A stretch of DNA of 64,000 nt, taken from positions 1 to 64,000 of the forward strand of contig JAJZPC010000004.1 of assembly GCA_021811385.1 (NCBI GenBank), in the 5' to 3' direction. Numbering within the stretch: position 1 is the first letter of the stretch; each line of letters begins with the position of its first letter. The translations under genes and the position numbers were made by a program. Of the stretch, positions 1 through 64,000 are shown in pieces. The DNA is from Deltaproteobacteria bacterium (GTDB lineage Bacteria > Desulfobacterota > Desulfobulbia > Desulfobulbales > Desulfurivibrionaceae). The notes under the pieces are model-generated. The model did not search any database and had not been told where the DNA came from. It was given only the letters and a program-made list of their open reading frames with translations.

Positions 1-1
1 G

Positions 2-244
2 GCGGCCGACGACTTTGCCGTGATCCTGCTGGACATGCGCCTGCCGGACATGGACGGCGGCCAGGTGCTGCAAGAGATAAAAAAGATCAAGCCCGCAAGC
101 CGGGTGATCATCCTCACCGGCCACGCCTCGGCCAGCGAGGGAGAAGAAGGCATAAAAAACGGGGCCTGCGACTACCTGCTCAAACCGGTGGAATTTGAAA
201 CCCTGCTGGAAAAACTGGAGGCCGCCCGGAACCGTGGCCCATAA
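2..244 (+). CDS. response regulator receiver domain protein (5' truncated by window edge)
   Basis: Frame 2 open to window start; LLDMRLPDMDG phospho-acceptor region and LLKPVE Lys motif of the CheY-like fold. Confidence 0.85.
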   Translation, partial: AADDFAVILLDMRLPDMDGGQVLQEIKKIKPASRVIILTGHASASEGEEGIKNGACDYLLKPVEFETLLEKLEAARNRGP

Positions 245-317
245 GACAACAGGAACACTGCAACCGAGGGGAACCGAGGTTTTTTTATTATTCAATCAAC
301 AAGGGAGGAGTACAATC

Positions 318-1628
318 ATGAATTTTTTCAAGCAGTTCAACCAGTTCTTGCTCATGGGCGCCCGCGCCCAGGCGAAGTGGGAGCTCGACATCTCAAACAC
401 CATCCTGCGGGATAAGAAACGGCTGGGCATGCTCTGCCTGCTGCTCATCCCCATCCTCCTCGGCGGCATCGCCTTTGCCGAGGATGTCTCCGGCGTCATG
501 CCCACCATGCTGGGCGGCAAGACGGCCTACACCCCGGCTTTCTACACCCCCACCATCTTTTTCGCCTCCATCGGCGTCGGCCTGGTGGCTGGACTTATCA
601 CCGGCTGCATCGGTGCGGGCGGCGGCTTCATCATCGCTCCGGCCCTGATGAGCGCCGGGGTCAAGGGTATCCTTGCCGTGGGCACCGACCTGTTCCACAT
701 CTTCGCCAAGGCGATCATGGGCAGCGTTTTGCACCGCAAACTGGGCAACATCTCGGTCGGACTGGCGGCGGTTTTTCTGATCGGCTCCATGGGCGGCGCC
801 ACCCTGGGCGGCTACATCAACCGTACCATCTACGAGGCCAACCCGATCTTGAGCGACGCCTTCATCACCACCATCTACGTATTCATGCTGGGCTTCCTCT
901 GCGCCTACGCCCTGTATGACTGGTACCGCTCCACTCGCCCGGTAAAAGCGGCGGCCGGCGTTACCGTTTCCGCAGCAGGCACCCTGACCGGCCTGGCCCA
1001 GAAGCTGCAAGCAGTCAACCTGCCGCCGATGATCACCTTCGATGAGGGCGTCACCCCTGGCGGCCGCAAGATCTCCTGGCTCTTTCTGGTCTTAAGCGGC
1101 GCGCTGGTTGGTCTGGCGGCGGCCATCATGGGCGTGGGCGGCGGCTTTCTGACCTTCCCGATCTTCGTCTACGTGTTGGGCGTTTCCTCGGCCACCACCG
1201 TAGGCACCGACATCTTCCAGATCATCTTCACCGCCGGCTACGCAGGCCTCGGCCAGTACGCCATCTACGGCTTCATCTTCTACACTCTGGCCATGGGCAT
1301 GCTGCTCGGCTCCCTGGTGGGCATCCAGATCGGCTCCCTGGTGACCAAGGTGGTCAGCGGCCAGACCATCTGCGCCCTCTACGCCATCGCCACCTCGGCG
1401 GGCTTTATCAACCGGGCCTTCGCCCTGCCGCCCAAGCTGGCCAAGATGGGCTACATCGCCATGAGCAAAGATACCGGCAAGATGCTGGATCTGGTGGGCA
1501 ACACCATCTTCTTCGTGGTGCTCGGCTCATTTGCGGTCTGGGTTTTCTATATCTTCTTTTCAAACATCCGCACCCTCAAGGGTGAGGAACCAAAAGCAGC
1601 CCTGCGGGCCAAGGAGGTGGCAGCATGA
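318..1628 (+). CDS. sulfite exporter TauE/SafE family membrane protein
   Basis: Start chosen at ATG 318 after AAGGGAGGAG RBS; multiple TM segments and duplicated glycine-rich motifs (GCIGAGGGFIIAPAL, MGVGGGFLTFPIFVYVLG). Confidence 0.85.
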   Translation: MNFFKQFNQFLLMGARAQAKWELDISNTILRDKKRLGMLCLLLIPILLGGIAFAEDVSGVMPTMLGGKTAYTPAFYTPTIFFASIGVGLVAGLITGCIGAGGGFIIAPALMSAGVKGILAVGTDLFHIFAKAIMGSVLHRKLGNISVGLAAVFLIGSMGGATLGGYINRTIYEANPILSDAFITTIYVFMLGFLCAYALYDWYRSTRPVKAAAGVTVSAAGTLTGLAQKLQAVNLPPMITFDEGVTPGGRKISWLFLVLSGALVGLAAAIMGVGGGFLTFPIFVYVLGVSSATTVGTDIFQIIFTAGYAGLGQYAIYGFIFYTLAMGMLLGSLVGIQIGSLVTKVVSGQTICALYAIATSAGFINRAFALPPKLAKMGYIAMSKDTGKMLDLVGNTIFFVVLGSFAVWVFYIFFSNIRTLKGEEPKAALRAKEVAA

Positions 1629-2323
1629 TTGCCAATAAAAAAGAATTCGGCGGTGGCCTCGTGATGATGGCCGGCTTCTGGATCGTTTTTGCCATTCTTC
1701 TCTCGCCGGTTTTCCCCGGCCAAGAGAAAAAAGTGAACATGCTGGACTACATGGACAGCATGTACAACTCCATCTCCAAAAAATCAGCCTACTACATCCC
1801 GGAAATAGTTAAAAAGGCTGACAAACTGAAGGGCGAAAGCTTCTCTGTCGAGATCAAGGTCGAAGATAAGAAATCCGCTCCCAGGATCGCAACCATGCTC
1901 CGCACCTCCGGCGCCACGGTGGTAGAAGGTGAGGACAAACTCAAAGTAAGCGGCGACCTGGGTGTGGTGCTGAACGGTGCCATGGCCGACACGGAAATGG
2001 CCTACAACAACAACGGCGAGGCCCTTTTGGCGCGGCACGGCGCGGATGCCAAGCAGGTGATGTTCGACTGGCACAACACCCTTTCCACTATGGAAAAGAG
2101 CTTCACCAAGCAGGAGAAGTTCACCCAATCAACAACTCTCAACAAGGCTAAGACCAAGGCTGTGGAAACCGCCTTCAACTACTACGGCATCGAGGCGCAA
2201 TCCATCAAGGACAAGGCTGTCCTGGTGGTCGCGTCCCTGGCGGGCTACGTGATCTACACCATGTGGTTCGGCTTCGCCATCCTCTTCATGTTTGAGGGCT
2301 GGGGGCTCAAACTGGAGCATTGA
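1625..2323 (+). CDS. hypothetical membrane protein co-encoded with TauE
   Basis: 232 aa ORF overlapping the preceding stop (ATGA); N- and C-terminal TM segments. Confidence 0.75.
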   Translation: MIANKKEFGGGLVMMAGFWIVFAILLSPVFPGQEKKVNMLDYMDSMYNSISKKSAYYIPEIVKKADKLKGESFSVEIKVEDKKSAPRIATMLRTSGATVVEGEDKLKVSGDLGVVLNGAMADTEMAYNNNGEALLARHGADAKQVMFDWHNTLSTMEKSFTKQEKFTQSTTLNKAKTKAVETAFNYYGIEAQSIKDKAVLVVASLAGYVIYTMWFGFAILFMFEGWGLKLEH

Positions 2324-2335
2324 TAGCCTTTTTGG

Positions 2336-2373
2336 CACAGGATGTTTCCGGGAGCCTCCGGGAACATCCTGTG
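2336..2373 (+). other. strong stem-loop (CACAGGATGTTTCCGGGAG / CTCCGGGAACATCCTGTG), intra-operon
   Basis: Near-perfect inverted repeat between ORFs, without a long U-tract. Confidence 0.6.
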
Positions 2374-2426
2374 TTCCCCTGCCCCTGCCTTCTTTTCTCC
2401 GTTGCCTTCCTCTCCCCTCTTCCATT

Positions 2427-4988
2427 ATGCTGGATGCCATGAGCTCTCTTTTTGACCGCCTGATCTCCCTGTTCCGCGGCACGCCAAGGCTTGCGCCCGC
2501 CGAGCTGCAGGCCGCCTTCCGCAGCCATTACAAGGATTTTCGCGCGCTGCTCACCGCCAACAACAACGCCCTGGAGCTGATGGCCGAGATGGAACAGGCT
2601 CTCGGTGCGGGCCAGCCCTTTGGCATGGCCTTTATCCGGGGCAACTGCACTGCGCTTTCCGTCAATATCTACAAGATGATCCACCACCTGACCCGGCTGG
2701 CCGACGGCCGGTATGGTGAGCTGGACCAGCCCTTCCGGGCCATCACCAAACAGCTCGAACAGGTCATCGCCAGCAAACACGTCAACACTGAGGGAGCAAA
2801 CATCCTCCCCATGGCCGAGGTGGATGCCTCTACCGTGGATCAGGTGGGGGAAAAGATGGCCAATCTGGGCGAGGCCAGAAACCGGATCGGCCTGAGAACC
2901 CCGGACGGCTTTGTCATCACGGCAACGGCGGCCCGGCAGTTCATCGAGGCCAACGATTTGCAGGTTGAGATCAATCGCCGTCTTAAAGGGTTGGATATCG
3001 ACAATCTGGAAGAGCTCTACACGGTCAGCGCAGGCATCCAAGGCTTGATCAGCAATGCACCCCTGCCGGCGGAACTGGAAGAGGCGATTCTGGGCCACCA
3101 CCAGCAGCTCGACACCGCCCCGGAGGCGGAACTGCTGGTCGCCCTGCGCTCAAGCGCTCTGGGCGAGGACAGCAGTAACATCTCCTTTGCCGGGCAGTAC
3201 CGGACCCAGCTCAATGTCAGCCGCGAATTTGTCACCCAGGCCTACAAAGAGATCGTGGCAGGCAAGTACAAAAGCCAGGCCATTGTCTACCGCCAGCAGC
3301 GGGGCTTTCGCCACCAGGACGTACACATGTGCGTCGGCTGCCTGCGCATGGTGGACGCCGCCATCAGCGGGGTAATGTATTCCCGCGCCCCGGATGATCC
3401 GCGCAGCCCCTTTGTCATCATCCAGGCGGCACCCGGCCTTGCCAGCACCGTGGTGGACGGCAGCGCGGCCAGCGAGCAGCTCCGGGTCAGCCGGACTGCG
3501 CCCTACCCAATTGTGCACAGAGCATCCGCCACGGAGCAAAGCCAGACCCTCACCGAACCCCAGGCCGCCGAACTGGCAACAGTCGGGGTGCGGCTGGAAG
3601 AACATTTCGGCACTCCCCAGGATATCGAATGGTCCATAGACCGCGCAGGCCTGCTCTATATTTTGCAATCCCGGCCCCTTGGCCACTCCGTTTCGGAAGA
3701 GGTGCGGGAATCCAGCAAACACAGCGCCACACCAAATGATCTGCCCGCCCCGGTTTTGAGCGGAGGGGTGTGCGCCAGCCAGGGCGTCGGCTACGGCCCG
3801 GTGTTCACCGTGCGCTCCAGCCTTGATCTGCTACGCTTTCCCAAGGGCGCGGTGCTGGTCATCGAGACGCCCTACCCGGACTGGGCCAGCCTCCTCAACC
3901 GGGCCGTGGCCGTGGTCAGCGAAACCGGCCAAATGGCCGCCCACCTTGCCACCGTGGCCCGCGAGTTCGGGATACCTGCAATCTTCGGCATGCATCAGGC
4001 CCTGGCAACCCTTGAAAACAACAGCCTGGTCACGGTGGACGCCACCGCAGGCAAAGTCTATGAAGGGAGGGTGGAACCCCTGCTGGCCCTGGCCCCGCCC
4101 AAACCCAATCTCATGGCCGGAAGCCCGGTGTACAAGATCCTCACCGAGGCCCTGGTCCACATCACCCCGCTCAACCTGACCGATCCGGCCTCTCCTTTTT
4201 TCCGGCCCGAGGGTTGCCAGACCCTGCATGATCTCACCCGCTTCTGCCACGAAAAGGCGGTGGTGGAGATGTTCACCTTTGGCGAACGCTACGGTTTTGA
4301 CGACAAGGCGGCCAAGCAGCTGGTGGTGGAAAATTCACCGGCCCAATGGTGGGTGATTGACCTCGACGACGGCTTCACCCCGGATTTCGACCCGGAAAGC
4401 CGCTATGTGCATCTCGGCCACATCACCTCCGTACCCATGCAGGCCATCTGGCAGGGCATGATGGCCTTTCCCTGGGCAGGGCCGCCGCCGGTCAGCCTGG
4501 GGGGGCTCGGCTCCATCATCTTCCAGTCCACGAGAAACCCAAGCCTCGACCCAGGGGTGCGCTCGGCCATGGCCGCCAAAAACTACTTTCTCATCTCCAA
4601 GAACTTCTGCAACCTCAGTGTCCGGCTCGGCTATCATTTTGCCCTGGTGGAGGCCAACCTGGGGGAGTTTCTCACGGAAAACTATGTGAGCTTCCAGTTC
4701 AAGGGAGGGGCTGCGGATGAAAACCGCCGGTTGCTGCGCATCCGGCTGATCAGCGAAATCTTGAACGAATTCGGGTTCCGGGTGGAGCAGAAGGTGGACG
4801 CCATGACCGCCCGGATCGAGAAGAAACCCGGACCCTCTCTGCTGGAACGGTTGCGGGTTCTCGGCTACCTGCTGATCCACACCCGCCAGATCGACATGGT
4901 CATGGCTGACCAAGGCATGGCCGCAAACTACCGCGAAAAAATCATGGCCGACCTGCACACCCTGATGGATATCCCAACGGAGGGATGA
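2427..4988 (+). CDS. PEP/pyruvate-binding domain protein (PpsA/PPDK N-terminal plus phosphohistidine swivelling domain, atypical C-terminus)
   Basis: ALRSSALGEDSSNISFAGQYRTQLNV (PPDK_N-like) and VVSETGQMAAHLATVAREFGIPAIFG (PEP-utilizer His domain). Confidence 0.8.
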   Translation: MLDAMSSLFDRLISLFRGTPRLAPAELQAAFRSHYKDFRALLTANNNALELMAEMEQALGAGQPFGMAFIRGNCTALSVNIYKMIHHLTRLADGRYGELDQPFRAITKQLEQVIASKHVNTEGANILPMAEVDASTVDQVGEKMANLGEARNRIGLRTPDGFVITATAARQFIEANDLQVEINRRLKGLDIDNLEELYTVSAGIQGLISNAPLPAELEEAILGHHQQLDTAPEAELLVALRSSALGEDSSNISFAGQYRTQLNVSREFVTQAYKEIVAGKYKSQAIVYRQQRGFRHQDVHMCVGCLRMVDAAISGVMYSRAPDDPRSPFVIIQAAPGLASTVVDGSAASEQLRVSRTAPYPIVHRASATEQSQTLTEPQAAELATVGVRLEEHFGTPQDIEWSIDRAGLLYILQSRPLGHSVSEEVRESSKHSATPNDLPAPVLSGGVCASQGVGYGPVFTVRSSLDLLRFPKGAVLVIETPYPDWASLLNRAVAVVSETGQMAAHLATVAREFGIPAIFGMHQALATLENNSLVTVDATAGKVYEGRVEPLLALAPPKPNLMAGSPVYKILTEALVHITPLNLTDPASPFFRPEGCQTLHDLTRFCHEKAVVEMFTFGERYGFDDKAAKQLVVENSPAQWWVIDLDDGFTPDFDPESRYVHLGHITSVPMQAIWQGMMAFPWAGPPPVSLGGLGSIIFQSTRNPSLDPGVRSAMAAKNYFLISKNFCNLSVRLGYHFALVEANLGEFLTENYVSFQFKGGAADENRRLLRIRLISEILNEFGFRVEQKVDAMTARIEKKPGPSLLERLRVLGYLLIHTRQIDMVMADQGMAANYREKIMADLHTLMDIPTEG

Positions 4989-4989
4989 C

Positions 4990-5376
4990 ATGACCCAACC
5001 GCTCAATATCCTGCTCATTGACGATGAAATCGATTTCGTGGAAACAACCGGCAAAAGGCTGATACGCAGGGGCTATTCGGCAAAAACCGCGCTCACCTGC
5101 GCCGAGGGGCTTGAGATCATCGCCTCGGGCTGGCCCGAGGTGGTGGTGCTGGATGTGATGCTCCCGGACCGCGACGGCATGGACTGCCTGCGGGAGATCA
5201 AGGGAAAATGGCCGACCCTGCCGGTCATCATGCTGACCGGCCACGCCTCCATGGAAACAGGGCTGCACGGCCTGGAATGCGGGGCCAGCGACTACTGCCT
5301 CAAACCCATCGACCTGGAAACCCTGGTGGAAAAGATCGCCATCGCCCATCGGGAGAGCCGGGCGCCTGGGGCATGA
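4990..5376 (+). CDS. single-domain response regulator
   Basis: LLIDDEIDF, VLDVMLPDRDG, MLTGHAS, CLKP motifs; no output domain. Confidence 0.9.
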   Translation: MTQPLNILLIDDEIDFVETTGKRLIRRGYSAKTALTCAEGLEIIASGWPEVVVLDVMLPDRDGMDCLREIKGKWPTLPVIMLTGHASMETGLHGLECGASDYCLKPIDLETLVEKIAIAHRESRAPGA

Positions 5377-5413
5377 AAAAAGCCATCCCGCCGCATGGCA
5401 GGATGGCTTTTTT
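5376..5413 (+). terminator. Rho-independent terminator
   Basis: AAAAAAGCCATCC-loop-GGATGGCTTTTTT immediately after the response regulator. Confidence 0.85.
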
Positions 5414-5420
5414 GTTTCAG

Positions 5421-5542
5421 GTTCCCCCTCCCTTGACGGGAGGGGGTCGGGGGGTGGGTGAAGTTGCCAGCGGCAGCAGTACGTTCCCCCTCACCCTAAC
5501 CCTCTCCCGCAGGTAAGCGAAGACTCCGAGGGGAGAGGGAAC
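5421..5542. repeat. intergenic G/C-rich palindromic repeat, copy 1
   Basis: CCCCCTCCCTTGACGGGAGGGGGTCGGGGGGTGGGTGAAGTTGC, nearly repeated at 39007-39113. Confidence 0.7.
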
Positions 5543-5592
5543 TTCTTTGCATCCGGCAATTTTCTAACCGGACAATACTGACTTTTTCTTAA

Positions 5593-6036
5593 TCAATGCC
5601 CGCCGCCGGAAAGCACGCCGCTGGCCGCCAGGGTCAGAATAACCGCCTCGGCCAGGGCCATGATCGCCATGGCCCTGTCCTTCCGGGCGAAGAGCCCCGG
5701 GGTGATGACCAGGTAACAGACAATGGTGATCCCGGAGAGGATGGCCACCGGCAGGAAGTTGAGAAAATCGCCATAGCCGAGGAGCTTCATCCAGGACCAG
5801 CCGACAGGCAGGGTTTCCCAGTGCAGAAAATTGGTGTTGATGGCCACCAGATAGTCGTGCACCGGCTGGCTCCAGTAGATGGAGATCTCGCTCACCGGCA
5901 CGATTGAGGGCATGATGCCCAAAACATACAGGGCAAAGGTGATTACCATGAGGGCCAGGCCTGCGAACATCCCTTTTTCAAGAATATCGGCGTACAGGAC
6001 CTGTTCCTCGGTCGCTTGGGTATTATGGTGTGACAT
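5593..6036 (-). CDS. small membrane protein next to TauE (possibly DUF1634-like)
   Basis: 147 aa with several TM helices; directly upstream of a TauE-family gene on the same strand. Confidence 0.7.
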   Translation of the reverse strand: MSHHNTQATEEQVLYADILEKGMFAGLALMVITFALYVLGIMPSIVPVSEISIYWSQPVHDYLVAINTNFLHWETLPVGWSWMKLLGYGDFLNFLPVAILSGITIVCYLVITPGLFARKDRAMAIMALAEAVILTLAASGVLSGGGH

Positions 6037-6075
6037 GAGACAATCCTCCGTAAAATAGACTATTAGATCGTTCCG

Positions 6076-7062
6076 TTAAAACAGGCTGATGCCCATGGTG
6101 CTCAACCCCTTCTGCACCGCCTTCAGGCCGGCGAAAAGGAGAATGACGATAACCATCCAGCGGATAAAGGTGGGCTTGGCGACCTTGAGCAAGCGAACCC
6201 CGACGAAGGAGCCCAGCATGATGCCGATGAGCGACGGCACAACCATCATGGGGATCACGCACCCCTTGTTCAGGTAGATCCAAGCGGCGGAGGTGTCGGT
6301 GATGGAGAGCAGGAACTTGGAGGTGGCCACGCTGATCTTGAGCGGCGCGCCCATCATCAGGTTCAGCACCGGCACGTTGGCCCAACCGGCGCCCAAACCG
6401 AACATACCGGCCATGAAACCGATGATGATGAAGGTCAGCAGGCCGGGGATGGTGCGATGGATCTTCCAGTTGATCTCTTCCTTGGTGGTCGGCTCATAAA
6501 AAACGCCGGTGATGCGCAGGGCGGAGGAAAGCGCGTCCGCCTGGGGAACATCGGGAACCGTTGATTTCTTGGCGGTGAGCATGATGGCCACGATGCCGAG
6601 GATGGTGCCGCCCAGGGCGAGCTGGACGATGTGGGTGGGCAGGGCCAACCCGACCATGGCGCCGACAATGGCCATGGTGGAGGCGATGAGCGCCACCGGC
6701 ATGGCCAGACGCAGACTGGCGAGGTTGGCCTTCAACAGGCCGGGGCCTGCGGCCAGGGCGCCGCACAGGGCCACGAGCAGACCGGCGCCGCGGACAAAAT
6801 CAAGGTGAAACGGAAAAAACCCGCCGATGATGGGCACGAAGAGCACCCCGCCGCCGACCCCGCCAAGCACCGCGATGATGCCCATGACAAAGGTGACAAA
6901 GAGGAGAATCACCGGCCATTTCCACCAATCCGGGTCTCCCATGGCCGGGACAGGAGCCATGTCCGCGGCTTCCGTTGCCAGGGCCCAGGCCGGGCTCAGC
7001 ATGATGGCACACATGAGGGAGACAAACAGCATCCCCGCCTTTTCCTTGATGTTTCGTAGCAT
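6076..7062 (-). CDS. sulfite exporter TauE/SafE family protein
   Basis: Signal/TM-rich; GGVGGGVLFVPIIGGFFPF and GFMAGMFGLGAGWANVPVLNLMMGAP motifs. Confidence 0.85.
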   Translation of the reverse strand: MLRNIKEKAGMLFVSLMCAIMLSPAWALATEAADMAPVPAMGDPDWWKWPVILLFVTFVMGIIAVLGGVGGGVLFVPIIGGFFPFHLDFVRGAGLLVALCGALAAGPGLLKANLASLRLAMPVALIASTMAIVGAMVGLALPTHIVQLALGGTILGIVAIMLTAKKSTVPDVPQADALSSALRITGVFYEPTTKEEINWKIHRTIPGLLTFIIIGFMAGMFGLGAGWANVPVLNLMMGAPLKISVATSKFLLSITDTSAAWIYLNKGCVIPMMVVPSLIGIMLGSFVGVRLLKVAKPTFIRWMVIVILLFAGLKAVQKGLSTMGISLF

Positions 7063-7393
7063 CCTTGTTTCCTCCTTGTCTTTCCTAACGCAAAAGTAAA
7101 AGAATATATGCGCCGCTATTCAAAAATGACCGAAACATTTGCGTTTCGCGTCCGGCATACGGAGCCGTAACGAAATCGGGTGAAATGTAAGGGTTATTTC
7201 TTAACGGCCCCTAAAAAATGAACCAGCACTGTGAACGCTTGCATGCAACCGAGGGGGACAACCTTCGCTGGATGAAAAGGCAGAGGCCTTTCCCGTTCCG
7301 GCGATGGCTATTTCTAAAAATTTTCGGTATGCTTACTGCTCTCAAAAAGTGCTGTCAAGAAAAAACTGTTCATCTTTGAAACATGTGTGTTGC

Positions 7394-7426
7394 ATTACGC
7401 ATCATCAGATAAAAATGCTGCGTAAT
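7394..7426. promoter_or_regulatory. inverted repeat ATTACGCA-N17-TGCGTAAT upstream of nth
   Basis: 8-bp perfect arms in an intergenic region. Confidence 0.3.
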
Positions 7427-7470
7427 CATACCGATACGCTGCATTGTGCAACATTTTCCCAGGACTCTTT

Positions 7471-9003
7471 ATGATGGAATTTTCCCTGCCGGAGGTTTTG
7501 CGGATACTGAGCACGGAGGTCGCCGGGTATGCCGTACCCATTGTCGATCTCATTGCCGTGCAGACCAAGGATCCGTACAAGGTTCTGGTGGCCACCATCC
7601 TCTCGGCCCGTACCAAGGATGAAACCACGGCCAAGGCCGCGGCCAAACTGTTCAAAGAGGCGCCGGACCTGGCCGGTCTGGCGGGATTGAGCGAAGAGCG
7701 GATTGCCGCGCTGATCTTCCCGGTGGGCTTTTACAAGAACAAGGCCGGGTTTCTCGCCCGGCTGCCCGGGGTGCTGGCCAGCGAATTCGGCAACCGGATC
7801 CCCGACGAAGTCGAACCCCTCACCCGGCTGCCAGGGGTGGGGAGAAAAACCGCCAACCTGGTGGTGGCGGTGGCCTTCAAGAAACCGGCGATCTGCGTGG
7901 ACACCCATGTCCACCGGATCATGAACATCTGGGGCTATGTGCAAACCAAGACCCCGCTGGAAACCGAGATGGCGCTCCGGGAAAAGCTGCCGCCCCAATA
8001 CTGGCTGACCATCAACTCCACCCTGGTGGCCTTTGGCCAGGGCACCTGCAAACCGGTGGCCCCCCACTGCGACCGCTGCGTCATCGCCCGGTATTGCCCG
8101 AGGATCGGGGTGAGGCCGAGAAAAGTGCTTCGACAGGCTCAGCACGAACGGAATGTTCAATCAGTAAGACAATCATCCGTTCGTGCTGAGCCTGTCGAAG
8201 GGCCATTTTTACGAGCCCATCAAAAACCCACCGAGGATGGTATGCGAAAATTCGTCTCCTGGAATGTCAACGGCCTGCGGGCCGTGGAGAAAAAAGGCTT
8301 TGTCGAGATCCTCGCCGGGCTGGACGCCGATCTGGTGGCGCTCCAAGAGATCAAGGCCTTGCCGGAGCAACTGCCGGAAACGATCAAAAACATCCCCGGC
8401 TACACTGCCTACTGGTTTTCCGCCCAGAAAAAAGGGTGCGCCGGGGTGGCGACCTATAGCAAAGAGCCCCCCCTTTCGGTGATCTACGGCATCGATCACC
8501 ACGACCACGATTACGAAGGCAGGGTGCTGACCCTGGAGTTTTCCGACTTTTTCTTCATAAACGCCTACTTCCCCAACTCCCAGCCCGGCCTGGTGCGCAT
8601 GGAGTATAAGCTCCGGTTCAACAACGACCTGCTCGCCTTTGCCCAAACCCTGGCCAAGCAAAAGTCGGTGGTGATCTGCGGGGATTTCAACGTGGCGCAC
8701 AAGGAGATCGACCTCACCAACCCCAAGCAGAACGAGAAGAATCCGGGCTTTGCCCCGGAGGAACGGGCCTGGATGGACCAATTTCTCGGGGCCGGGTTCG
8801 TGGACACCTTCCGGATGTTCAATCAGGAGCCGGGCCAATACACCTGGTGGAGCTACCGCTTCAACGCCAGGGCCAGGAACATCGGATGGCGGATCGACTA
8901 TTTTTGCGTGGACACAAAGAGCGCGGGGAGAGTCAAGGCGGCGGGGATTCTGCCGGAGGTGCAGGGTTCGGACCATTGCCCGGTGAGCTTGGATTTTGCA
9001 TGA
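7471..9003 (+). CDS. nth-xth: endonuclease III joined in frame to exodeoxyribonuclease III (Nth-Xth read-through ORF; xth may also initiate at 8242)
   Basis: Nth: LPGVGRKTANLVV, VDTHVHRI, C-x6-C-x2-C-x5-C FeS motif; Xth: SWNVNGLRAVEKKG, ALQEIKA, GDFNVAHKEIDL, GSDHCPVSLDF; no stop between them. Confidence 0.8.
   Translation: MMEFSLPEVLRILSTEVAGYAVPIVDLIAVQTKDPYKVLVATILSARTKDETTAKAAAKLFKEAPDLAGLAGLSEERIAALIFPVGFYKNKAGFLARLPGVLASEFGNRIPDEVEPLTRLPGVGRKTANLVVAVAFKKPAICVDTHVHRIMNIWGYVQTKTPLETEMALREKLPPQYWLTINSTLVAFGQGTCKPVAPHCDRCVIARYCPRIGVRPRKVLRQAQHERNVQSVRQSSVRAEPVEGPFLRAHQKPTEDGMRKFVSWNVNGLRAVEKKGFVEILAGLDADLVALQEIKALPEQLPETIKNIPGYTAYWFSAQKKGCAGVATYSKEPPLSVIYGIDHHDHDYEGRVLTLEFSDFFFINAYFPNSQPGLVRMEYKLRFNNDLLAFAQTLAKQKSVVICGDFNVAHKEIDLTNPKQNEKNPGFAPEERAWMDQFLGAGFVDTFRMFNQEPGQYTWWSYRFNARARNIGWRIDYFCVDTKSAGRVKAAGILPEVQGSDHCPVSLDFA
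8128..8200. repeat. palindromic (REP-like) repeat copy 1: CTTCGACAGGCTCAGCACGAACGG / CCGTTCGTGCTGAGCCTGTCGAAG
   Basis: 24-bp perfect inverted arms around a 25-bp spacer; related copy at 45478-45548. Confidence 0.95.
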
Positions 9004-9024
9004 AGGACGAGGAAACCTGACCGG

Positions 9025-9062
9025 TTTTTGATTGCTTCCCTGCCGTGATTCAGCATAGAATC
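9025..9062. repeat. imperfect direct repeat, left copy flanking DUF5677-like gene
   Basis: TTTTTGATTGCTTCCCTGCCGTGATTCAGCATAGAATC versus 10053-10091, about 32/38 identical by hand alignment. Confidence 0.65.
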
Positions 9063-9141
9063 AATATGCAGAACTTGCCCAGTGACACATTGGCTCCTTC
9101 TGTCTGATCCACCTTGACCGAAACTATTGAGGAAATAGTCT

Positions 9142-9948
9142 GTGCTTTTTCTGACGCTGGAACAACATCAAGAAGTATTGCGGCGTCTATGCGCTCTCGG
9201 CAAAAATCACGCAGACAGAACCCCGTGCCATTCAGCCGGTATAGAATACACCTCGGTCATGCTCTGTTTTCTCCTACATCACCTCTCGGTCGCAGAGACT
9301 CTTCTTCGTCTTGCTGATTCATTTGGTCACACATGGTTCCCCGTGACTGTCGGCTATACCATCACGCGGACGATGTTCGAGACGGATGTAACCGCTCACT
9401 ATATAACTCAAGTCCCAGCGGACCGTGCTCGCCAATACATCGAATTCGGTCATGTCCTGAACAAACGCAAAATGGATGCCTGCTCGAAACACAGAGAAAG
9501 CAAAGACCCACAGTGGCGTGAAGCCATGGCCCTTGTGTGGGAGAACCATTGGGCATCACAAGAACGCGATGTGATCGAAAAGTTCAACGCTGTGACTCCA
9601 CAATTCACACGCACACGCAGAAATCGAAAAGAAAAACCGGAAATTTCTCAGAACTGGTCAGGAAAATCGATCAGACAAATGGCCTTGGATGTTGATCACG
9701 TTGAAGCATACGATATTTTTTACACCGCACTATCCTCGTTCACTCATGTGGATGTTCATCTCGCTGATCGTTTCCTCCAGCATCGCGCAGATGGACCGGT
9801 TTGGTCTCAGCAAGCGGAAGAAGGCGATGTTGGCAACGTTTTCAGGTATGCCGCATCATTTATGACCTGCTATCTAAAACTGTTCAGTCGTCAGTTCGCA
9901 ACATGGTTGGAAGCAGATGTACAAGAATGCTGGAAGATAGCCCCGTAG
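9142..9948 (+). CDS. DUF5677-like hypothetical protein
   Basis: 268 aa; ITRTMFETDVTAHYI and FYTALSSFTHVDVH resemble DUF5677-type proteins. Confidence 0.65.
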   Translation: MLFLTLEQHQEVLRRLCALGKNHADRTPCHSAGIEYTSVMLCFLLHHLSVAETLLRLADSFGHTWFPVTVGYTITRTMFETDVTAHYITQVPADRARQYIEFGHVLNKRKMDACSKHRESKDPQWREAMALVWENHWASQERDVIEKFNAVTPQFTRTRRNRKEKPEISQNWSGKSIRQMALDVDHVEAYDIFYTALSSFTHVDVHLADRFLQHRADGPVWSQQAEEGDVGNVFRYAASFMTCYLKLFSRQFATWLEADVQECWKIAP

Positions 9949-10046
9949 GTCGGTGTTAGCCCGTCAGGGCGTAACCCGACAATTGAAATCGCCGAGTCCG
10001 GCGGCCTAAGCCTATGTCGGGTTTCGCTTTGCTCTACCCGACCTAC
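9945..10046. repeat. palindromic intergenic repeat (GTAGGTCGG...TAACCCGACA / TGTCGGGTTT...CCCGACCTAC)
   Basis: Inverted arms; left end contains the TAG stop of the upstream CDS. Confidence 0.8.
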
Positions 10047-10052
10047 CACTGC

Positions 10053-10091
10053 TTTTTGATTGACTTACCCACCCTGAATCATCATAGAATC
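10053..10091. repeat. imperfect direct repeat, right copy flanking DUF5677-like gene
   Basis: TTTTTGATTGACTTACCCACCCTGAATCATCATAGAATC, see left copy. Confidence 0.65.
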
Positions 10092-10151
10092 TTGGAAGAT
10101 AATACGCATGGTGTCCTCTCGATTTTGGGGGAGTATTTGGCCGGGGAACGG

Positions 10152-10652
10152 ATGACGAATCTCAAGGTGGTGGGTATCGGGGAATGCCTGGTCTCCAACA
10201 ACAAGGAAGATATGATCAGGACCTATGCCCTGGGCTCATGCGTGGCGCTGGTGGTGCAGCATCCTGTCAGCAGAACCTGCGGGCTTGTCCATATCGCCCT
10301 GCCCGACTCCTTTCTGCTTGCCGATGCAAGGAAACGAAAAGAGGGGTATTGCGCCGACACCGCCGTGCCGGCGCTACTGGAAGAAATCCGGCGGGAAACA
10401 GGCCTGTACAGCGCGATGACCAGTGGACTGATTGCCACGCTGGCCGGAGGCGCCCGGATGATGCGGCTGAAAAACGACTACCATATCGGCGAACGTATTG
10501 TCCAAAAGGTTCTCGACCTTTTGCAGCGGTATAAGGTTCCGGTTGCGGCGATGGATGTCGGCGGAGAGGTTTCGCGGACTGTCTCCCTGGCCGTGGGCAG
10601 CGGCGAGGTGTTTGTCGCATCCCCCGGAACAAAAGAACGGCTCCTGAAATAA
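10152..10652 (+). CDS. cheD: chemoreceptor glutamine deamidase CheD
   Basis: TYALGSCVALVV, GLVHIALPDS, GGARM motifs of CheD. Confidence 0.85.
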   Translation: MTNLKVVGIGECLVSNNKEDMIRTYALGSCVALVVQHPVSRTCGLVHIALPDSFLLADARKRKEGYCADTAVPALLEEIRRETGLYSAMTSGLIATLAGGARMMRLKNDYHIGERIVQKVLDLLQRYKVPVAAMDVGGEVSRTVSLAVGSGEVFVASPGTKERLLK

Positions 10653-10707
10653 CTGTGCACCGTTGCCTGCGGCCGCAGGCGTTTCCTTCTCTCACCGAGG
10701 GCTCTCC

Positions 10708-11406
10708 ATGAAAGCACGGATTCTGGTTGTTGATGACGAGAAGTTGTTGCGGGAGATGATCTCCGCCTGGCTTGCCAATGAGGAATATGAAGTCATGGAG
10801 GCCGAGGATGCGCCATCGGCCATCGCCATGCTCCGGAGCGAACCGTTCCATGTGGTGGTTACCGACAAGAACATGCCGGGAACCCTGCATGCGACCGAGG
10901 GAGGCCTTGATGTTCTGCAGTTTGCCAAGACCAGCAATCCGGCCTGCGGCGTCCTGATGATGACGGGCTACGCCTCGGTTGAATCCGCCATCGAGGCCAT
11001 GCGTCTCGGCGCCTTCGACTATATCAGCAAACCGCTCATGCTGAGCGAACTCAGTGAAAAAATCGCTCGCATCATTTCCTACCAGCGGGTGATGGACCCG
11101 GGCGACACCCTCGCGGCCTACGAGCGTTTTTGGAGCGAATACCTGGCTGCCGTGGAAGAACAACCGGATGTGAAGGCCTGCCTGAGTCAGGAGAAAAATG
11201 CCCATCTCCTCACGACGCTGCAGCAAAACCTTGATCTGTTCTTTCAGGAAAGAAAGACCAGGGAAAACCTCCTCCTCGAACAGCGCGAGGCCTTGAGCAA
11301 GATCGCCTTCCTGGCCTCCCAGCTCAGGGAGGTGCTGCCCAATGACGACTCCGAGGCAAGCGTTCTCCTGAATGCCCTTCTCGCGGAAACCGAGCACCGT
11401 CTCTGA
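10708..11406 (+). CDS. response regulator with coiled-coil C-terminal extension
   Basis: ILVVDDEKLLREM, VVTDKNMPG, MMTGYAS, YISKPL; no recognised output domain. Confidence 0.85.
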   Translation: MKARILVVDDEKLLREMISAWLANEEYEVMEAEDAPSAIAMLRSEPFHVVVTDKNMPGTLHATEGGLDVLQFAKTSNPACGVLMMTGYASVESAIEAMRLGAFDYISKPLMLSELSEKIARIISYQRVMDPGDTLAAYERFWSEYLAAVEEQPDVKACLSQEKNAHLLTTLQQNLDLFFQERKTRENLLLEQREALSKIAFLASQLREVLPNDDSEASVLLNALLAETEHRL

Positions 11407-11451
11407 ATGGACCCCACCCCCTGCCCAACCCCAAACAATCCAGGAGCAACC

Positions 11452-12249
11452 ATGGTTGACGATCCGTGGCAAACCATGATCCGTACCGGCGAGCTTGGCC
11501 GCCACCCGGTCCACTTTTTCACCAGCACCTCCTCAACCAACGATCTCGCCCTGGTCCTGAGCAACACCGGGGCGCCGGATTCCACCCTGGTCGTGGCCGA
11601 CAGCCAAAGCGGGGGCCGGGGCCGTCTTGCGGGCAGGATCTGGCATTCGCCGCCCGGAACCGGCCTCTATTTTTCGCTGATCCTGCGCCCGCGTCTTGCC
11701 CCGCCGGATTTCCCCAAGCTCACCCTGGCCGCGGGACTTGCCCTGTGCAAGGGGCTGGAAAGCCACACCCATTGCCGGCCCGGCCTGAAATGGCCCAATG
11801 ACCTCTTCCTGCAAGGCAGGAAATGCGGCGGCATCCTTACGGAAACACAGGCCGTGGCGGGAGCCGGATCGACCGCGGTGGTGATCGGCATCGGCCTTAA
11901 TGTAAACACCCCGATGGAGGCCTTTCCCGCCGAGCTGCGCGCCAAGGGAACCTCGCTGCTGGAGGCAACCGGCCGTCGCTGCGACCGAGGCCCCCTGCTT
12001 CAGGCCATTCTTGCCGAATTGGACCTCATGGTGGCCCGGCTGGAACAGGGGGATTTCCCCTCCATCCTCGCCGAGTGGCGACAACGGGATATCCACGCCG
12101 GACAGCACGTCTCCTGGGTGAACACCCACGGGAAGATCATCTCCGGCATCTCCCTGGGGCCCGACGAAGAGGGGCTTCTCCATATCCGGGATGCACTGGG
12201 ACAGATCCATGCCGTCATCTCCGGAGATATCTCCCTGGCCCAGGAATAA
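11452..12249 (+). CDS. birA: biotin--[acetyl-CoA-carboxylase] ligase
   Basis: DSQSGGRGRLAGRIWHSPPGTGLYFSLILRP, LKWPNDLFLQGRKCGGIL. Confidence 0.9.
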   Translation: MVDDPWQTMIRTGELGRHPVHFFTSTSSTNDLALVLSNTGAPDSTLVVADSQSGGRGRLAGRIWHSPPGTGLYFSLILRPRLAPPDFPKLTLAAGLALCKGLESHTHCRPGLKWPNDLFLQGRKCGGILTETQAVAGAGSTAVVIGIGLNVNTPMEAFPAELRAKGTSLLEATGRRCDRGPLLQAILAELDLMVARLEQGDFPSILAEWRQRDIHAGQHVSWVNTHGKIISGISLGPDEEGLLHIRDALGQIHAVISGDISLAQE

Positions 12250-12308
12250 GGCGCACCTTCCTTCTCCGGCAAAGAAAAACAAGATTCCCCAAGGAGGCCC
12301 TTTCCGTC

Positions 12309-12995
12309 ATGATCCCTCGCCCTATCCAGCGGCTGCTGCTGACCACGCTCTATGACGCCTTTGCCGAATGGGCCGACGCCTTCGCCTTTGCCTGCCGCAA
12401 GGGGTGCGCCACCTGCTGCACCCGGAGCGTCACCATGACCAGCCTGGAAGGCGATGGGATCATGACCTTTCTGGCCGAGGCGGACCGCCTCTCCGCGCTG
12501 TCCGCTCCCGCATTTCAGCCGACCGCAAGCAGGATGGGGCAGTGCACCACCAACACCTTCGTCGCCGCCCATCTCCGGGGCGAATCCGTGGAAGAGGCGG
12601 AAAGCTGGGATCTGCGCCCCTGCCCGTTTCTCAAGGAGGAGAGTTGCACCATCTATCCGGTGCGGCCCTTCGGCTGCCGGCTTTTTGCCTCCCTGGATCC
12701 CTGCGCCGCAAGCGGAGTGGCGGAGATGGCGCCGGGCTATCTCGCCGGCGCCACCGCCCTGCTGCAATACATCGAACATCTGGATAGCGGCGGGCGCTGG
12801 TCCACCATGGTGGAACTGCTGGCCGGGCTGCGCACCGGGCAGGCTGACGGCTATGGGCAAACAACGGCAGCGATTCCCGGCTTCCTCGTCGCCCCGGACG
12901 AACGTGATCTTGTCGAGCCGCTGCTCCAAGGGTTGCTCGCCCGGGAGGTCGAGAATCAGACCTTCGCACAGTGGCTCCGGAAGGCGCGGCCATAA
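12309..12995 (+). CDS. YkgJ family cysteine cluster protein
   Basis: FACRKGCATCCTRSV ... CPFLKEESCTIYPVRPFGCR cysteine cluster. Confidence 0.8.
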   Translation: MIPRPIQRLLLTTLYDAFAEWADAFAFACRKGCATCCTRSVTMTSLEGDGIMTFLAEADRLSALSAPAFQPTASRMGQCTTNTFVAAHLRGESVEEAESWDLRPCPFLKEESCTIYPVRPFGCRLFASLDPCAASGVAEMAPGYLAGATALLQYIEHLDSGGRWSTMVELLAGLRTGQADGYGQTTAAIPGFLVAPDERDLVEPLLQGLLAREVENQTFAQWLRKARP

Positions 12996-13048
12996 ATCAT
13001 CCAAAGATTGAACCGTATCCGGCTTCCTCGCAACCGACGGCATACTTC

Positions 13049-13097
13049 ACACAAAAAAAGGGCGCCTTCCCAGCCGGGAGGCGCCCTTTTTTGTGTG
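13049..13097. terminator. bidirectional Rho-independent terminator
   Basis: CACACAAAAAAAGGGCGCCT...AGGCGCCCTTTTTTGTGTG between convergent genes. Confidence 0.95.
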
Positions 13098-13111
13098 CGG
13101 GAAAAGGTGAC

Positions 13112-14763
<1,652 letters not shown>

Positions 14764-14766
<3 letters not shown>

Positions 14767-15930
14767 CTTGATTCCGGCATCATTCCGCAAGGCCTCGGCC
14801 TTGTCGGTACGCTCCCAGGTGAACTCCTCCCGCTCCCGGCCAAAGTGGCCGTAGGCCGCGGTCTTTTTGTAGATCGGACGGAGAAGATCGAGATGCTGGA
14901 TGATCGCCTTGGGCCGCAGGTCAAAATGCTCGTTGATGAGCTGCCTGATCCGCTCGTCGCTGATCTTGCCGGTGCCGAAGGAGTTGACGTTGATGGAGAC
15001 CGGCTTGGAAATACCGATGGCATAGGCGATCTGCACCTCAAGCTCGGTGGCGATCCCGGCGGCCACCAGATTCTTGGCCACATAGCGGCCCATGTAGGAA
15101 GAAGAACGGTCGACCTTGGAGGGATCCTTGCCGGAAAAAGCGCCGCCGCCGTGGGATCCCATGCCGCCGTAGGTGTCTACGATGATCTTCCGGCCGGTGA
15201 CCCCGCAGTCGCCGACCGGGCCGCCGATAACAAAACGGCCGGTGGGGTTGATGAAATACTTGGTGTCCTTGTCCACCATCTCGGCGGGGATTATGGGCTT
15301 GATGATCTCCTCCATGACGCCGGCCTTGAGATCCTCGTAATCAACCTCCGGGGAATGCTGGGTGGAGAGAACAATGGCCTCGACCCGCTTGGGCCGTTTG
15401 TTTTCGTATTCGATGGTGACCTGGCTTTTCGCATCGGGTCGCAGCCAAGGCAAAAGCCCTGCCTTGCGCACCTCGGCCTGCCGCTTGGTGAGCCGGTGGG
15501 CATAGGTGATGGGCATGGGCATCAAGACCTTGGTTTCGGTGCAGGCGTAGCCGAACATCAACCCCTGGTCGCCGGCGCCCTGATCCAGATCAAGGCCGGA
15601 CCCTTCGTTGACGCCCTGGGCGATGTCCGGAGACTGCTTACCGATGCTGGTGAGCACCGCGCAGGATTGCCAGTCAAAACCCATCTCGGAAGAGTTGTAA
15701 CCGATATCCCGCACGGTTTCCCGAACCACGGAGGGCATGTCCACCCAGGCGGTGGTGGTGATCTCGCCGGCAATAAGGGCCATGCCGGTGGTTACCAGGG
15801 TTTCACAGGCGACCCTGGCCTTTGGATCCTGGGCAAGAATGGCGTCGAGAACCGCGTCCGAGATCTGGTCGGCAACCTTGTCCGGATGGCCCTCTGAAAC
15901 AGACTCCGAGGTAAAGAGATAATTTGACAT
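14764..15930 (-). CDS. metK: S-adenosylmethionine synthetase
   Basis: [39 protein letters not shown]-like ([11 protein letters not shown]), [16 protein letters not shown]. Confidence 0.97.
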
Positions 15931-15954
15931 TCCAACTCCTCATGATTTTCGATG

Positions 15955-15979
15955 AAAAAAATAGGCTGCCCCGCAGCCT
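15955..15979 (-). promoter_or_regulatory. terminator-like hairpin plus U-tract in metK leader (attenuator candidate)
   Basis: Minus strand AGGCTGC-GGG-GCAGCCT-A-TTTTTTT upstream of the metK start. Confidence 0.6.
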
Positions 15980-16055
15980 CGAAACTCTTTACTTTTATTA
16001 GAATACAAGAAGTTGTCAAGGATAATCACGACAAAAATAGAGCAAAAGACGCCTG

Positions 16056-17003
16056 TTATCCCGACAGAGAGGTTTTTTCCAAGGATTTTACCGCGGCAAC
16101 AAGTTGCGCGTTGACCGGCGCCGGGATACCCAGGCGGTTGGCCTCTTCCAGCACCGCGCCGTTGATGGCCTCGATTTCGGTTTGCCGCTTCCCCCGGACA
16201 TCCTGGAGCATGGAGGAGATATTCCCTGCGGTGGCCCGGCAGACCGCGATGGTCCGGGCCACGGGATCAGCGGCAATAGCAATCCCCTTGGCCCGGGCAA
16301 CGCCGGCCGCTTCCAGCACCGCAGCCCGCAACAAGGCAAGGGCTTCGTCATTCTCCAGCAACCCGCCGTTTTCGCAGTTGTAGAGGGCGGTGAGGGCATT
16401 GATCCCCACGTTGACCAGCAGTTTGTTCCAGACCTGGGGCAGGATATCGGCTTCAACCCGCACCTCCAGCCCTGCCCGCCGGAAGAGTCCCGCAACCCCC
16501 TCCAGGGCCGCCCTTGCCTCCTCTCGCACTTCGCCAAGAAATCCGAGGCTGGTCGCGCCCTCCCCACCGAAACGAACCCTTCCCGGCCCAACAAGATGCG
16601 CGCCCAGGGAGGTAACCGCCAAGACCACGGGACAGGGAAGCTCCGCCTCCTGCAAAACCGGGAGATGACCAATGCCGTTTTGCCAGGCAAGCAGCAGGGT
16701 GTTTTCCGTGAGCAGAGGAAGGAGGGCCGGGAGGGTGTGGGGAAGAGCGGGGGATTTGACGCAGAGCAGAACCAGGGTTACCGGCCCGATCCGTTGGGGG
16801 TCGGCGGTGACCTGAACAGGGAAATGCGCGAGACACCCTCCACGCTCGAGGGTAAGACCCGAGTGCTGGAGCAGGCCAGCCCGTTGGCTGTCATGGTCCA
16901 GCACCCAGATTTCTTCATGGATCCGGCAGAGGGTGGTCGCCAGCAGGCAGCCCAGGGCGCCAGGTCCGACGACGGCAACCCTCCCGGGAGAGGTGTCCCG
17001 CAT
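16056..17003 (-). CDS. panE: 2-dehydropantoate 2-reductase
   Basis: VAVVGPGALGCLLA Rossmann start; WNKLLVNVGINALTAL; MLQDVRGKRQTEIEAINGAV. Confidence 0.9.
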   Translation of the reverse strand: MRDTSPGRVAVVGPGALGCLLATTLCRIHEEIWVLDHDSQRAGLLQHSGLTLERGGCLAHFPVQVTADPQRIGPVTLVLLCVKSPALPHTLPALLPLLTENTLLLAWQNGIGHLPVLQEAELPCPVVLAVTSLGAHLVGPGRVRFGGEGATSLGFLGEVREEARAALEGVAGLFRRAGLEVRVEADILPQVWNKLLVNVGINALTALYNCENGGLLENDEALALLRAAVLEAAGVARAKGIAIAADPVARTIAVCRATAGNISSMLQDVRGKRQTEIEAINGAVLEEANRLGIPAPVNAQLVAAVKSLEKTSLSG

Positions 17004-17011
17004 GGTCGCGG

Positions 17012-17896
17012 TTAACGGGTAATGGTCACGTCTTCAACAATGACCGCATACTTGTACCCGGAACCAAAATCCTTGTTCGCGGCAAGCACGCCTTCCACCG
17101 TGACGATATCGCCCTTTTCCGCCTTGCCCGCCGAGGTCACCACCAGATCGTGGGTATTCTTCAAGGGATCGCCGGTGCCGTCCTGGAGATGCAGCCAGTT
17201 TTTCCCCATGATCTGCGGGGAAAATTTGACCACCTGCGCCTTGATCTTCACCTTTTTGCCGTTCAAACCCGCGGCTTTGCCGAAAACATCCGCAACGGTG
17301 AAGCTGTTCCCGCCGGTGGCCTTGGCAATCTTCAATTCCACAAAAGGCACCACGGCCTTGCCGCTGCCAGGAGCGGTTTCAGAAGCGGCCGGCGCGGAAG
17401 CTGCGCCGCCCTCATGCTGCATGGCCGCGCCAAAAGCGCCATCAGCCGCTGGTGCGCCAGGCGTTGCGCCGGGGGCACCGGCAGCGCCTCCACCATGGGC
17501 CTCGCCCATCGCCGGTTTTTTGCCTTCAATGCCCGGAGAAAAGACAATCTCGGCAAAGGTACGGTTCAGACTCTTGCTGGGAAAATTCTGCATGATCTGC
17601 CCTTCGGCAACGGTGCATGCCTCGCCCACCTCAACCTTGGTCTCCGGCACCGCCACCCAGGTGTCTCCTTTTTCAGCGGCAATAAGCACATAGGTGAAAC
17701 CGCCGCCGGAAAGAACCTCCTTGGCCTTGCCCTGGATGGTGCCGGCGGGCTTGGCCGCCTGCTGGACCCCGTCTTCCGTCACGGCCGCAGCCTGGTCGGC
17801 AGACTTGGTTTCCGGCTTTTGATTATTGCAGGCAACAAGCGCCACCAGACACAACCCGCCCACGAAAAAGTTCCGCCACTTCATTCCATCGCCCAT
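17012..17896 (-). CDS. putative lipoprotein with OB-fold-like C-terminal domain
   Basis: Lipobox-like LVALVAC; C-terminal GKKVKIKAQVVKFSPQIMGKNWLHLQDGTGD. Confidence 0.7.
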   Translation of the reverse strand: MGDGMKWRNFFVGGLCLVALVACNNQKPETKSADQAAAVTEDGVQQAAKPAGTIQGKAKEVLSGGGFTYVLIAAEKGDTWVAVPETKVEVGEACTVAEGQIMQNFPSKSLNRTFAEIVFSPGIEGKKPAMGEAHGGGAAGAPGATPGAPAADGAFGAAMQHEGGAASAPAASETAPGSGKAVVPFVELKIAKATGGNSFTVADVFGKAAGLNGKKVKIKAQVVKFSPQIMGKNWLHLQDGTGDPLKNTHDLVVTSAGKAEKGDIVTVEGVLAANKDFGSGYKYAVIVEDVTITR

Positions 17897-18021
17897 ACGC
17901 TCAACGCTCCTCCCTCTGCTCTTTCTTTCAGAATATGAAAACAGCGCACCGCAGCCTTTCCGCAATGCGCCAACGTTCTTTGTCTCAGGACAACTTCCCC
18001 GGAAAAAAGTTCGCATTATTT

Positions 18022-20301
18022 TCAATTGGCGCCCTTTCTGGGGTTCTCTCTCTTCGCATCCCGGCCTTTGCTTTCGTACTGGTAGGTCAGCTTGTCACCC
18101 TTGACCCCGATCCGCACACTGCCCCCCTTGGCCAACCGGCCGAAGAGCAGCTCTTCGGTCAAGGCATCCCCCACTTCCTGCAGGATAAGCCGCCTGAGCG
18201 GCCGCGCCCCGAATTCCGGCTCATATCCCCTGGCGGCCAGCCAGGTCCGGGCCGTACCGCTGAGAGTGATGGTCACCTTGCGTTCCGCCAGCTGAATCTG
18301 CAGCTCCGCGATCATCTTGTCCACGATCCGCTCCATGAGTCCTGCATCCAGGGGATTGAAGGTGATGGTCGCGTCCAGCCGGTTCCTGAACTCCGGCGAG
18401 AAGAGATTCTTCAAGGCCCGGTCGTTCCTGCCCCGGCTGTCCCCGGTAAAGCCGATGGCTCGCTCGCTCAGCTCGCGCGCCCCGGCATTGGTGGTCATGA
18501 TCAAGATCACATTGCGGAAATCCGCCTTGCGCCCGGCATTGTCCGTGAGGGTCGAGTGATCCATGACCTGGAGCAGGATGCTGAACAGGTCCGGGTGGGC
18601 CTTTTCGATCTCGTCGAGCAGGAGCACGCAGTAGGGATGCTTGCGGATGGCGTCGGTCAACAGCCCGCCCTGGTCGAAGCCGACATAGCCCGGAGGCGCG
18701 CCGATGAGCCGGGAAACCGCATGCTTTTCCATGTACTCGCTCATGTCGAACCGCTCGAAATGCACGGACAGGGCCGAGGCCAGCTGTTTGGCCACCTCGG
18801 TCTTGCCGACCCCGGTGGGTCCGGCAAAGAGAAAGGAACCGGTGGGCCCCTCGTTCTGCTTGAGGCCCGCCCGGGATCGCTTCACCGCCGTGACCAGGGC
18901 GCTGATCGCGTGGTCCTGGCCGAAGATGTTCTTTTTGAGCACCGTGTCCAGCTCGCGGAGATGACTCAGGTCGGAGCCGCTGACGCTTCTCGCCGGGATC
19001 CGGGCCAACCGGGAGACCACCTTTTCCACATCGCGCACCGTCACGGTCCGCCGCTTGTCGCCTGGGACAGCGGCCAAGCGGAAGGCGGCGCCGATCTCGT
19101 CCAGCACGTCAATGGCCTTGTCCGGCAGAAAACGGTCGGTGATATAGCGGCCGGCCAGTTCCGCCGTGGCCTTTACCGCCGGGGCCGAGTAGGTGATGTT
19201 GTGATGCGCTTCGTAGCGGGGCAGCAACCCTTGCAGGATGGCGTAGGTCTCGGCCACGCTGGGCTCCTCGACGTCGATCTTCTGAAAACGCCGGGACAGG
19301 GCGCGATCCTTTTCGATATGGTTCTTGTATTCCTCGTAGGTGGTCGAACCGATGCAACGCAGGGTTCCGGCCTGAAGAGCGGGCTTGAGCAGGTTGGAGG
19401 CGTCCATGCTGCCGCCGCTGGTTGCCCCGGCCCCGACAATGGTATGGATCTCGTCGATGAAGAGAATGATGCGCGGCTCCTTTTCCACCGCGGAGATCAC
19501 CGCCTTGAGCCGCTGCTCGAAATCGCCCCGGTACTTGGTGCCGGAGAGCAGCCCGCCCATGTCGAGAAGCCGGATCTCCACCCCCTGCAGCAAATCCGGC
19601 ACCTTGCCTTCGTGGACCTGCAGGGCCAGACCCTCGGCAATGGCGGTTTTTCCTACCCCCGGCTCGCCCACCAGCAGCGGGTTGTTCTTGCGCCGGCGGC
19701 ACAGGGTCTGCATCACCCGTTTCAGCTCCGAGGTCCGGCCGATCAGGGGATCGATCAACCCCTGGGCGGCGCGTTCGCTGAAATTGATGGTGTATTTCTC
19801 CAGCGCCTCGTTTTCCTTGGTTTTTTCAGCGCCCTTTTCCTCCGCCTTTTTTTCCTCCTGGGGGGCTTCCTCGCGTTCCAGGCCATGGGAGAGATATTCC
19901 GTCACGTCCAGCTTGCTGATCCCCTCGGAATGGAGGAAGTACACGGCAAAGGACTCGGCCTCGGCAAAGATGGCGGCCAACACATCCCCGGCATCCACCT
20001 CTTTTTTCCCGCAGCTCTGGACATGGGCTATGGCCCGCTGCAAGACCCGGTTAAAGCCGAGGGTCTGGATGGGGTCGTGGGCAATGCCCTCCTTGACCAT
20101 GGGCAGGTTGGAGGCGAAAAAATCCTCCAGCCGTTTCTTCATCCCCTCGGGATCGCCGCCGCAGACCACAATGGCCCGGGCTGCCAGTTCGTCGTCCAGC
20201 AGGCCGTAGAGGATATGCTCCACCGTGACATGTTCGTGCCTGCGGATCTTTGCCTCCCGGATGGCACGCACCAGGGCTATTTCCAACTTCGCATTTATCA
20301 T
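18022..20301 (-). CDS. clpA: ATP-dependent Clp protease ATP-binding subunit ClpA
   Basis: Two AAA+ modules (GEPGVGKTAIAEGLA, GPTGVGKTEVAKQLA), Clp_N repeat; adjacent to clpS. Confidence 0.96.
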   Translation of the reverse strand: MINAKLEIALVRAIREAKIRRHEHVTVEHILYGLLDDELAARAIVVCGGDPEGMKKRLEDFFASNLPMVKEGIAHDPIQTLGFNRVLQRAIAHVQSCGKKEVDAGDVLAAIFAEAESFAVYFLHSEGISKLDVTEYLSHGLEREEAPQEEKKAEEKGAEKTKENEALEKYTINFSERAAQGLIDPLIGRTSELKRVMQTLCRRRKNNPLLVGEPGVGKTAIAEGLALQVHEGKVPDLLQGVEIRLLDMGGLLSGTKYRGDFEQRLKAVISAVEKEPRIILFIDEIHTIVGAGATSGGSMDASNLLKPALQAGTLRCIGSTTYEEYKNHIEKDRALSRRFQKIDVEEPSVAETYAILQGLLPRYEAHHNITYSAPAVKATAELAGRYITDRFLPDKAIDVLDEIGAAFRLAAVPGDKRRTVTVRDVEKVVSRLARIPARSVSGSDLSHLRELDTVLKKNIFGQDHAISALVTAVKRSRAGLKQNEGPTGSFLFAGPTGVGKTEVAKQLASALSVHFERFDMSEYMEKHAVSRLIGAPPGYVGFDQGGLLTDAIRKHPYCVLLLDEIEKAHPDLFSILLQVMDHSTLTDNAGRKADFRNVILIMTTNAGARELSERAIGFTGDSRGRNDRALKNLFSPEFRNRLDATITFNPLDAGLMERIVDKMIAELQIQLAERKVTITLSGTARTWLAARGYEPEFGARPLRRLILQEVGDALTEELLFGRLAKGGSVRIGVKGDKLTYQYESKGRDAKRENPRKGAN

Positions 20302-20325
20302 CTCGCGCTCCTCTCGGGAAACCCG

Positions 20326-20640
20326 TCACGCCTTTTCAAGGGAACATTTTAATGGGTATTCGTTCTTGCGGGCCAGGTCATGGACCAGAATCACCTTGGT
20401 CTCCGCCACGTCGCGCGTGTACACCCCGGCCACCCCCACCCCCTGCTCATGGACATTGAGCATGATCCGGTTGGCCTCTTGCACGCTCTTGTGAAATATC
20501 GTTTCCAGCACCGTCACCACGAAATCCATGGTGGTATAGTCGTCATTGTGCAGCAGCACCTTATACATGGAAGGGCGTTTGGTCTGCTGTTTCTTTTCGG
20601 TGACAACCGAATCTTCACTCTCCCTGCCAGTACCGCCCAT
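20326..20640 (-). CDS. clpS: ATP-dependent Clp protease adaptor ClpS
   Basis: YKVLLHNDDYTTMDFVVTVLETIFHKSVQEA; start approximate. Confidence 0.93.
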   Translation of the reverse strand: MGGTGRESEDSVVTEKKQQTKRPSMYKVLLHNDDYTTMDFVVTVLETIFHKSVQEANRIMLNVHEQGVGVAGVYTRDVAETKVILVHDLARKNEYPLKCSLEKA

Positions 20641-20748
20641 GCTTCTCCCGCTCCCTTGCAATCACTCCGATGTCTGTCCATTTTTCCAAAAATAATCATT
20701 TTTTCCCGATCCGCACGCCCATCTCTCATTTTTTTCAACGGGCGGACC

Positions 20749-22152
20749 CTATCCGGCCACCGTGGCATGCCTGGAACGTTCCCGAACCTGCAGGACGGAA
20801 AAAAGAAAATCCTCCAGAACCAGATACTCAGGCAGGCCGGAGCCTTTCAGCCGGTATTCCGCCGTAAGCAAGGCGGTTCGGGCCTGGGTCAATCCCGCCA
20901 GGGTGAAGCGCTCTGCCTGCTGAAAACTCTTGTACACGGCAAAGGGATGACCGGCCAGCACCTTCTGCTGCGGGCCGAGAGCCGCTTGCAACTGGGGCAG
21001 CAGCCCTTTTTGGAAGGCGGCATAGGAGATGGACTCGGGATATGCATAGGCAGGGTATTCGATGATGGCGCGCACCAGCAGCAGCTTGCGCAGGAAATTC
21101 CGCAGCCCCGCCACCACGATGAGCGGATGCACCCCGTTTTCCTGCAACCGCCGGGAGATGGTCAGCGAGGCGGCCAGATCATGGTTGCCAAAGGCCTCGT
21201 TCAACTCGTACAGGGCCTCTTCCCGGGTCCGGCCGACCATGGCGTTGAGATCCTCCATGGTGACGGTCTCCGCCTCGCCCACGGACAGAGCCAATTTTTC
21301 CGCCTCCATGGCCACGGCCACCGGATGAAAGCCCACCCGCTCAAGGAGCACCGGCAAGGCGCGCGGCTCCAGTTTCTTGCCGAACCGACCCAGGCTCTGC
21401 TGGACAATATCCTTGAGCAGTCCGTCCTGATCCTTGCGCGCCGCGGAACTCGCCCCGGTATCCACGGAAAGATCGACCACCACGCAGTTTTTTTCCAGAT
21501 ATTTGAAGAGCTTCTTGCGCTTGTCCGCGGCCTCGGCCATGAGAATCAGGATATTGCCCGGAGGAACCCCCGCCTCCAGGGCCGCGGTCAGCAGCTCCGC
21601 CCCATCGACCTTGGCCGCGGCCACGGGGAGGTTCCCCTCGCCTGTTGCACACGCCTCCGCCACCCAGTCCAGCTCCTCCGGCTTGGCAAAACCGAACAGC
21701 TCCTGCCAGCGGCTCGGCGCGCAGGCAGCCATTTCCTCTTTCTCCCAATCCGCGAGGGTCAGATCGGCCAGGGCCAACATCTGCGCCAGATACCGCAGTC
21801 CCTTTTTCAGCTCTTTTCCGCTCCAGGCCTTGCGTGCCTTGTCCCAGAGGGCGCCGGCCACGACCTTGGAAAAAAGGATCTGGGAGTCCGTCACCCGGAT
21901 AACCTGCCTGGCGGCAAACAGGCTGTAGGTCTTGAGCATGTTGACCGTGGCGCCGATCTCTTCCTGGTCGCCGTCAATGACCTTCAGGCTGCTTAGGCGC
22001 TGGGCCTCATCGGGCAGCAACCGGCAGACCAGGTCGTTGGCGATCTCCTGACAGAGGTAGCGTTCGCCGAAAAGCAGGTAGACCGGCGCGGTTTCCCCAC
22101 GTTCCACCCCCTTGAGCAGCGTATTGATTTCCTGCCGTTTATAAACCGCCAT
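20749..22152 (-). CDS. holA: DNA polymerase III delta subunit
   Basis: PVYLLFGERYLCQEI N-terminus and C-terminal helical region typical of HolA. Confidence 0.8.
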   Translation of the reverse strand: MAVYKRQEINTLLKGVERGETAPVYLLFGERYLCQEIANDLVCRLLPDEAQRLSSLKVIDGDQEEIGATVNMLKTYSLFAARQVIRVTDSQILFSKVVAGALWDKARKAWSGKELKKGLRYLAQMLALADLTLADWEKEEMAACAPSRWQELFGFAKPEELDWVAEACATGEGNLPVAAAKVDGAELLTAALEAGVPPGNILILMAEAADKRKKLFKYLEKNCVVVDLSVDTGASSAARKDQDGLLKDIVQQSLGRFGKKLEPRALPVLLERVGFHPVAVAMEAEKLALSVGEAETVTMEDLNAMVGRTREEALYELNEAFGNHDLAASLTISRRLQENGVHPLIVVAGLRNFLRKLLLVRAIIEYPAYAYPESISYAAFQKGLLPQLQAALGPQQKVLAGHPFAVYKSFQQAERFTLAGLTQARTALLTAEYRLKGSGLPEYLVLEDFLFSVLQVRERSRHATVAG

Positions 22153-22330
22153 CCCTGTATCCTTACGCCCATGCAATCCTGCAAGAACGGACGCGCTTCC
22201 TGTTGACTGACTCACCCCTTATTGCTACTCTCAATAGTAAGTAATGTGTCTCGTTGCCCTTGTCACTGAAAAAAATCCCTGACAAGCCCGGCAACCCTCG
22301 GCAACAGACCATCCAGCCAAAAAGGCCGCC

Positions 22331-23518
22331 ATGACGCCAGCCGCAACTGAAAAAACAGGGGTGCTCCTCGGCGGCTCCGGTCTGATCGGCGGCACCCTGC
22401 TCTATTATTTCAAAACCCATGGCGAGGGGAGGATCAACGTCCTTGCCCCCAACAGCAAAAAACTCAGCCTGCGCGACCCGGACGACATCCGCCGCTATTT
22501 CGAAAAGAGCAAGCCCGCCTTCATCATCAACTGCGCCATTGCCGCCATCGACAGCGATCCGCTGCTTGCCTACGAGATAAACTATCTGGGCACGGTCTCC
22601 CTGGCCAAGGCGGCCCAGGAACTCGGCATCCCCTACATCCACCTGAGTTCGGCCGCGGTCATGCCCAACGGCCTCAATCTCAGCGAGGAAGACCGCCTGG
22701 ATCTGCGCCCGGATCTGCCCAACTACACCAAGGCCAAGCTCATGGCCGAGCTGAGCCTCGAACACCTGCGCAGGGTCGGCGGCCTTGATTACACCACGAT
22801 CCGGCTGGGCATCGTCTATGGCGCCCACGACCACAAGATCCAGGGCTTTCACCGGTTGTTTTTCGCCATTGCCGACCGGTCCATGCCGGTGCTCTTTACC
22901 AGGCAGGGGGCCATGCATTCCTATTCCAACGCCCGGAAGCTGCCCTATTTCATCGCCCAGGCGCTGGACAACCGTCCCGAGTTTTCCGGGCAGACCTACA
23001 ACTTTGTCGACCCCAATCCCGTCTCCTTGAGCCAGCTCATCCTCACCATCAAGTCCTATCTTGAGCTGAAAACCCCACGGGAGATCTACCTGCCTTTCCC
23101 GGTGGCCCAATTCGGCATGGGGATCATGGCCAGGCTGGTGCGGCTGATAACCCGGCTCGGCATCGATGCGCGGATGCCGGCCGAGCTGCTGTTTTTGAAG
23201 AATTTCTACGAGACGCAGACCCTGTCCGCGGCCAGATTAAGGCGGTCAAGCTTTGTTGATCCCGACCCGGAGGCAACGATCTTCACCGAGTTGCCCGAAC
23301 TCATCGAGTACTATGTGACCCGGTGGGAGCACCTGAACCTTATCGAGCCGTTCAACAAGGAATTTTTTGACCCGCGCAGGCGGGCCGAGGAATTTCTTCA
23401 CACCCCGGACCAACTCCTGCGGGAAATTCACCAGGAAAGCGATCTTCCCTTTCTCAAGCAGTGCCCCCTGTCCAGCGCAACCCAGGGGGAAGGAACCACG
23501 CAGGGCCGGGCGGACTGA
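22331..23518 (+). CDS. NAD-dependent epimerase/dehydratase (extended SDR)
   Basis: GVLLGGSGLIGGTLLYYF, YIHLSSAAVMP, YTKAKLMAE. Confidence 0.85.
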   Translation: MTPAATEKTGVLLGGSGLIGGTLLYYFKTHGEGRINVLAPNSKKLSLRDPDDIRRYFEKSKPAFIINCAIAAIDSDPLLAYEINYLGTVSLAKAAQELGIPYIHLSSAAVMPNGLNLSEEDRLDLRPDLPNYTKAKLMAELSLEHLRRVGGLDYTTIRLGIVYGAHDHKIQGFHRLFFAIADRSMPVLFTRQGAMHSYSNARKLPYFIAQALDNRPEFSGQTYNFVDPNPVSLSQLILTIKSYLELKTPREIYLPFPVAQFGMGIMARLVRLITRLGIDARMPAELLFLKNFYETQTLSAARLRRSSFVDPDPEATIFTELPELIEYYVTRWEHLNLIEPFNKEFFDPRRRAEEFLHTPDQLLREIHQESDLPFLKQCPLSSATQGEGTTQGRAD

Positions 23519-23539
23519 AGCCTCGGCCCTGCGCACGGA

Positions 23540-24730
23540 TTACACCGCGCAGCGCTGCACCTCGGCGCTGACCCCCACCTTGCCGTAGTTGCTGGCCCCG
23601 CACTCGTTTTTCCCCAGGTCCATGGTATCGGCCTCCTCCTGGCTGACCTTGAGCCAGCCCCCGTTTACCCTGCGGATCTCGGCATATACCCCGGGCTGGG
23701 GGCGCATGTTGTCCTGAATGAAATCGGCAAACTTCTTCTCGTTGGGCAACCGGAAGGCGATGACGTTTTCCCGGAGGTCTCCCAGTTTGGCAGAAAAGAT
23801 CCGCTCACAGGTGGCCTCGCTCCAGTTGGTGTAATGGCCGGGCAGCACCAGCACCCCGTCGTCGAGGTTCCGCAGCCGCAGCATCAGGCTGATATAGAGC
23901 TCTCTGGCCCACTCCTGCCATTTGCCGCCAAGGTCGGGACGGCCGGCGGTGTTGATGAAGACGGTGTCCCCGCTCACCAGATAGGTGTCATCGATGAGAT
24001 AACAGGTGCTGCCCATGGTGTGGCCCGGCGTGTGCAGCGCCTTGACCCGCGGGCCGTCCCCGCCCAAAGGATAGATTGCTCCGTGGCTGACCGGCGTACA
24101 GGGAAAAACCGCGCCTTCGAAATCCAGACTGTTGACCATGGCCGTGCAGCCCGGCTCCTCGGCGAACTGGGGGGTGCCGGAGATATAGTCGGCCTGGCGG
24201 TGGGTCTCGAAGCTGGCGATGATCTTGCTGCCATGTTGGGCGGCCAGGCTCTTGTATTCCTCGATGTTGCGCGAGGGATCAAAGACCATGGCCTCTTTTC
24301 CGTGGATGAGCAGATAGCTGCACGAGGCCTTGCCAGGCCGGATAAACTGATACAGAGTATAGGGATGTCCCTCCGGAGTGACCTTTTTGGGCGCCAGGGC
24401 ATTGCCCCAGCTGACAATGCCCTGCCTGAGATACCCCACATCGGCGAAACCATTCTGACAGAGCAGGTCGGCAACGTATTTGGCCGAGCCCTCCTTGGCG
24501 CAGACGATCCGGATCTTCTCCCCCTTGGGGATGCGGTCGAGACTGCCCTGGACATCCTCCATGAAATTGAAGTAGGGAATATTGAGGTAGGGAAAAAACG
24601 CCGGCCCCTCGACGCTCCAGTTGGCAAAATCCTTTTCGTTGCGGACATCGAGCAGGATAAAATCAGGTCTGCCGCTGATCCAGTCAAAAAGCTCATTGGC
24701 GGTGTAGAGAAAAGGTTCGCGTGCTTCCAT
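23540..24730 (-). CDS. rhodanese-MBL fold fusion (persulfide dioxygenase-like)
   Basis: N-terminal rhodanese (ILLDVRNEKDF, RIVCAKEGSA) and C-terminal MBL (FETHRQADYISG, LHTPGHTMGS, LVSGDTVFINTAGRPDL). Confidence 0.8.
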   Translation of the reverse strand: MEAREPFLYTANELFDWISGRPDFILLDVRNEKDFANWSVEGPAFFPYLNIPYFNFMEDVQGSLDRIPKGEKIRIVCAKEGSAKYVADLLCQNGFADVGYLRQGIVSWGNALAPKKVTPEGHPYTLYQFIRPGKASCSYLLIHGKEAMVFDPSRNIEEYKSLAAQHGSKIIASFETHRQADYISGTPQFAEEPGCTAMVNSLDFEGAVFPCTPVSHGAIYPLGGDGPRVKALHTPGHTMGSTCYLIDDTYLVSGDTVFINTAGRPDLGGKWQEWARELYISLMLRLRNLDDGVLVLPGHYTNWSEATCERIFSAKLGDLRENVIAFRLPNEKKFADFIQDNMRPQPGVYAEIRRVNGGWLKVSQEEADTMDLGKNECGASNYGKVGVSAEVQRCAV

Positions 24731-24911
24731 GGGGCCTCCTAAAAAAAGGGGTTGAGGTTTATATTAATAAAGATTACTAATACCGGAGATTTTCCGCAAC
24801 GGCTTTTCCTCGGAGCAAACCCTTTTGTCTATTTGTTCCTCCGCGCCTGTGCTATTATTTAATCACATCCGATCTGCCGCCTGAAATTTTTTTTAACTCA
24901 AAGAATGCGAG

Positions 24912-27527
24912 ATGACGATTTCCTCCGATCCTTCCGACAACACCCTGACCCAGGACCACCTCCAGCAACTCCGCCGCCGGCAGGAGATCATTGAGAACCT
25001 CCTGCGCATCAGCTTCAGCGACACCTCGCTTGCCGCCCAGCTTTCCACGGCCCTGGACCTGATCGTCGAGATCCCTTGGCTGCCGCTTGCGGCAAAGGGA
25101 GGAATTTTTCTGGTGGACAAAACCAGACCCAAATCCCTCACCCTCTTTGTGCACAAAAACATGGCGGCCTCCCTGCTGGAACATTGCGGCACTCTCAACT
25201 TCGGCGAATGCCTGTGCGGCACCGCCGCCGCGGAACAACGCTTCATCTTCGCCCCGCATCTGCCCGAACAGGAGGCCTTCCGCTATGCGGGCCTGGAAGA
25301 CCAGAGCCACTACATCGTTCCCATTGTCCGAAACAACCAACTGCTTGGAATACTGATGCTCTATGCCGAAGCAGGACACGCAGGCGGAGAAAACGAGCGC
25401 AAATTCCTGGAGACCGTGGCCAACACCCTGGCCCTGCTCATCGAACGCCAGCAGGGAGCGGACCGTCTGCTGGCCAGCGAGGCGAATCTGGCCAAGGCCC
25501 AGCAGATCGCCCAGCTTGGTTACTGGGATTGGCATATCAGCGAGAACCTCCTCTTCTGGTCGGATGAGGTATACCGGATCTTCGGGCTGAAACCGGGAGA
25601 GACCCCGCCCACCTATGATAAATTCCTGAACCTGATACATCCGGATGACCGCCGGAAGGTGCAACACGCCGTCCAGGACTCCCTTGCTGGCAAAACGCCT
25701 TACAACATCAACCATCGCATCATCCGGGAGGACGGCGCCCCACGCGAGGTCCACGAAGAAGGCGAGGTGGAGTATGACGCGCACGGCGAACCGCTGCGCA
25801 TGTTCGGGATCGTCCAGGACATCACCCTGCTGAAACGAACCGAGGAACAGATGGATCTGGCCGCCAAGGTGTTCGACAGCAGCATCGAAGGCATCACCAT
25901 CACCGACGCCAAGGGAACCATCCAGGCGGTGAACAAGGCCTTCACCCATATCACCGGCTACAGCCCGGAGGAGGCCATAGGCCAAAAACCGAGCATCCTC
26001 AAATCGGATCGCCACGACGAGGCGTTCTACCGCGCCATGTGGTCCACCCTGCTGGCCGAGGGAAAATGGGAGGGTGAGATCTGGAACCGGAGGAAAAGCG
26101 GCGAGGTATACCCGGAACGGCTCACCATCACCGCGATTACCGACGAGTACGGCCAGGTTACCCACAATGTGGCGGTGTTCCACGACATGAGCGAAATCCG
26201 CAGCTACGAGGAACAGCTCCATTTCCACGCCTACCACGACGCCCTGACCGGGTTGCCCAACCGGCTGCTGATGCTCGACCGTTTCACCGTGGCCCTCAGC
26301 CAGGCGCAGCGGTTGCACAGGCAGGTGGCGGTTCTGGTGCTCGACCTGGACAACTTCAAGCATATCAACGACAGCCTGGGCCACAACATCGGCGATGTTC
26401 TGCTGCAGCAGGTTGCCCAGCGGCTGAAGGAGGGAATCGGCGATGATCATACCGTGGGCCGCCTGGGCGGCGATGATTTCGCCATCCTCATCGAGCAGTG
26501 CGAGGATGAACAGGATGCGGTGCGGATGGCGGAAAAGGCGATCGGCCTGTTTGCCAAGCCCTTCAACCTGGCCATCTACGAAACCTTTGTCACCGTGACC
26601 ATCGGCATCACCTTTTTCCCCTCCGACGGCAATGACGCGGACACCCTGCTGAAAAACGCCGAACTGGCCATGTACCGCGCCAAGGAGGAGGGTAAAAACA
26701 AGTATCAGCTTTTCACCACGGCCATGAACGCCAAGGTGGTGCACCGCCTTTCCCTGGAAAACAGCCTGCGCAAGGCCCTGGATAACCATGAGTTCCTGGT
26801 CTATTACCAGCCCAGGGTTGCCGCGGCCACGGGGCGCATTCTCGGGATGGAGGCCCTGGTTCGCTGGCAGAGCAAGGATGGCCGCCTGATCTCCCCCCTG
26901 GACTTCATCCCCCTGGCCGAGGAAACCGGCCTTGTCATCCCCCTCGGCGAACAGGTGCTGCGCCAGGCCTGCCGTGAGACCCGCCAATGGCTGGGGAAGA
27001 ACAAGGATCTGGTGGTTTCGGTGAATCTCTCCCCCCGCCAGTTCATGCAGGAGGATTTGGTCCGGACCATCATGGGAATCCTGCAGGAAACCGGCCTGCC
27101 CCCCTCCCAGCTTGAACTGGAGATCACCGAAGGCGCGGTCATGACCAACGAACAGGCCGCCCTGGCCCAGCTTCTTGAACTGAAGGCGCTCGGGGTCCGC
27201 CTGGCCCTGGACGACTTCGGCACGGGCTATTCGTCGCTGCACTATCTGCGCAGGCTGCCGATCGATACCCTGAAGATCGACCGCTCCTTTATCAAGGATC
27301 TGCCCGGCGAGCCCAACAGCGCGGCCATTGCCGCCACCATCCTCTCCCTGGCCCAGGCCCTGCATCTGGAGGTGGTCGCGGAAGGGGTCGAAAATACGGA
27401 ACAGCTCGAGTTTCTCCGCCACCTCAACTGCAACGAGATCCAAGGCTATCTGTTCAGCCCCCCGGTTCCCGGCGCTGCTTTTGCCGCCTTCCTGGACACG
27501 GACACCCCCTTTCCGCTTCCGGAATAG
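24912..27527 (+). CDS. GAF/PAS-GGDEF-EAL bifunctional cyclic-di-GMP signalling protein
   Basis: GGDDF GGDEF site and EAL region (MEALVRWQSKDG, LELEITEGAVM, DDFGTGYSSL). Confidence 0.92.
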   Translation: MTISSDPSDNTLTQDHLQQLRRRQEIIENLLRISFSDTSLAAQLSTALDLIVEIPWLPLAAKGGIFLVDKTRPKSLTLFVHKNMAASLLEHCGTLNFGECLCGTAAAEQRFIFAPHLPEQEAFRYAGLEDQSHYIVPIVRNNQLLGILMLYAEAGHAGGENERKFLETVANTLALLIERQQGADRLLASEANLAKAQQIAQLGYWDWHISENLLFWSDEVYRIFGLKPGETPPTYDKFLNLIHPDDRRKVQHAVQDSLAGKTPYNINHRIIREDGAPREVHEEGEVEYDAHGEPLRMFGIVQDITLLKRTEEQMDLAAKVFDSSIEGITITDAKGTIQAVNKAFTHITGYSPEEAIGQKPSILKSDRHDEAFYRAMWSTLLAEGKWEGEIWNRRKSGEVYPERLTITAITDEYGQVTHNVAVFHDMSEIRSYEEQLHFHAYHDALTGLPNRLLMLDRFTVALSQAQRLHRQVAVLVLDLDNFKHINDSLGHNIGDVLLQQVAQRLKEGIGDDHTVGRLGGDDFAILIEQCEDEQDAVRMAEKAIGLFAKPFNLAIYETFVTVTIGITFFPSDGNDADTLLKNAELAMYRAKEEGKNKYQLFTTAMNAKVVHRLSLENSLRKALDNHEFLVYYQPRVAAATGRILGMEALVRWQSKDGRLISPLDFIPLAEETGLVIPLGEQVLRQACRETRQWLGKNKDLVVSVNLSPRQFMQEDLVRTIMGILQETGLPPSQLELEITEGAVMTNEQAALAQLLELKALGVRLALDDFGTGYSSLHYLRRLPIDTLKIDRSFIKDLPGEPNSAAIAATILSLAQALHLEVVAEGVENTEQLEFLRHLNCNEIQGYLFSPPVPGAAFAAFLDTDTPFPLPE

Positions 27528-27575
27528 CCCCTCACCGCAAAGGCCGGCACGCGCCGGCAGCCTCTGGAGGCGCCT

Positions 27576-28694
27576 GTGAAAGTGACGGACCTGAACCTGG
27601 GTGAGCAGCTGAAGATGTCCGAGCGGGAGATCCGCCGCAGGTTGGAGTTATTGTCCATCACCCCGCGGGAAATGGAGGAAATGATCGGGCTGAAGCCCCT
27701 GATCGCCCCCCATGTCGATGACCTGGTGGAGCAATTCTACGCCATGCAGGTGGAGGTGGAGGAGATCGCCAAGCTGATCGGCGACTCCGAAACCCTGGCC
27801 CGCCTGAAAAAACATCTGTGCCGGTACATCCTCACCCTTTTCGACGGGGATTACGGCATGGAGTATGTGCTTTCCCGGCTGCGCATCGGCATGGTGCACA
27901 AGCGAATCGGGGTGCCGCCCAAGCTCTATGTGCCCTCGCTCCACAACCTTTTCTCCCTGCTGCGGCGCCGAATTCTCCTCGCCTCGGGCAATGATTGCGG
28001 CATCTGCGGCCGCAGGCTGGAGGCCCTGGAAAAACTCCTGCTTTTTGACCTGGAGCTGGTTTTTGACACCTATATCCACAGCCTCATGGATGCCCTGGCC
28101 AAGGGCCGACAGGAGCTGGAGGAATACGCCGAGAGCCTGGAACAAACCGTGGCCCAACGGACCCAGGAACTGGCGGCGCTGGCCAGCAAGGATGGGTTGA
28201 CCGGGCTCTTGAACCAGCGCAGCTTCTATGAGGAGTTGCGGCGGGAAACCGCAAGAACCCTGCGGACCGAAGGAAAGATCGCCCTGCTCTACCTGGACCT
28301 GGACGGCTTCAAGAAGGTCAACGACACCTTGGGACACCGCCAGGGAGACGAGATCCTCCTCGCGATCGCCGATATAATCCGCCCGGTTGTCCGCGCCGAG
28401 GATATTGCCGCCCGGTACGGCGGGGACGAATTCTGCATCCTCCTCCCCCACAGCGGCGCTCCCGAGGCCAAGGAGGTGGCGCAGCGGCTGATCCAGGCCT
28501 TTGACAATGAACCTCGTCTGGCCGGGAGGCAGGTTTTCCTCAGCATCGGGATTGCCGTGGAAAACTGGAATGATCTGCGGGACGGGGATCTGCTCGTTAA
28601 AAAGGCCGACGCAGCCATGTACCTCTCCAAGAAGATATCCGGTCATGCCGTGACCGTGGCGGACCAGACAGGCGAGCCCCTCTCCTCGCCCTGA
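27576..28694 (+). CDS. globin-coupled sensor diguanylate cyclase
   Basis: N-terminal protoglobin-like region (IGMVHKRIGVPPKLYVPSLHNL) and GGDEF (YGGDEF). Confidence 0.85.
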   Translation: MKVTDLNLGEQLKMSEREIRRRLELLSITPREMEEMIGLKPLIAPHVDDLVEQFYAMQVEVEEIAKLIGDSETLARLKKHLCRYILTLFDGDYGMEYVLSRLRIGMVHKRIGVPPKLYVPSLHNLFSLLRRRILLASGNDCGICGRRLEALEKLLLFDLELVFDTYIHSLMDALAKGRQELEEYAESLEQTVAQRTQELAALASKDGLTGLLNQRSFYEELRRETARTLRTEGKIALLYLDLDGFKKVNDTLGHRQGDEILLAIADIIRPVVRAEDIAARYGGDEFCILLPHSGAPEAKEVAQRLIQAFDNEPRLAGRQVFLSIGIAVENWNDLRDGDLLVKKADAAMYLSKKISGHAVTVADQTGEPLSSP

Positions 28695-28841
28695 ACGGAA
28701 TCAGGACCATCCCCGCCCGCGGAACAATTTTCCGCACTCCTCCCCCTCTCCTTTCTTCATTTTTCACTCCGCCTGCGGTATAGTGGCGGAAATCATCCCT
28801 TTCCGGGAGTATCAGTAAAAAAACAAAAACGAGGTACCGCC

Positions 28842-31075
<2,234 letters not shown>

Positions 31076-31115
31076 ACATGATCTGATTACAGCACACGCA
31101 GGGAGAGGAGGGGAT

Positions 31116-31397
31116 ATGGCACGAAAACGGGTGGTGACAACGGTTGCAGGGTTGGTGCAGGGCGTCTATTTCCGCGATTACGCCCAGAAGGAAGCCCGGA
31201 GCCTGGAGTTGAGCGGCTGGGTGCGGAACCGCCCGGACGGCACGGTCGAGGCCGTGCTGGAGGGCGAGGAAGAACAGGTCGGGCAAATGATTGCCTGGCT
31301 GCACATCGGCTCGCCCCAGGCCGAGGTGAGCGAGGTCCAGGTGACCGAGGAGCAGCCCCTGGGCGACAAAACGGCCTTTGCCATCCGGTACAACTGA
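31116..31397 (+). CDS. acyP: acylphosphatase
   Basis: GLVQGVYFRDYAQKEA, GWVRNRPDGTVEAVLEG. Confidence 0.93.
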   Translation: MARKRVVTTVAGLVQGVYFRDYAQKEARSLELSGWVRNRPDGTVEAVLEGEEEQVGQMIAWLHIGSPQAEVSEVQVTEEQPLGDKTAFAIRYN

Positions 31398-31542
31398 GAC
31401 AGGACACAGCCGACCCCGTACCGCCCGTCCGGGGTCCAAGGGGCATCGAACAGACCATCCTGATTGACTTTTTTCACCATCTGCCGTAGAATCGACCCCT
31501 TTATCCCGAGAAGGGGATACTTTTTTTCTGGCGAGGAGCAGC

Positions 31543-31806
31543 ATGGAAACCGAGATAACAGCCCCCCGCAGGGTTCCGCAAAAAAGCCGGGCGCGCATCC
31601 GCTGCCCGCACTGCGGCAACGATAACGATTTTTTTGAGATCGCCGACGGGGTTGTCCTGACCACCCGCTATCAGCAGAATGACGATGGAAGCTTTACCCA
31701 GGAAGGCGACGAGTCGCAGGTTCTGGGGGAGATCAAGTTCTTTTGCGGCGAGTGCAACCAGGATCTCTCCGAGTACCACAACCACTTTCTGGAGATGCTT
31801 TTCTAG
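31543..31806 (+). CDS. hypothetical zinc-ribbon protein
   Basis: CPHCGN ... CGECNQ. Confidence 0.65.
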   Translation: METEITAPRRVPQKSRARIRCPHCGNDNDFFEIADGVVLTTRYQQNDDGSFTQEGDESQVLGEIKFFCGECNQDLSEYHNHFLEMLF

Positions 31807-31859
31807 CGGAAGAACCGGACGCGATCGCTTGACCGGTTGGAGAATGTGATTTTTTTGAC

Positions 31860-31896
31860 AAAAAAAAGGAGAAGGCAAAAGCCTTCTCCTTTTTTC
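31860..31896. terminator. bidirectional Rho-independent terminator
   Basis: AAAAAAAGGAGAAGGC-AAAA-GCCTTCTCCTTTTTT. Confidence 0.95.
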
Positions 31897-31929
31897 ATTC
31901 AATCCTGAACGAATCGACTGGCGTGGTGA

Positions 31930-32250
31930 TTACACACAACCGGTCGGTTTCGGCAGGCCGGCCATCTTACAGGCACCCTTACCAGGACCGGAGGGGAACA
32001 GCTCGTAGATCCGCTTCAGCGGGAAGCCGGTGGTCTTGGAGAGGATACGGACCATGGGAGCGATACCGTTCTTCTTGTAGTAGTCCTGCAGGGTATCGAT
32101 AACCTTGCGATGCTCGTCGCTCAGCTCGCCGATGCCTTCAACAGCCTTTACGTAGTCAATCCAGTGCTCGTTCCACTCTTCCATGCCCCTGGTGAGGAAG
32201 CCGTCTTCGTCAACGGTGAAGCTTGAACCATTATGCTCGATCGTAGGCAT
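31930..32250 (-). CDS. dsrC: TusE/DsrC/DsvC family sulfur relay protein
   Basis: Conserved C-terminal arm with two Cys (GPGKGACKMAGLPKPTGCV). Confidence 0.93.
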   Translation of the reverse strand: MPTIEHNGSSFTVDEDGFLTRGMEEWNEHWIDYVKAVEGIGELSDEHRKVIDTLQDYYKKNGIAPMVRILSKTTGFPLKRIYELFPSGPGKGACKMAGLPKPTGCV

Positions 32251-32441
32251 ATTTATTCTCCTTCAGTAAAATTTTAACTAAATTATTGTGAAATGTAACG
32301 TATTCGCTAATTCAGGATGCCACTTATTACTATATGCTTCCCCCTTTGTCAAGCAGAGGGTTTTATTTTTTTCTCTCCCGGATTCGCAGCGCAAAACCCG
32401 CTGATTTAACACTGTTTTTTTCAGCCCCCTCTGCGGCCGCC

Positions 32442-33128
32442 TCAGGCAACCAGACCGGAGAGGCGGGAAAATATTTCCGGGGCAAAACCCTGCTCGTTTT
32501 CATACCTGGCATCCAGGGTGGTCTTGGGGTTGAAATTCTGCAGGGTGAGCCGCGAACGGGAGCGATCGAACTGGTGCGCCCAGGCCACGACATCTTCTTC
32601 GGTGTGCAGGCTGGGGGCAATGGTCATGCGAAACTCATGGGGGATACCGCTGTGGCGCAAAAGGCCGATGCTTTTCCGGATCGCGCCCAAGTCCACCGGA
32701 CCACCGGCGCAGCGGTCGTACTTTTCCTGCACCAGGGGGGCCTTGACATCCATGGCCACCATATCGAGAAGATGATCACCAAGCAGCTGGGCCAGCACCT
32801 CGGGCCTGGTGCCGTTGGTGTCGAGTTTGATCGCCCAGCCCTCTGCCTTGAGCCGGGCGATCATTTTGGGAAGACCAGGGGACAGGGTCGGCTCGCCGCC
32901 GGAGATGCAGATCCCTGCCAGCCAGTTTCTGCGGGCTGCCAGGCGGCTCATGATCTCCTCGAAGGCAATGGTTTCCATGCCTTCCGGGGCGAGGACCAGC
33001 GGGTGATTGTGGCAGAATGGGCAGCGGAAGTTGCAGCCGCCCACAAAGAGGATGGCGCACAGCTTGCCTGGCCAATCGATAAAGGAGGTTTCGAGAAACC
33101 CCTTTATCAACGGCATGCCGGCTTCCAC
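32442..33128 (-). CDS. nrdG: anaerobic ribonucleoside-triphosphate reductase activating protein
   Basis: Radical SAM CNFRCPFCHNH; next to nrdD. Confidence 0.92.
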   Translation of the reverse strand: MEAGMPLIKGFLETSFIDWPGKLCAILFVGGCNFRCPFCHNHPLVLAPEGMETIAFEEIMSRLAARRNWLAGICISGGEPTLSPGLPKMIARLKAEGWAIKLDTNGTRPEVLAQLLGDHLLDMVAMDVKAPLVQEKYDRCAGGPVDLGAIRKSIGLLRHSGIPHEFRMTIAPSLHTEEDVVAWAHQFDRSRSRLTLQNFNPKTTLDARYENEQGFAPEIFSRLSGLVA

Positions 33129-33141
33129 AACAACAGGACTG

Positions 33142-33462
33142 CTACTGCAAGGCGCAGCTGCCGGACTCGCAGCCTGCCTGTTTGCCCGAACGTCTGGCCG
33201 CTACGCTGCATCCATAACGGGCGGCGCGGTCCAGCAGATGGCTTTCGATATGGCCGAACTCATGCAGGGCGGAGGAATCGTCCAGCACCAGAATGGGCAG
33301 CGCCTTCCTCGCCTTTTCCACCAGGCCGTGCCAGGCAAGATGGGCCAGGGCTCCGGCGTCGTTGTTGCCCAGCACCTCCACCTGCACCTCCATGGCGGAG
33401 AGATCGAATTGCTTTTTCAGCTGCTCGCAGAGCACGCAGTCATCGGTGGTAAACAGTGTCAT
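33142..33462 (-). CDS. thioredoxin/glutaredoxin-like protein in nrd operon
   Basis: MTLFTTDDCVLCEQLKKQF; Cys-containing tail. Confidence 0.7.
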   Translation of the reverse strand: MTLFTTDDCVLCEQLKKQFDLSAMEVQVEVLGNNDAGALAHLAWHGLVEKARKALPILVLDDSSALHEFGHIESHLLDRAARYGCSVAARRSGKQAGCESGSCALQ

Positions 33463-33478
33463 AAGGTTCTCCCCCCAT

Positions 33479-35605
33479 TTAATTATTGAAGCGATCAATG
33501 TTCCGGTAGCGGTCATGCAGCTCGCCGAGCTTGCCCTTGTTCCAGCTCGAGATCTTGGTGAAATACCCGGTGATCCGGGTGATGCCGTCGACGTTTTTCG
33601 ACTCGCAGTAGGGGCAGGTCTCGCTCAAGCCCCTGCTCGTCTTGCCGCAGGCAAGGCAGGCGGTGAACTCCGGGGAAAAGGCGATCTGGTCGTTCTGGGT
33701 GTACTTGAAGACATTGATCACGAAGGTGGCCAGGGCCTCCTTGTCCGGCTGCGCCTCGCCCAACCAAATGTGGGTGATGGAGCCCGCCTCGATGAGCGGA
33801 TGGAACAGCCCCTCCTTCTCCACCCGGGCGATGGGGCTCATGAAGGCGCCCACATTAAAGAGGGTGGAATTGCTGTAGTAGACCTCCCCCTTTTCCCGGT
33901 TGCCCTGGACCACCTTTTCCGCCTCCGCGTTGAAATGGGCCAGATCCAGCTTGGCAAAGCGGAAGGCGGTGGACTCGGCCGGGGTCTGCTCCAGGACGAA
34001 CTTCATGCCCATGGACTCGGCCAGCTTGTTGCAGACGATGTTCATGTGGGCAATGACCTTGAGCCCGAACTTGATGGATTCATCGGAATCGTGCAGTTCC
34101 TGGCCCAGATGCACCCGGATCAGCTCGTTGAGCCCCACCATGCCAATGAGAAAGGAGCACTTGTGCAGCTTGAGGTAAGGCTCGCCGTCAAGGTCCATGG
34201 CCAGCAGGGAGAGCGGCCCGCCCTTGCCCAGGCTCATCAGCCGTTCGATGAACTTCCTTTTCTGGCCATGGGCCTTGGCCGCAAGCTGAATCTTTTCGGT
34301 GAGCAGCCCAAAAAGCTTGGTGTCGTCGCCCTGGGCCTTGAAGGCAAGGCGCGGCAGATTGATGGTGACGTTCTGCAGGGCCGAGTAGCGCATCTTCCAC
34401 GGCTGCTTGGCGTCCTCGATATCCGAGGCTTCGAGCTTAAAGCTCAACCGGCAGCATTCGGAGATCTTGGCCGTGTCGCCCCGGTCGAAGACAAAGTAGG
34501 TGTTGCCCTTGACCGAGGCCACCTCGCAGATATGGTGCAAAAAGTCCATGTGGCCGTCGGTTTTGAAGAATTTCTCGGTGATGTGCACCAGCGGCTTGGG
34601 GAAGAAGAAGGGCCGCCCAGCGGCATCGCCCTCTTTATACACCTCGAACAGCGCCCAGGCGAACCGCTGCGCCTGTTTTTCGTACTCGCGGTAGGTCTTG
34701 CCGGTGTACTCCCCGCCCGGCCCGATGGCAGGCACGTCCTCGAAATGCTTGGGCACCTCCCAGTAGATGTTGACGTCGGAAAAGATCGCCTGCCCGCCCC
34801 GGGCCACGGCCTGCTGGGAGAATTCGTAGATCATCATCTGGGCCAGCTGCTTGACCCCGTTGTCATCCAGCTCCTCCAGATAGGGGGCGTAGAAGAGGTT
34901 GATCGCGTCCCAGCCGATGGCCCCGGCAAAATGGCTCTGCAGGGAGGCGGCGAATTTGACCATGTGGGCGAGGAGCACCTCGGCATGCTTGGCCGGCTTG
35001 GCCATGGACAGGGCATGGGGCAGGTTGAGGCCGAATTTCTTGATGTACTCCAGGGACTGGCCGGAGCAATACGGCCGGTCGATAAAGCCCAGGTCATGGA
35101 GGTGCAAATCGCCGCTTAGGTGGGCGTCCGCCACGTCCGGCGTAAAAACGTGGAGCAGGGCGTACTCCTTCTTGATCCCCTCGGCCAGGGTGAGGTTGGT
35201 GGCCTCCGGGCCGTGGGGCACATTGGCGTTTTCCTTGTTGTGCTGGACCAACAGCTGGTCCACGTCGTAGAGCGGCACCCCGAGACGGGTGTGCATGCGC
35301 CGCGCCTCCTCCAGCCCCATCTCCAGGAGCTTGGCGTTGACCATTTCACGGATCAGCGGGCCGGTGATGGTTTTCACCTTGCCGGCCTGGATGGTCACCT
35401 CGATATCCTTACTGATCTTCTCGGCGGTGTCGCGGTCGATGAAGGTCTCGCGCAACAGGGCATCGACGATGCGCTGCCGGTTCCAGCCGAGCATGTCATC
35501 CTGGGAGGAACGGACAAAGAGGGCAATATCGGTGCTGTCCTCGTTTACTACCTGGTGTGTTCTGGCCTGGGCGGTTTCCGCATTGAGTGGCATCACAACT
35601 CCCAT
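33479..35605 (-). CDS. nrdD: anaerobic ribonucleoside triphosphate reductase
   Basis: N-terminal ATP-cone, C-terminal CxxC zinc site (CLACG, CPYCE) and glycyl radical RITGY. Confidence 0.95.
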   Translation of the reverse strand: MGVVMPLNAETAQARTHQVVNEDSTDIALFVRSSQDDMLGWNRQRIVDALLRETFIDRDTAEKISKDIEVTIQAGKVKTITGPLIREMVNAKLLEMGLEEARRMHTRLGVPLYDVDQLLVQHNKENANVPHGPEATNLTLAEGIKKEYALLHVFTPDVADAHLSGDLHLHDLGFIDRPYCSGQSLEYIKKFGLNLPHALSMAKPAKHAEVLLAHMVKFAASLQSHFAGAIGWDAINLFYAPYLEELDDNGVKQLAQMMIYEFSQQAVARGGQAIFSDVNIYWEVPKHFEDVPAIGPGGEYTGKTYREYEKQAQRFAWALFEVYKEGDAAGRPFFFPKPLVHITEKFFKTDGHMDFLHHICEVASVKGNTYFVFDRGDTAKISECCRLSFKLEASDIEDAKQPWKMRYSALQNVTINLPRLAFKAQGDDTKLFGLLTEKIQLAAKAHGQKRKFIERLMSLGKGGPLSLLAMDLDGEPYLKLHKCSFLIGMVGLNELIRVHLGQELHDSDESIKFGLKVIAHMNIVCNKLAESMGMKFVLEQTPAESTAFRFAKLDLAHFNAEAEKVVQGNREKGEVYYSNSTLFNVGAFMSPIARVEKEGLFHPLIEAGSITHIWLGEAQPDKEALATFVINVFKYTQNDQIAFSPEFTACLACGKTSRGLSETCPYCESKNVDGITRITGYFTKISSWNKGKLGELHDRYRNIDRFNN

Positions 35606-35667
35606 ACCCTTGCTCTCCTTGGTGATTAAGAAATTAGTTGAAATCTTCCCCTCTGACTTCCCTTGAA

Positions 35668-35683
35668 ACACGACATATTGTGT
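35668..35683 (-). promoter_or_regulatory. NrdR box 1
   Basis: ACACGACATATTGTGT (minus: ACACAATATGTCGTGT). Confidence 0.7.
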
Positions 35684-35699
35684 TTCGGGAACTATTATC

Positions 35700-35715
35700 G
35701 CACTACAGGTAGTAT
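35700..35715 (-). promoter_or_regulatory. NrdR box 2
   Basis: GCACTACAGGTAGTAT, 32 bp from box 1. Confidence 0.55.
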
Positions 35716-35881
35716 GCATGCAAGCAAAAATGGACTGAAAAAGAAGAAAAATTGATGGGGATTTTTTGCGCGGAAAATCAATGAAATGCGAAACGAAAGC
35801 TCTTAACGAAAAGCTTATGTTTCGAAGGGGTTTGGGACTGCTGAAGGAGAAGTTACAACGGCTATCCGGTCAGTTACTGGC

Positions 35882-37531
35882 TCACGGGGCAACTTGGCAC
35901 GGTTCGTTGTCCGAGCGCCGGATGATGGTGTCCTTTTTCCAGTGGACATCGTCTGGCTGGGGGAAATCCACCAGATAGTGGAGGCCGCGGGACTCCTTGC
36001 GGATGCAGGCGCAACGCACGATAAGCTCGGCAACCTGGGCGATGTTGCGCAGCTCGATGAGGTCCGGGGTCAGGATGTAGTCGCGGTAATGCTGGTTCAC
36101 CTCGCTGACGATGGCCCGGAGGCGTTCTCGCACTAGGGCAAGGCGCTTTTCGGTGCGGACAATGCCGACATAGTTCCACATCAGCCGCCTGATCTGATCC
36201 CAGTTATGGCTGACCAGGACATTCTCCTCGATGCGCTGGGCCGCACCGGCAAACCACTCCGCCACCTCGGGCAGCGCGACGTCGCGCAGTTCGGGCCACT
36301 CCCGTTCGCACTCAAGATAGGCCTGATGGGCAAAGACCACCGCCTCAAGCAACGAATTGCTGGCCAGCCGGTTGCCGCCGTGCAGCCCGGTGCAGGCGGT
36401 TTCCCCAAAGGCGAACAGCCCCTCGATGTTGGTCCTGCCCCACTGGTCCGTGACCACCCCGCCGCACATGTAATGGGCCGCAGGCACCACCGGAATGGGC
36501 GCCTTGGTCATGTCGATGCCCAGAGAAAGGCATTTATTATAGATGGTGGGGAACCTGTTTTTGAGAAACTCGGCAGGCTGATGGGTTATGTCCAGATACA
36601 CGCAATCATCGCCGCTCGCCTTCATCTCGCTGTCAATGGCCCTGGCCACGGTGTCGCGGGTGGCCAGATCGCCCCGGGCGTCGTACTTGTGCATGAATGG
36701 CTGCCCGTGCTGGTCGATGAGCCGCCCGCCCTCCCCGCGCACCGCCTCGGAGATCAGGAAGTTCTTCACCTGGGGGTGGTAGAGGCAGGTGGGGTGGAAC
36801 TGGACAAACTCCAGGTTCCCGACCCGGGCCCCGGCCCGGTAGGCCATGGCAATGCCGTCCCCGGTGGCGATATCCGGGTTGGTGGTGTAGAGATAGACCT
36901 TGCCGGTGCCGCCGGTGCAGAGCACCGTCACCTTGGCCTGGTAGGTGTCGATCCGCCCGGTTTCCCGGTCAAAGACATAGGCGCCCAAACACTGGTCGCT
37001 GAAGCTGTCGTGGGGCTGGTACGGGGTGCCGGTCTTGGAGCTGACCAAGAGATCCACGGCCAGGTGGTTCTCCAGCACCGTGATCCTGGGGTTGGCCGCC
37101 ACCTGGGCCAAGAGCCCCTCTTCGATCTTGCGGCCGGTGAGATCCATGGCATGGGCGATCCGGCGGGCCGAGTGGCCACCCTCCTTGCCAAGATCGAGAT
37201 GGCTGGGGTCATTAGCCTCGCTCTGGAACTGAACCCCGAGGCGGATCAACTCCTCGATCCGATCCGGGCCCGTCTCCACCACCAGCTTGACGATGTCCTC
37301 GTGGCACAGCCCGGCCCCGGAGCGCAGGGTGTCCTCGATGTGCAGGGCAAAGGAATCATTGGGCGACAACACGGCGGCAATCCCGCCCTGGGCCAGGTTG
37401 GTGGCGGTATCCACCTTGGCCTTCTTGGTGACAATGGTCACCGATCCTAACCGCGCGGCCTTGATGGCAAAGGAAAGACCGGAGATGCCGCTGCCAATCA
37501 CGAGAAAGTCGGTGCTCTGTTTCATGGCCAC
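35882..37531 (-). CDS. nadB: L-aspartate oxidase
   Basis: FLVIGSGISGLSFAIKAA FAD site; AHYMCGGVVTDQWGRT; GNRLASNSLLEAVVF. Confidence 0.95.
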   Translation of the reverse strand: MAMKQSTDFLVIGSGISGLSFAIKAARLGSVTIVTKKAKVDTATNLAQGGIAAVLSPNDSFALHIEDTLRSGAGLCHEDIVKLVVETGPDRIEELIRLGVQFQSEANDPSHLDLGKEGGHSARRIAHAMDLTGRKIEEGLLAQVAANPRITVLENHLAVDLLVSSKTGTPYQPHDSFSDQCLGAYVFDRETGRIDTYQAKVTVLCTGGTGKVYLYTTNPDIATGDGIAMAYRAGARVGNLEFVQFHPTCLYHPQVKNFLISEAVRGEGGRLIDQHGQPFMHKYDARGDLATRDTVARAIDSEMKASGDDCVYLDITHQPAEFLKNRFPTIYNKCLSLGIDMTKAPIPVVPAAHYMCGGVVTDQWGRTNIEGLFAFGETACTGLHGGNRLASNSLLEAVVFAHQAYLECEREWPELRDVALPEVAEWFAGAAQRIEENVLVSHNWDQIRRLMWNYVGIVRTEKRLALVRERLRAIVSEVNQHYRDYILTPDLIELRNIAQVAELIVRCACIRKESRGLHYLVDFPQPDDVHWKKDTIIRRSDNEPCQVAP

Positions 37532-37535
37532 CCCC

Positions 37536-37641
37536 GTAACTGTTCAGCACCACCACATCTGCTTTGTCATCGGCCTGCTCATGTGCACTAGCACACTTCG
37601 CAGACCTCTTCCTCGCATCTGCGGCACTGCTGGACAGTTAC
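37536..37641 (+). repeat. MITE-like/structured palindromic element, copy B
   Basis: GTAACTGTTCAGCA...TGCTGGACAGTTAC terminal IRs; right flank 36/41 identical to copy A. Confidence 0.8.
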
Positions 37642-37841
37642 ATTTTTTTTGTTTCGTCCCATTCCGGCCTCAAGCTGGACAGTTGCTTAACAGCTTGACA
37701 TCTTCCGAAGATATTCTGTAAAGATGAGGCTCATTCGCACAGCATCCACTGTACTTTTATCTGCTCCTCGCCCCGATCCGCTCGTCCTGGTAAAGGATTT
37801 TACATAGCGCGGACCAGGCAGGATGGCAAGGATTCTTCACC

Positions 37842-38486
37842 ATGGCTCCTCTAAAACTCGTCGTGTTCGACTGCGATGGCGTGATGTTCGACTCCAAAAA
37901 CGCCAACCGGGTCTACTACAATCATATCCGCGAAACCTTCGGCCGCCCGGCCATGGACGAGGAGGAGCTGGAATACGTCCATATGCACCATGTGATGGAC
38001 TCCATCCGCCACCTTTTCCGCCATTACCCTGCGGATCTGGCACAGGCCGAGGCGTACCGGCAGACGCTCGATTACACCCCCTACCTGCAATACATGCTCA
38101 TGGAGCCGGACCTTCTGGAGTTTCTCGATTTTCTCCGGCCCGACTACAAAACCGCGATCAGCACCAACCGGACCTCCACCATGGCCTCGGTGCTGCGAAT
38201 CTTTTCCCTGGCGGACCGCTTCGACAAGGTGGTCACCGCCTTTGATGTGGCCCACCCCAAGCCCCACCCCGAAGCGCTGGAGCAGATCCTCGCCCATTTC
38301 GGCTATCAGGTGGACGAGGCGGTGTACATCGGCGACTCTCAAGTGGACCGGGAGCACACCGAAGCCCTGGGCATGCGGCTCATCGCCTTCAAAAACCAGG
38401 CCCTGCCCGCGGAATACCATGTGAGCAGCTTCATGGAGATTACCCGGCTGCCGATCCTGGCCGAAGTTGGAAAAGGGGGAAAATGA
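37842..38486 (+). CDS. HAD family hydrolase
   Basis: VVFDCDGVMFDS, ISTNRTSTM, YIGDSQVDRE. Confidence 0.9.
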   Translation: MAPLKLVVFDCDGVMFDSKNANRVYYNHIRETFGRPAMDEEELEYVHMHHVMDSIRHLFRHYPADLAQAEAYRQTLDYTPYLQYMLMEPDLLEFLDFLRPDYKTAISTNRTSTMASVLRIFSLADRFDKVVTAFDVAHPKPHPEALEQILAHFGYQVDEAVYIGDSQVDREHTEALGMRLIAFKNQALPAEYHVSSFMEITRLPILAEVGKGGK

Positions 38487-38980
38487 AACTGGAAGTGACC
38501 CACAAAATCCTGGCCATGGAGCCGGACCTTGAAAAAAGCTCCGGCCATGTCCTGCGCTTCCTCGACCGCACCACCCTGGTGCACTACGATGCGGTGCGGG
38601 TTGTGGCGGACCAGTCCTGCTCCGCAACGGACCCGCGCTTCTGGCCCTGGCTCGAGCAGGGTCTGGCCGACAACCACCGGGTGCTGACACAATTGATTGG
38701 GGAGTTACGGGCCGCGGGCACCAAGGATTTCAGCGACCTGCTGGCCATGCCGCAGGGGTTTCAAAGCAAGATCTTCCACACCATGGCCCATCTGCTCGAC
38801 GGCTTTTTCGGCATCGACAGCCAGTTTTACAGTCTGCCCGATGATTCCCACTGGCTGGGGGAAAGCCTGCGCAAGCAGATCAAGGCAAGCCCGGAAGAGT
38901 TCTGGCTGGTCACGGTGGTGGCCACATTGGAATCGCTGGAGCACCACGCCATTGCGGGGTTGCGCTCCTTTGAGAAATGA
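38483..38980 (+). CDS. hypothetical protein
   Basis: 165 aa ORF overlapping upstream stop (ATGA). Confidence 0.7.
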   Translation: MKLEVTHKILAMEPDLEKSSGHVLRFLDRTTLVHYDAVRVVADQSCSATDPRFWPWLEQGLADNHRVLTQLIGELRAAGTKDFSDLLAMPQGFQSKIFHTMAHLLDGFFGIDSQFYSLPDDSHWLGESLRKQIKASPEEFWLVTVVATLESLEHHAIAGLRSFEK

Positions 38981-39006
38981 CAACCGATCAAGCCTCTTGA
39001 AATGAC

Positions 39007-39113
39007 TCTCCCCCTCCCTCGACGGGAGGGGGCCGGGGGGTGGGTGAAGTTGCAACCTGCCGATCTGGCTATTTCCCCCTCTCCCTAGCCCTCCCCCCCA
39101 GGGGGGAGGGAAT
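39007..39113. repeat. intergenic G/C-rich palindromic repeat, copy 2
   Basis: CCCCCTCCCTCGACGGGAGGGGGCCGGGGGGTGGGTGAAGTTGC matches 5421 copy. Confidence 0.7.
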
Positions 39114-39119
39114 TTTGGC

Positions 39120-39380
39120 TCAATCGTAATGATGATGGTGATGATGCCCGTGGTGATGGCCTTCGCCTGGGCCGCCGATCTCCGCCAGCGCCTTTTTCAA
39201 AATGGTATCGGTCTCAGCCATGCTGGCCACGGCCTTGTCCAGAAGATCCGCCAGCGCGCCCTGTCCCTCGCTGCGCACCAGTTCCACCCATTTCTTGAAC
39301 TCGGCCTCGTGGTTGTGGTTATGCTCAATCCAGTGAGGCAGAAGAATCCGCAGCTTTTCCATCGTGGTTTTCTGGTCCAT
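39120..39380 (-). CDS. small protein with His-rich C-terminus
   Basis: Tail GPGEGHHHGHHHHHHYD; ATG directly abuts upstream cooT stop. Confidence 0.8.
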   Translation of the reverse strand: MDQKTTMEKLRILLPHWIEHNHNHEAEFKKWVELVRSEGQGALADLLDKAVASMAETDTILKKALAEIGGPGEGHHHGHHHHHHYD

Positions 39381-39584
39381 CTAGGCCTTTTCTCCTTTTT
39401 GAATCACGGTTACCCGGCCGTTTAAAAAATCAATGGCCCGGACTACAGCGCCAGGGATGAATTGCGGCTCCTCAAACAGGGTGCTGATCCGGATGCCGTC
39501 CTCACCGACCTCAAGCTGCGAGGCGCTTTCCGCCACCACCGCTTCGTCGCCATCCTGCACAAGAACAACGCGCATCTGACACAT
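39381..39584 (-). CDS. CooT family nickel-binding protein
   Basis: MCQMRVVLVQDGDE..., 67 aa, pattern of CooT proteins (Cys2, DFLNGRVTV end). Confidence 0.8.
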   Translation of the reverse strand: MCQMRVVLVQDGDEAVVAESASQLEVGEDGIRISTLFEEPQFIPGAVVRAIDFLNGRVTVIQKGEKA

Positions 39585-39703
39585 ACCCTGCCTCTTTCTT
39601 TTGTTTTTTTAACTGTGACGCCTGGGAAAAAACAATATAATATCTTTTTTCCGCTTTATCATGCAGATTTGCAGACCATAAAACCACAGCGCGAGACACC
39701 CGC

Positions 39704-40123
39704 ATGCTCCTCGACGATCTCCCGGCCATCCACACGCTGCTGACCACGGCCAAAACCATCGCAGTGGTCGGCCTCTCCCCCAAGGAATCCCGGCCCAGCA
39801 ACATGGTGGCCCGCTACCTGATCGAGGCGGGCTACACCGTGATCCCGGTCAATCCCGGCCAGGAGAAAATCCTCGGCCTACCCTGCTACCCCAACCTCGC
39901 CGCAATCCCCACCCCGGTGGATATTGTGGATATCTTCCGCCGCTCCGAGGATGTGCCCCCCATCGTGGACGAGGCCATTGCCATCGGCGCCAAGGCAATC
40001 TGGATGCAGGAAGGGGTGATCCACGCCGAGGCGGCTCGCACCGCGAAGGCGGCAGGGTTGATGGTGGTGATGGACCGCTGCATCAAGACAATGCACCATG
40101 ATCTGGGCCACGAACAAGGATGA
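39704..40123 (+). CDS. CoA-binding protein (YccU-like)
   Basis: IAVVGLSPKESRPSNMVARYLIEAGYTVIPVNPG; MQEGV; MDRCIK. Confidence 0.92.
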   Translation: MLLDDLPAIHTLLTTAKTIAVVGLSPKESRPSNMVARYLIEAGYTVIPVNPGQEKILGLPCYPNLAAIPTPVDIVDIFRRSEDVPPIVDEAIAIGAKAIWMQEGVIHAEAARTAKAAGLMVVMDRCIKTMHHDLGHEQG

Positions 40124-40148
40124 GCATAGCGACTGGCAGGAAAACCGC

Positions 40149-40187
40149 TTGACAAAGAAATCTCCAAGGCGTACGATTTGACGTACG
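40149..40187 (+). promoter_or_regulatory. yefM-yoeB promoter/operator: TTGACA-N17-TACGAT with two CGTACG palindromes 12 bp apart
   Basis: CGTACG at 40170-40175 and 40182-40187, overlapping the -10. Confidence 0.65.
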
Positions 40188-40202
40188 GAATGAGGACTGA
40201 CA

Positions 40203-40445
40203 ATGACAACACTTTCAGCAACAGAAGCACGAAAATGCCTGTATAGCCTTGTTGATGACGTAGCCGAATCCCATGATCCAATTCAGATTGTGGGCAAGCG
40301 GCATTCCGCGTTTCTGGTCTCGGAAGATGATTGGCGGGCGATCCAGGAAACCTTGTACCTCACCGCAGTCCCTGGCATGCGCGAATCGATTCAGGACGGA
40401 CTCAAGAGCCCCATTGAAGAGTGCAGCGAGACGCTTGAATGGTGA
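40203..40445 (+). CDS. type II antitoxin, Phd/YefM family
   Basis: MTTLSATEARKCLYSLVDDVAESHDPIQIVGKRHSAFLVSEDDWRAIQETLYL. Confidence 0.9.
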   Translation: MTTLSATEARKCLYSLVDDVAESHDPIQIVGKRHSAFLVSEDDWRAIQETLYLTAVPGMRESIQDGLKSPIEECSETLEW

Positions 40446-40705
40446 GCTGGCGTCTGGTTTTTACCAAACAGGCGCAGAAGGATGCGAAAAAAATCGCGCA
40501 ATCCGGACTGAAACCGCAAGCCGAGCGACTGCTCGAACTCCTCACAGAAAATCCGTACAAAAATCCACCGCCATACGAAAAACTCATCGGCGATCTTTCC
40601 GGTGCATATTCCCGAAGGATCAACATCCAGCACCGGCTTGTGTACCAAGTCATGGATGAGACCCAGACCGTCAAAGTCATCCGGATGTGGACCCACTATG
40701 AATAA
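40439..40705 (+). CDS. Txe/YoeB family toxin
   Basis: WRLVFTKQAQKDAKKIA ... LSGAYSRRINIQHRLVYQV. Confidence 0.92.
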   Translation: MVSWRLVFTKQAQKDAKKIAQSGLKPQAERLLELLTENPYKNPPPYEKLIGDLSGAYSRRINIQHRLVYQVMDETQTVKVIRMWTHYE

Positions 40706-40730
40706 CTGACGTGTACGCCGCCCCGCCCCC

Positions 40731-40762
40731 TTGACAGTGATACTACAAGTCAGTATCATACT
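40731..40762 (+). promoter_or_regulatory. hicAB promoter TTGACA-N17-TATCAT with overlapping inverted repeats
   Basis: GATACT-N7-AGTATC (40739-40757) and AGTATCATACT (40752-40762). Confidence 0.65.
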
Positions 40763-40770
40763 GATAAAAT

Positions 40771-41025
40771 ATGAACAGCACGCACCGCAAGACACTTGCC
40801 GCCATCTTTTCCCAGCCCCCCCCTGCAGCCATTGAATGGCGGAGAATTGAGGCGCTATTGATGGCACTGGGTTCAGTGCTCATCGAAGGCGATGGATCAC
40901 GGGTCTCTTTTATCCTCAACAACGAAAAGGCCGACTTTCACCGGCCTCATCCGGGCAAGGACGCCAAACGGTACCAAGTGCGAAACGCCAAGGATTTTCT
41001 AACCAGAGCAGGAGTCTTCCCATGA
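40771..41025 (+). CDS. hicA: HicA family toxin
   Basis: RRIEALLMALGSVLIEGDGSRVSFILNNEKADFHRPHPGKDAKRYQV. Confidence 0.88.
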   Translation: MNSTHRKTLAAIFSQPPPAAIEWRRIEALLMALGSVLIEGDGSRVSFILNNEKADFHRPHPGKDAKRYQVRNAKDFLTRAGVFP

Positions 41026-41396
41026 ACACTCTCAGTTACAAGGGCTACACAGCCAAAATCGAATTCGACCCCGACGACAACCTTCTGTTTGGCAATATCG
41101 TCGGCATCCGTGACACGGTTGGCTTTCATGGCGAGACGGTGGCCGAACTCAAAGACGCCTTCCGCGAGGCGGTTGATTTCTACCTTGAAAGTTGCGAGAA
41201 ATCCAGACGTGTTCCCGACAAGCCATTTTCCGGTAAATTTGTCGTCCGGGTGGAGTCCTCGCTGCACGGCGAGATTGTCGCCGCCGCCGTCAATGCAGGG
41301 AAAAGCGTCAACAAGTGGGTAGCCGACACCCTTGCCGCAGTTGTGCATGCCCACCCGCAGGCCGGGCAAGCCGGAGAAACGGGAAAGCGTTCCTGA
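41022..41396 (+). CDS. hicB: HicB family antitoxin
   Basis: MNTLSYKGYTAKIEFDPDDNLLFGNIVGIRDTVGFHGETVAELKDAF; C-terminal RHH-like. Confidence 0.92.
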   Translation: MNTLSYKGYTAKIEFDPDDNLLFGNIVGIRDTVGFHGETVAELKDAFREAVDFYLESCEKSRRVPDKPFSGKFVVRVESSLHGEIVAAAVNAGKSVNKWVADTLAAVVHAHPQAGQAGETGKRS

Positions 41397-41448
41397 TTTT
41401 CCGAGCTAGCTCGATAATAATATTGTTAGCCATCAAGGAAATTGAATA

Positions 41449-42066
41449 ATGTCACCATGGTTCAGTTTTACAATTGCTTGCCTCGCTCTGCTCATTTCAG
41501 GAGTGACTGCATGGCTTACATTTTTCCGTAAAGGAAAACTAGTGATGACTCAACCAACCGTTATATTCTTTGGCCCTGATGGTTCAAAGTTCGATAGCAG
41601 TAAAAACAAGATATATCTTAGAACCCTACTTTACAGTACAGCTAAGCGTGGCCAAGTTCTGGAAAGTCTACATATTTCAATTCACCGCAATGAGACCAAA
41701 CAAAATTTCAATATTTGGGTTTACGGCGAGAAAGGGAACCTGAAAAGAGGTAGCGGATTATTTATACCGCAAGAAGGTGTTACGTTTGACCATCACTTTT
41801 TACTTCCTGAAGATGGCGCAAATTTTGCCTTCAACTCAGGTTCATACAAATTAGCAGTTATCGCAAAATTAGTGGGCAGCTCCGCTTGCCATGAATTAAG
41901 TTCTATAAACCTTACAATTAATGACGCACAAGCAGCTCAGTTGGCTGAGTCAAATACGGGCATTTATTTTGATTGGGGGCCTGATCAACAAAGCTACCAC
42001 TCTCATATTGATACAAGACCAGAAAAAGAACCAGATATTGGGCAGTTACTAGAAATCATGGCATAA
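41449..42066 (+). CDS. hypothetical TM-anchored protein (cassette-like ORF)
   Basis: N-terminal TM helix; stop codon lies in the left end of an attC-like site. Confidence 0.7.
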   Translation: MSPWFSFTIACLALLISGVTAWLTFFRKGKLVMTQPTVIFFGPDGSKFDSSKNKIYLRTLLYSTAKRGQVLESLHISIHRNETKQNFNIWVYGEKGNLKRGSGLFIPQEGVTFDHHFLLPEDGANFAFNSGSYKLAVIAKLVGSSACHELSSINLTINDAQAAQLAESNTGIYFDWGPDQQSYHSHIDTRPEKEPDIGQLLEIMA

Positions 42067-42117
42067 CGCCAAAATCCAGCCGACGCAAAAAATGCGCGGC
42101 TGATTTTGGCGTTATGC
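42062..42117 (+). other. integron attC-like recombination site
   Basis: CATAACGCCAAAATC(C)AGCCG(A)CGCA-AAAAA-TGCGCGGCTGATTTTGGCGTTATG: near-perfect palindrome with two extrahelical bases and TAAC/GTTA ends. Confidence 0.75.
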
Positions 42118-42135
42118 GCTGAATACGGAGTAGTG

Positions 42136-42771
42136 ATGGAACATTTCGTCAGTCCACGTTACGACCACTCCAAACTAGAGAATCCGAGTTTTACAGACCT
42201 TATCGATGTGTTCGAAGATTCCTGGCAGAAATACGTATTCTGGCCGTCCAAAATGCTACTGGATCATGGCGGTGACGTCGCCGCTATGACTTTGGTGACT
42301 TCGTACTTCGAAGCTATCGCCATCTATATGACCGGAGAAAATAGCGAGGGAAAATCAAAACCATTCTTCGTGAACGGTTTTTCGCAATGCTTTGCCGCGA
42401 GCACGGAAGGTATCGAGCTCGCGGCAAAGGAGATTTACAAGCACATCCGTTGCGGCCTTGCACATACTGGCATGCTCACGCCTCGGGTTAATTTTAGCCG
42501 AGAGGGAGCGCATGCATTCTATGTCACGTATCCAAAGAATCCGGATGGGTCACTTAACCTAAAGGTGCCGGCTGCGTCTATAGTGGTCAATCCGCAACGA
42601 ATGTACGAGGGCGTTCTGCGCCACTTTGCACAGTATATTAAGAATCTCCGTGGCGGAAGCCGACCAGATCTCGCATACACATTTCAGAAGGCCGTTTCTC
42701 TTCTCTGGGCACTGGAAGAGGGCGAAAACGTCATAGGTATGACGGAAGATGAATTCAAGGGGCGCGCATAA
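42136..42771 (+). CDS. hypothetical protein with HEPN-like RxxxxH motif (cassette-like ORF)
   Basis: Start just after GTTATGC core; AAKEIYKHIRCGLAHTGML. Confidence 0.65.
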   Translation: MEHFVSPRYDHSKLENPSFTDLIDVFEDSWQKYVFWPSKMLLDHGGDVAAMTLVTSYFEAIAIYMTGENSEGKSKPFFVNGFSQCFAASTEGIELAAKEIYKHIRCGLAHTGMLTPRVNFSREGAHAFYVTYPKNPDGSLNLKVPAASIVVNPQRMYEGVLRHFAQYIKNLRGGSRPDLAYTFQKAVSLLWALEEGENVIGMTEDEFKGRA

Positions 42772-42793
42772 CAACCGCGTGGGGTCACGCCTG

Positions 42794-43074
42794 ATGGGTA
42801 TCTCATCCGACATCAAGCCCATTTCCTTTCTCAAATCCCACGCCGCCGACATCTTAAAACAGATCAACGACACCATCGGCCCGTGGTCATCACGCAAAAC
42901 GGGGAACCGAGGGCAGTTCTTCAAGACCCCGAAAGCTATGACAACATGCGCAAGGCCATTGGCCTGCTGAAACTTCTCTCCCAAGGAGAGGAAGACTTCA
43001 AAAGAGGGGAAACAAAACCACAGGAGCGTGTTTTTAAAGACATCGAAAAGATGCTGGCACAGCACGGCAGATGA
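42794..43074 (+). pseudogene. frameshifted Phd/YefM-type antitoxin remnant
   Basis: MGISSDIKPISFLKSHAADILKQINDTIGP then, in another frame, VVITQNGEPRAVLQDPESYDNMRKAIGLLKLL; consistent with loss of 1 bp near 42890. Confidence 0.8.
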
Positions 43075-43088
43075 ATCCGCCACCGCAC

Positions 43089-43121
43089 AAAAAAAAGCCT
43101 GCCTGGAAAACCCAGGCAGGC
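43089..43121 (-). terminator. Rho-independent terminator of the yajC operon
   Basis: Minus strand CCTGCCTGGGTTTTCCAGGCAGGC followed by T-run. Confidence 0.9.
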
Positions 43122-43169
43122 CATAAATCTCATCTTTCGCTTCACTCCCGGTGAAGGGCTAACTCACCC

Positions 43170-43538
43170 TCAACACCCTTTACCGCCGCCACCGATGGCG
43201 CACGCCGCACCCTCTTTTCCCTCGCCACCGTCCGCAGCCACCGAGCCAAGGATATAGGAGCGGGCAATCTTCACCCGGACGTTGTCGGCAATCTCAAGGG
43301 TGGCCACCCGGTCGGTCAGACCGGTGATCTTGCCTTGGAGGCCGCCGCTGGTGAGAACCTCGTCGCCCTTCTTGAGATTGGCGATGAAGTCCTGATGCTC
43401 CTTGGCCTTTTTCTGCTGGGGCCGGATCAGGAGAAAATAGAACACGACAAAGATCAGAACAAGAGGCAAGAAGCTCATCAAGCCTTGCGCCCCACCTGCA
43501 CCAGCCGCAGCGTCTGCGGCATACGCTACACTAACCAT
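43170..43538 (-). CDS. yajC: preprotein translocase subunit YajC
   Basis: FYFLLIRPQQKKAKEHQDFIANLKKGDEVLTSGGLQGKI. Confidence 0.95.
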   Translation of the reverse strand: MVSVAYAADAAAGAGGAQGLMSFLPLVLIFVVFYFLLIRPQQKKAKEHQDFIANLKKGDEVLTSGGLQGKITGLTDRVATLEIADNVRVKIARSYILGSVAADGGEGKEGAACAIGGGGKGC

Positions 43539-43596
43539 AAACCCCTCCGATTCAGTTTAACTTTTTCAGACAGGCCGAAATCCGCCTGCTCCCTTA

Positions 43597-45413
<1,817 letters not shown>

Positions 45414-45477
45414 AGTAATGAATTTCCTGAAAAGTAATGAAAGAGGTGCTTGTTTAGATCGTCTCGAAAAAACAGCC

Positions 45478-45548
45478 CTTCGACAGGCTCAGGCCGAACG
45501 GAGGGGTCTTAATAGATTGATATTCCGCTCGTGCTGAGCCTGTCGAAG
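45478..45548. repeat. palindromic (REP-like) repeat copy 2
   Basis: CTTCGACAGGCTCAGGCCGAACGG / CCGCTCGTGCTGAGCCTGTCGAAG. Confidence 0.9.
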
Positions 45549-45576
45549 CACCGATTTGAAGCAGATTACGAATTGT

Positions 45577-46677
45577 TTAGAGATCAAGAAAAGTGGTGTC
45601 TTGATTCAACACCCGGCACCCCTCTTTTTCAACCACCGCCATGTTTTCCAACCGGATCCCGCCCCAGCCCGGGATATACACCCCCGGCTCCACCGTGACC
45701 ACCATCCCGGCCCCAAGGGGCTTGCGGTTCCGGTAGTTGAGCGAGGGGCCTTCGTGCACGTTCAACCCTACCCCATGGCCCAGGCCGTGGCCGAACCGCT
45801 CGCCCAAACCCGCCCGCTCGATCACCCCACGGGCGATCTTGTCCACCGCCATGCCGCTGATCCCGGCGCGCAGGCTATTAAGCCCGGCCAATTGCGCCTT
45901 GCGCACCAGGCGAAACAGCGCCACCGTTTTGTCGTCCGGCGTGCCCAGCACCACGGTGCGGGTCATGTCCGAACAGTAGCCGTCCAGAACAAGGCCCATG
46001 TCGATGACAATGGTTTCCCCCGCCACCAGCTGCCGGTCGGAGGGTGTCGCATGGGGCAGGGCCGCGTTGGGACCGGAGGCGACGATGGTCTCGAAACTCG
46101 GCCGCTCCGCACCGTTGAGCCGCATCCCGTTTTCGATGGCGCGCGCCACCTCTTTCTCGGTCTGGCCAGGTCGCAGGGTGGGGTAAATCTCCTGAAACAC
46201 CGCTTCATTGAGCAGCACCGCCCGTTCGATCCTGGCCAGCTCCGTTGCATCCTTTGCCAGCCGCAATTCCTCGACAAACCCGGTGAGCGGCGCCAGCTCC
46301 ACCTTGAGACTGTCCGCCAGCTTGGCCAGGGTCAGGGAGGTGGAATGCAGAAAATAATGACTCTCAAAGGCCAGCCGTTTGATGCGCAGCCTCTTGAGCA
46401 GCAAGCGCAACAGGGGAAACAGCCCCCGTGGATAGAGCTTGACCCGGAAACCCGCCGCCTCTTCTTCCGCCTGCAAGTAAAACCGGGAATCGGTGAGCAG
46501 GTAGGGCTCGCCCGCGCAAGGGATGAGCAGAACGCCCGCGCTCTCGTTGATCGCGTGGTCCCTGGCCGTATAGCCGCTGAGATACCTGCGGTTTTCCGGT
46601 TGGGTCACCAGGATACCGTCGAGCTGGCGGCGTTTGAGGCTGCGCCGGATCCGGTCAAGGGCGCCCTTGCTCGGCAT
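45577..46677 (-). CDS. Xaa-Pro aminopeptidase family (M24) peptidase
   Basis: IDMGLVLDGYCSDMTRTVVLG, GHGLGHGVGLNVHEGP, VEPGVYIPGWGGIRLENM. Confidence 0.93.
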   Translation of the reverse strand: MPSKGALDRIRRSLKRRQLDGILVTQPENRRYLSGYTARDHAINESAGVLLIPCAGEPYLLTDSRFYLQAEEEAAGFRVKLYPRGLFPLLRLLLKRLRIKRLAFESHYFLHSTSLTLAKLADSLKVELAPLTGFVEELRLAKDATELARIERAVLLNEAVFQEIYPTLRPGQTEKEVARAIENGMRLNGAERPSFETIVASGPNAALPHATPSDRQLVAGETIVIDMGLVLDGYCSDMTRTVVLGTPDDKTVALFRLVRKAQLAGLNSLRAGISGMAVDKIARGVIERAGLGERFGHGLGHGVGLNVHEGPSLNYRNRKPLGAGMVVTVEPGVYIPGWGGIRLENMAVVEKEGCRVLNQDTTFLDL

Positions 46678-46681
46678 GGAA

Positions 46682-46942
46682 TCAATGCATGAAATGGACA
46701 AAAACCTTGACTCCGAACCGGTAGAGCTTGCCGTGCAACCCCTGGATGGACTGGGTGAGATCGGCCTGCCCGAAATCCACCTGATAGCGGTGCGGCTTAT
46801 CGAGCACGGTGAGGAACGCAAAGCACGGCTTGTTGTAGCGCGCCTCCGCTCCGGCTGCGTACCAATCCTTGAACCTTTTCTCAACCTCGGGCAGATCCTT
46901 GGGATCGGCCTCTTCCACATCGAGCCAGATTTCTGCTTCCAC
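46682..46942 (-). CDS. hypothetical protein
   Basis: 86 aa ORF directly upstream of the M24 peptidase. Confidence 0.6.
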   Translation of the reverse strand: MEAEIWLDVEEADPKDLPEVEKRFKDWYAAGAEARYNKPCFAFLTVLDKPHRYQVDFGQADLTQSIQGLHGKLYRFGVKVFVHFMH

Positions 46943-46977
46943 GCCTTTCTCCTTATCCTGAACCTATCGCCCCTCGG

Positions 46978-47580
46978 TTAGGGAGCAACCTCCGTGACCA
47001 GATAATTTTCGACCAAATCCTTCAGCTGTTGCAGGGCCTTGCCGTACTGATCGTTGAGCTGGCCTTGAATCCGCGCCCATTCCTCCTGAAACTTGGGGTG
47101 CTGCGAGGGTTGCAGCTTCATGGCCATGCCGGTCTGCTTGGCCAGATTCTGCTCCATCATGGCCATCTGCTGGCTGAACTGGGCCTCAAGCTGTTCCTTG
47201 AGCTGCTCGCCATGCTGCCGGTAGCCATCGAGAATCTTTTTCATCTCGGTCAGAATCTTGAGCAGCTCGCCATCCCCCTGACCGACCTCAACCAGGCCCT
47301 GCATGGCTTTGTCAGCCAAGGCCTGCTTTTCCAGCTCCCGGGCCAGGAAGATGTTGCGCAGCAGGGACTGCACTGCCCCCTTCCGCACCACCCCTTTCGC
47401 CTCCGACGGCAACGCGGCAAGCTTTTCGCCCATGCCCGGTTCCCCGCGCATGTAGGCAGCGCCGATCCGCATGCCCTCCTTGAGCCGCTCCTCGCCGAGA
47501 TAATCGCTTTCCCCGGCTCCGGCGGCCATCCGTGCCGCCCGCTCCATCACCATATCCATGGTGCTCTTTATTTCCGCCAT
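46978..47580 (-). CDS. hypothetical coiled-coil-rich protein
   Basis: 200 aa, Gln/Glu/Lys-rich helices. Confidence 0.7.
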   Translation of the reverse strand: MAEIKSTMDMVMERAARMAAGAGESDYLGEERLKEGMRIGAAYMRGEPGMGEKLAALPSEAKGVVRKGAVQSLLRNIFLARELEKQALADKAMQGLVEVGQGDGELLKILTEMKKILDGYRQHGEQLKEQLEAQFSQQMAMMEQNLAKQTGMAMKLQPSQHPKFQEEWARIQGQLNDQYGKALQQLKDLVENYLVTEVAP

Positions 47581-47671
47581 GGAAACCAGCCTCCTTGATT
47601 CTTCATTTTTTTACGTGTGCCTTGGGCAAACATACACCAAGGATGGCGCCATTTCCAGCCCTGTCTTTCCC

Positions 47672-49762
47672 TTAGCGCGGGAAGGCGGCCATGATTCCGC
47701 CGTCCACCGGCAGGGTGGCGCCGGTGGTGGGGGTCTGCTCGCTGGCGAAAAAAACCACCGCGTTGCCGACATGGTCGGCATGCACCGTGGTTTTCAGAAG
47801 ATTGCGCTGGCGATAATAGTCCTTGAGTCCTTCCGGATCGAGATTGCGGGAGCGCATCCGCTCGGGCCCCACCACATCCCAAAGCCCGGAGGAAACGCCT
47901 CCGTCATCGAAGATCGCATCGGCATTGATCATGTTGACCCGCACCCCGAACTCGGCCAGTTCCAGGGCGGCAATCTTGCCCAGCTGGTGCGCCCCGGCCT
48001 TGGAGGCGCTGTAGGCGCCAAAGGCCGCGCCGGGAGCGAAGACATTTTTCGAGCTGTTGATGACGATGGAGCCGCCGGTGGTCTGACGTTTGAAAATCGG
48101 GATCGCCCCCTTGATCACCTGAAAAACCCCGAGGCAGTTGACCTCCATGACCTGCCTGAAGGCGGCCTCGCTCAACTCGGCAAGCTTTGCCACATGGGCG
48201 ATGCCCGCGTTGGGCACCAGGATATCAAGGCCGCCGCACTGCATGACCAGCTGCTCCATGCCGACCCGCACCGATTCTTCGCTGGTCACGTCCATGAGTA
48301 GCGGGGAAACCATCCGGCTGCCAAAGGTGTCGGCCAGGTTATGGCAGACGGTTTCCAGCCGTTCCTGGTTGATGTCGGTCATGAAAACCCTGGCCCCGGC
48401 CTCCAGGAGCTTGCGGCCGATGCCCATGGCAATGGCCCCGCCTCCGCCGGTGACCAGCGCGGTGCGGCCCTCAAGGGGCTTGGGCTTTGCCTTGCCCAGC
48501 TTGGCCTGCTCCAGGGCCCAGTATTCCATGTCAAAAATAGAGTCCTGCCCAAGCTCGCGGTACGGGCCGAGGGACGCGCCCAGCAGCTTGGCCGCGAGGG
48601 TATGCTCGGCGATATCCGCGGCAATCCCGGCGTCCTTCTCGGTGAACCCGGCCGCCACCAACCCCAATCCAGGCACCAGCACAACCCGGGGCATGGAATC
48701 AAGCTTGGTACGGGCAACCTTTTTCTCCTCCACCTGGGTTGCGAAGTAGTGATCATACTCCTCTTGGTACCGGGCAAGTCCGTTTTGTACCGCAGCCAGG
48801 GTCGCCTCCTCGTCCAGATCCGCCGCCTCAAGCCACAGGGGGTAATTCTTGGTGCGGATCACATGGTCCGGGGTGAGCACCCCGCCCGTGAAAAGCTCCT
48901 TGGCATCGGCTCGGGCAAGGGCGGCGAGGATTTCCCTGTTTTGCCGGACAGCCAGCTGCATGGTGCGGCGGCGGCCCGATTCCTCGACAAAGCTCAATCC
49001 CCCCCGCAAGATGGGCAGCACCACCGCGGGCTGCACCAACCCCGGATCGACAACAGGGCTTGCGGTTGCCCCGGCGGCACGCTTGGCAAGATACGCCTCG
49101 GCCCGGCTCACAGCGTCGATCATGCGGTCGTAGGCGGTTTTCGCATCCTCGCCAAAGGTGAAGATGCCATGGTTTTTGAGAATGATGCAGTCGATTCCGG
49201 GGTTGCGCTCATAGAGCTCGGCCAGGGCCAGGGCCAGGGGCAGACCGGGCATGATGAAGGGCAGAATACCGATATTTTCACCCAACGCCTCGTGCAGATG
49301 GGTTTCCGCATCTTCCCGGTTGGTCAGGGTGACAATGGCGTCGGCATGGGTATGATCGATGAACCTCTGCGGCAGAAAGGCATGCACCAGGGTTTCGATG
49401 GAGGGATTGGGCGAACCGGCGTCCAGGAGATGGGTGCGGAACTGGTTGACCATCTCCGCATCGCTCAAATCCCCGACCTGTCGCAGCTTGCGGAGATAGG
49501 CCAGATCAAGACCGGGAAAGCCCTGGGGCGCGATGACCCCCAAATCCCAGCCGCTCCCCTTGATATAGAGGATTTCCTGCACTTCCCCGACCAGATTGGT
49601 GATGGAGCACTTCACCGAGGTGTTGCCGCCGCCGTGCAAAACAAGATCCTCTTCCGCACCAAGAAGCCGCGAGGTATACACCCGGAGGGCAAGCTCCGGC
49701 GGGCACTGGGGATAGGCCCCCACAAAGGCCTGGGCCTCTTTTTCATCGTAACGGTTTTTCAT
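47672..49762 (-). CDS. bifunctional class II aldolase/short-chain dehydrogenase
   Basis: N-terminal aldolase class II (HGGGNTSVK, HTHADAIV) and C-terminal SDR (ALVTGGGGAIAMGIG, YSASKAG). Confidence 0.92.
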   Translation of the reverse strand: MKNRYDEKEAQAFVGAYPQCPPELALRVYTSRLLGAEEDLVLHGGGNTSVKCSITNLVGEVQEILYIKGSGWDLGVIAPQGFPGLDLAYLRKLRQVGDLSDAEMVNQFRTHLLDAGSPNPSIETLVHAFLPQRFIDHTHADAIVTLTNREDAETHLHEALGENIGILPFIMPGLPLALALAELYERNPGIDCIILKNHGIFTFGEDAKTAYDRMIDAVSRAEAYLAKRAAGATASPVVDPGLVQPAVVLPILRGGLSFVEESGRRRTMQLAVRQNREILAALARADAKELFTGGVLTPDHVIRTKNYPLWLEAADLDEEATLAAVQNGLARYQEEYDHYFATQVEEKKVARTKLDSMPRVVLVPGLGLVAAGFTEKDAGIAADIAEHTLAAKLLGASLGPYRELGQDSIFDMEYWALEQAKLGKAKPKPLEGRTALVTGGGGAIAMGIGRKLLEAGARVFMTDINQERLETVCHNLADTFGSRMVSPLLMDVTSEESVRVGMEQLVMQCGGLDILVPNAGIAHVAKLAELSEAAFRQVMEVNCLGVFQVIKGAIPIFKRQTTGGSIVINSSKNVFAPGAAFGAYSASKAGAHQLGKIAALELAEFGVRVNMINADAIFDDGGVSSGLWDVVGPERMRSRNLDPEGLKDYYRQRNLLKTTVHADHVGNAVVFFASEQTPTTGATLPVDGGIMAAFPR

Positions 49763-49986
49763 GAAACAGCTTCTCCTAAGGATAGGGCCGCGAGCCGAGA
49801 AACCCCTCAAGGGTTTAATTATTTAATAAAATCTTTACACCCCAACTAGCCTAAAAAGTTGACTTTTCTACGTTTTTCCCTTGACACCCCCCTCAGATGG
49901 ATTACACAGAAAGATGGCTGTTATCATACAACAGTTGTTGCGGATCGTGTACCTTTCCTTTTGCTGCGAGGAGTCTTTTTGACGGT

Positions 49987-51756
49987 ATGGCTGTAAATCA
50001 GAACGACGATACAGTCCAACTCATCAAGGACGCCGCGGACATCGCCGAGATCATCGGCGAACACGTCTCCCTCAAGCGCGCCGGCACCAACCTCAAGGGG
50101 CTCTGCCCCTTTCATTCCGAAAAAACGCCCTCCTTCACCGTCAATCCCGATCGTAAAACCTACCACTGCTTTGGTTGCGGCGAGGGGGGGGATGTTTTCA
50201 GCTTCATGATGAACTTTCACCGCCTGAGCTTTGCCGAGGCGCTGAAGGAACTGGCCCGCAGATACCAGATCGCCCTGCCGGAGAAACCCCTGAATCCCCA
50301 GGAGCGGGAAAAGGCCCAGAAGCGGGAGGCGCTGCAGAGTGCCAACGAAAAAGCAACCGACCTTTTCCACCAGCGGTTGCTTTCCGATCCCGGCGCGCAA
50401 AAAGCCCGTGAATATCTTGGCAAACGGGGCATCCCCGAAGAAATCACCAAGGAATTCCGCCTGGGATTTGCCCCGGACAGCTGGAATTTTTTGGTCAACG
50501 GTTTGCCCAAGCAAAATATCACCACCGAGACGGCCAAGGAGGCCGGCCTGATCGTACCCCGGGACAACGGCGGCTTTTATGACCGCTTCCGCAACCGGAT
50601 CATGTTTCCCATCGTCGGCCTGACCGGCAGGGTCGTCGCCTTTGGCGGCCGCATCCTGGACGATGGCCAGCCCAAGTACATGAACTCGCCGGAATCGCCG
50701 GTTTTTGACAAAAGCCGGACCCTGTTCGGCCTCTATCAAAACCGGGAATACATCCGCCAGGCCAAAAACTGCCTGGTGGTTGAAGGCAACTTCGACCTGC
50801 TGTCCCTGGCCGTGCACGGGGTGCGCAACGTGGTCGCCCCCCTGGGCACCGCCCTGACCCAAGCCCATGTCCGCTCGCTCAAGGGCTACACCGACGAGGT
50901 GATCCTTCTTTTTGACGGCGACCAGGCCGGGCTCAAGGCGGCCATGCGCTCGGTCCCGCTTTTTTTGAGCGAACAGGTCACGGCCAAGATCGCCGTGCTG
51001 CCCGAGACCCACGATCCGGACACCTTTGTCCGGGAGTTCGGCCGCGACGGCTTGCACAAACACCTTGAAGCCGCCATGCCCCTGCCGGAGTTTGTCTTTG
51101 ACAAGCTCGTCGCCCAATACGGGTTAAGCGTGGCAGGAAAAACCAAAATCGTGGAAGAACTGCGGGAGCTGATCAAGGCCATTGGCGATCAACATCTCCA
51201 GCGCACCCTCTTTGTCGCCCATTTCGCCAAAAAACTGGACCTTGCCCCGCAGCAGCTCCTTGAGGGGGTCGTCCCGGCCCAGCCGCAAGGCAGCCCAACC
51301 GCAAAACCAACTCCAGCGCAGGGAAAAGGCGAGGCCCAGCTTCCGATAAAGCAGCGGCAGCTGCTTGAATTCCTGGTGGCGTACCCGGAATACCTGCCCG
51401 CCTTTCTGCAAGCCGGCCTGGAGGAGGTCATCATGAACCAGTTCGGCCTGGCCATTCTCCATCTGCTCAAAAGACAGCCGGATCTCTCCGGCGGGCCGGA
51501 ACAGCTCCTTGACCTTGCCACCGGACCGGAACGGTCTTTTATTTCCCGATTGCTCATCTCCACCCCCTCGTATTCCGAAGAGTTGCGGGAGCAGATGGCT
51601 CAAGAGATGCTGAACTGGCTCACCACAACCAGCCTGAAGGCAAAAAAAGAACGGCTTATGCGGCAAATCCGCGAGGCCCAGCACACCCAAAATAACCAGC
51701 TCCTGATGGAGTTGATGACACAAAAAATCCAGATGGATGAGGCGCTGCATTCTTAG
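49987..51756 (+). CDS. dnaG: DNA primase
   Basis: CPFHSEKTPSFTVNPDRKTYHCFGCGEGGDVFSF, VVEGNFDLL. Confidence 0.97.
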   Translation: MAVNQNDDTVQLIKDAADIAEIIGEHVSLKRAGTNLKGLCPFHSEKTPSFTVNPDRKTYHCFGCGEGGDVFSFMMNFHRLSFAEALKELARRYQIALPEKPLNPQEREKAQKREALQSANEKATDLFHQRLLSDPGAQKAREYLGKRGIPEEITKEFRLGFAPDSWNFLVNGLPKQNITTETAKEAGLIVPRDNGGFYDRFRNRIMFPIVGLTGRVVAFGGRILDDGQPKYMNSPESPVFDKSRTLFGLYQNREYIRQAKNCLVVEGNFDLLSLAVHGVRNVVAPLGTALTQAHVRSLKGYTDEVILLFDGDQAGLKAAMRSVPLFLSEQVTAKIAVLPETHDPDTFVREFGRDGLHKHLEAAMPLPEFVFDKLVAQYGLSVAGKTKIVEELRELIKAIGDQHLQRTLFVAHFAKKLDLAPQQLLEGVVPAQPQGSPTAKPTPAQGKGEAQLPIKQRQLLEFLVAYPEYLPAFLQAGLEEVIMNQFGLAILHLLKRQPDLSGGPEQLLDLATGPERSFISRLLISTPSYSEELREQMAQEMLNWLTTTSLKAKKERLMRQIREAQHTQNNQLLMELMTQKIQMDEALHS

Positions 51757-51831
51757 GGCCTGTACTCCTTTTCGACGGCTTTTGTTAAGTTAAAGAGGTG
51801 GGACGAATTAACTTAGGAGGGTGAAAAAGCT

Positions 51832-53442
<1,611 letters not shown>

Positions 53443-53456
53443 CCGGCGTATACGCC

Positions 53457-53495
53457 AAAAAACAGGGTTTCCATTGCCGGAGATCCTGTTTTTTT
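53457..53495 (+). terminator. probable rpoD terminator
   Basis: AAAAAACAGG...CCTGTTTTTTT. Confidence 0.65.
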
Positions 53496-53603
53496 GGTGC
53501 CGACACCTGACAATTAATTTACCCTGAAACCGACCTCTCCTGAGTTTTCGGACGCGGCCAGGACTTCAGACATTCCCCTTTTCTTCCTTGCGATCTTGCT
53601 GAC

Positions 53604-54719
53604 ATGGACACCAGACTCCAATGGCTCGCCCTCGCCTTTACCCCGGGGCTTGGCCCAACCACCCTCAAGAAACTTGTCGAACGATTCGGCTCCGCCCGGC
53701 AGATTCTCGCGGCCAGCCGCCGGGCGCTTGAGGAATGCGGTTTTTTGCGCAAAGATTCCCTTGCCGCGCTGTGCGACAAGAGAACCATTGCCGAGGCGGC
53801 GGCAGACCGGGAGCTTCGCCTGGCGGAAAAAACAGGAACCACCCTGCTCTGCTGGGACGATCCGCTCTTTCCTCCCCTGCTCAAGGAGATAAACGACCCG
53901 CCGGCGATTCTCCATGTCCTGGGAAATCCGCAACTCCTCAGCCGGCCTGGCATCGCCATGGTCGGAGCACGGGCCGCCTCCTCGTACGGGTTGCAGGTGG
54001 CGGAACGGCTGGCCACGGAGCTGGCCCGCGACGATCTGGTCATCACCAGCGGCTTTGCCCTGGGGATAGACACCGCCGCCCACCGGGGGGCGCTGGCGGC
54101 AGGGGGCACGACCATCGCGGTCATGGGCTGCGGCCTGGACATCGTCTATCCCAGTCAAAACAAAAAACTCCATGCGCAGATCGCCGCCCACGGCGCGATA
54201 ATCAGCGAGACCCCTCTGGGAACCCTGCCGGAAGGGTTTCGCTTTCCCGCCCGGAATCGGATTATAAGCGGATTGTCGCTGGGCGTCGTGGTGGTGGAAG
54301 CCGCCCACCGGTCCGGCACCCTGATCACCGCGCACCAGGCGCTTGAACAGGGGAGGGATGTTTTTGCCATCCCCGGCAGGATCGACTCCCCGAAAAGCGA
54401 AGGCTGCCACCGCCTGATCCAGGAAGGCGCCAAGCTCGTGCACAGCGCGGCCGACATCCTTGCGGAACTGTCCCTGGCCGCTCCGGCCTCCCCTCCTCAA
54501 ACAAGGGTGCAGGCCCCGCCGCTGCCGCCGGACGAAAGCCAGGTCTTCTCCCTGCTTGAGGTGTACCCCAGAAACATCGAAGAGATTATCCAGGCAGCGC
54601 AACTACCGCCCCACAGGATAAGCGAGATCCTCCTCCACCTCGAACTCCAGGGGCTGGTGGCATCTTTACCGGGCAAACAGTACCAAAGGCTTGCGGAACC
54701 ACATTCGTCCAGTGTATAA
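53604..54719 (+). CDS. dprA: DNA-processing protein DprA
   Basis: MVGARAASSYG, SGFALGIDTAAHRGAL, GLSLGVVVVEAAHRSGTLITA. Confidence 0.96.
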   Translation: MDTRLQWLALAFTPGLGPTTLKKLVERFGSARQILAASRRALEECGFLRKDSLAALCDKRTIAEAAADRELRLAEKTGTTLLCWDDPLFPPLLKEINDPPAILHVLGNPQLLSRPGIAMVGARAASSYGLQVAERLATELARDDLVITSGFALGIDTAAHRGALAAGGTTIAVMGCGLDIVYPSQNKKLHAQIAAHGAIISETPLGTLPEGFRFPARNRIISGLSLGVVVVEAAHRSGTLITAHQALEQGRDVFAIPGRIDSPKSEGCHRLIQEGAKLVHSAADILAELSLAAPASPPQTRVQAPPLPPDESQVFSLLEVYPRNIEEIIQAAQLPPHRISEILLHLELQGLVASLPGKQYQRLAEPHSSSV

Positions 54720-54775
54720 GGCCCCTAGAGAAAGAGTCGCAGCTACGCCAGCTTAACAAAAACGCACAGGACACC

Positions 54776-57064
54776 ATGTCACAATCGCTTATCATTGTTG
54801 AATCTCCGGCCAAAGCCCGCACCTTGCAGAAATACCTCGGCAAAAACTTCACGGTCAAGGCTTCGGTGGGGCATATCATCGATCTGCCGGTGAAAACCCT
54901 GGGCGTTGATATTGCCAATGATTTTGCCCCCCAATACGTCACCATCCGGGGCAAGGGCAAAATCATCAGCGACCTGAAAAGCGCGGCGGAAAAGGCGGAC
55001 AAGATATACCTGGCCCCTGACCCTGACCGCGAGGGAGAGGCCATTGCCCACCATATCGCCGAAATCCTGCAATCCGCGCACAAGCCCATCCACCGGGTTC
55101 TCTTCCATGAGCTCACCAAAAAAGCGATTCTTGCCGCCATCGACCAGGCAACCGAGGTCAACCAGCAGCGTTTCGAGGCCCAGCAGACCCGCCGCATCCT
55201 AGACCGTCTGGTGGGCTACCAGATATCCCCCCTGCTCTGGGACAAGGTCCGCAGGGGATTAAGCGCGGGGAGGGTGCAGTCCGTGGCGGTGCGCATGGTC
55301 TGCGAGCGCGAGCAGGCCATCGAGGCCTTTGTTTCGGAAGAGTACTGGTCCATCCACACCACCCTGGAAGGGAAAACGCCGCCGCCCTTTGTCGCCCAGC
55401 TCGACCAGGCATACGGCAAGAAGATCGATCTCAAGAAAAACAAGATCGGCACCGATGCCGAGGCGCAGGCCATTGTCGCCGCGGTTCGGGACGCCTCTTT
55501 CCTGGTGGAGAGCCTGGAAAAGAAAAAGAAGAAACGCAACCCGAGCCCGCCCTTCATCACCAGCACCATGCAGATGGACGCCAACCGCAAGCTCCGCTTT
55601 TCCGCGAAAAAAACCATGACCCTGGCCCAGCGGCTCTATGAGGGCATCGAATTGGGCGCCGAAGGCCCCACCGGTCTGATCACTTACATGCGAACCGACT
55701 CCACCCGGATCAGCAACGAGGCATTGGAAGAGGCCCGGCAGTATATCACCGAGGCCTTTGGGGAACAGTTCCTCCCCGCCAAGCCGAACATCTTCAAAAC
55801 CAGCAAATCCGCCCAGGATGCCCACGAAGCCATCCGCCCCACCGATGTGCGCAACACCCCGGAAAAACTCGCCCCTTTTCTGGAAAAAGACATGCTGGCT
55901 CTCTACTCCCTGATCTGGAAGCGCTTTCTCGCCTGCCAGATGGCCCCGGCAGAGTATGACCAAACCACCATCACCCTGGTGGCGGCCAACGATTTTGTTT
56001 TCAAGACCGTGGGCTCGATCATGCGGTTTCAAGGCTTCATGGCCCTGTACGAAGAGGCGGTGGATGAGAGCGCAGGGGATGGCGCGGAAGGCGACAATGC
56101 CACCCTGCCGGACCTGAAAAAAGGCGACACCGTCGCCCTTCTGCACATCGAGCCCAAGCAGCATTTCACCCAGCCGCCTCCCCGGTATACGGAGGCGACC
56201 CTGGTGAAGGCCCTGGAGGAAAACGGGGTAGGCCGCCCTTCCACCTATGCCTCGATCCTCTCCACCATCCAGGAGAAGGAATACGCCCTGCTGGTCCAGC
56301 GCAAATTCATGCCCACCGACCTGGGCAAGCTGGTCAACGAACTGCTTGTCGCCCATTTTCCGGATATCCTGGACATAGAGTTCACCGCCTCCATGGAGGA
56401 AAAGCTTGATGGGGTGGAAGCAGGCAATACTCAGTGGCTCAAGGTTCTGCAGGATTTTTATGGGCCGTTCAGCAAGACCCTGGACGCAGCCAAGGAGGAG
56501 ATGAAATCGATCAAGAAAACGGCCATCCCCACCGACCTGCCCTGTCCGCTCTGTGACGGCAAAATGGTGATCAAGTGGGGGAAAAACGGCGAATTTCTTG
56601 CCTGTGAAAAGTATCCGGAATGCAAACACACCCAGGATTTCACCAGAAACGACGAGGGCAAGATCGTGCCCGTCGAAAGGGAACAGCCGGCCGAATCAGG
56701 CGAGCTCTGTGAAAAATGCGGCAAACCCATGGTCTTTAAAAATGGGCGCTACGGCAAGTTTCTCGCCTGTTCCGGCTATCCTGCCTGCAAGAACATCCGC
56801 GCCACCACCACCGGGGTTCCCTGTCCGGAAGCAGGATGCACCGGAGAACTCATCCAGAAGATCTCCAAGCGGGGCAAGGTGTTCTACAGCTGCAACCGGT
56901 ATCCGCAATGCTCTTTCGCCCTGTGGGACAGGCCGGTCAATGAGCCGTGCCCGCAGTGCGGATCGGTCTATTTGCTTGAGCGGGAAACGAAGAAAAGCGG
57001 CCTGCAGCTGCATTGTCCGAACAAGGAATGCGGGTATACCAAGAAGATCGGCGAGGACGAGTAA
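54776..57064 (+). CDS. topA: DNA topoisomerase I
   Basis: LIIVESPAKARTLQKYLG, YLAPDPDREGEAIAHH, TYMRTDSTRIS, C-terminal Zn ribbons. Confidence 0.97.
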   Translation: MSQSLIIVESPAKARTLQKYLGKNFTVKASVGHIIDLPVKTLGVDIANDFAPQYVTIRGKGKIISDLKSAAEKADKIYLAPDPDREGEAIAHHIAEILQSAHKPIHRVLFHELTKKAILAAIDQATEVNQQRFEAQQTRRILDRLVGYQISPLLWDKVRRGLSAGRVQSVAVRMVCEREQAIEAFVSEEYWSIHTTLEGKTPPPFVAQLDQAYGKKIDLKKNKIGTDAEAQAIVAAVRDASFLVESLEKKKKKRNPSPPFITSTMQMDANRKLRFSAKKTMTLAQRLYEGIELGAEGPTGLITYMRTDSTRISNEALEEARQYITEAFGEQFLPAKPNIFKTSKSAQDAHEAIRPTDVRNTPEKLAPFLEKDMLALYSLIWKRFLACQMAPAEYDQTTITLVAANDFVFKTVGSIMRFQGFMALYEEAVDESAGDGAEGDNATLPDLKKGDTVALLHIEPKQHFTQPPPRYTEATLVKALEENGVGRPSTYASILSTIQEKEYALLVQRKFMPTDLGKLVNELLVAHFPDILDIEFTASMEEKLDGVEAGNTQWLKVLQDFYGPFSKTLDAAKEEMKSIKKTAIPTDLPCPLCDGKMVIKWGKNGEFLACEKYPECKHTQDFTRNDEGKIVPVEREQPAESGELCEKCGKPMVFKNGRYGKFLACSGYPACKNIRATTTGVPCPEAGCTGELIQKISKRGKVFYSCNRYPQCSFALWDRPVNEPCPQCGSVYLLERETKKSGLQLHCPNKECGYTKKIGEDE

Positions 57065-57071
57065 GCGAAGG

Positions 57072-57860
57072 TTACAGATTGCCCCGGATCAAGTAGGCGG
57101 TGTAGCCGACAAGCTCATAAAGCATCCCGTAGGTATCCTCCAGGCCATCGTCGGAAGGGACGAAACTCTCCCGGGTAATGGGGGTATTGTCCCTGGAAAC
57201 TGACAACAGATCCGGATTCAAACCCTGCTTGCGAAAAAGCGCCGCCGCCCGCCGCATATGGTTGGCCGAGGTAATGAGCAGGATTCGCTTGATTCCCTTG
57301 CTCTCGCAGTAGGTCTTAACGCTTTTTGCCTCGGCCAGGGTATTGCGGACCTTGCCGTGGACCGCGATCTTTTGAGGATCAACCCCCTGCCTTTCCAGAA
57401 GACCAAGAAGGATTTTGGTCTCATTCACCCCTTTAATGCTCACATCGCTGAGAAGCAAGGTGTCGGCCAGGCCGCTTTTTACCGCAGCGACCCCCGTCAA
57501 TATCCGCGCGGAACTCTGCCCCAGCTGCTGGTAATCGGAGACATATTTGAAGATCTCTTCTTCATTCTCCGCCGCGTGCCGCACATACCAATTGTAATCA
57601 ACTATCCCACCCAACACCACGGCGGCATCATAGGTGCTTTGGCGATTCACCGTATCCGCCACCCACCATCTGGCCATGACAACCTGGGACGTATAGGGAA
57701 TGCTGACCCCATAGAGATAGAGCAACAGAAGCAGCAGGCCGGCGCGTGTCCGCTCCTTCCTGAGCAGCAGAACCAGACCGATAAAAAATGCCGGAAAGAG
57801 GGGATTGAGGAAAAATCTGGCCACATCCTGCGCGGTATAAAAAGGCATAACAACCCTCAT
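57072..57860 (-). CDS. YdcF/ElyC family (DUF218) protein
   Basis: AAVVLGGIVDYNWY, ILLITSANHMRRAAALFRKQGL. Confidence 0.88.
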   Translation of the reverse strand: MRVVMPFYTAQDVARFFLNPLFPAFFIGLVLLLRKERTRAGLLLLLLYLYGVSIPYTSQVVMARWWVADTVNRQSTYDAAVVLGGIVDYNWYVRHAAENEEEIFKYVSDYQQLGQSSARILTGVAAVKSGLADTLLLSDVSIKGVNETKILLGLLERQGVDPQKIAVHGKVRNTLAEAKSVKTYCESKGIKRILLITSANHMRRAAALFRKQGLNPDLLSVSRDNTPITRESFVPSDDGLEDTYGMLYELVGYTAYLIRGNL

Positions 57861-57949
57861 CGTGCATCATCGGAGAAAGCAGGCGACGCGCACCCGCAGT
57901 ATTCCTATCAGATATACCTGCAAAGCCGTCCCATTGCCACACCCAAAAG

Positions 57950-58535
57950 TGAATACTCCACCGCCTAAAGGCGGTGGCTTCAGATAACAGCTAAAGCTGG
58001 CGGGGTCGGCTACGCCGACTTCTCGCCATCACCTTCAACCTTGAAATTGTCATCGGAGGCCGCATCTTGGTTCTCAATGTATTGGATGATCATCTCATCC
58101 GTAACATTGCCGCTGCTACAACAAAAGTAGCCGCGTGCCCAAAAATGTCGCCCCCAATACGTCTTGCGGAGATGAGAAAACTCATTCAGCAATTTGAACG
58201 AGGTCTTCCCTTTAAGCCTCTGCACCAACCGACTTATCGTCACTTGCGGCGGAATCGAGACAAACAGGTGGACATGATCCTTCGACACATGACCCTTGAT
58301 GATATCCACCTCTTCAGCCTGGCAGATCTCACGGATCATATCTCGGAGCCGAAGCGCTACACTATCCACCAAAACCTTCTTCCGGTACTTCGTTATCCAC
58401 ACCAAGTGCAGGTGGATAGTGAATACCGTATGTGAGCCATGTCTATATGTCATGACTCAAAATTTAGCAATTCTACGCGAAAGCTGCCACCTGAAAGGTG
58501 GGGGTTTTAACCCTCCCAAGCGGGGACAATAAAGC
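57950..58535 (-). mobile_element. IS200-like insertion sequence (tnpA only; boundaries approximate)
   Basis: TnpA plus subterminal hairpins CCACCGCCTAAAGGCGGTGG (left) and CCACCTGAAAGGTGG (right). Confidence 0.8.
58010..58453 (-). CDS. tnpA: IS200/IS605 family transposase TnpA (Y1 HUH)
   Basis: HLVWITKYRKKVL, SKDHVHLFVSIPP (HUH), catalytic-Tyr region IIQYIENQ. Confidence 0.95.
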   Translation of the reverse strand: MTYRHGSHTVFTIHLHLVWITKYRKKVLVDSVALRLRDMIREICQAEEVDIIKGHVSKDHVHLFVSIPPQVTISRLVQRLKGKTSFKLLNEFSHLRKTYWGRHFWARGYFCCSSGNVTDEMIIQYIENQDAASDDNFKVEGDGEKSA

Positions 58536-58606
58536 TGCTTGCCAAACAGGCCGATAAGGAAATATGATAAGGGATCCGCTAGGCAAGGACACAAGGAGGC
58601 AACCCC

Positions 58607-58960
58607 ATGATTTCCGGCATCCATTCGGCACTTTCCGGCCTGACCGCCATCCAGAAAAAGATTGAATCAAATGCCAATAACGTGGCCAACGTCAATACGG
58701 ATGGCTACAAAAAAACGCGGGTTACCCTGCACGAACAGGAACCCCAAGGCATACAGGCCGTGGTGCAGAAAATCGAGACGCCCGGACCCATGGTGTATGA
58801 GCAGACACCCGCGGGAGAAACCCTGGTTGAAAAGTCAAACGTGGAGTTGAGCGAAGAGTTGCCCAACATGATGTTGAGCCGCCGCTTTTTTCAGGCCAAC
58901 CTGAAAACCGTGCAGGTCGAGGATGAAATGCTTGGAAGTCTGCTGGACATCAAGAGCTGA
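58607..58960 (+). CDS. short flagellar basal-body rod-like protein (FlgC-like), orphan
   Basis: MISGIHSALSGLTAIQKKIESNANNVANVNTDGYKKTRV rod motif. Confidence 0.8.
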   Translation: MISGIHSALSGLTAIQKKIESNANNVANVNTDGYKKTRVTLHEQEPQGIQAVVQKIETPGPMVYEQTPAGETLVEKSNVELSEELPNMMLSRRFFQANLKTVQVEDEMLGSLLDIKS

Positions 58961-60248
58961 AACCGTTTTCCTGCCAGGTTATCCTGCCCTCCAGGATGGT
59001 CAACACGGCCTTCCCCTGTAACTCCCAGCCAAGAAACGGAGAATTCCTGCTCTTGGAGAGAATGGACTCCTCGGTAAACACAAACCGCTTCTCCGGATCA
59101 ATCACCGTGATATCCGCCGGCGCGCCCACGGAAAGGGTTCCGCCCGGCACCCCGAGGATCCGTGCCGGATTCACCGAAAGCAGCTCCATCATCCTCCGGG
59201 CATCGAGTTGATTCTCCCGAACAAGTTGCAAGGTTAGCGGCACCGCTGTTTCCAGGCCGATGATCCCGTTGGCCGCCAGATCAAACTCCCTGTCCTTGTC
59301 AAGCTCGCCATGCGGGGCGTGATCCGTGGCAATGGCGTCGAGGGTTCCGTCCCGCAATGCCTCACACACCGCAACCACATCCGCCTCGGTGCGCAAGGGA
59401 GGATTCATCTTCGCCAGGGTGTTATACCCATCCACCGCTTTCTCGGTGAGGGTGAAATAATGCGGCGCTGTTTCCGCCGTCACGGCCACCCCTTTTTCCT
59501 TGGCCCTCCGGATCAGAGACAGCGACTCCCTCGTGCTGACGTGGGCAATATGAATGGGCCGCCCGGTAAATTCAGCCAGAGCCAAATCGCGATACACCAT
59601 GATTTCTTCGGCCACATGGGGAATGCCCCGCAACCCGAGCCGGGTGGCCAACGCGCCATCGTTCATGGCGCCACCGTGACTGAGCGTCATCTCCTCGGCA
59701 TGGGAAATAACCAGCAGATCATGGTTGCCCGCATACTCGAGAGCCCGGCGCATGAGCTGACTGTTGCCCACCGGCAGACCATCATCGGTTACGGCAACCG
59801 CTCCGGCCTGGCGCAATTCGCCGAACTCGGCGAGGTGTTCCCCGTTACTCCCGCTGCTGATCGCGCCCACCGGGTAGACCCTGGCAAACCCTGCTTCCGC
59901 CGCCTTTGCCAGAATAAAAACGGTCACGGTCTGGTTATCGTTGACCGGCTTGGTGTTCGGCATGGCGGCCACGGCGGTAAAGCCCCCGGCAGCAGCGGCG
60001 CGGGTTCCGGTTTCAATGGTTTCCTTGTACTCCTGACCTGGTTCGCGCAGGTGCACATGCATGTCGATCAGCCCCGGCACCACCCACTTCCCCTGCAAGT
60101 CATAAACAACTCCCCCCTGGTCGGGAAGCGAGCCTGGTTGGGAAACCGCGCTTATTCTGCCGCCTGCGATCAACACATCTTGGATCTGATCGATTCCGTT
60201 CGCCGGATCAATCACGCGCCCATTTTTCAGAAGAATACTTCCGGGCAT
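58950..60248 (-). CDS. pyrC: dihydroorotase
   Basis: VVPGLIDMHVHLREPGQEYKETIETG, AIATDHAPH. Confidence 0.96.
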   Translation of the reverse strand: MPGSILLKNGRVIDPANGIDQIQDVLIAGGRISAVSQPGSLPDQGGVVYDLQGKWVVPGLIDMHVHLREPGQEYKETIETGTRAAAAGGFTAVAAMPNTKPVNDNQTVTVFILAKAAEAGFARVYPVGAISSGSNGEHLAEFGELRQAGAVAVTDDGLPVGNSQLMRRALEYAGNHDLLVISHAEEMTLSHGGAMNDGALATRLGLRGIPHVAEEIMVYRDLALAEFTGRPIHIAHVSTRESLSLIRRAKEKGVAVTAETAPHYFTLTEKAVDGYNTLAKMNPPLRTEADVVAVCEALRDGTLDAIATDHAPHGELDKDREFDLAANGIIGLETAVPLTLQLVRENQLDARRMMELLSVNPARILGVPGGTLSVGAPADITVIDPEKRFVFTEESILSKSRNSPFLGWELQGKAVLTILEGRITWQENGFSS

Positions 60249-60249
60249 G

Positions 60250-61182
60250 CTAATCGCCTCCCATTATCAGGTAAATCAAAGCCATCCGCACCGCCACCCC
60301 GTTGGTGACCTGCTCCAGGATCACCGAACGGCTGCCATCGGCAAGCTTCGGATCGAGTTCAACCCCCCGGTTTATCGGGCCGGGATGCATGATGATCGCT
60401 TCGGGCGAGGCTGCCTCCACCACCTTTTGCGAGATGCCAAAAAACTTCGCATACTCGCGCAGGGTCGGAAACAGGGGATCCTGCTGGCGCTCCTTCTGAA
60501 TCCGCAGGGCCATGATCACATCGGCCCCATCAACCGCTTCCATCACGCTCCGGCTGACCTGGGCGCCCAGCTCCCCGATACCGGGAGGGATAAGAGTCGC
60601 CGGACCGCTTACCGTTACGGTCGCTCCCATCTTGGAAAAACCGATAATGTTTGAATGTGCCACCCGACTGTGGGCTATGTCGCCGATAATGGCGATTTTC
60701 AGCCCCGCGATCCCGCCCTTGGCTTCCCGGACCGTCATCAGGTCGAGAAGACCCTGGCTTGGATGCTCGTGGGTTCCGTCCCCGGCATTGATCACGGACA
60801 CCTCGACATGGTCGGCCAGGAGGCGGGCCGAACCGGAGCGCGGATGCCGGAGGATGATGCAGTCGGGGTTCATGGCGGCGAGATTCCGCGCGGTGTCGAT
60901 GAGGGTTTCCCCCTTCACCGTGCTGCTGCCCGAGTTGGAGATATTGAAGGTGTCCGCGCTCATGCGCTTTGCGGCAACTTCAAAGGAAAGGCGGGTCCGG
61001 GTGCTTGGCTCAAAGAAAAAATTGATGATGGTTTTGCCGCGAAGGGTTGGAACCTTTTTTATGGACCGGGCGGATATTTCCTTGAACGATTCCGCTGTCT
61101 GCAAAACGGCCTGGATATCTTCCGGGGAAAGATCGGCAAGCCCAAGGACATGTTTATGACTGAATCGGTACTCGGGGTCCAT
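60250..61182 (-). CDS. pyrB: aspartate carbamoyltransferase catalytic subunit
   Basis: INFFFEPSTRTRLSFEVAAKRM, HPSQGLLDLMTV, MHPGPINRGVEL. Confidence 0.96.
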   Translation of the reverse strand: MDPEYRFSHKHVLGLADLSPEDIQAVLQTAESFKEISARSIKKVPTLRGKTIINFFFEPSTRTRLSFEVAAKRMSADTFNISNSGSSTVKGETLIDTARNLAAMNPDCIILRHPRSGSARLLADHVEVSVINAGDGTHEHPSQGLLDLMTVREAKGGIAGLKIAIIGDIAHSRVAHSNIIGFSKMGATVTVSGPATLIPPGIGELGAQVSRSVMEAVDGADVIMALRIQKERQQDPLFPTLREYAKFFGISQKVVEAASPEAIIMHPGPINRGVELDPKLADGSRSVILEQVTNGVAVRMALIYLIMGGD

Positions 61183-61302
61183 ACGATTCTTTCCGTGGAA
61201 ATGTCAGCGCGACCAAAAAGAACTTCCCGCGCCAAAATAATGAAGAGCAACAACGCATCGATTCAGAATAAAAAAAACAGGAGCCAATGGTCCAGAACTT
61301 TT

Positions 61303-61929
61303 TCAAGGAATTATTTTGCCAAGCCGATTCCAGCGCACCGTGAAATTCTCACTGTCCCATGACCAGTAGAGCATAAAAGCCTTGCCCCTGATGGCCTTGA
61401 GATCAACAAACCCCCAAAATCGGCTGTCGTGACTGTTATCACGGTTGTCTCCCATGACAAAAACGGCACCCGGCGGCACGGTTACCGGAGGCATATTGTC
61501 CCTGGGAGACGGAAGAACCTCCGCTTCCAGATTCACGGCATTGGGCTCGACAAAGGGCTCCCCGTTGACAAACACCTTTTTGCGCACAACCTCAACCCGG
61601 TCTCCGGCAACCCCCACAACCCGCTTGATAAAATCCTGGGAAGGGTTTTGCGGATACTTGAACACAATGACATCATGCCGTCGGGGATCTCCCACGGTAA
61701 TCCAGGTCGCCCCGCTCAGAGGGTTTTTTACGCCATAGCCGAATTTGTTGACCAAGATATGATCACCGATCAGCAAGGTCGGGATCATGGACCCGGAAGG
61801 GATCTTGAAAGCCTGCACCACAAAAGTTCTGATGAAAAATGCGAGCAGCAAGGCAATAATGATTGCCTCGACATATTCCCGCACAACAGATTTTTCCATC
61901 GTCTTGCCAGGAGTTTTCTTCACACGCAT
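61303..61929 (-). CDS. lepB: signal peptidase I
   Basis: FKIPSGSMIPTLLIGDHILVNKF, FIKRVVGVAGDRVE, FVMGDNRDNSHDSRFWG. Confidence 0.96.
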   Translation of the reverse strand: MRVKKTPGKTMEKSVVREYVEAIIIALLLAFFIRTFVVQAFKIPSGSMIPTLLIGDHILVNKFGYGVKNPLSGATWITVGDPRRHDVIVFKYPQNPSQDFIKRVVGVAGDRVEVVRKKVFVNGEPFVEPNAVNLEAEVLPSPRDNMPPVTVPPGAVFVMGDNRDNSHDSRFWGFVDLKAIRGKAFMLYWSWDSENFTVRWNRLGKIIP

Positions 61930-62255
61930 GATCCTCGCATCACAATCTGTTCATCCAGGGAAAACAAAAGTTGCCGATCGGCAGGTCCATTGCCTGGAAA
62001 GATGGCCGCAAAATAAGCGAAGACCGAAATAAAAACAAGGGGCTGAATGCGTCTGGCCAAGAAATTCCATTTAACTCCAGACGGGAATAATTCTGAATTT
62101 TCTCCAAAGGTGCGAACCACCTGTAGTAGAGACCATTTACAAAAAACACAACATATTGGTTTTTTTGAATTTTTCAGCCCACTCATTCACTGATCCTCTC
62201 TCTCGATTACTCGATTTTTATGAGAAAAATCCATGATCTATCGCTGACTTTATGC

Positions 62256-62285
62256 TTGACACCATGTTTTTTTTGTGTCTCTAAT
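62256..62285 (+). promoter_or_regulatory. sigma70-type promoter candidate for pilMN: TTGACA-N18-TCTAAT
   Basis: Hexamers in AT-rich intergenic region. Confidence 0.45.
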
Positions 62286-62400
62286 GCAATAAAATAGATA
62301 AAATTATAATCAACAAGCGCAGTTAGAAAATATTCCGCGCAACAACCGGATGTCGGCCTGCGGATGTGCACAGCCAGAAAACCTTGGTCACGGGGAGCTC

Positions 62401-63498
62401 ATGGGCAAATCGGGTTTTAAAAAATTACAATTGCCATCCTTGCATATCCCTTTTCTTAAAAGGCAAACTCTCTCCATCGGCCTTGATATCGGCTCCCATG
62501 CCGTCAAAATCTGCGAACTGGAGGAAACGGGCCAGGGGTATAAGCTCGTGGCTCTGGGAAGCGCCCTGCTCCCACCCGATTCCCTTGAAGACGGCGCCTT
62601 GCAAGATCCGACGGCCGTGGGCAAGGTCATCACCTCACTGGTCAGCAATCTGAAAATAAAAAACAAAAAAGTCGCCATCTCCATTTCGGGATACTCCGTC
62701 ATCGTCAAAAAAATAAATTTGGCCGTGATGACCGAAGAGGAACTTGAAAAACACATCGAATCAGAGGCGGAGCAATATATCCCCTTCGATATTGAAGACG
62801 TTTACCTGGATTTCCAGGATCTGAAAACGAACACTGCGTCCGAAGCCCGCACCGATGTCATGCTGGTCGCGGCCAAGCGGGATGTCGTGGATGGATATCT
62901 CAACATGCTGCGGGCAGCAGGATTGCAACCGGTTGTCGTTGACGTGGACGCCTTTGCCTTGGAAAACGCCTTTGAAGCAAATTTTGGCCTTTCGGACAAT
63001 GTCGCCCTGGTGGATATCGGCGCCTCAAAGATGAACATCAATATCATCTCCCATGGCGCCTCAATACTCGCCCGGGATGTTGTCCTCGGCAGCCGGCAGT
63101 TGACCGAACAGATAGAAAATCTTTTTGGCGTTAGCTTTGAAGAGGCAGAGGCCTTGAAAACAGGAGAGATTGTCGCGAAAGAAAAGCAAGAGGAGCTTGG
63201 AACCCTTTTTGCCAATACCTGTGGGCAGTGGATAACAGAGGTAAAACGCGCCATTGATTTTTATTATTCCAACCATCCGGATGAAACAATTTCAAAGATC
63301 ATCTTGAGCGGTGGTGGCTCTAAAATACAGGGCCTTACCGAGTTTTTTGAAAAAGAGACCGATATCCCTGTTGAAATCTTCAACCCTTTCAAGCAAGCGG
63401 CTGTGGATAGCAGAACCATCGACCCTGCCTACCTGAAAAGCATTGCTCCGGAAATGACCCTTGCTGCCGGCCTGGCGACAAGGCCGGTGGAGGTATAG
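62401..63498 (+). CDS. pilM: type IV pilus assembly protein PilM
   Basis: SIGLDIGSHAVKICELEE, VMTEEELEKHIESEAEQYIPFDIEDVYLDFQ. Confidence 0.95.
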   Translation: MGKSGFKKLQLPSLHIPFLKRQTLSIGLDIGSHAVKICELEETGQGYKLVALGSALLPPDSLEDGALQDPTAVGKVITSLVSNLKIKNKKVAISISGYSVIVKKINLAVMTEEELEKHIESEAEQYIPFDIEDVYLDFQDLKTNTASEARTDVMLVAAKRDVVDGYLNMLRAAGLQPVVVDVDAFALENAFEANFGLSDNVALVDIGASKMNINIISHGASILARDVVLGSRQLTEQIENLFGVSFEEAEALKTGEIVAKEKQEELGTLFANTCGQWITEVKRAIDFYYSNHPDETISKIILSGGGSKIQGLTEFFEKETDIPVEIFNPFKQAAVDSRTIDPAYLKSIAPEMTLAAGLATRPVEV

Positions 63499-63499
63499 C

Positions 63500-64000
63500 A
63501 TGATCCGCATCAACCTCCTGCCGATCAGGCAGCTGAAAAAACGGCAACGCCTGAAAACCGAACTTCTGGGATTTTCCGTCGCTTTTGCTCTGGTACTGCT
63601 TGTTCTTGCCGTCGGTTGGCTTGCCTTGGCCGGTAGGATTACCAACCTAAAGGATGAGCTTGTTGCGCTTGAAAACAAAAAACAGTCCTATCAGCCCATC
63701 ATAAAACAGATTGATACCCTGAAAAAAGAAAAACAGATGGTGGAGCAGAAGCTGGACTCCATAAAGAAACTCCAGGCCGATGCCCAGGTTACGGTGCGCG
63801 TCCTCGATGAGGTGGCGTCCCGCACCCCGACAAGCCGCATGTGGCTCAACTCCCTGCAACAGTCAGCCGGACGTTTGCAGTTGCAAGGCATTGCCCTGGA
63901 TAACGAAACTATTGCCCAATACATGCAGCAACTGGAAGCCTCCGAGTATTTTGAAAAAACGGAATTGACCAGCTCCGCGCAAACAGACGTTGCCAAGCAG
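63500..64000 (+). CDS. pilN: type IV pilus assembly protein PilN (3' truncated by window edge)
   Basis: MIRINLLPIRQLKKRQRLKTELLG, single TM; open to window end. Confidence 0.93.
   Translation, partial: MIRINLLPIRQLKKRQRLKTELLGFSVAFALVLLVLAVGWLALAGRITNLKDELVALENKKQSYQPIIKQIDTLKKEKQMVEQKLDSIKKLQADAQVTVRVLDEVASRTPTSRMWLNSLQQSAGRLQLQGIALDNETIAQYMQQLEASEYFEKTELTSSAQTDVAKQ

Follow-up and report, generated by a model that had tools for sequence, protein, structure and literature searches.

Integrons are bacterial gene-capturing systems. Lone attCs and small CALINs (at least two attCs with no integrase nearby) are abundant and could arise by decay or by insertion outside integrons. The default CALIN threshold of IntegronFinder 2 is two attCs, and its authors state that single-site cases can be true (PMC9024848). 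Cassette insertion at attG sites has been described by Loot et al. 2024, as reported in PMC12901181 and PMC11641012. For the attC itself, integration of VCR2/1 drops significantly when the central spacer is paired, and spacer unpairing and asymmetry have been called essential for proper synapse assembly (PMC2727003). Template switching between imperfect inverted-repeat arms is a known type of mutation that homogenises the arms (PMC7202029, PMC8604942). A search of mostly open-access literature found no paper linking template switching to attC, which is weak evidence of novelty.

We analysed a stretch of 64,000 nucleotides (the window) from a Desulfobulbales bacterium (GCA_021811385.1, contig JAJZPC010000004.1), in which one complete attC lies between 2 small genes, ORF1 and ORF2. 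We consider it likely that the ORF1 and ORF2 cassettes, joined by an integrase, lie at a non-integron hotspot, and that the 5' arm of the attC was then overwritten by its 3' arm.

Results

The attC and its identity

42061-42117, + strand: attC of cassette 1 and junction of cassettes 1 and 2, recognised by covariance models R1 and R2 and by orthologous attCs
42083, + strand: extrahelical base of L'', kept; A on the top strand and T on the bottom strand, both strands folded

The sequence at 42061-42117 is GCATAACGCCAAAATCCAGCCGACGCAAAAAATGCGCGGCTGATTTTGGCGTTATGC. The first-pass annotation had described an isolated attC-like palindrome here; its sequence and anatomy stand as described, and its start at 42062 is one base late. 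The core boxes R'' (GCATAAC, 42061-42067) and R' (GTTATGC, 42111-42117) pair at 7/7 positions, and each is one base off the consensus RYYYAAC...GTTRRRY. The L'' and L' boxes are present, and the 2 extra bases reported on one arm are found on the 5' arm when both strands are folded: C42076/C42077, either of which is able to bulge, and A42083. As that annotation also noticed, the ORF1 stop TAA lies within R'', the next ORF begins about 20 bp past the core (the ORF2 ATG at 42136 is 19 nt past R'), and the inner core resembles that of aadA-type attCs. The single-strand fold of 42050-42130 has -30.7 kcal/mol, compared with a shuffle mean of -10.6 (z -9.5).

Since a simple motif-plus-fold attC scanner gave leads but was noisy, we built 2 covariance models (CMs) without the window site. 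For CM R1 we used 18 attCs: those of eight clinical cassettes, sites on Desulforapulum and Thiolapillus plasmids, and sites of order-mates that carry an integrase. CM R2 comprises seven class-1 clinical cassettes only. CM R1 scored the site at 37.6 bits (E 6.3e-6 in the window) and ranked it first across the whole 2.6 Mb genome (E 2.6e-4); CM R2 gave 28.5 bits (E 5.2e-5). The CM R1 score is higher on the + strand (37.6) than on the - strand (21.6), the polarity expected if ORF1 is the cassette gene. Taking these scores together with the orthologous attCs after ORF1 homologues described below, the site is a genuine integron attC. A strong hairpin between two co-directional genes could also be a chance or functional palindrome, for example a terminator or regulatory hairpin, with no relation to integrons; we hold this to be extremely improbable in view of the independent CM scores, the conserved R and L boxes, the orthologous attCs after ORF1 homologues in distant bacteria, the exact cassette boundary and an Rfam scan of the window that gave no match.

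The first-pass annotation had named a CM score below threshold and a genome with no other attC-like sites as the outcome that would speak against it; the CM scores are significant and further attC-like sites are present. Two more lone sites, of 26-27 bits, lie in the same genome on - strands (G000:C42:280-339, directly following a 149-aa ORF, and G000:C90:13975-14061). A pattern search of the whole genome for the attC core returned no second copy. The closest plasmid match to the core (90% over 49 nt) is at 3480-3546 of pLNU-11 from Citrobacter freundii (L102), where several small hypothetical genes stand in a row close to a group II intron reverse transcriptase, and its 5' R box is seemingly replaced.

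The two cassettes

41425-41431, + strand: left boundary of cassette 1, GTTAGCC, with the crossover G^TT between 41425 and 41426
41449-42066, + strand: ORF1, 205 aa, the gene of cassette 1, with an N-terminal membrane helix and a predicted beta-sandwich domain
42136-42771, + strand: ORF2, 211 aa, the gene of cassette 2, with a 43% homologue in the order-mate G102
42764-42779, + strand: R'' remnant of the truncated attC of cassette 2, GCGCATAAC followed by AACCGCG
42796-43074, + strand: frameshifted Phd/YefM-type antitoxin remnant (Pfam PF02604 on 42883-43074, just below cut-off)

Cassette 1 extends over 41426-42111, because the GTTAGCC start is conserved in homologues and a copy on a phage contig (L133) is homologous at the DNA level precisely from G^TTAGCC, 41425, onward. 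We found 19 homologues of ORF1, at 51-81% amino acid identity, in hosts such as Rheinheimera, Geotalea, Pseudoalteromonas, Sphaerotilus, Electronema, Blastocatellia and others; they range over Gamma-, Beta- and Deltaproteobacteria, Blastocatellia, Verrucomicrobium, Planctomycetota and further groups, a scatter across phyla that indicates lateral transfer. An attC stands directly 3' of five homologues (L157, L159, L160, L161 and L171) and precedes two (L161 and L164). The GTTAGCC start of the window recurs in L157, L159, L160, L161 and L164, so that four of the five with a 3' attC (all except L171) also start with G^TTAGCC. With G^TT at both ends (41425 and 42111), the 3' attC and the orthologous cassettes elsewhere, ORF1 is a widespread integron gene cassette. 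ORF1 occurs without attC on Yersinia ruckeri plasmids and in 2 order-mates, G126 and G121 (Ca. Electronema).

Neither ORF1 nor ORF2 matched Pfam, NCBIfam, PHROG or PADLOC. The structure model of ORF1 (pLDDT 79) had no PDB match at E<=0.001, and that of ORF2 is poor (pLDDT 39). ORF1 was not found in phage records, nor ORF2 in viral contigs. The viral contig L133 (IMGVR_UViG_3300013767_000191) carries the ORF1 cassette gene at 4907-5600 behind a degenerate attC-like site, and by this copy the cassette has probably entered phages too.

Cassette 2 starts at G^TTATGCGC (42111) and ends with GCGCATAAC (42764-42772). Between its start GTTATGCGC and this end there is a 9-nt perfect complement; a cassette start should match its own R'' in this way, which argues for ORF2 as a cassette. 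The ORF2 homologue in G102 has attC-like flanks. The 3' half of the cassette 2 attC is lost: the sequence gives way at about 42780 to an antitoxin leader, which aligns with that of a Phd-type antitoxin gene in G023; the gene is frameshifted in the window, and alignments with the relatives L153 and L154 run through the frameshift. ORF2 is therefore a second cassette, with a truncated attC of its own. The initial view of both ORFs as cassettes is thus borne out, by the attC-bearing ORF1 orthologues and by the start/end complement of ORF2.

The chromosomal locus

40203-41396, + strand: YefM/YoeB-type and HicAB toxin-antitoxin modules in the hotspot, assigned by Pfam, without attC

On its two sides the locus has stretches conserved in the genus: the CoA-binding gene (39704-40123) and, from about 43083, the yajC region. 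The interval between them (40124-43083) is a hypervariable spot in which, across the genus, toxin-antitoxin modules and cassettes gather. Copies of the window's modules with 93% DNA identity occupy the same spot in G013 (YefM/YoeB-type) and G010 (HicAB), and no attC was called among the modules at 40203-41396. In G014 as little as about 126 bp separates the matched flanks, and other genomes hold other genes. ORF1 and ORF2 are absent from all 16 genus-mates, and those with the locus have no attC or cassettes there. Cassette-free loci were found in G014, G010 and G011, in a spot too variable to define the exact insertion target.

No integron integrase was matched on the window's contig, which extends the first-pass finding of none in the window; a complete one turned up elsewhere in the genome, where that annotation had suggested looking. 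This only full integron integrase of the genome (TIGR02249, 368 bits) lies on another contig, C50, within a lambda-type prophage. At the locus, no intI and attI adjoin the attC as they would in a complete integron, and one complete attC plus a truncated R'' remnant falls below the default of two (PMC9024848), so the proposed label of candidate CALIN remnant needs correction. As for the origins suggested at first, a non-integron location agrees with the flanks conserved in the genus; the presence of an IntI, in a prophage on a different contig, leaves integrase loss as a supposition. As the genome is 75% complete, the assembly may have missed a local integron or integrase.

The cassettes might instead be the remnant of a larger resident integron, a classical CALIN that lost its integrase and its other cassettes by deletion in situ. 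An intI over cut-off in 34 of 58 relatives sampled would suit such a history, as would the truncated attC of cassette 2, which shows that deletion happened at the locus; we nevertheless think it improbable, because genus-mates with the locus have neither attC nor cassettes there, the spot otherwise holds unrelated toxin-antitoxin modules and other genes, and the flanks in G014 lie so close together.

The prophage integrase (G000:C50:21900-29400; L010) is placed between the terminase large subunit and portal genes. Its integron has four attC-like sites on the + strand and cassette-like ORFs all four on the - strand, which puts them in line with the phage late operon and against the attC polarity. 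One cassette (L010:15761-16513, - strand) encodes a PAPS-reductase/SspD-like protein (PADLOC SspD E 2.8e-26; PHROG 424) that is possibly defence-related. Two IMG/VR contigs, L145 (IntI 84%, terminase 74%, portal 82%) and L146 (IntI 62%), carry the integrase in apparently the same place, and CM R1 called no attC on either.

The 5' arm of the attC

42061-42076, + strand: 5' arm GCATAACGCCAAAATC, apparently rewritten; exact reverse complement of 42102-42117, where orthologues have GGCTAACAAGAAAATG
42102-42117, + strand: 3' arm GATTTTGGCGTTATGC, presumed to have served as template, with cassette 2 contributing the last six bases

The near-perfect palindrome was at first taken as normal for an attC. 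It is abnormal: the orthologous attC has the form GGCTAAC-AAG-AAAAT-G-CAGCCGACGC...GCGCGGCTG-ATTTT-GGC-GTTAGGC, in which pairing holds for the boxes and fails for the central spacer AAG/GGC. The spacer of the window site is paired (GCC with GGC) within a 16-bp unbroken stem, so that the unpaired spacer of an attC is lacking; since the orthologues have it, the site reads as a derived attC that has lost it, and its absence does not speak for a non-attC. Between GGCTAACAAGAAAATG of the orthologues and GGCATAACGCCAAAATC of the window there are 1 insertion and 4 substitutions, and all five match the 3' arm; a crude count puts this at about 0.3%. The symmetric run from the ends is 16 nt in the window. 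About 125 other attCs, drawn from the order and the ORF1 relatives (a few possibly counted twice), have at most 7, with one exception of 24. Spacer identity is 9/9, compared with a mean of 2.9/9 in 54 other sites, and the bottom strand folds at -28.7 kcal/mol, compared with about -15 for orthologous sites. On the 3' arm, the part GATTTTGGCGTT is the same as in L157 and L159, and the part TTATGCGC matches the R'' of cassette 2. Comparison with the orthologues thus shows that the 5' arm is in a derived state.

The order of events can be read from the cassette boundaries. The start of cassette 1, TTAGCC, pairs with the orthologous R'' GGCTAAC, whereas the present R'' GCATAAC matches the start of cassette 2, TTATGC. 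This match could be copied only when the cassettes were adjacent, which would place the arm change after their joining. The 5' arm therefore appears, from its sequence, to have been overwritten after joining with a mirror copy of the 3' arm, and a template-switch (quasipalindrome) correction is the simplest reading. Exchange by IntI was considered as the cause and rejected, because from the known cleavage points an R'/R'' crossover swaps flanks and leaves the spacer unrewritten. The closest attC-bearing orthologue is 81% identical in protein, the immediate ancestor of the attC being unseen, so several steps could be hidden.

Could this be an ordinary lone attC, left by a single cassette at a secondary site, with a symmetry due to drift or to an unusual native attC? 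Matches to attC occur in 63 of 116 genomes of the order, often singly and many of them so in near-closed genomes, and G007 and G010 have no integrase over cut-off; insertion at attG has been described (Loot 2024, via PMC12901181); and several examined attCs have a 7/7 R''/R' match, with an incomplete spacer match. A lone attC is ordinary in the order; the rewritten arm is not. The 5 differences from the orthologues, each of which brings the 5' arm closer to a mirror of the 3' arm (about 0.3%, crude count), the full spacer identity and an R'' that matches cassette 2, not the start of its own cassette, make this account unlikely.

Discussion

Based on these findings, we propose the following sequence of events for the joined cassettes and their overwritten arm. 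An integron integrase would have placed the ORF1 cassette beside the ORF2 cassette, and the pair would have come to the non-integron chromosomal hotspot of this bacterium, which shows neither a local integrase nor a recognised attI; the joining may have taken place within an integron elsewhere, with some other route bringing the cassettes to the locus. At the junction the attC of ORF1 is kept, and that of ORF2 lacks its 3' half. After joining, replicative template switching on the hairpin would have copied the 3' arm into the 5' arm over 16 nt. Such rewriting would remove the unpaired central spacer, alter R'' and the outer extrahelical base, and roughly double the predicted stability of the hairpin. 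It would also create an earlier stop for ORF1: the arm change brings in the TAA that ends ORF1 12 residues before the end of the L157 orthologue, whose frame continues through the attC.

Since spacer pairing lowers VCR2/1 integration (PMC2727003), the arm rewriting probably weakens the attC as a recombination site. The two extrahelical bases left may allow some activity to be kept. Weaker recombination of the rewritten attC would help to keep the cassettes in place.

More tentatively, attCs might recurrently lose their unpaired spacer through template-switch correction on their own hairpins and so lock in mobile cassettes; we find this conceivable and rather doubtful. If it does recur, the window site is a clear case. 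Arm-correction events would be datable by cassette boundaries, because R' belongs to the next cassette. A perfect palindrome with 24-nt arms in G010 (G010:C15:316318-316379; L246:2319-2380) scores as attC on both strands and lies between two small ORFs in a genome that is 99% complete and has no IntI over cut-off; it is a candidate second case. No orthologues of the gene neighbouring this palindrome were found in the 258 genomes searched. The history of the window locus is readable from its cassette boundaries, and the rewritten arm suggests a testable way to disable an attC that still scores as an attC. If this proves general, arm symmetry could separate live from dead attCs in genome surveys.

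Comparison with known systems

Like aadA/cmlA-type attCs (about 57-60 nt), the window site has R''/R' boxes, L''/L' boxes with AGCCG-A-CGC...GCGCGGCT, extrahelical bases on the 5' arm, a short terminal loop and a place at the 3' end of a gene; it differs from them in its fully paired central spacer and in arms that are exact mirrors over 16 nt. With CALINs as defined by IntegronFinder it shares an attC and cassettes away from any integrase, and its one complete and one truncated attC differ from the default of two (PMC9024848). With cassettes inserted at attG, as Loot et al. 2024 are reported to describe them (PMC12901181, PMC11641012), it shares a chromosomal G^TT and the absence of attI, and it differs in that no exact empty site was recovered at the locus.

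The nearest relatives are the ORF1-cassette attCs of Rheinheimera sp. A13L (L157), 2 gammaproteobacterial MAGs (L159 and L161) and Pseudoalteromonas sp. S16_S37 (L160). These cassettes share with the window the gene family, the start GTTAGCC and the inner core, and in L157 and L159 the 3' arm as well. Unlike the window site, they have R'' GGCTAAC, the spacer AAGAAAATG/AAAAAAATG, an unpaired central spacer, an ORF1 frame that passes through the attC and a hairpin of about -15, not about -29 kcal/mol. The difference between them and the window, a short multi-base change after which one arm mirrors the other, recalls quasipalindrome template-switch mutations, which have been described in other sequences (PMC7202029, PMC8604942).
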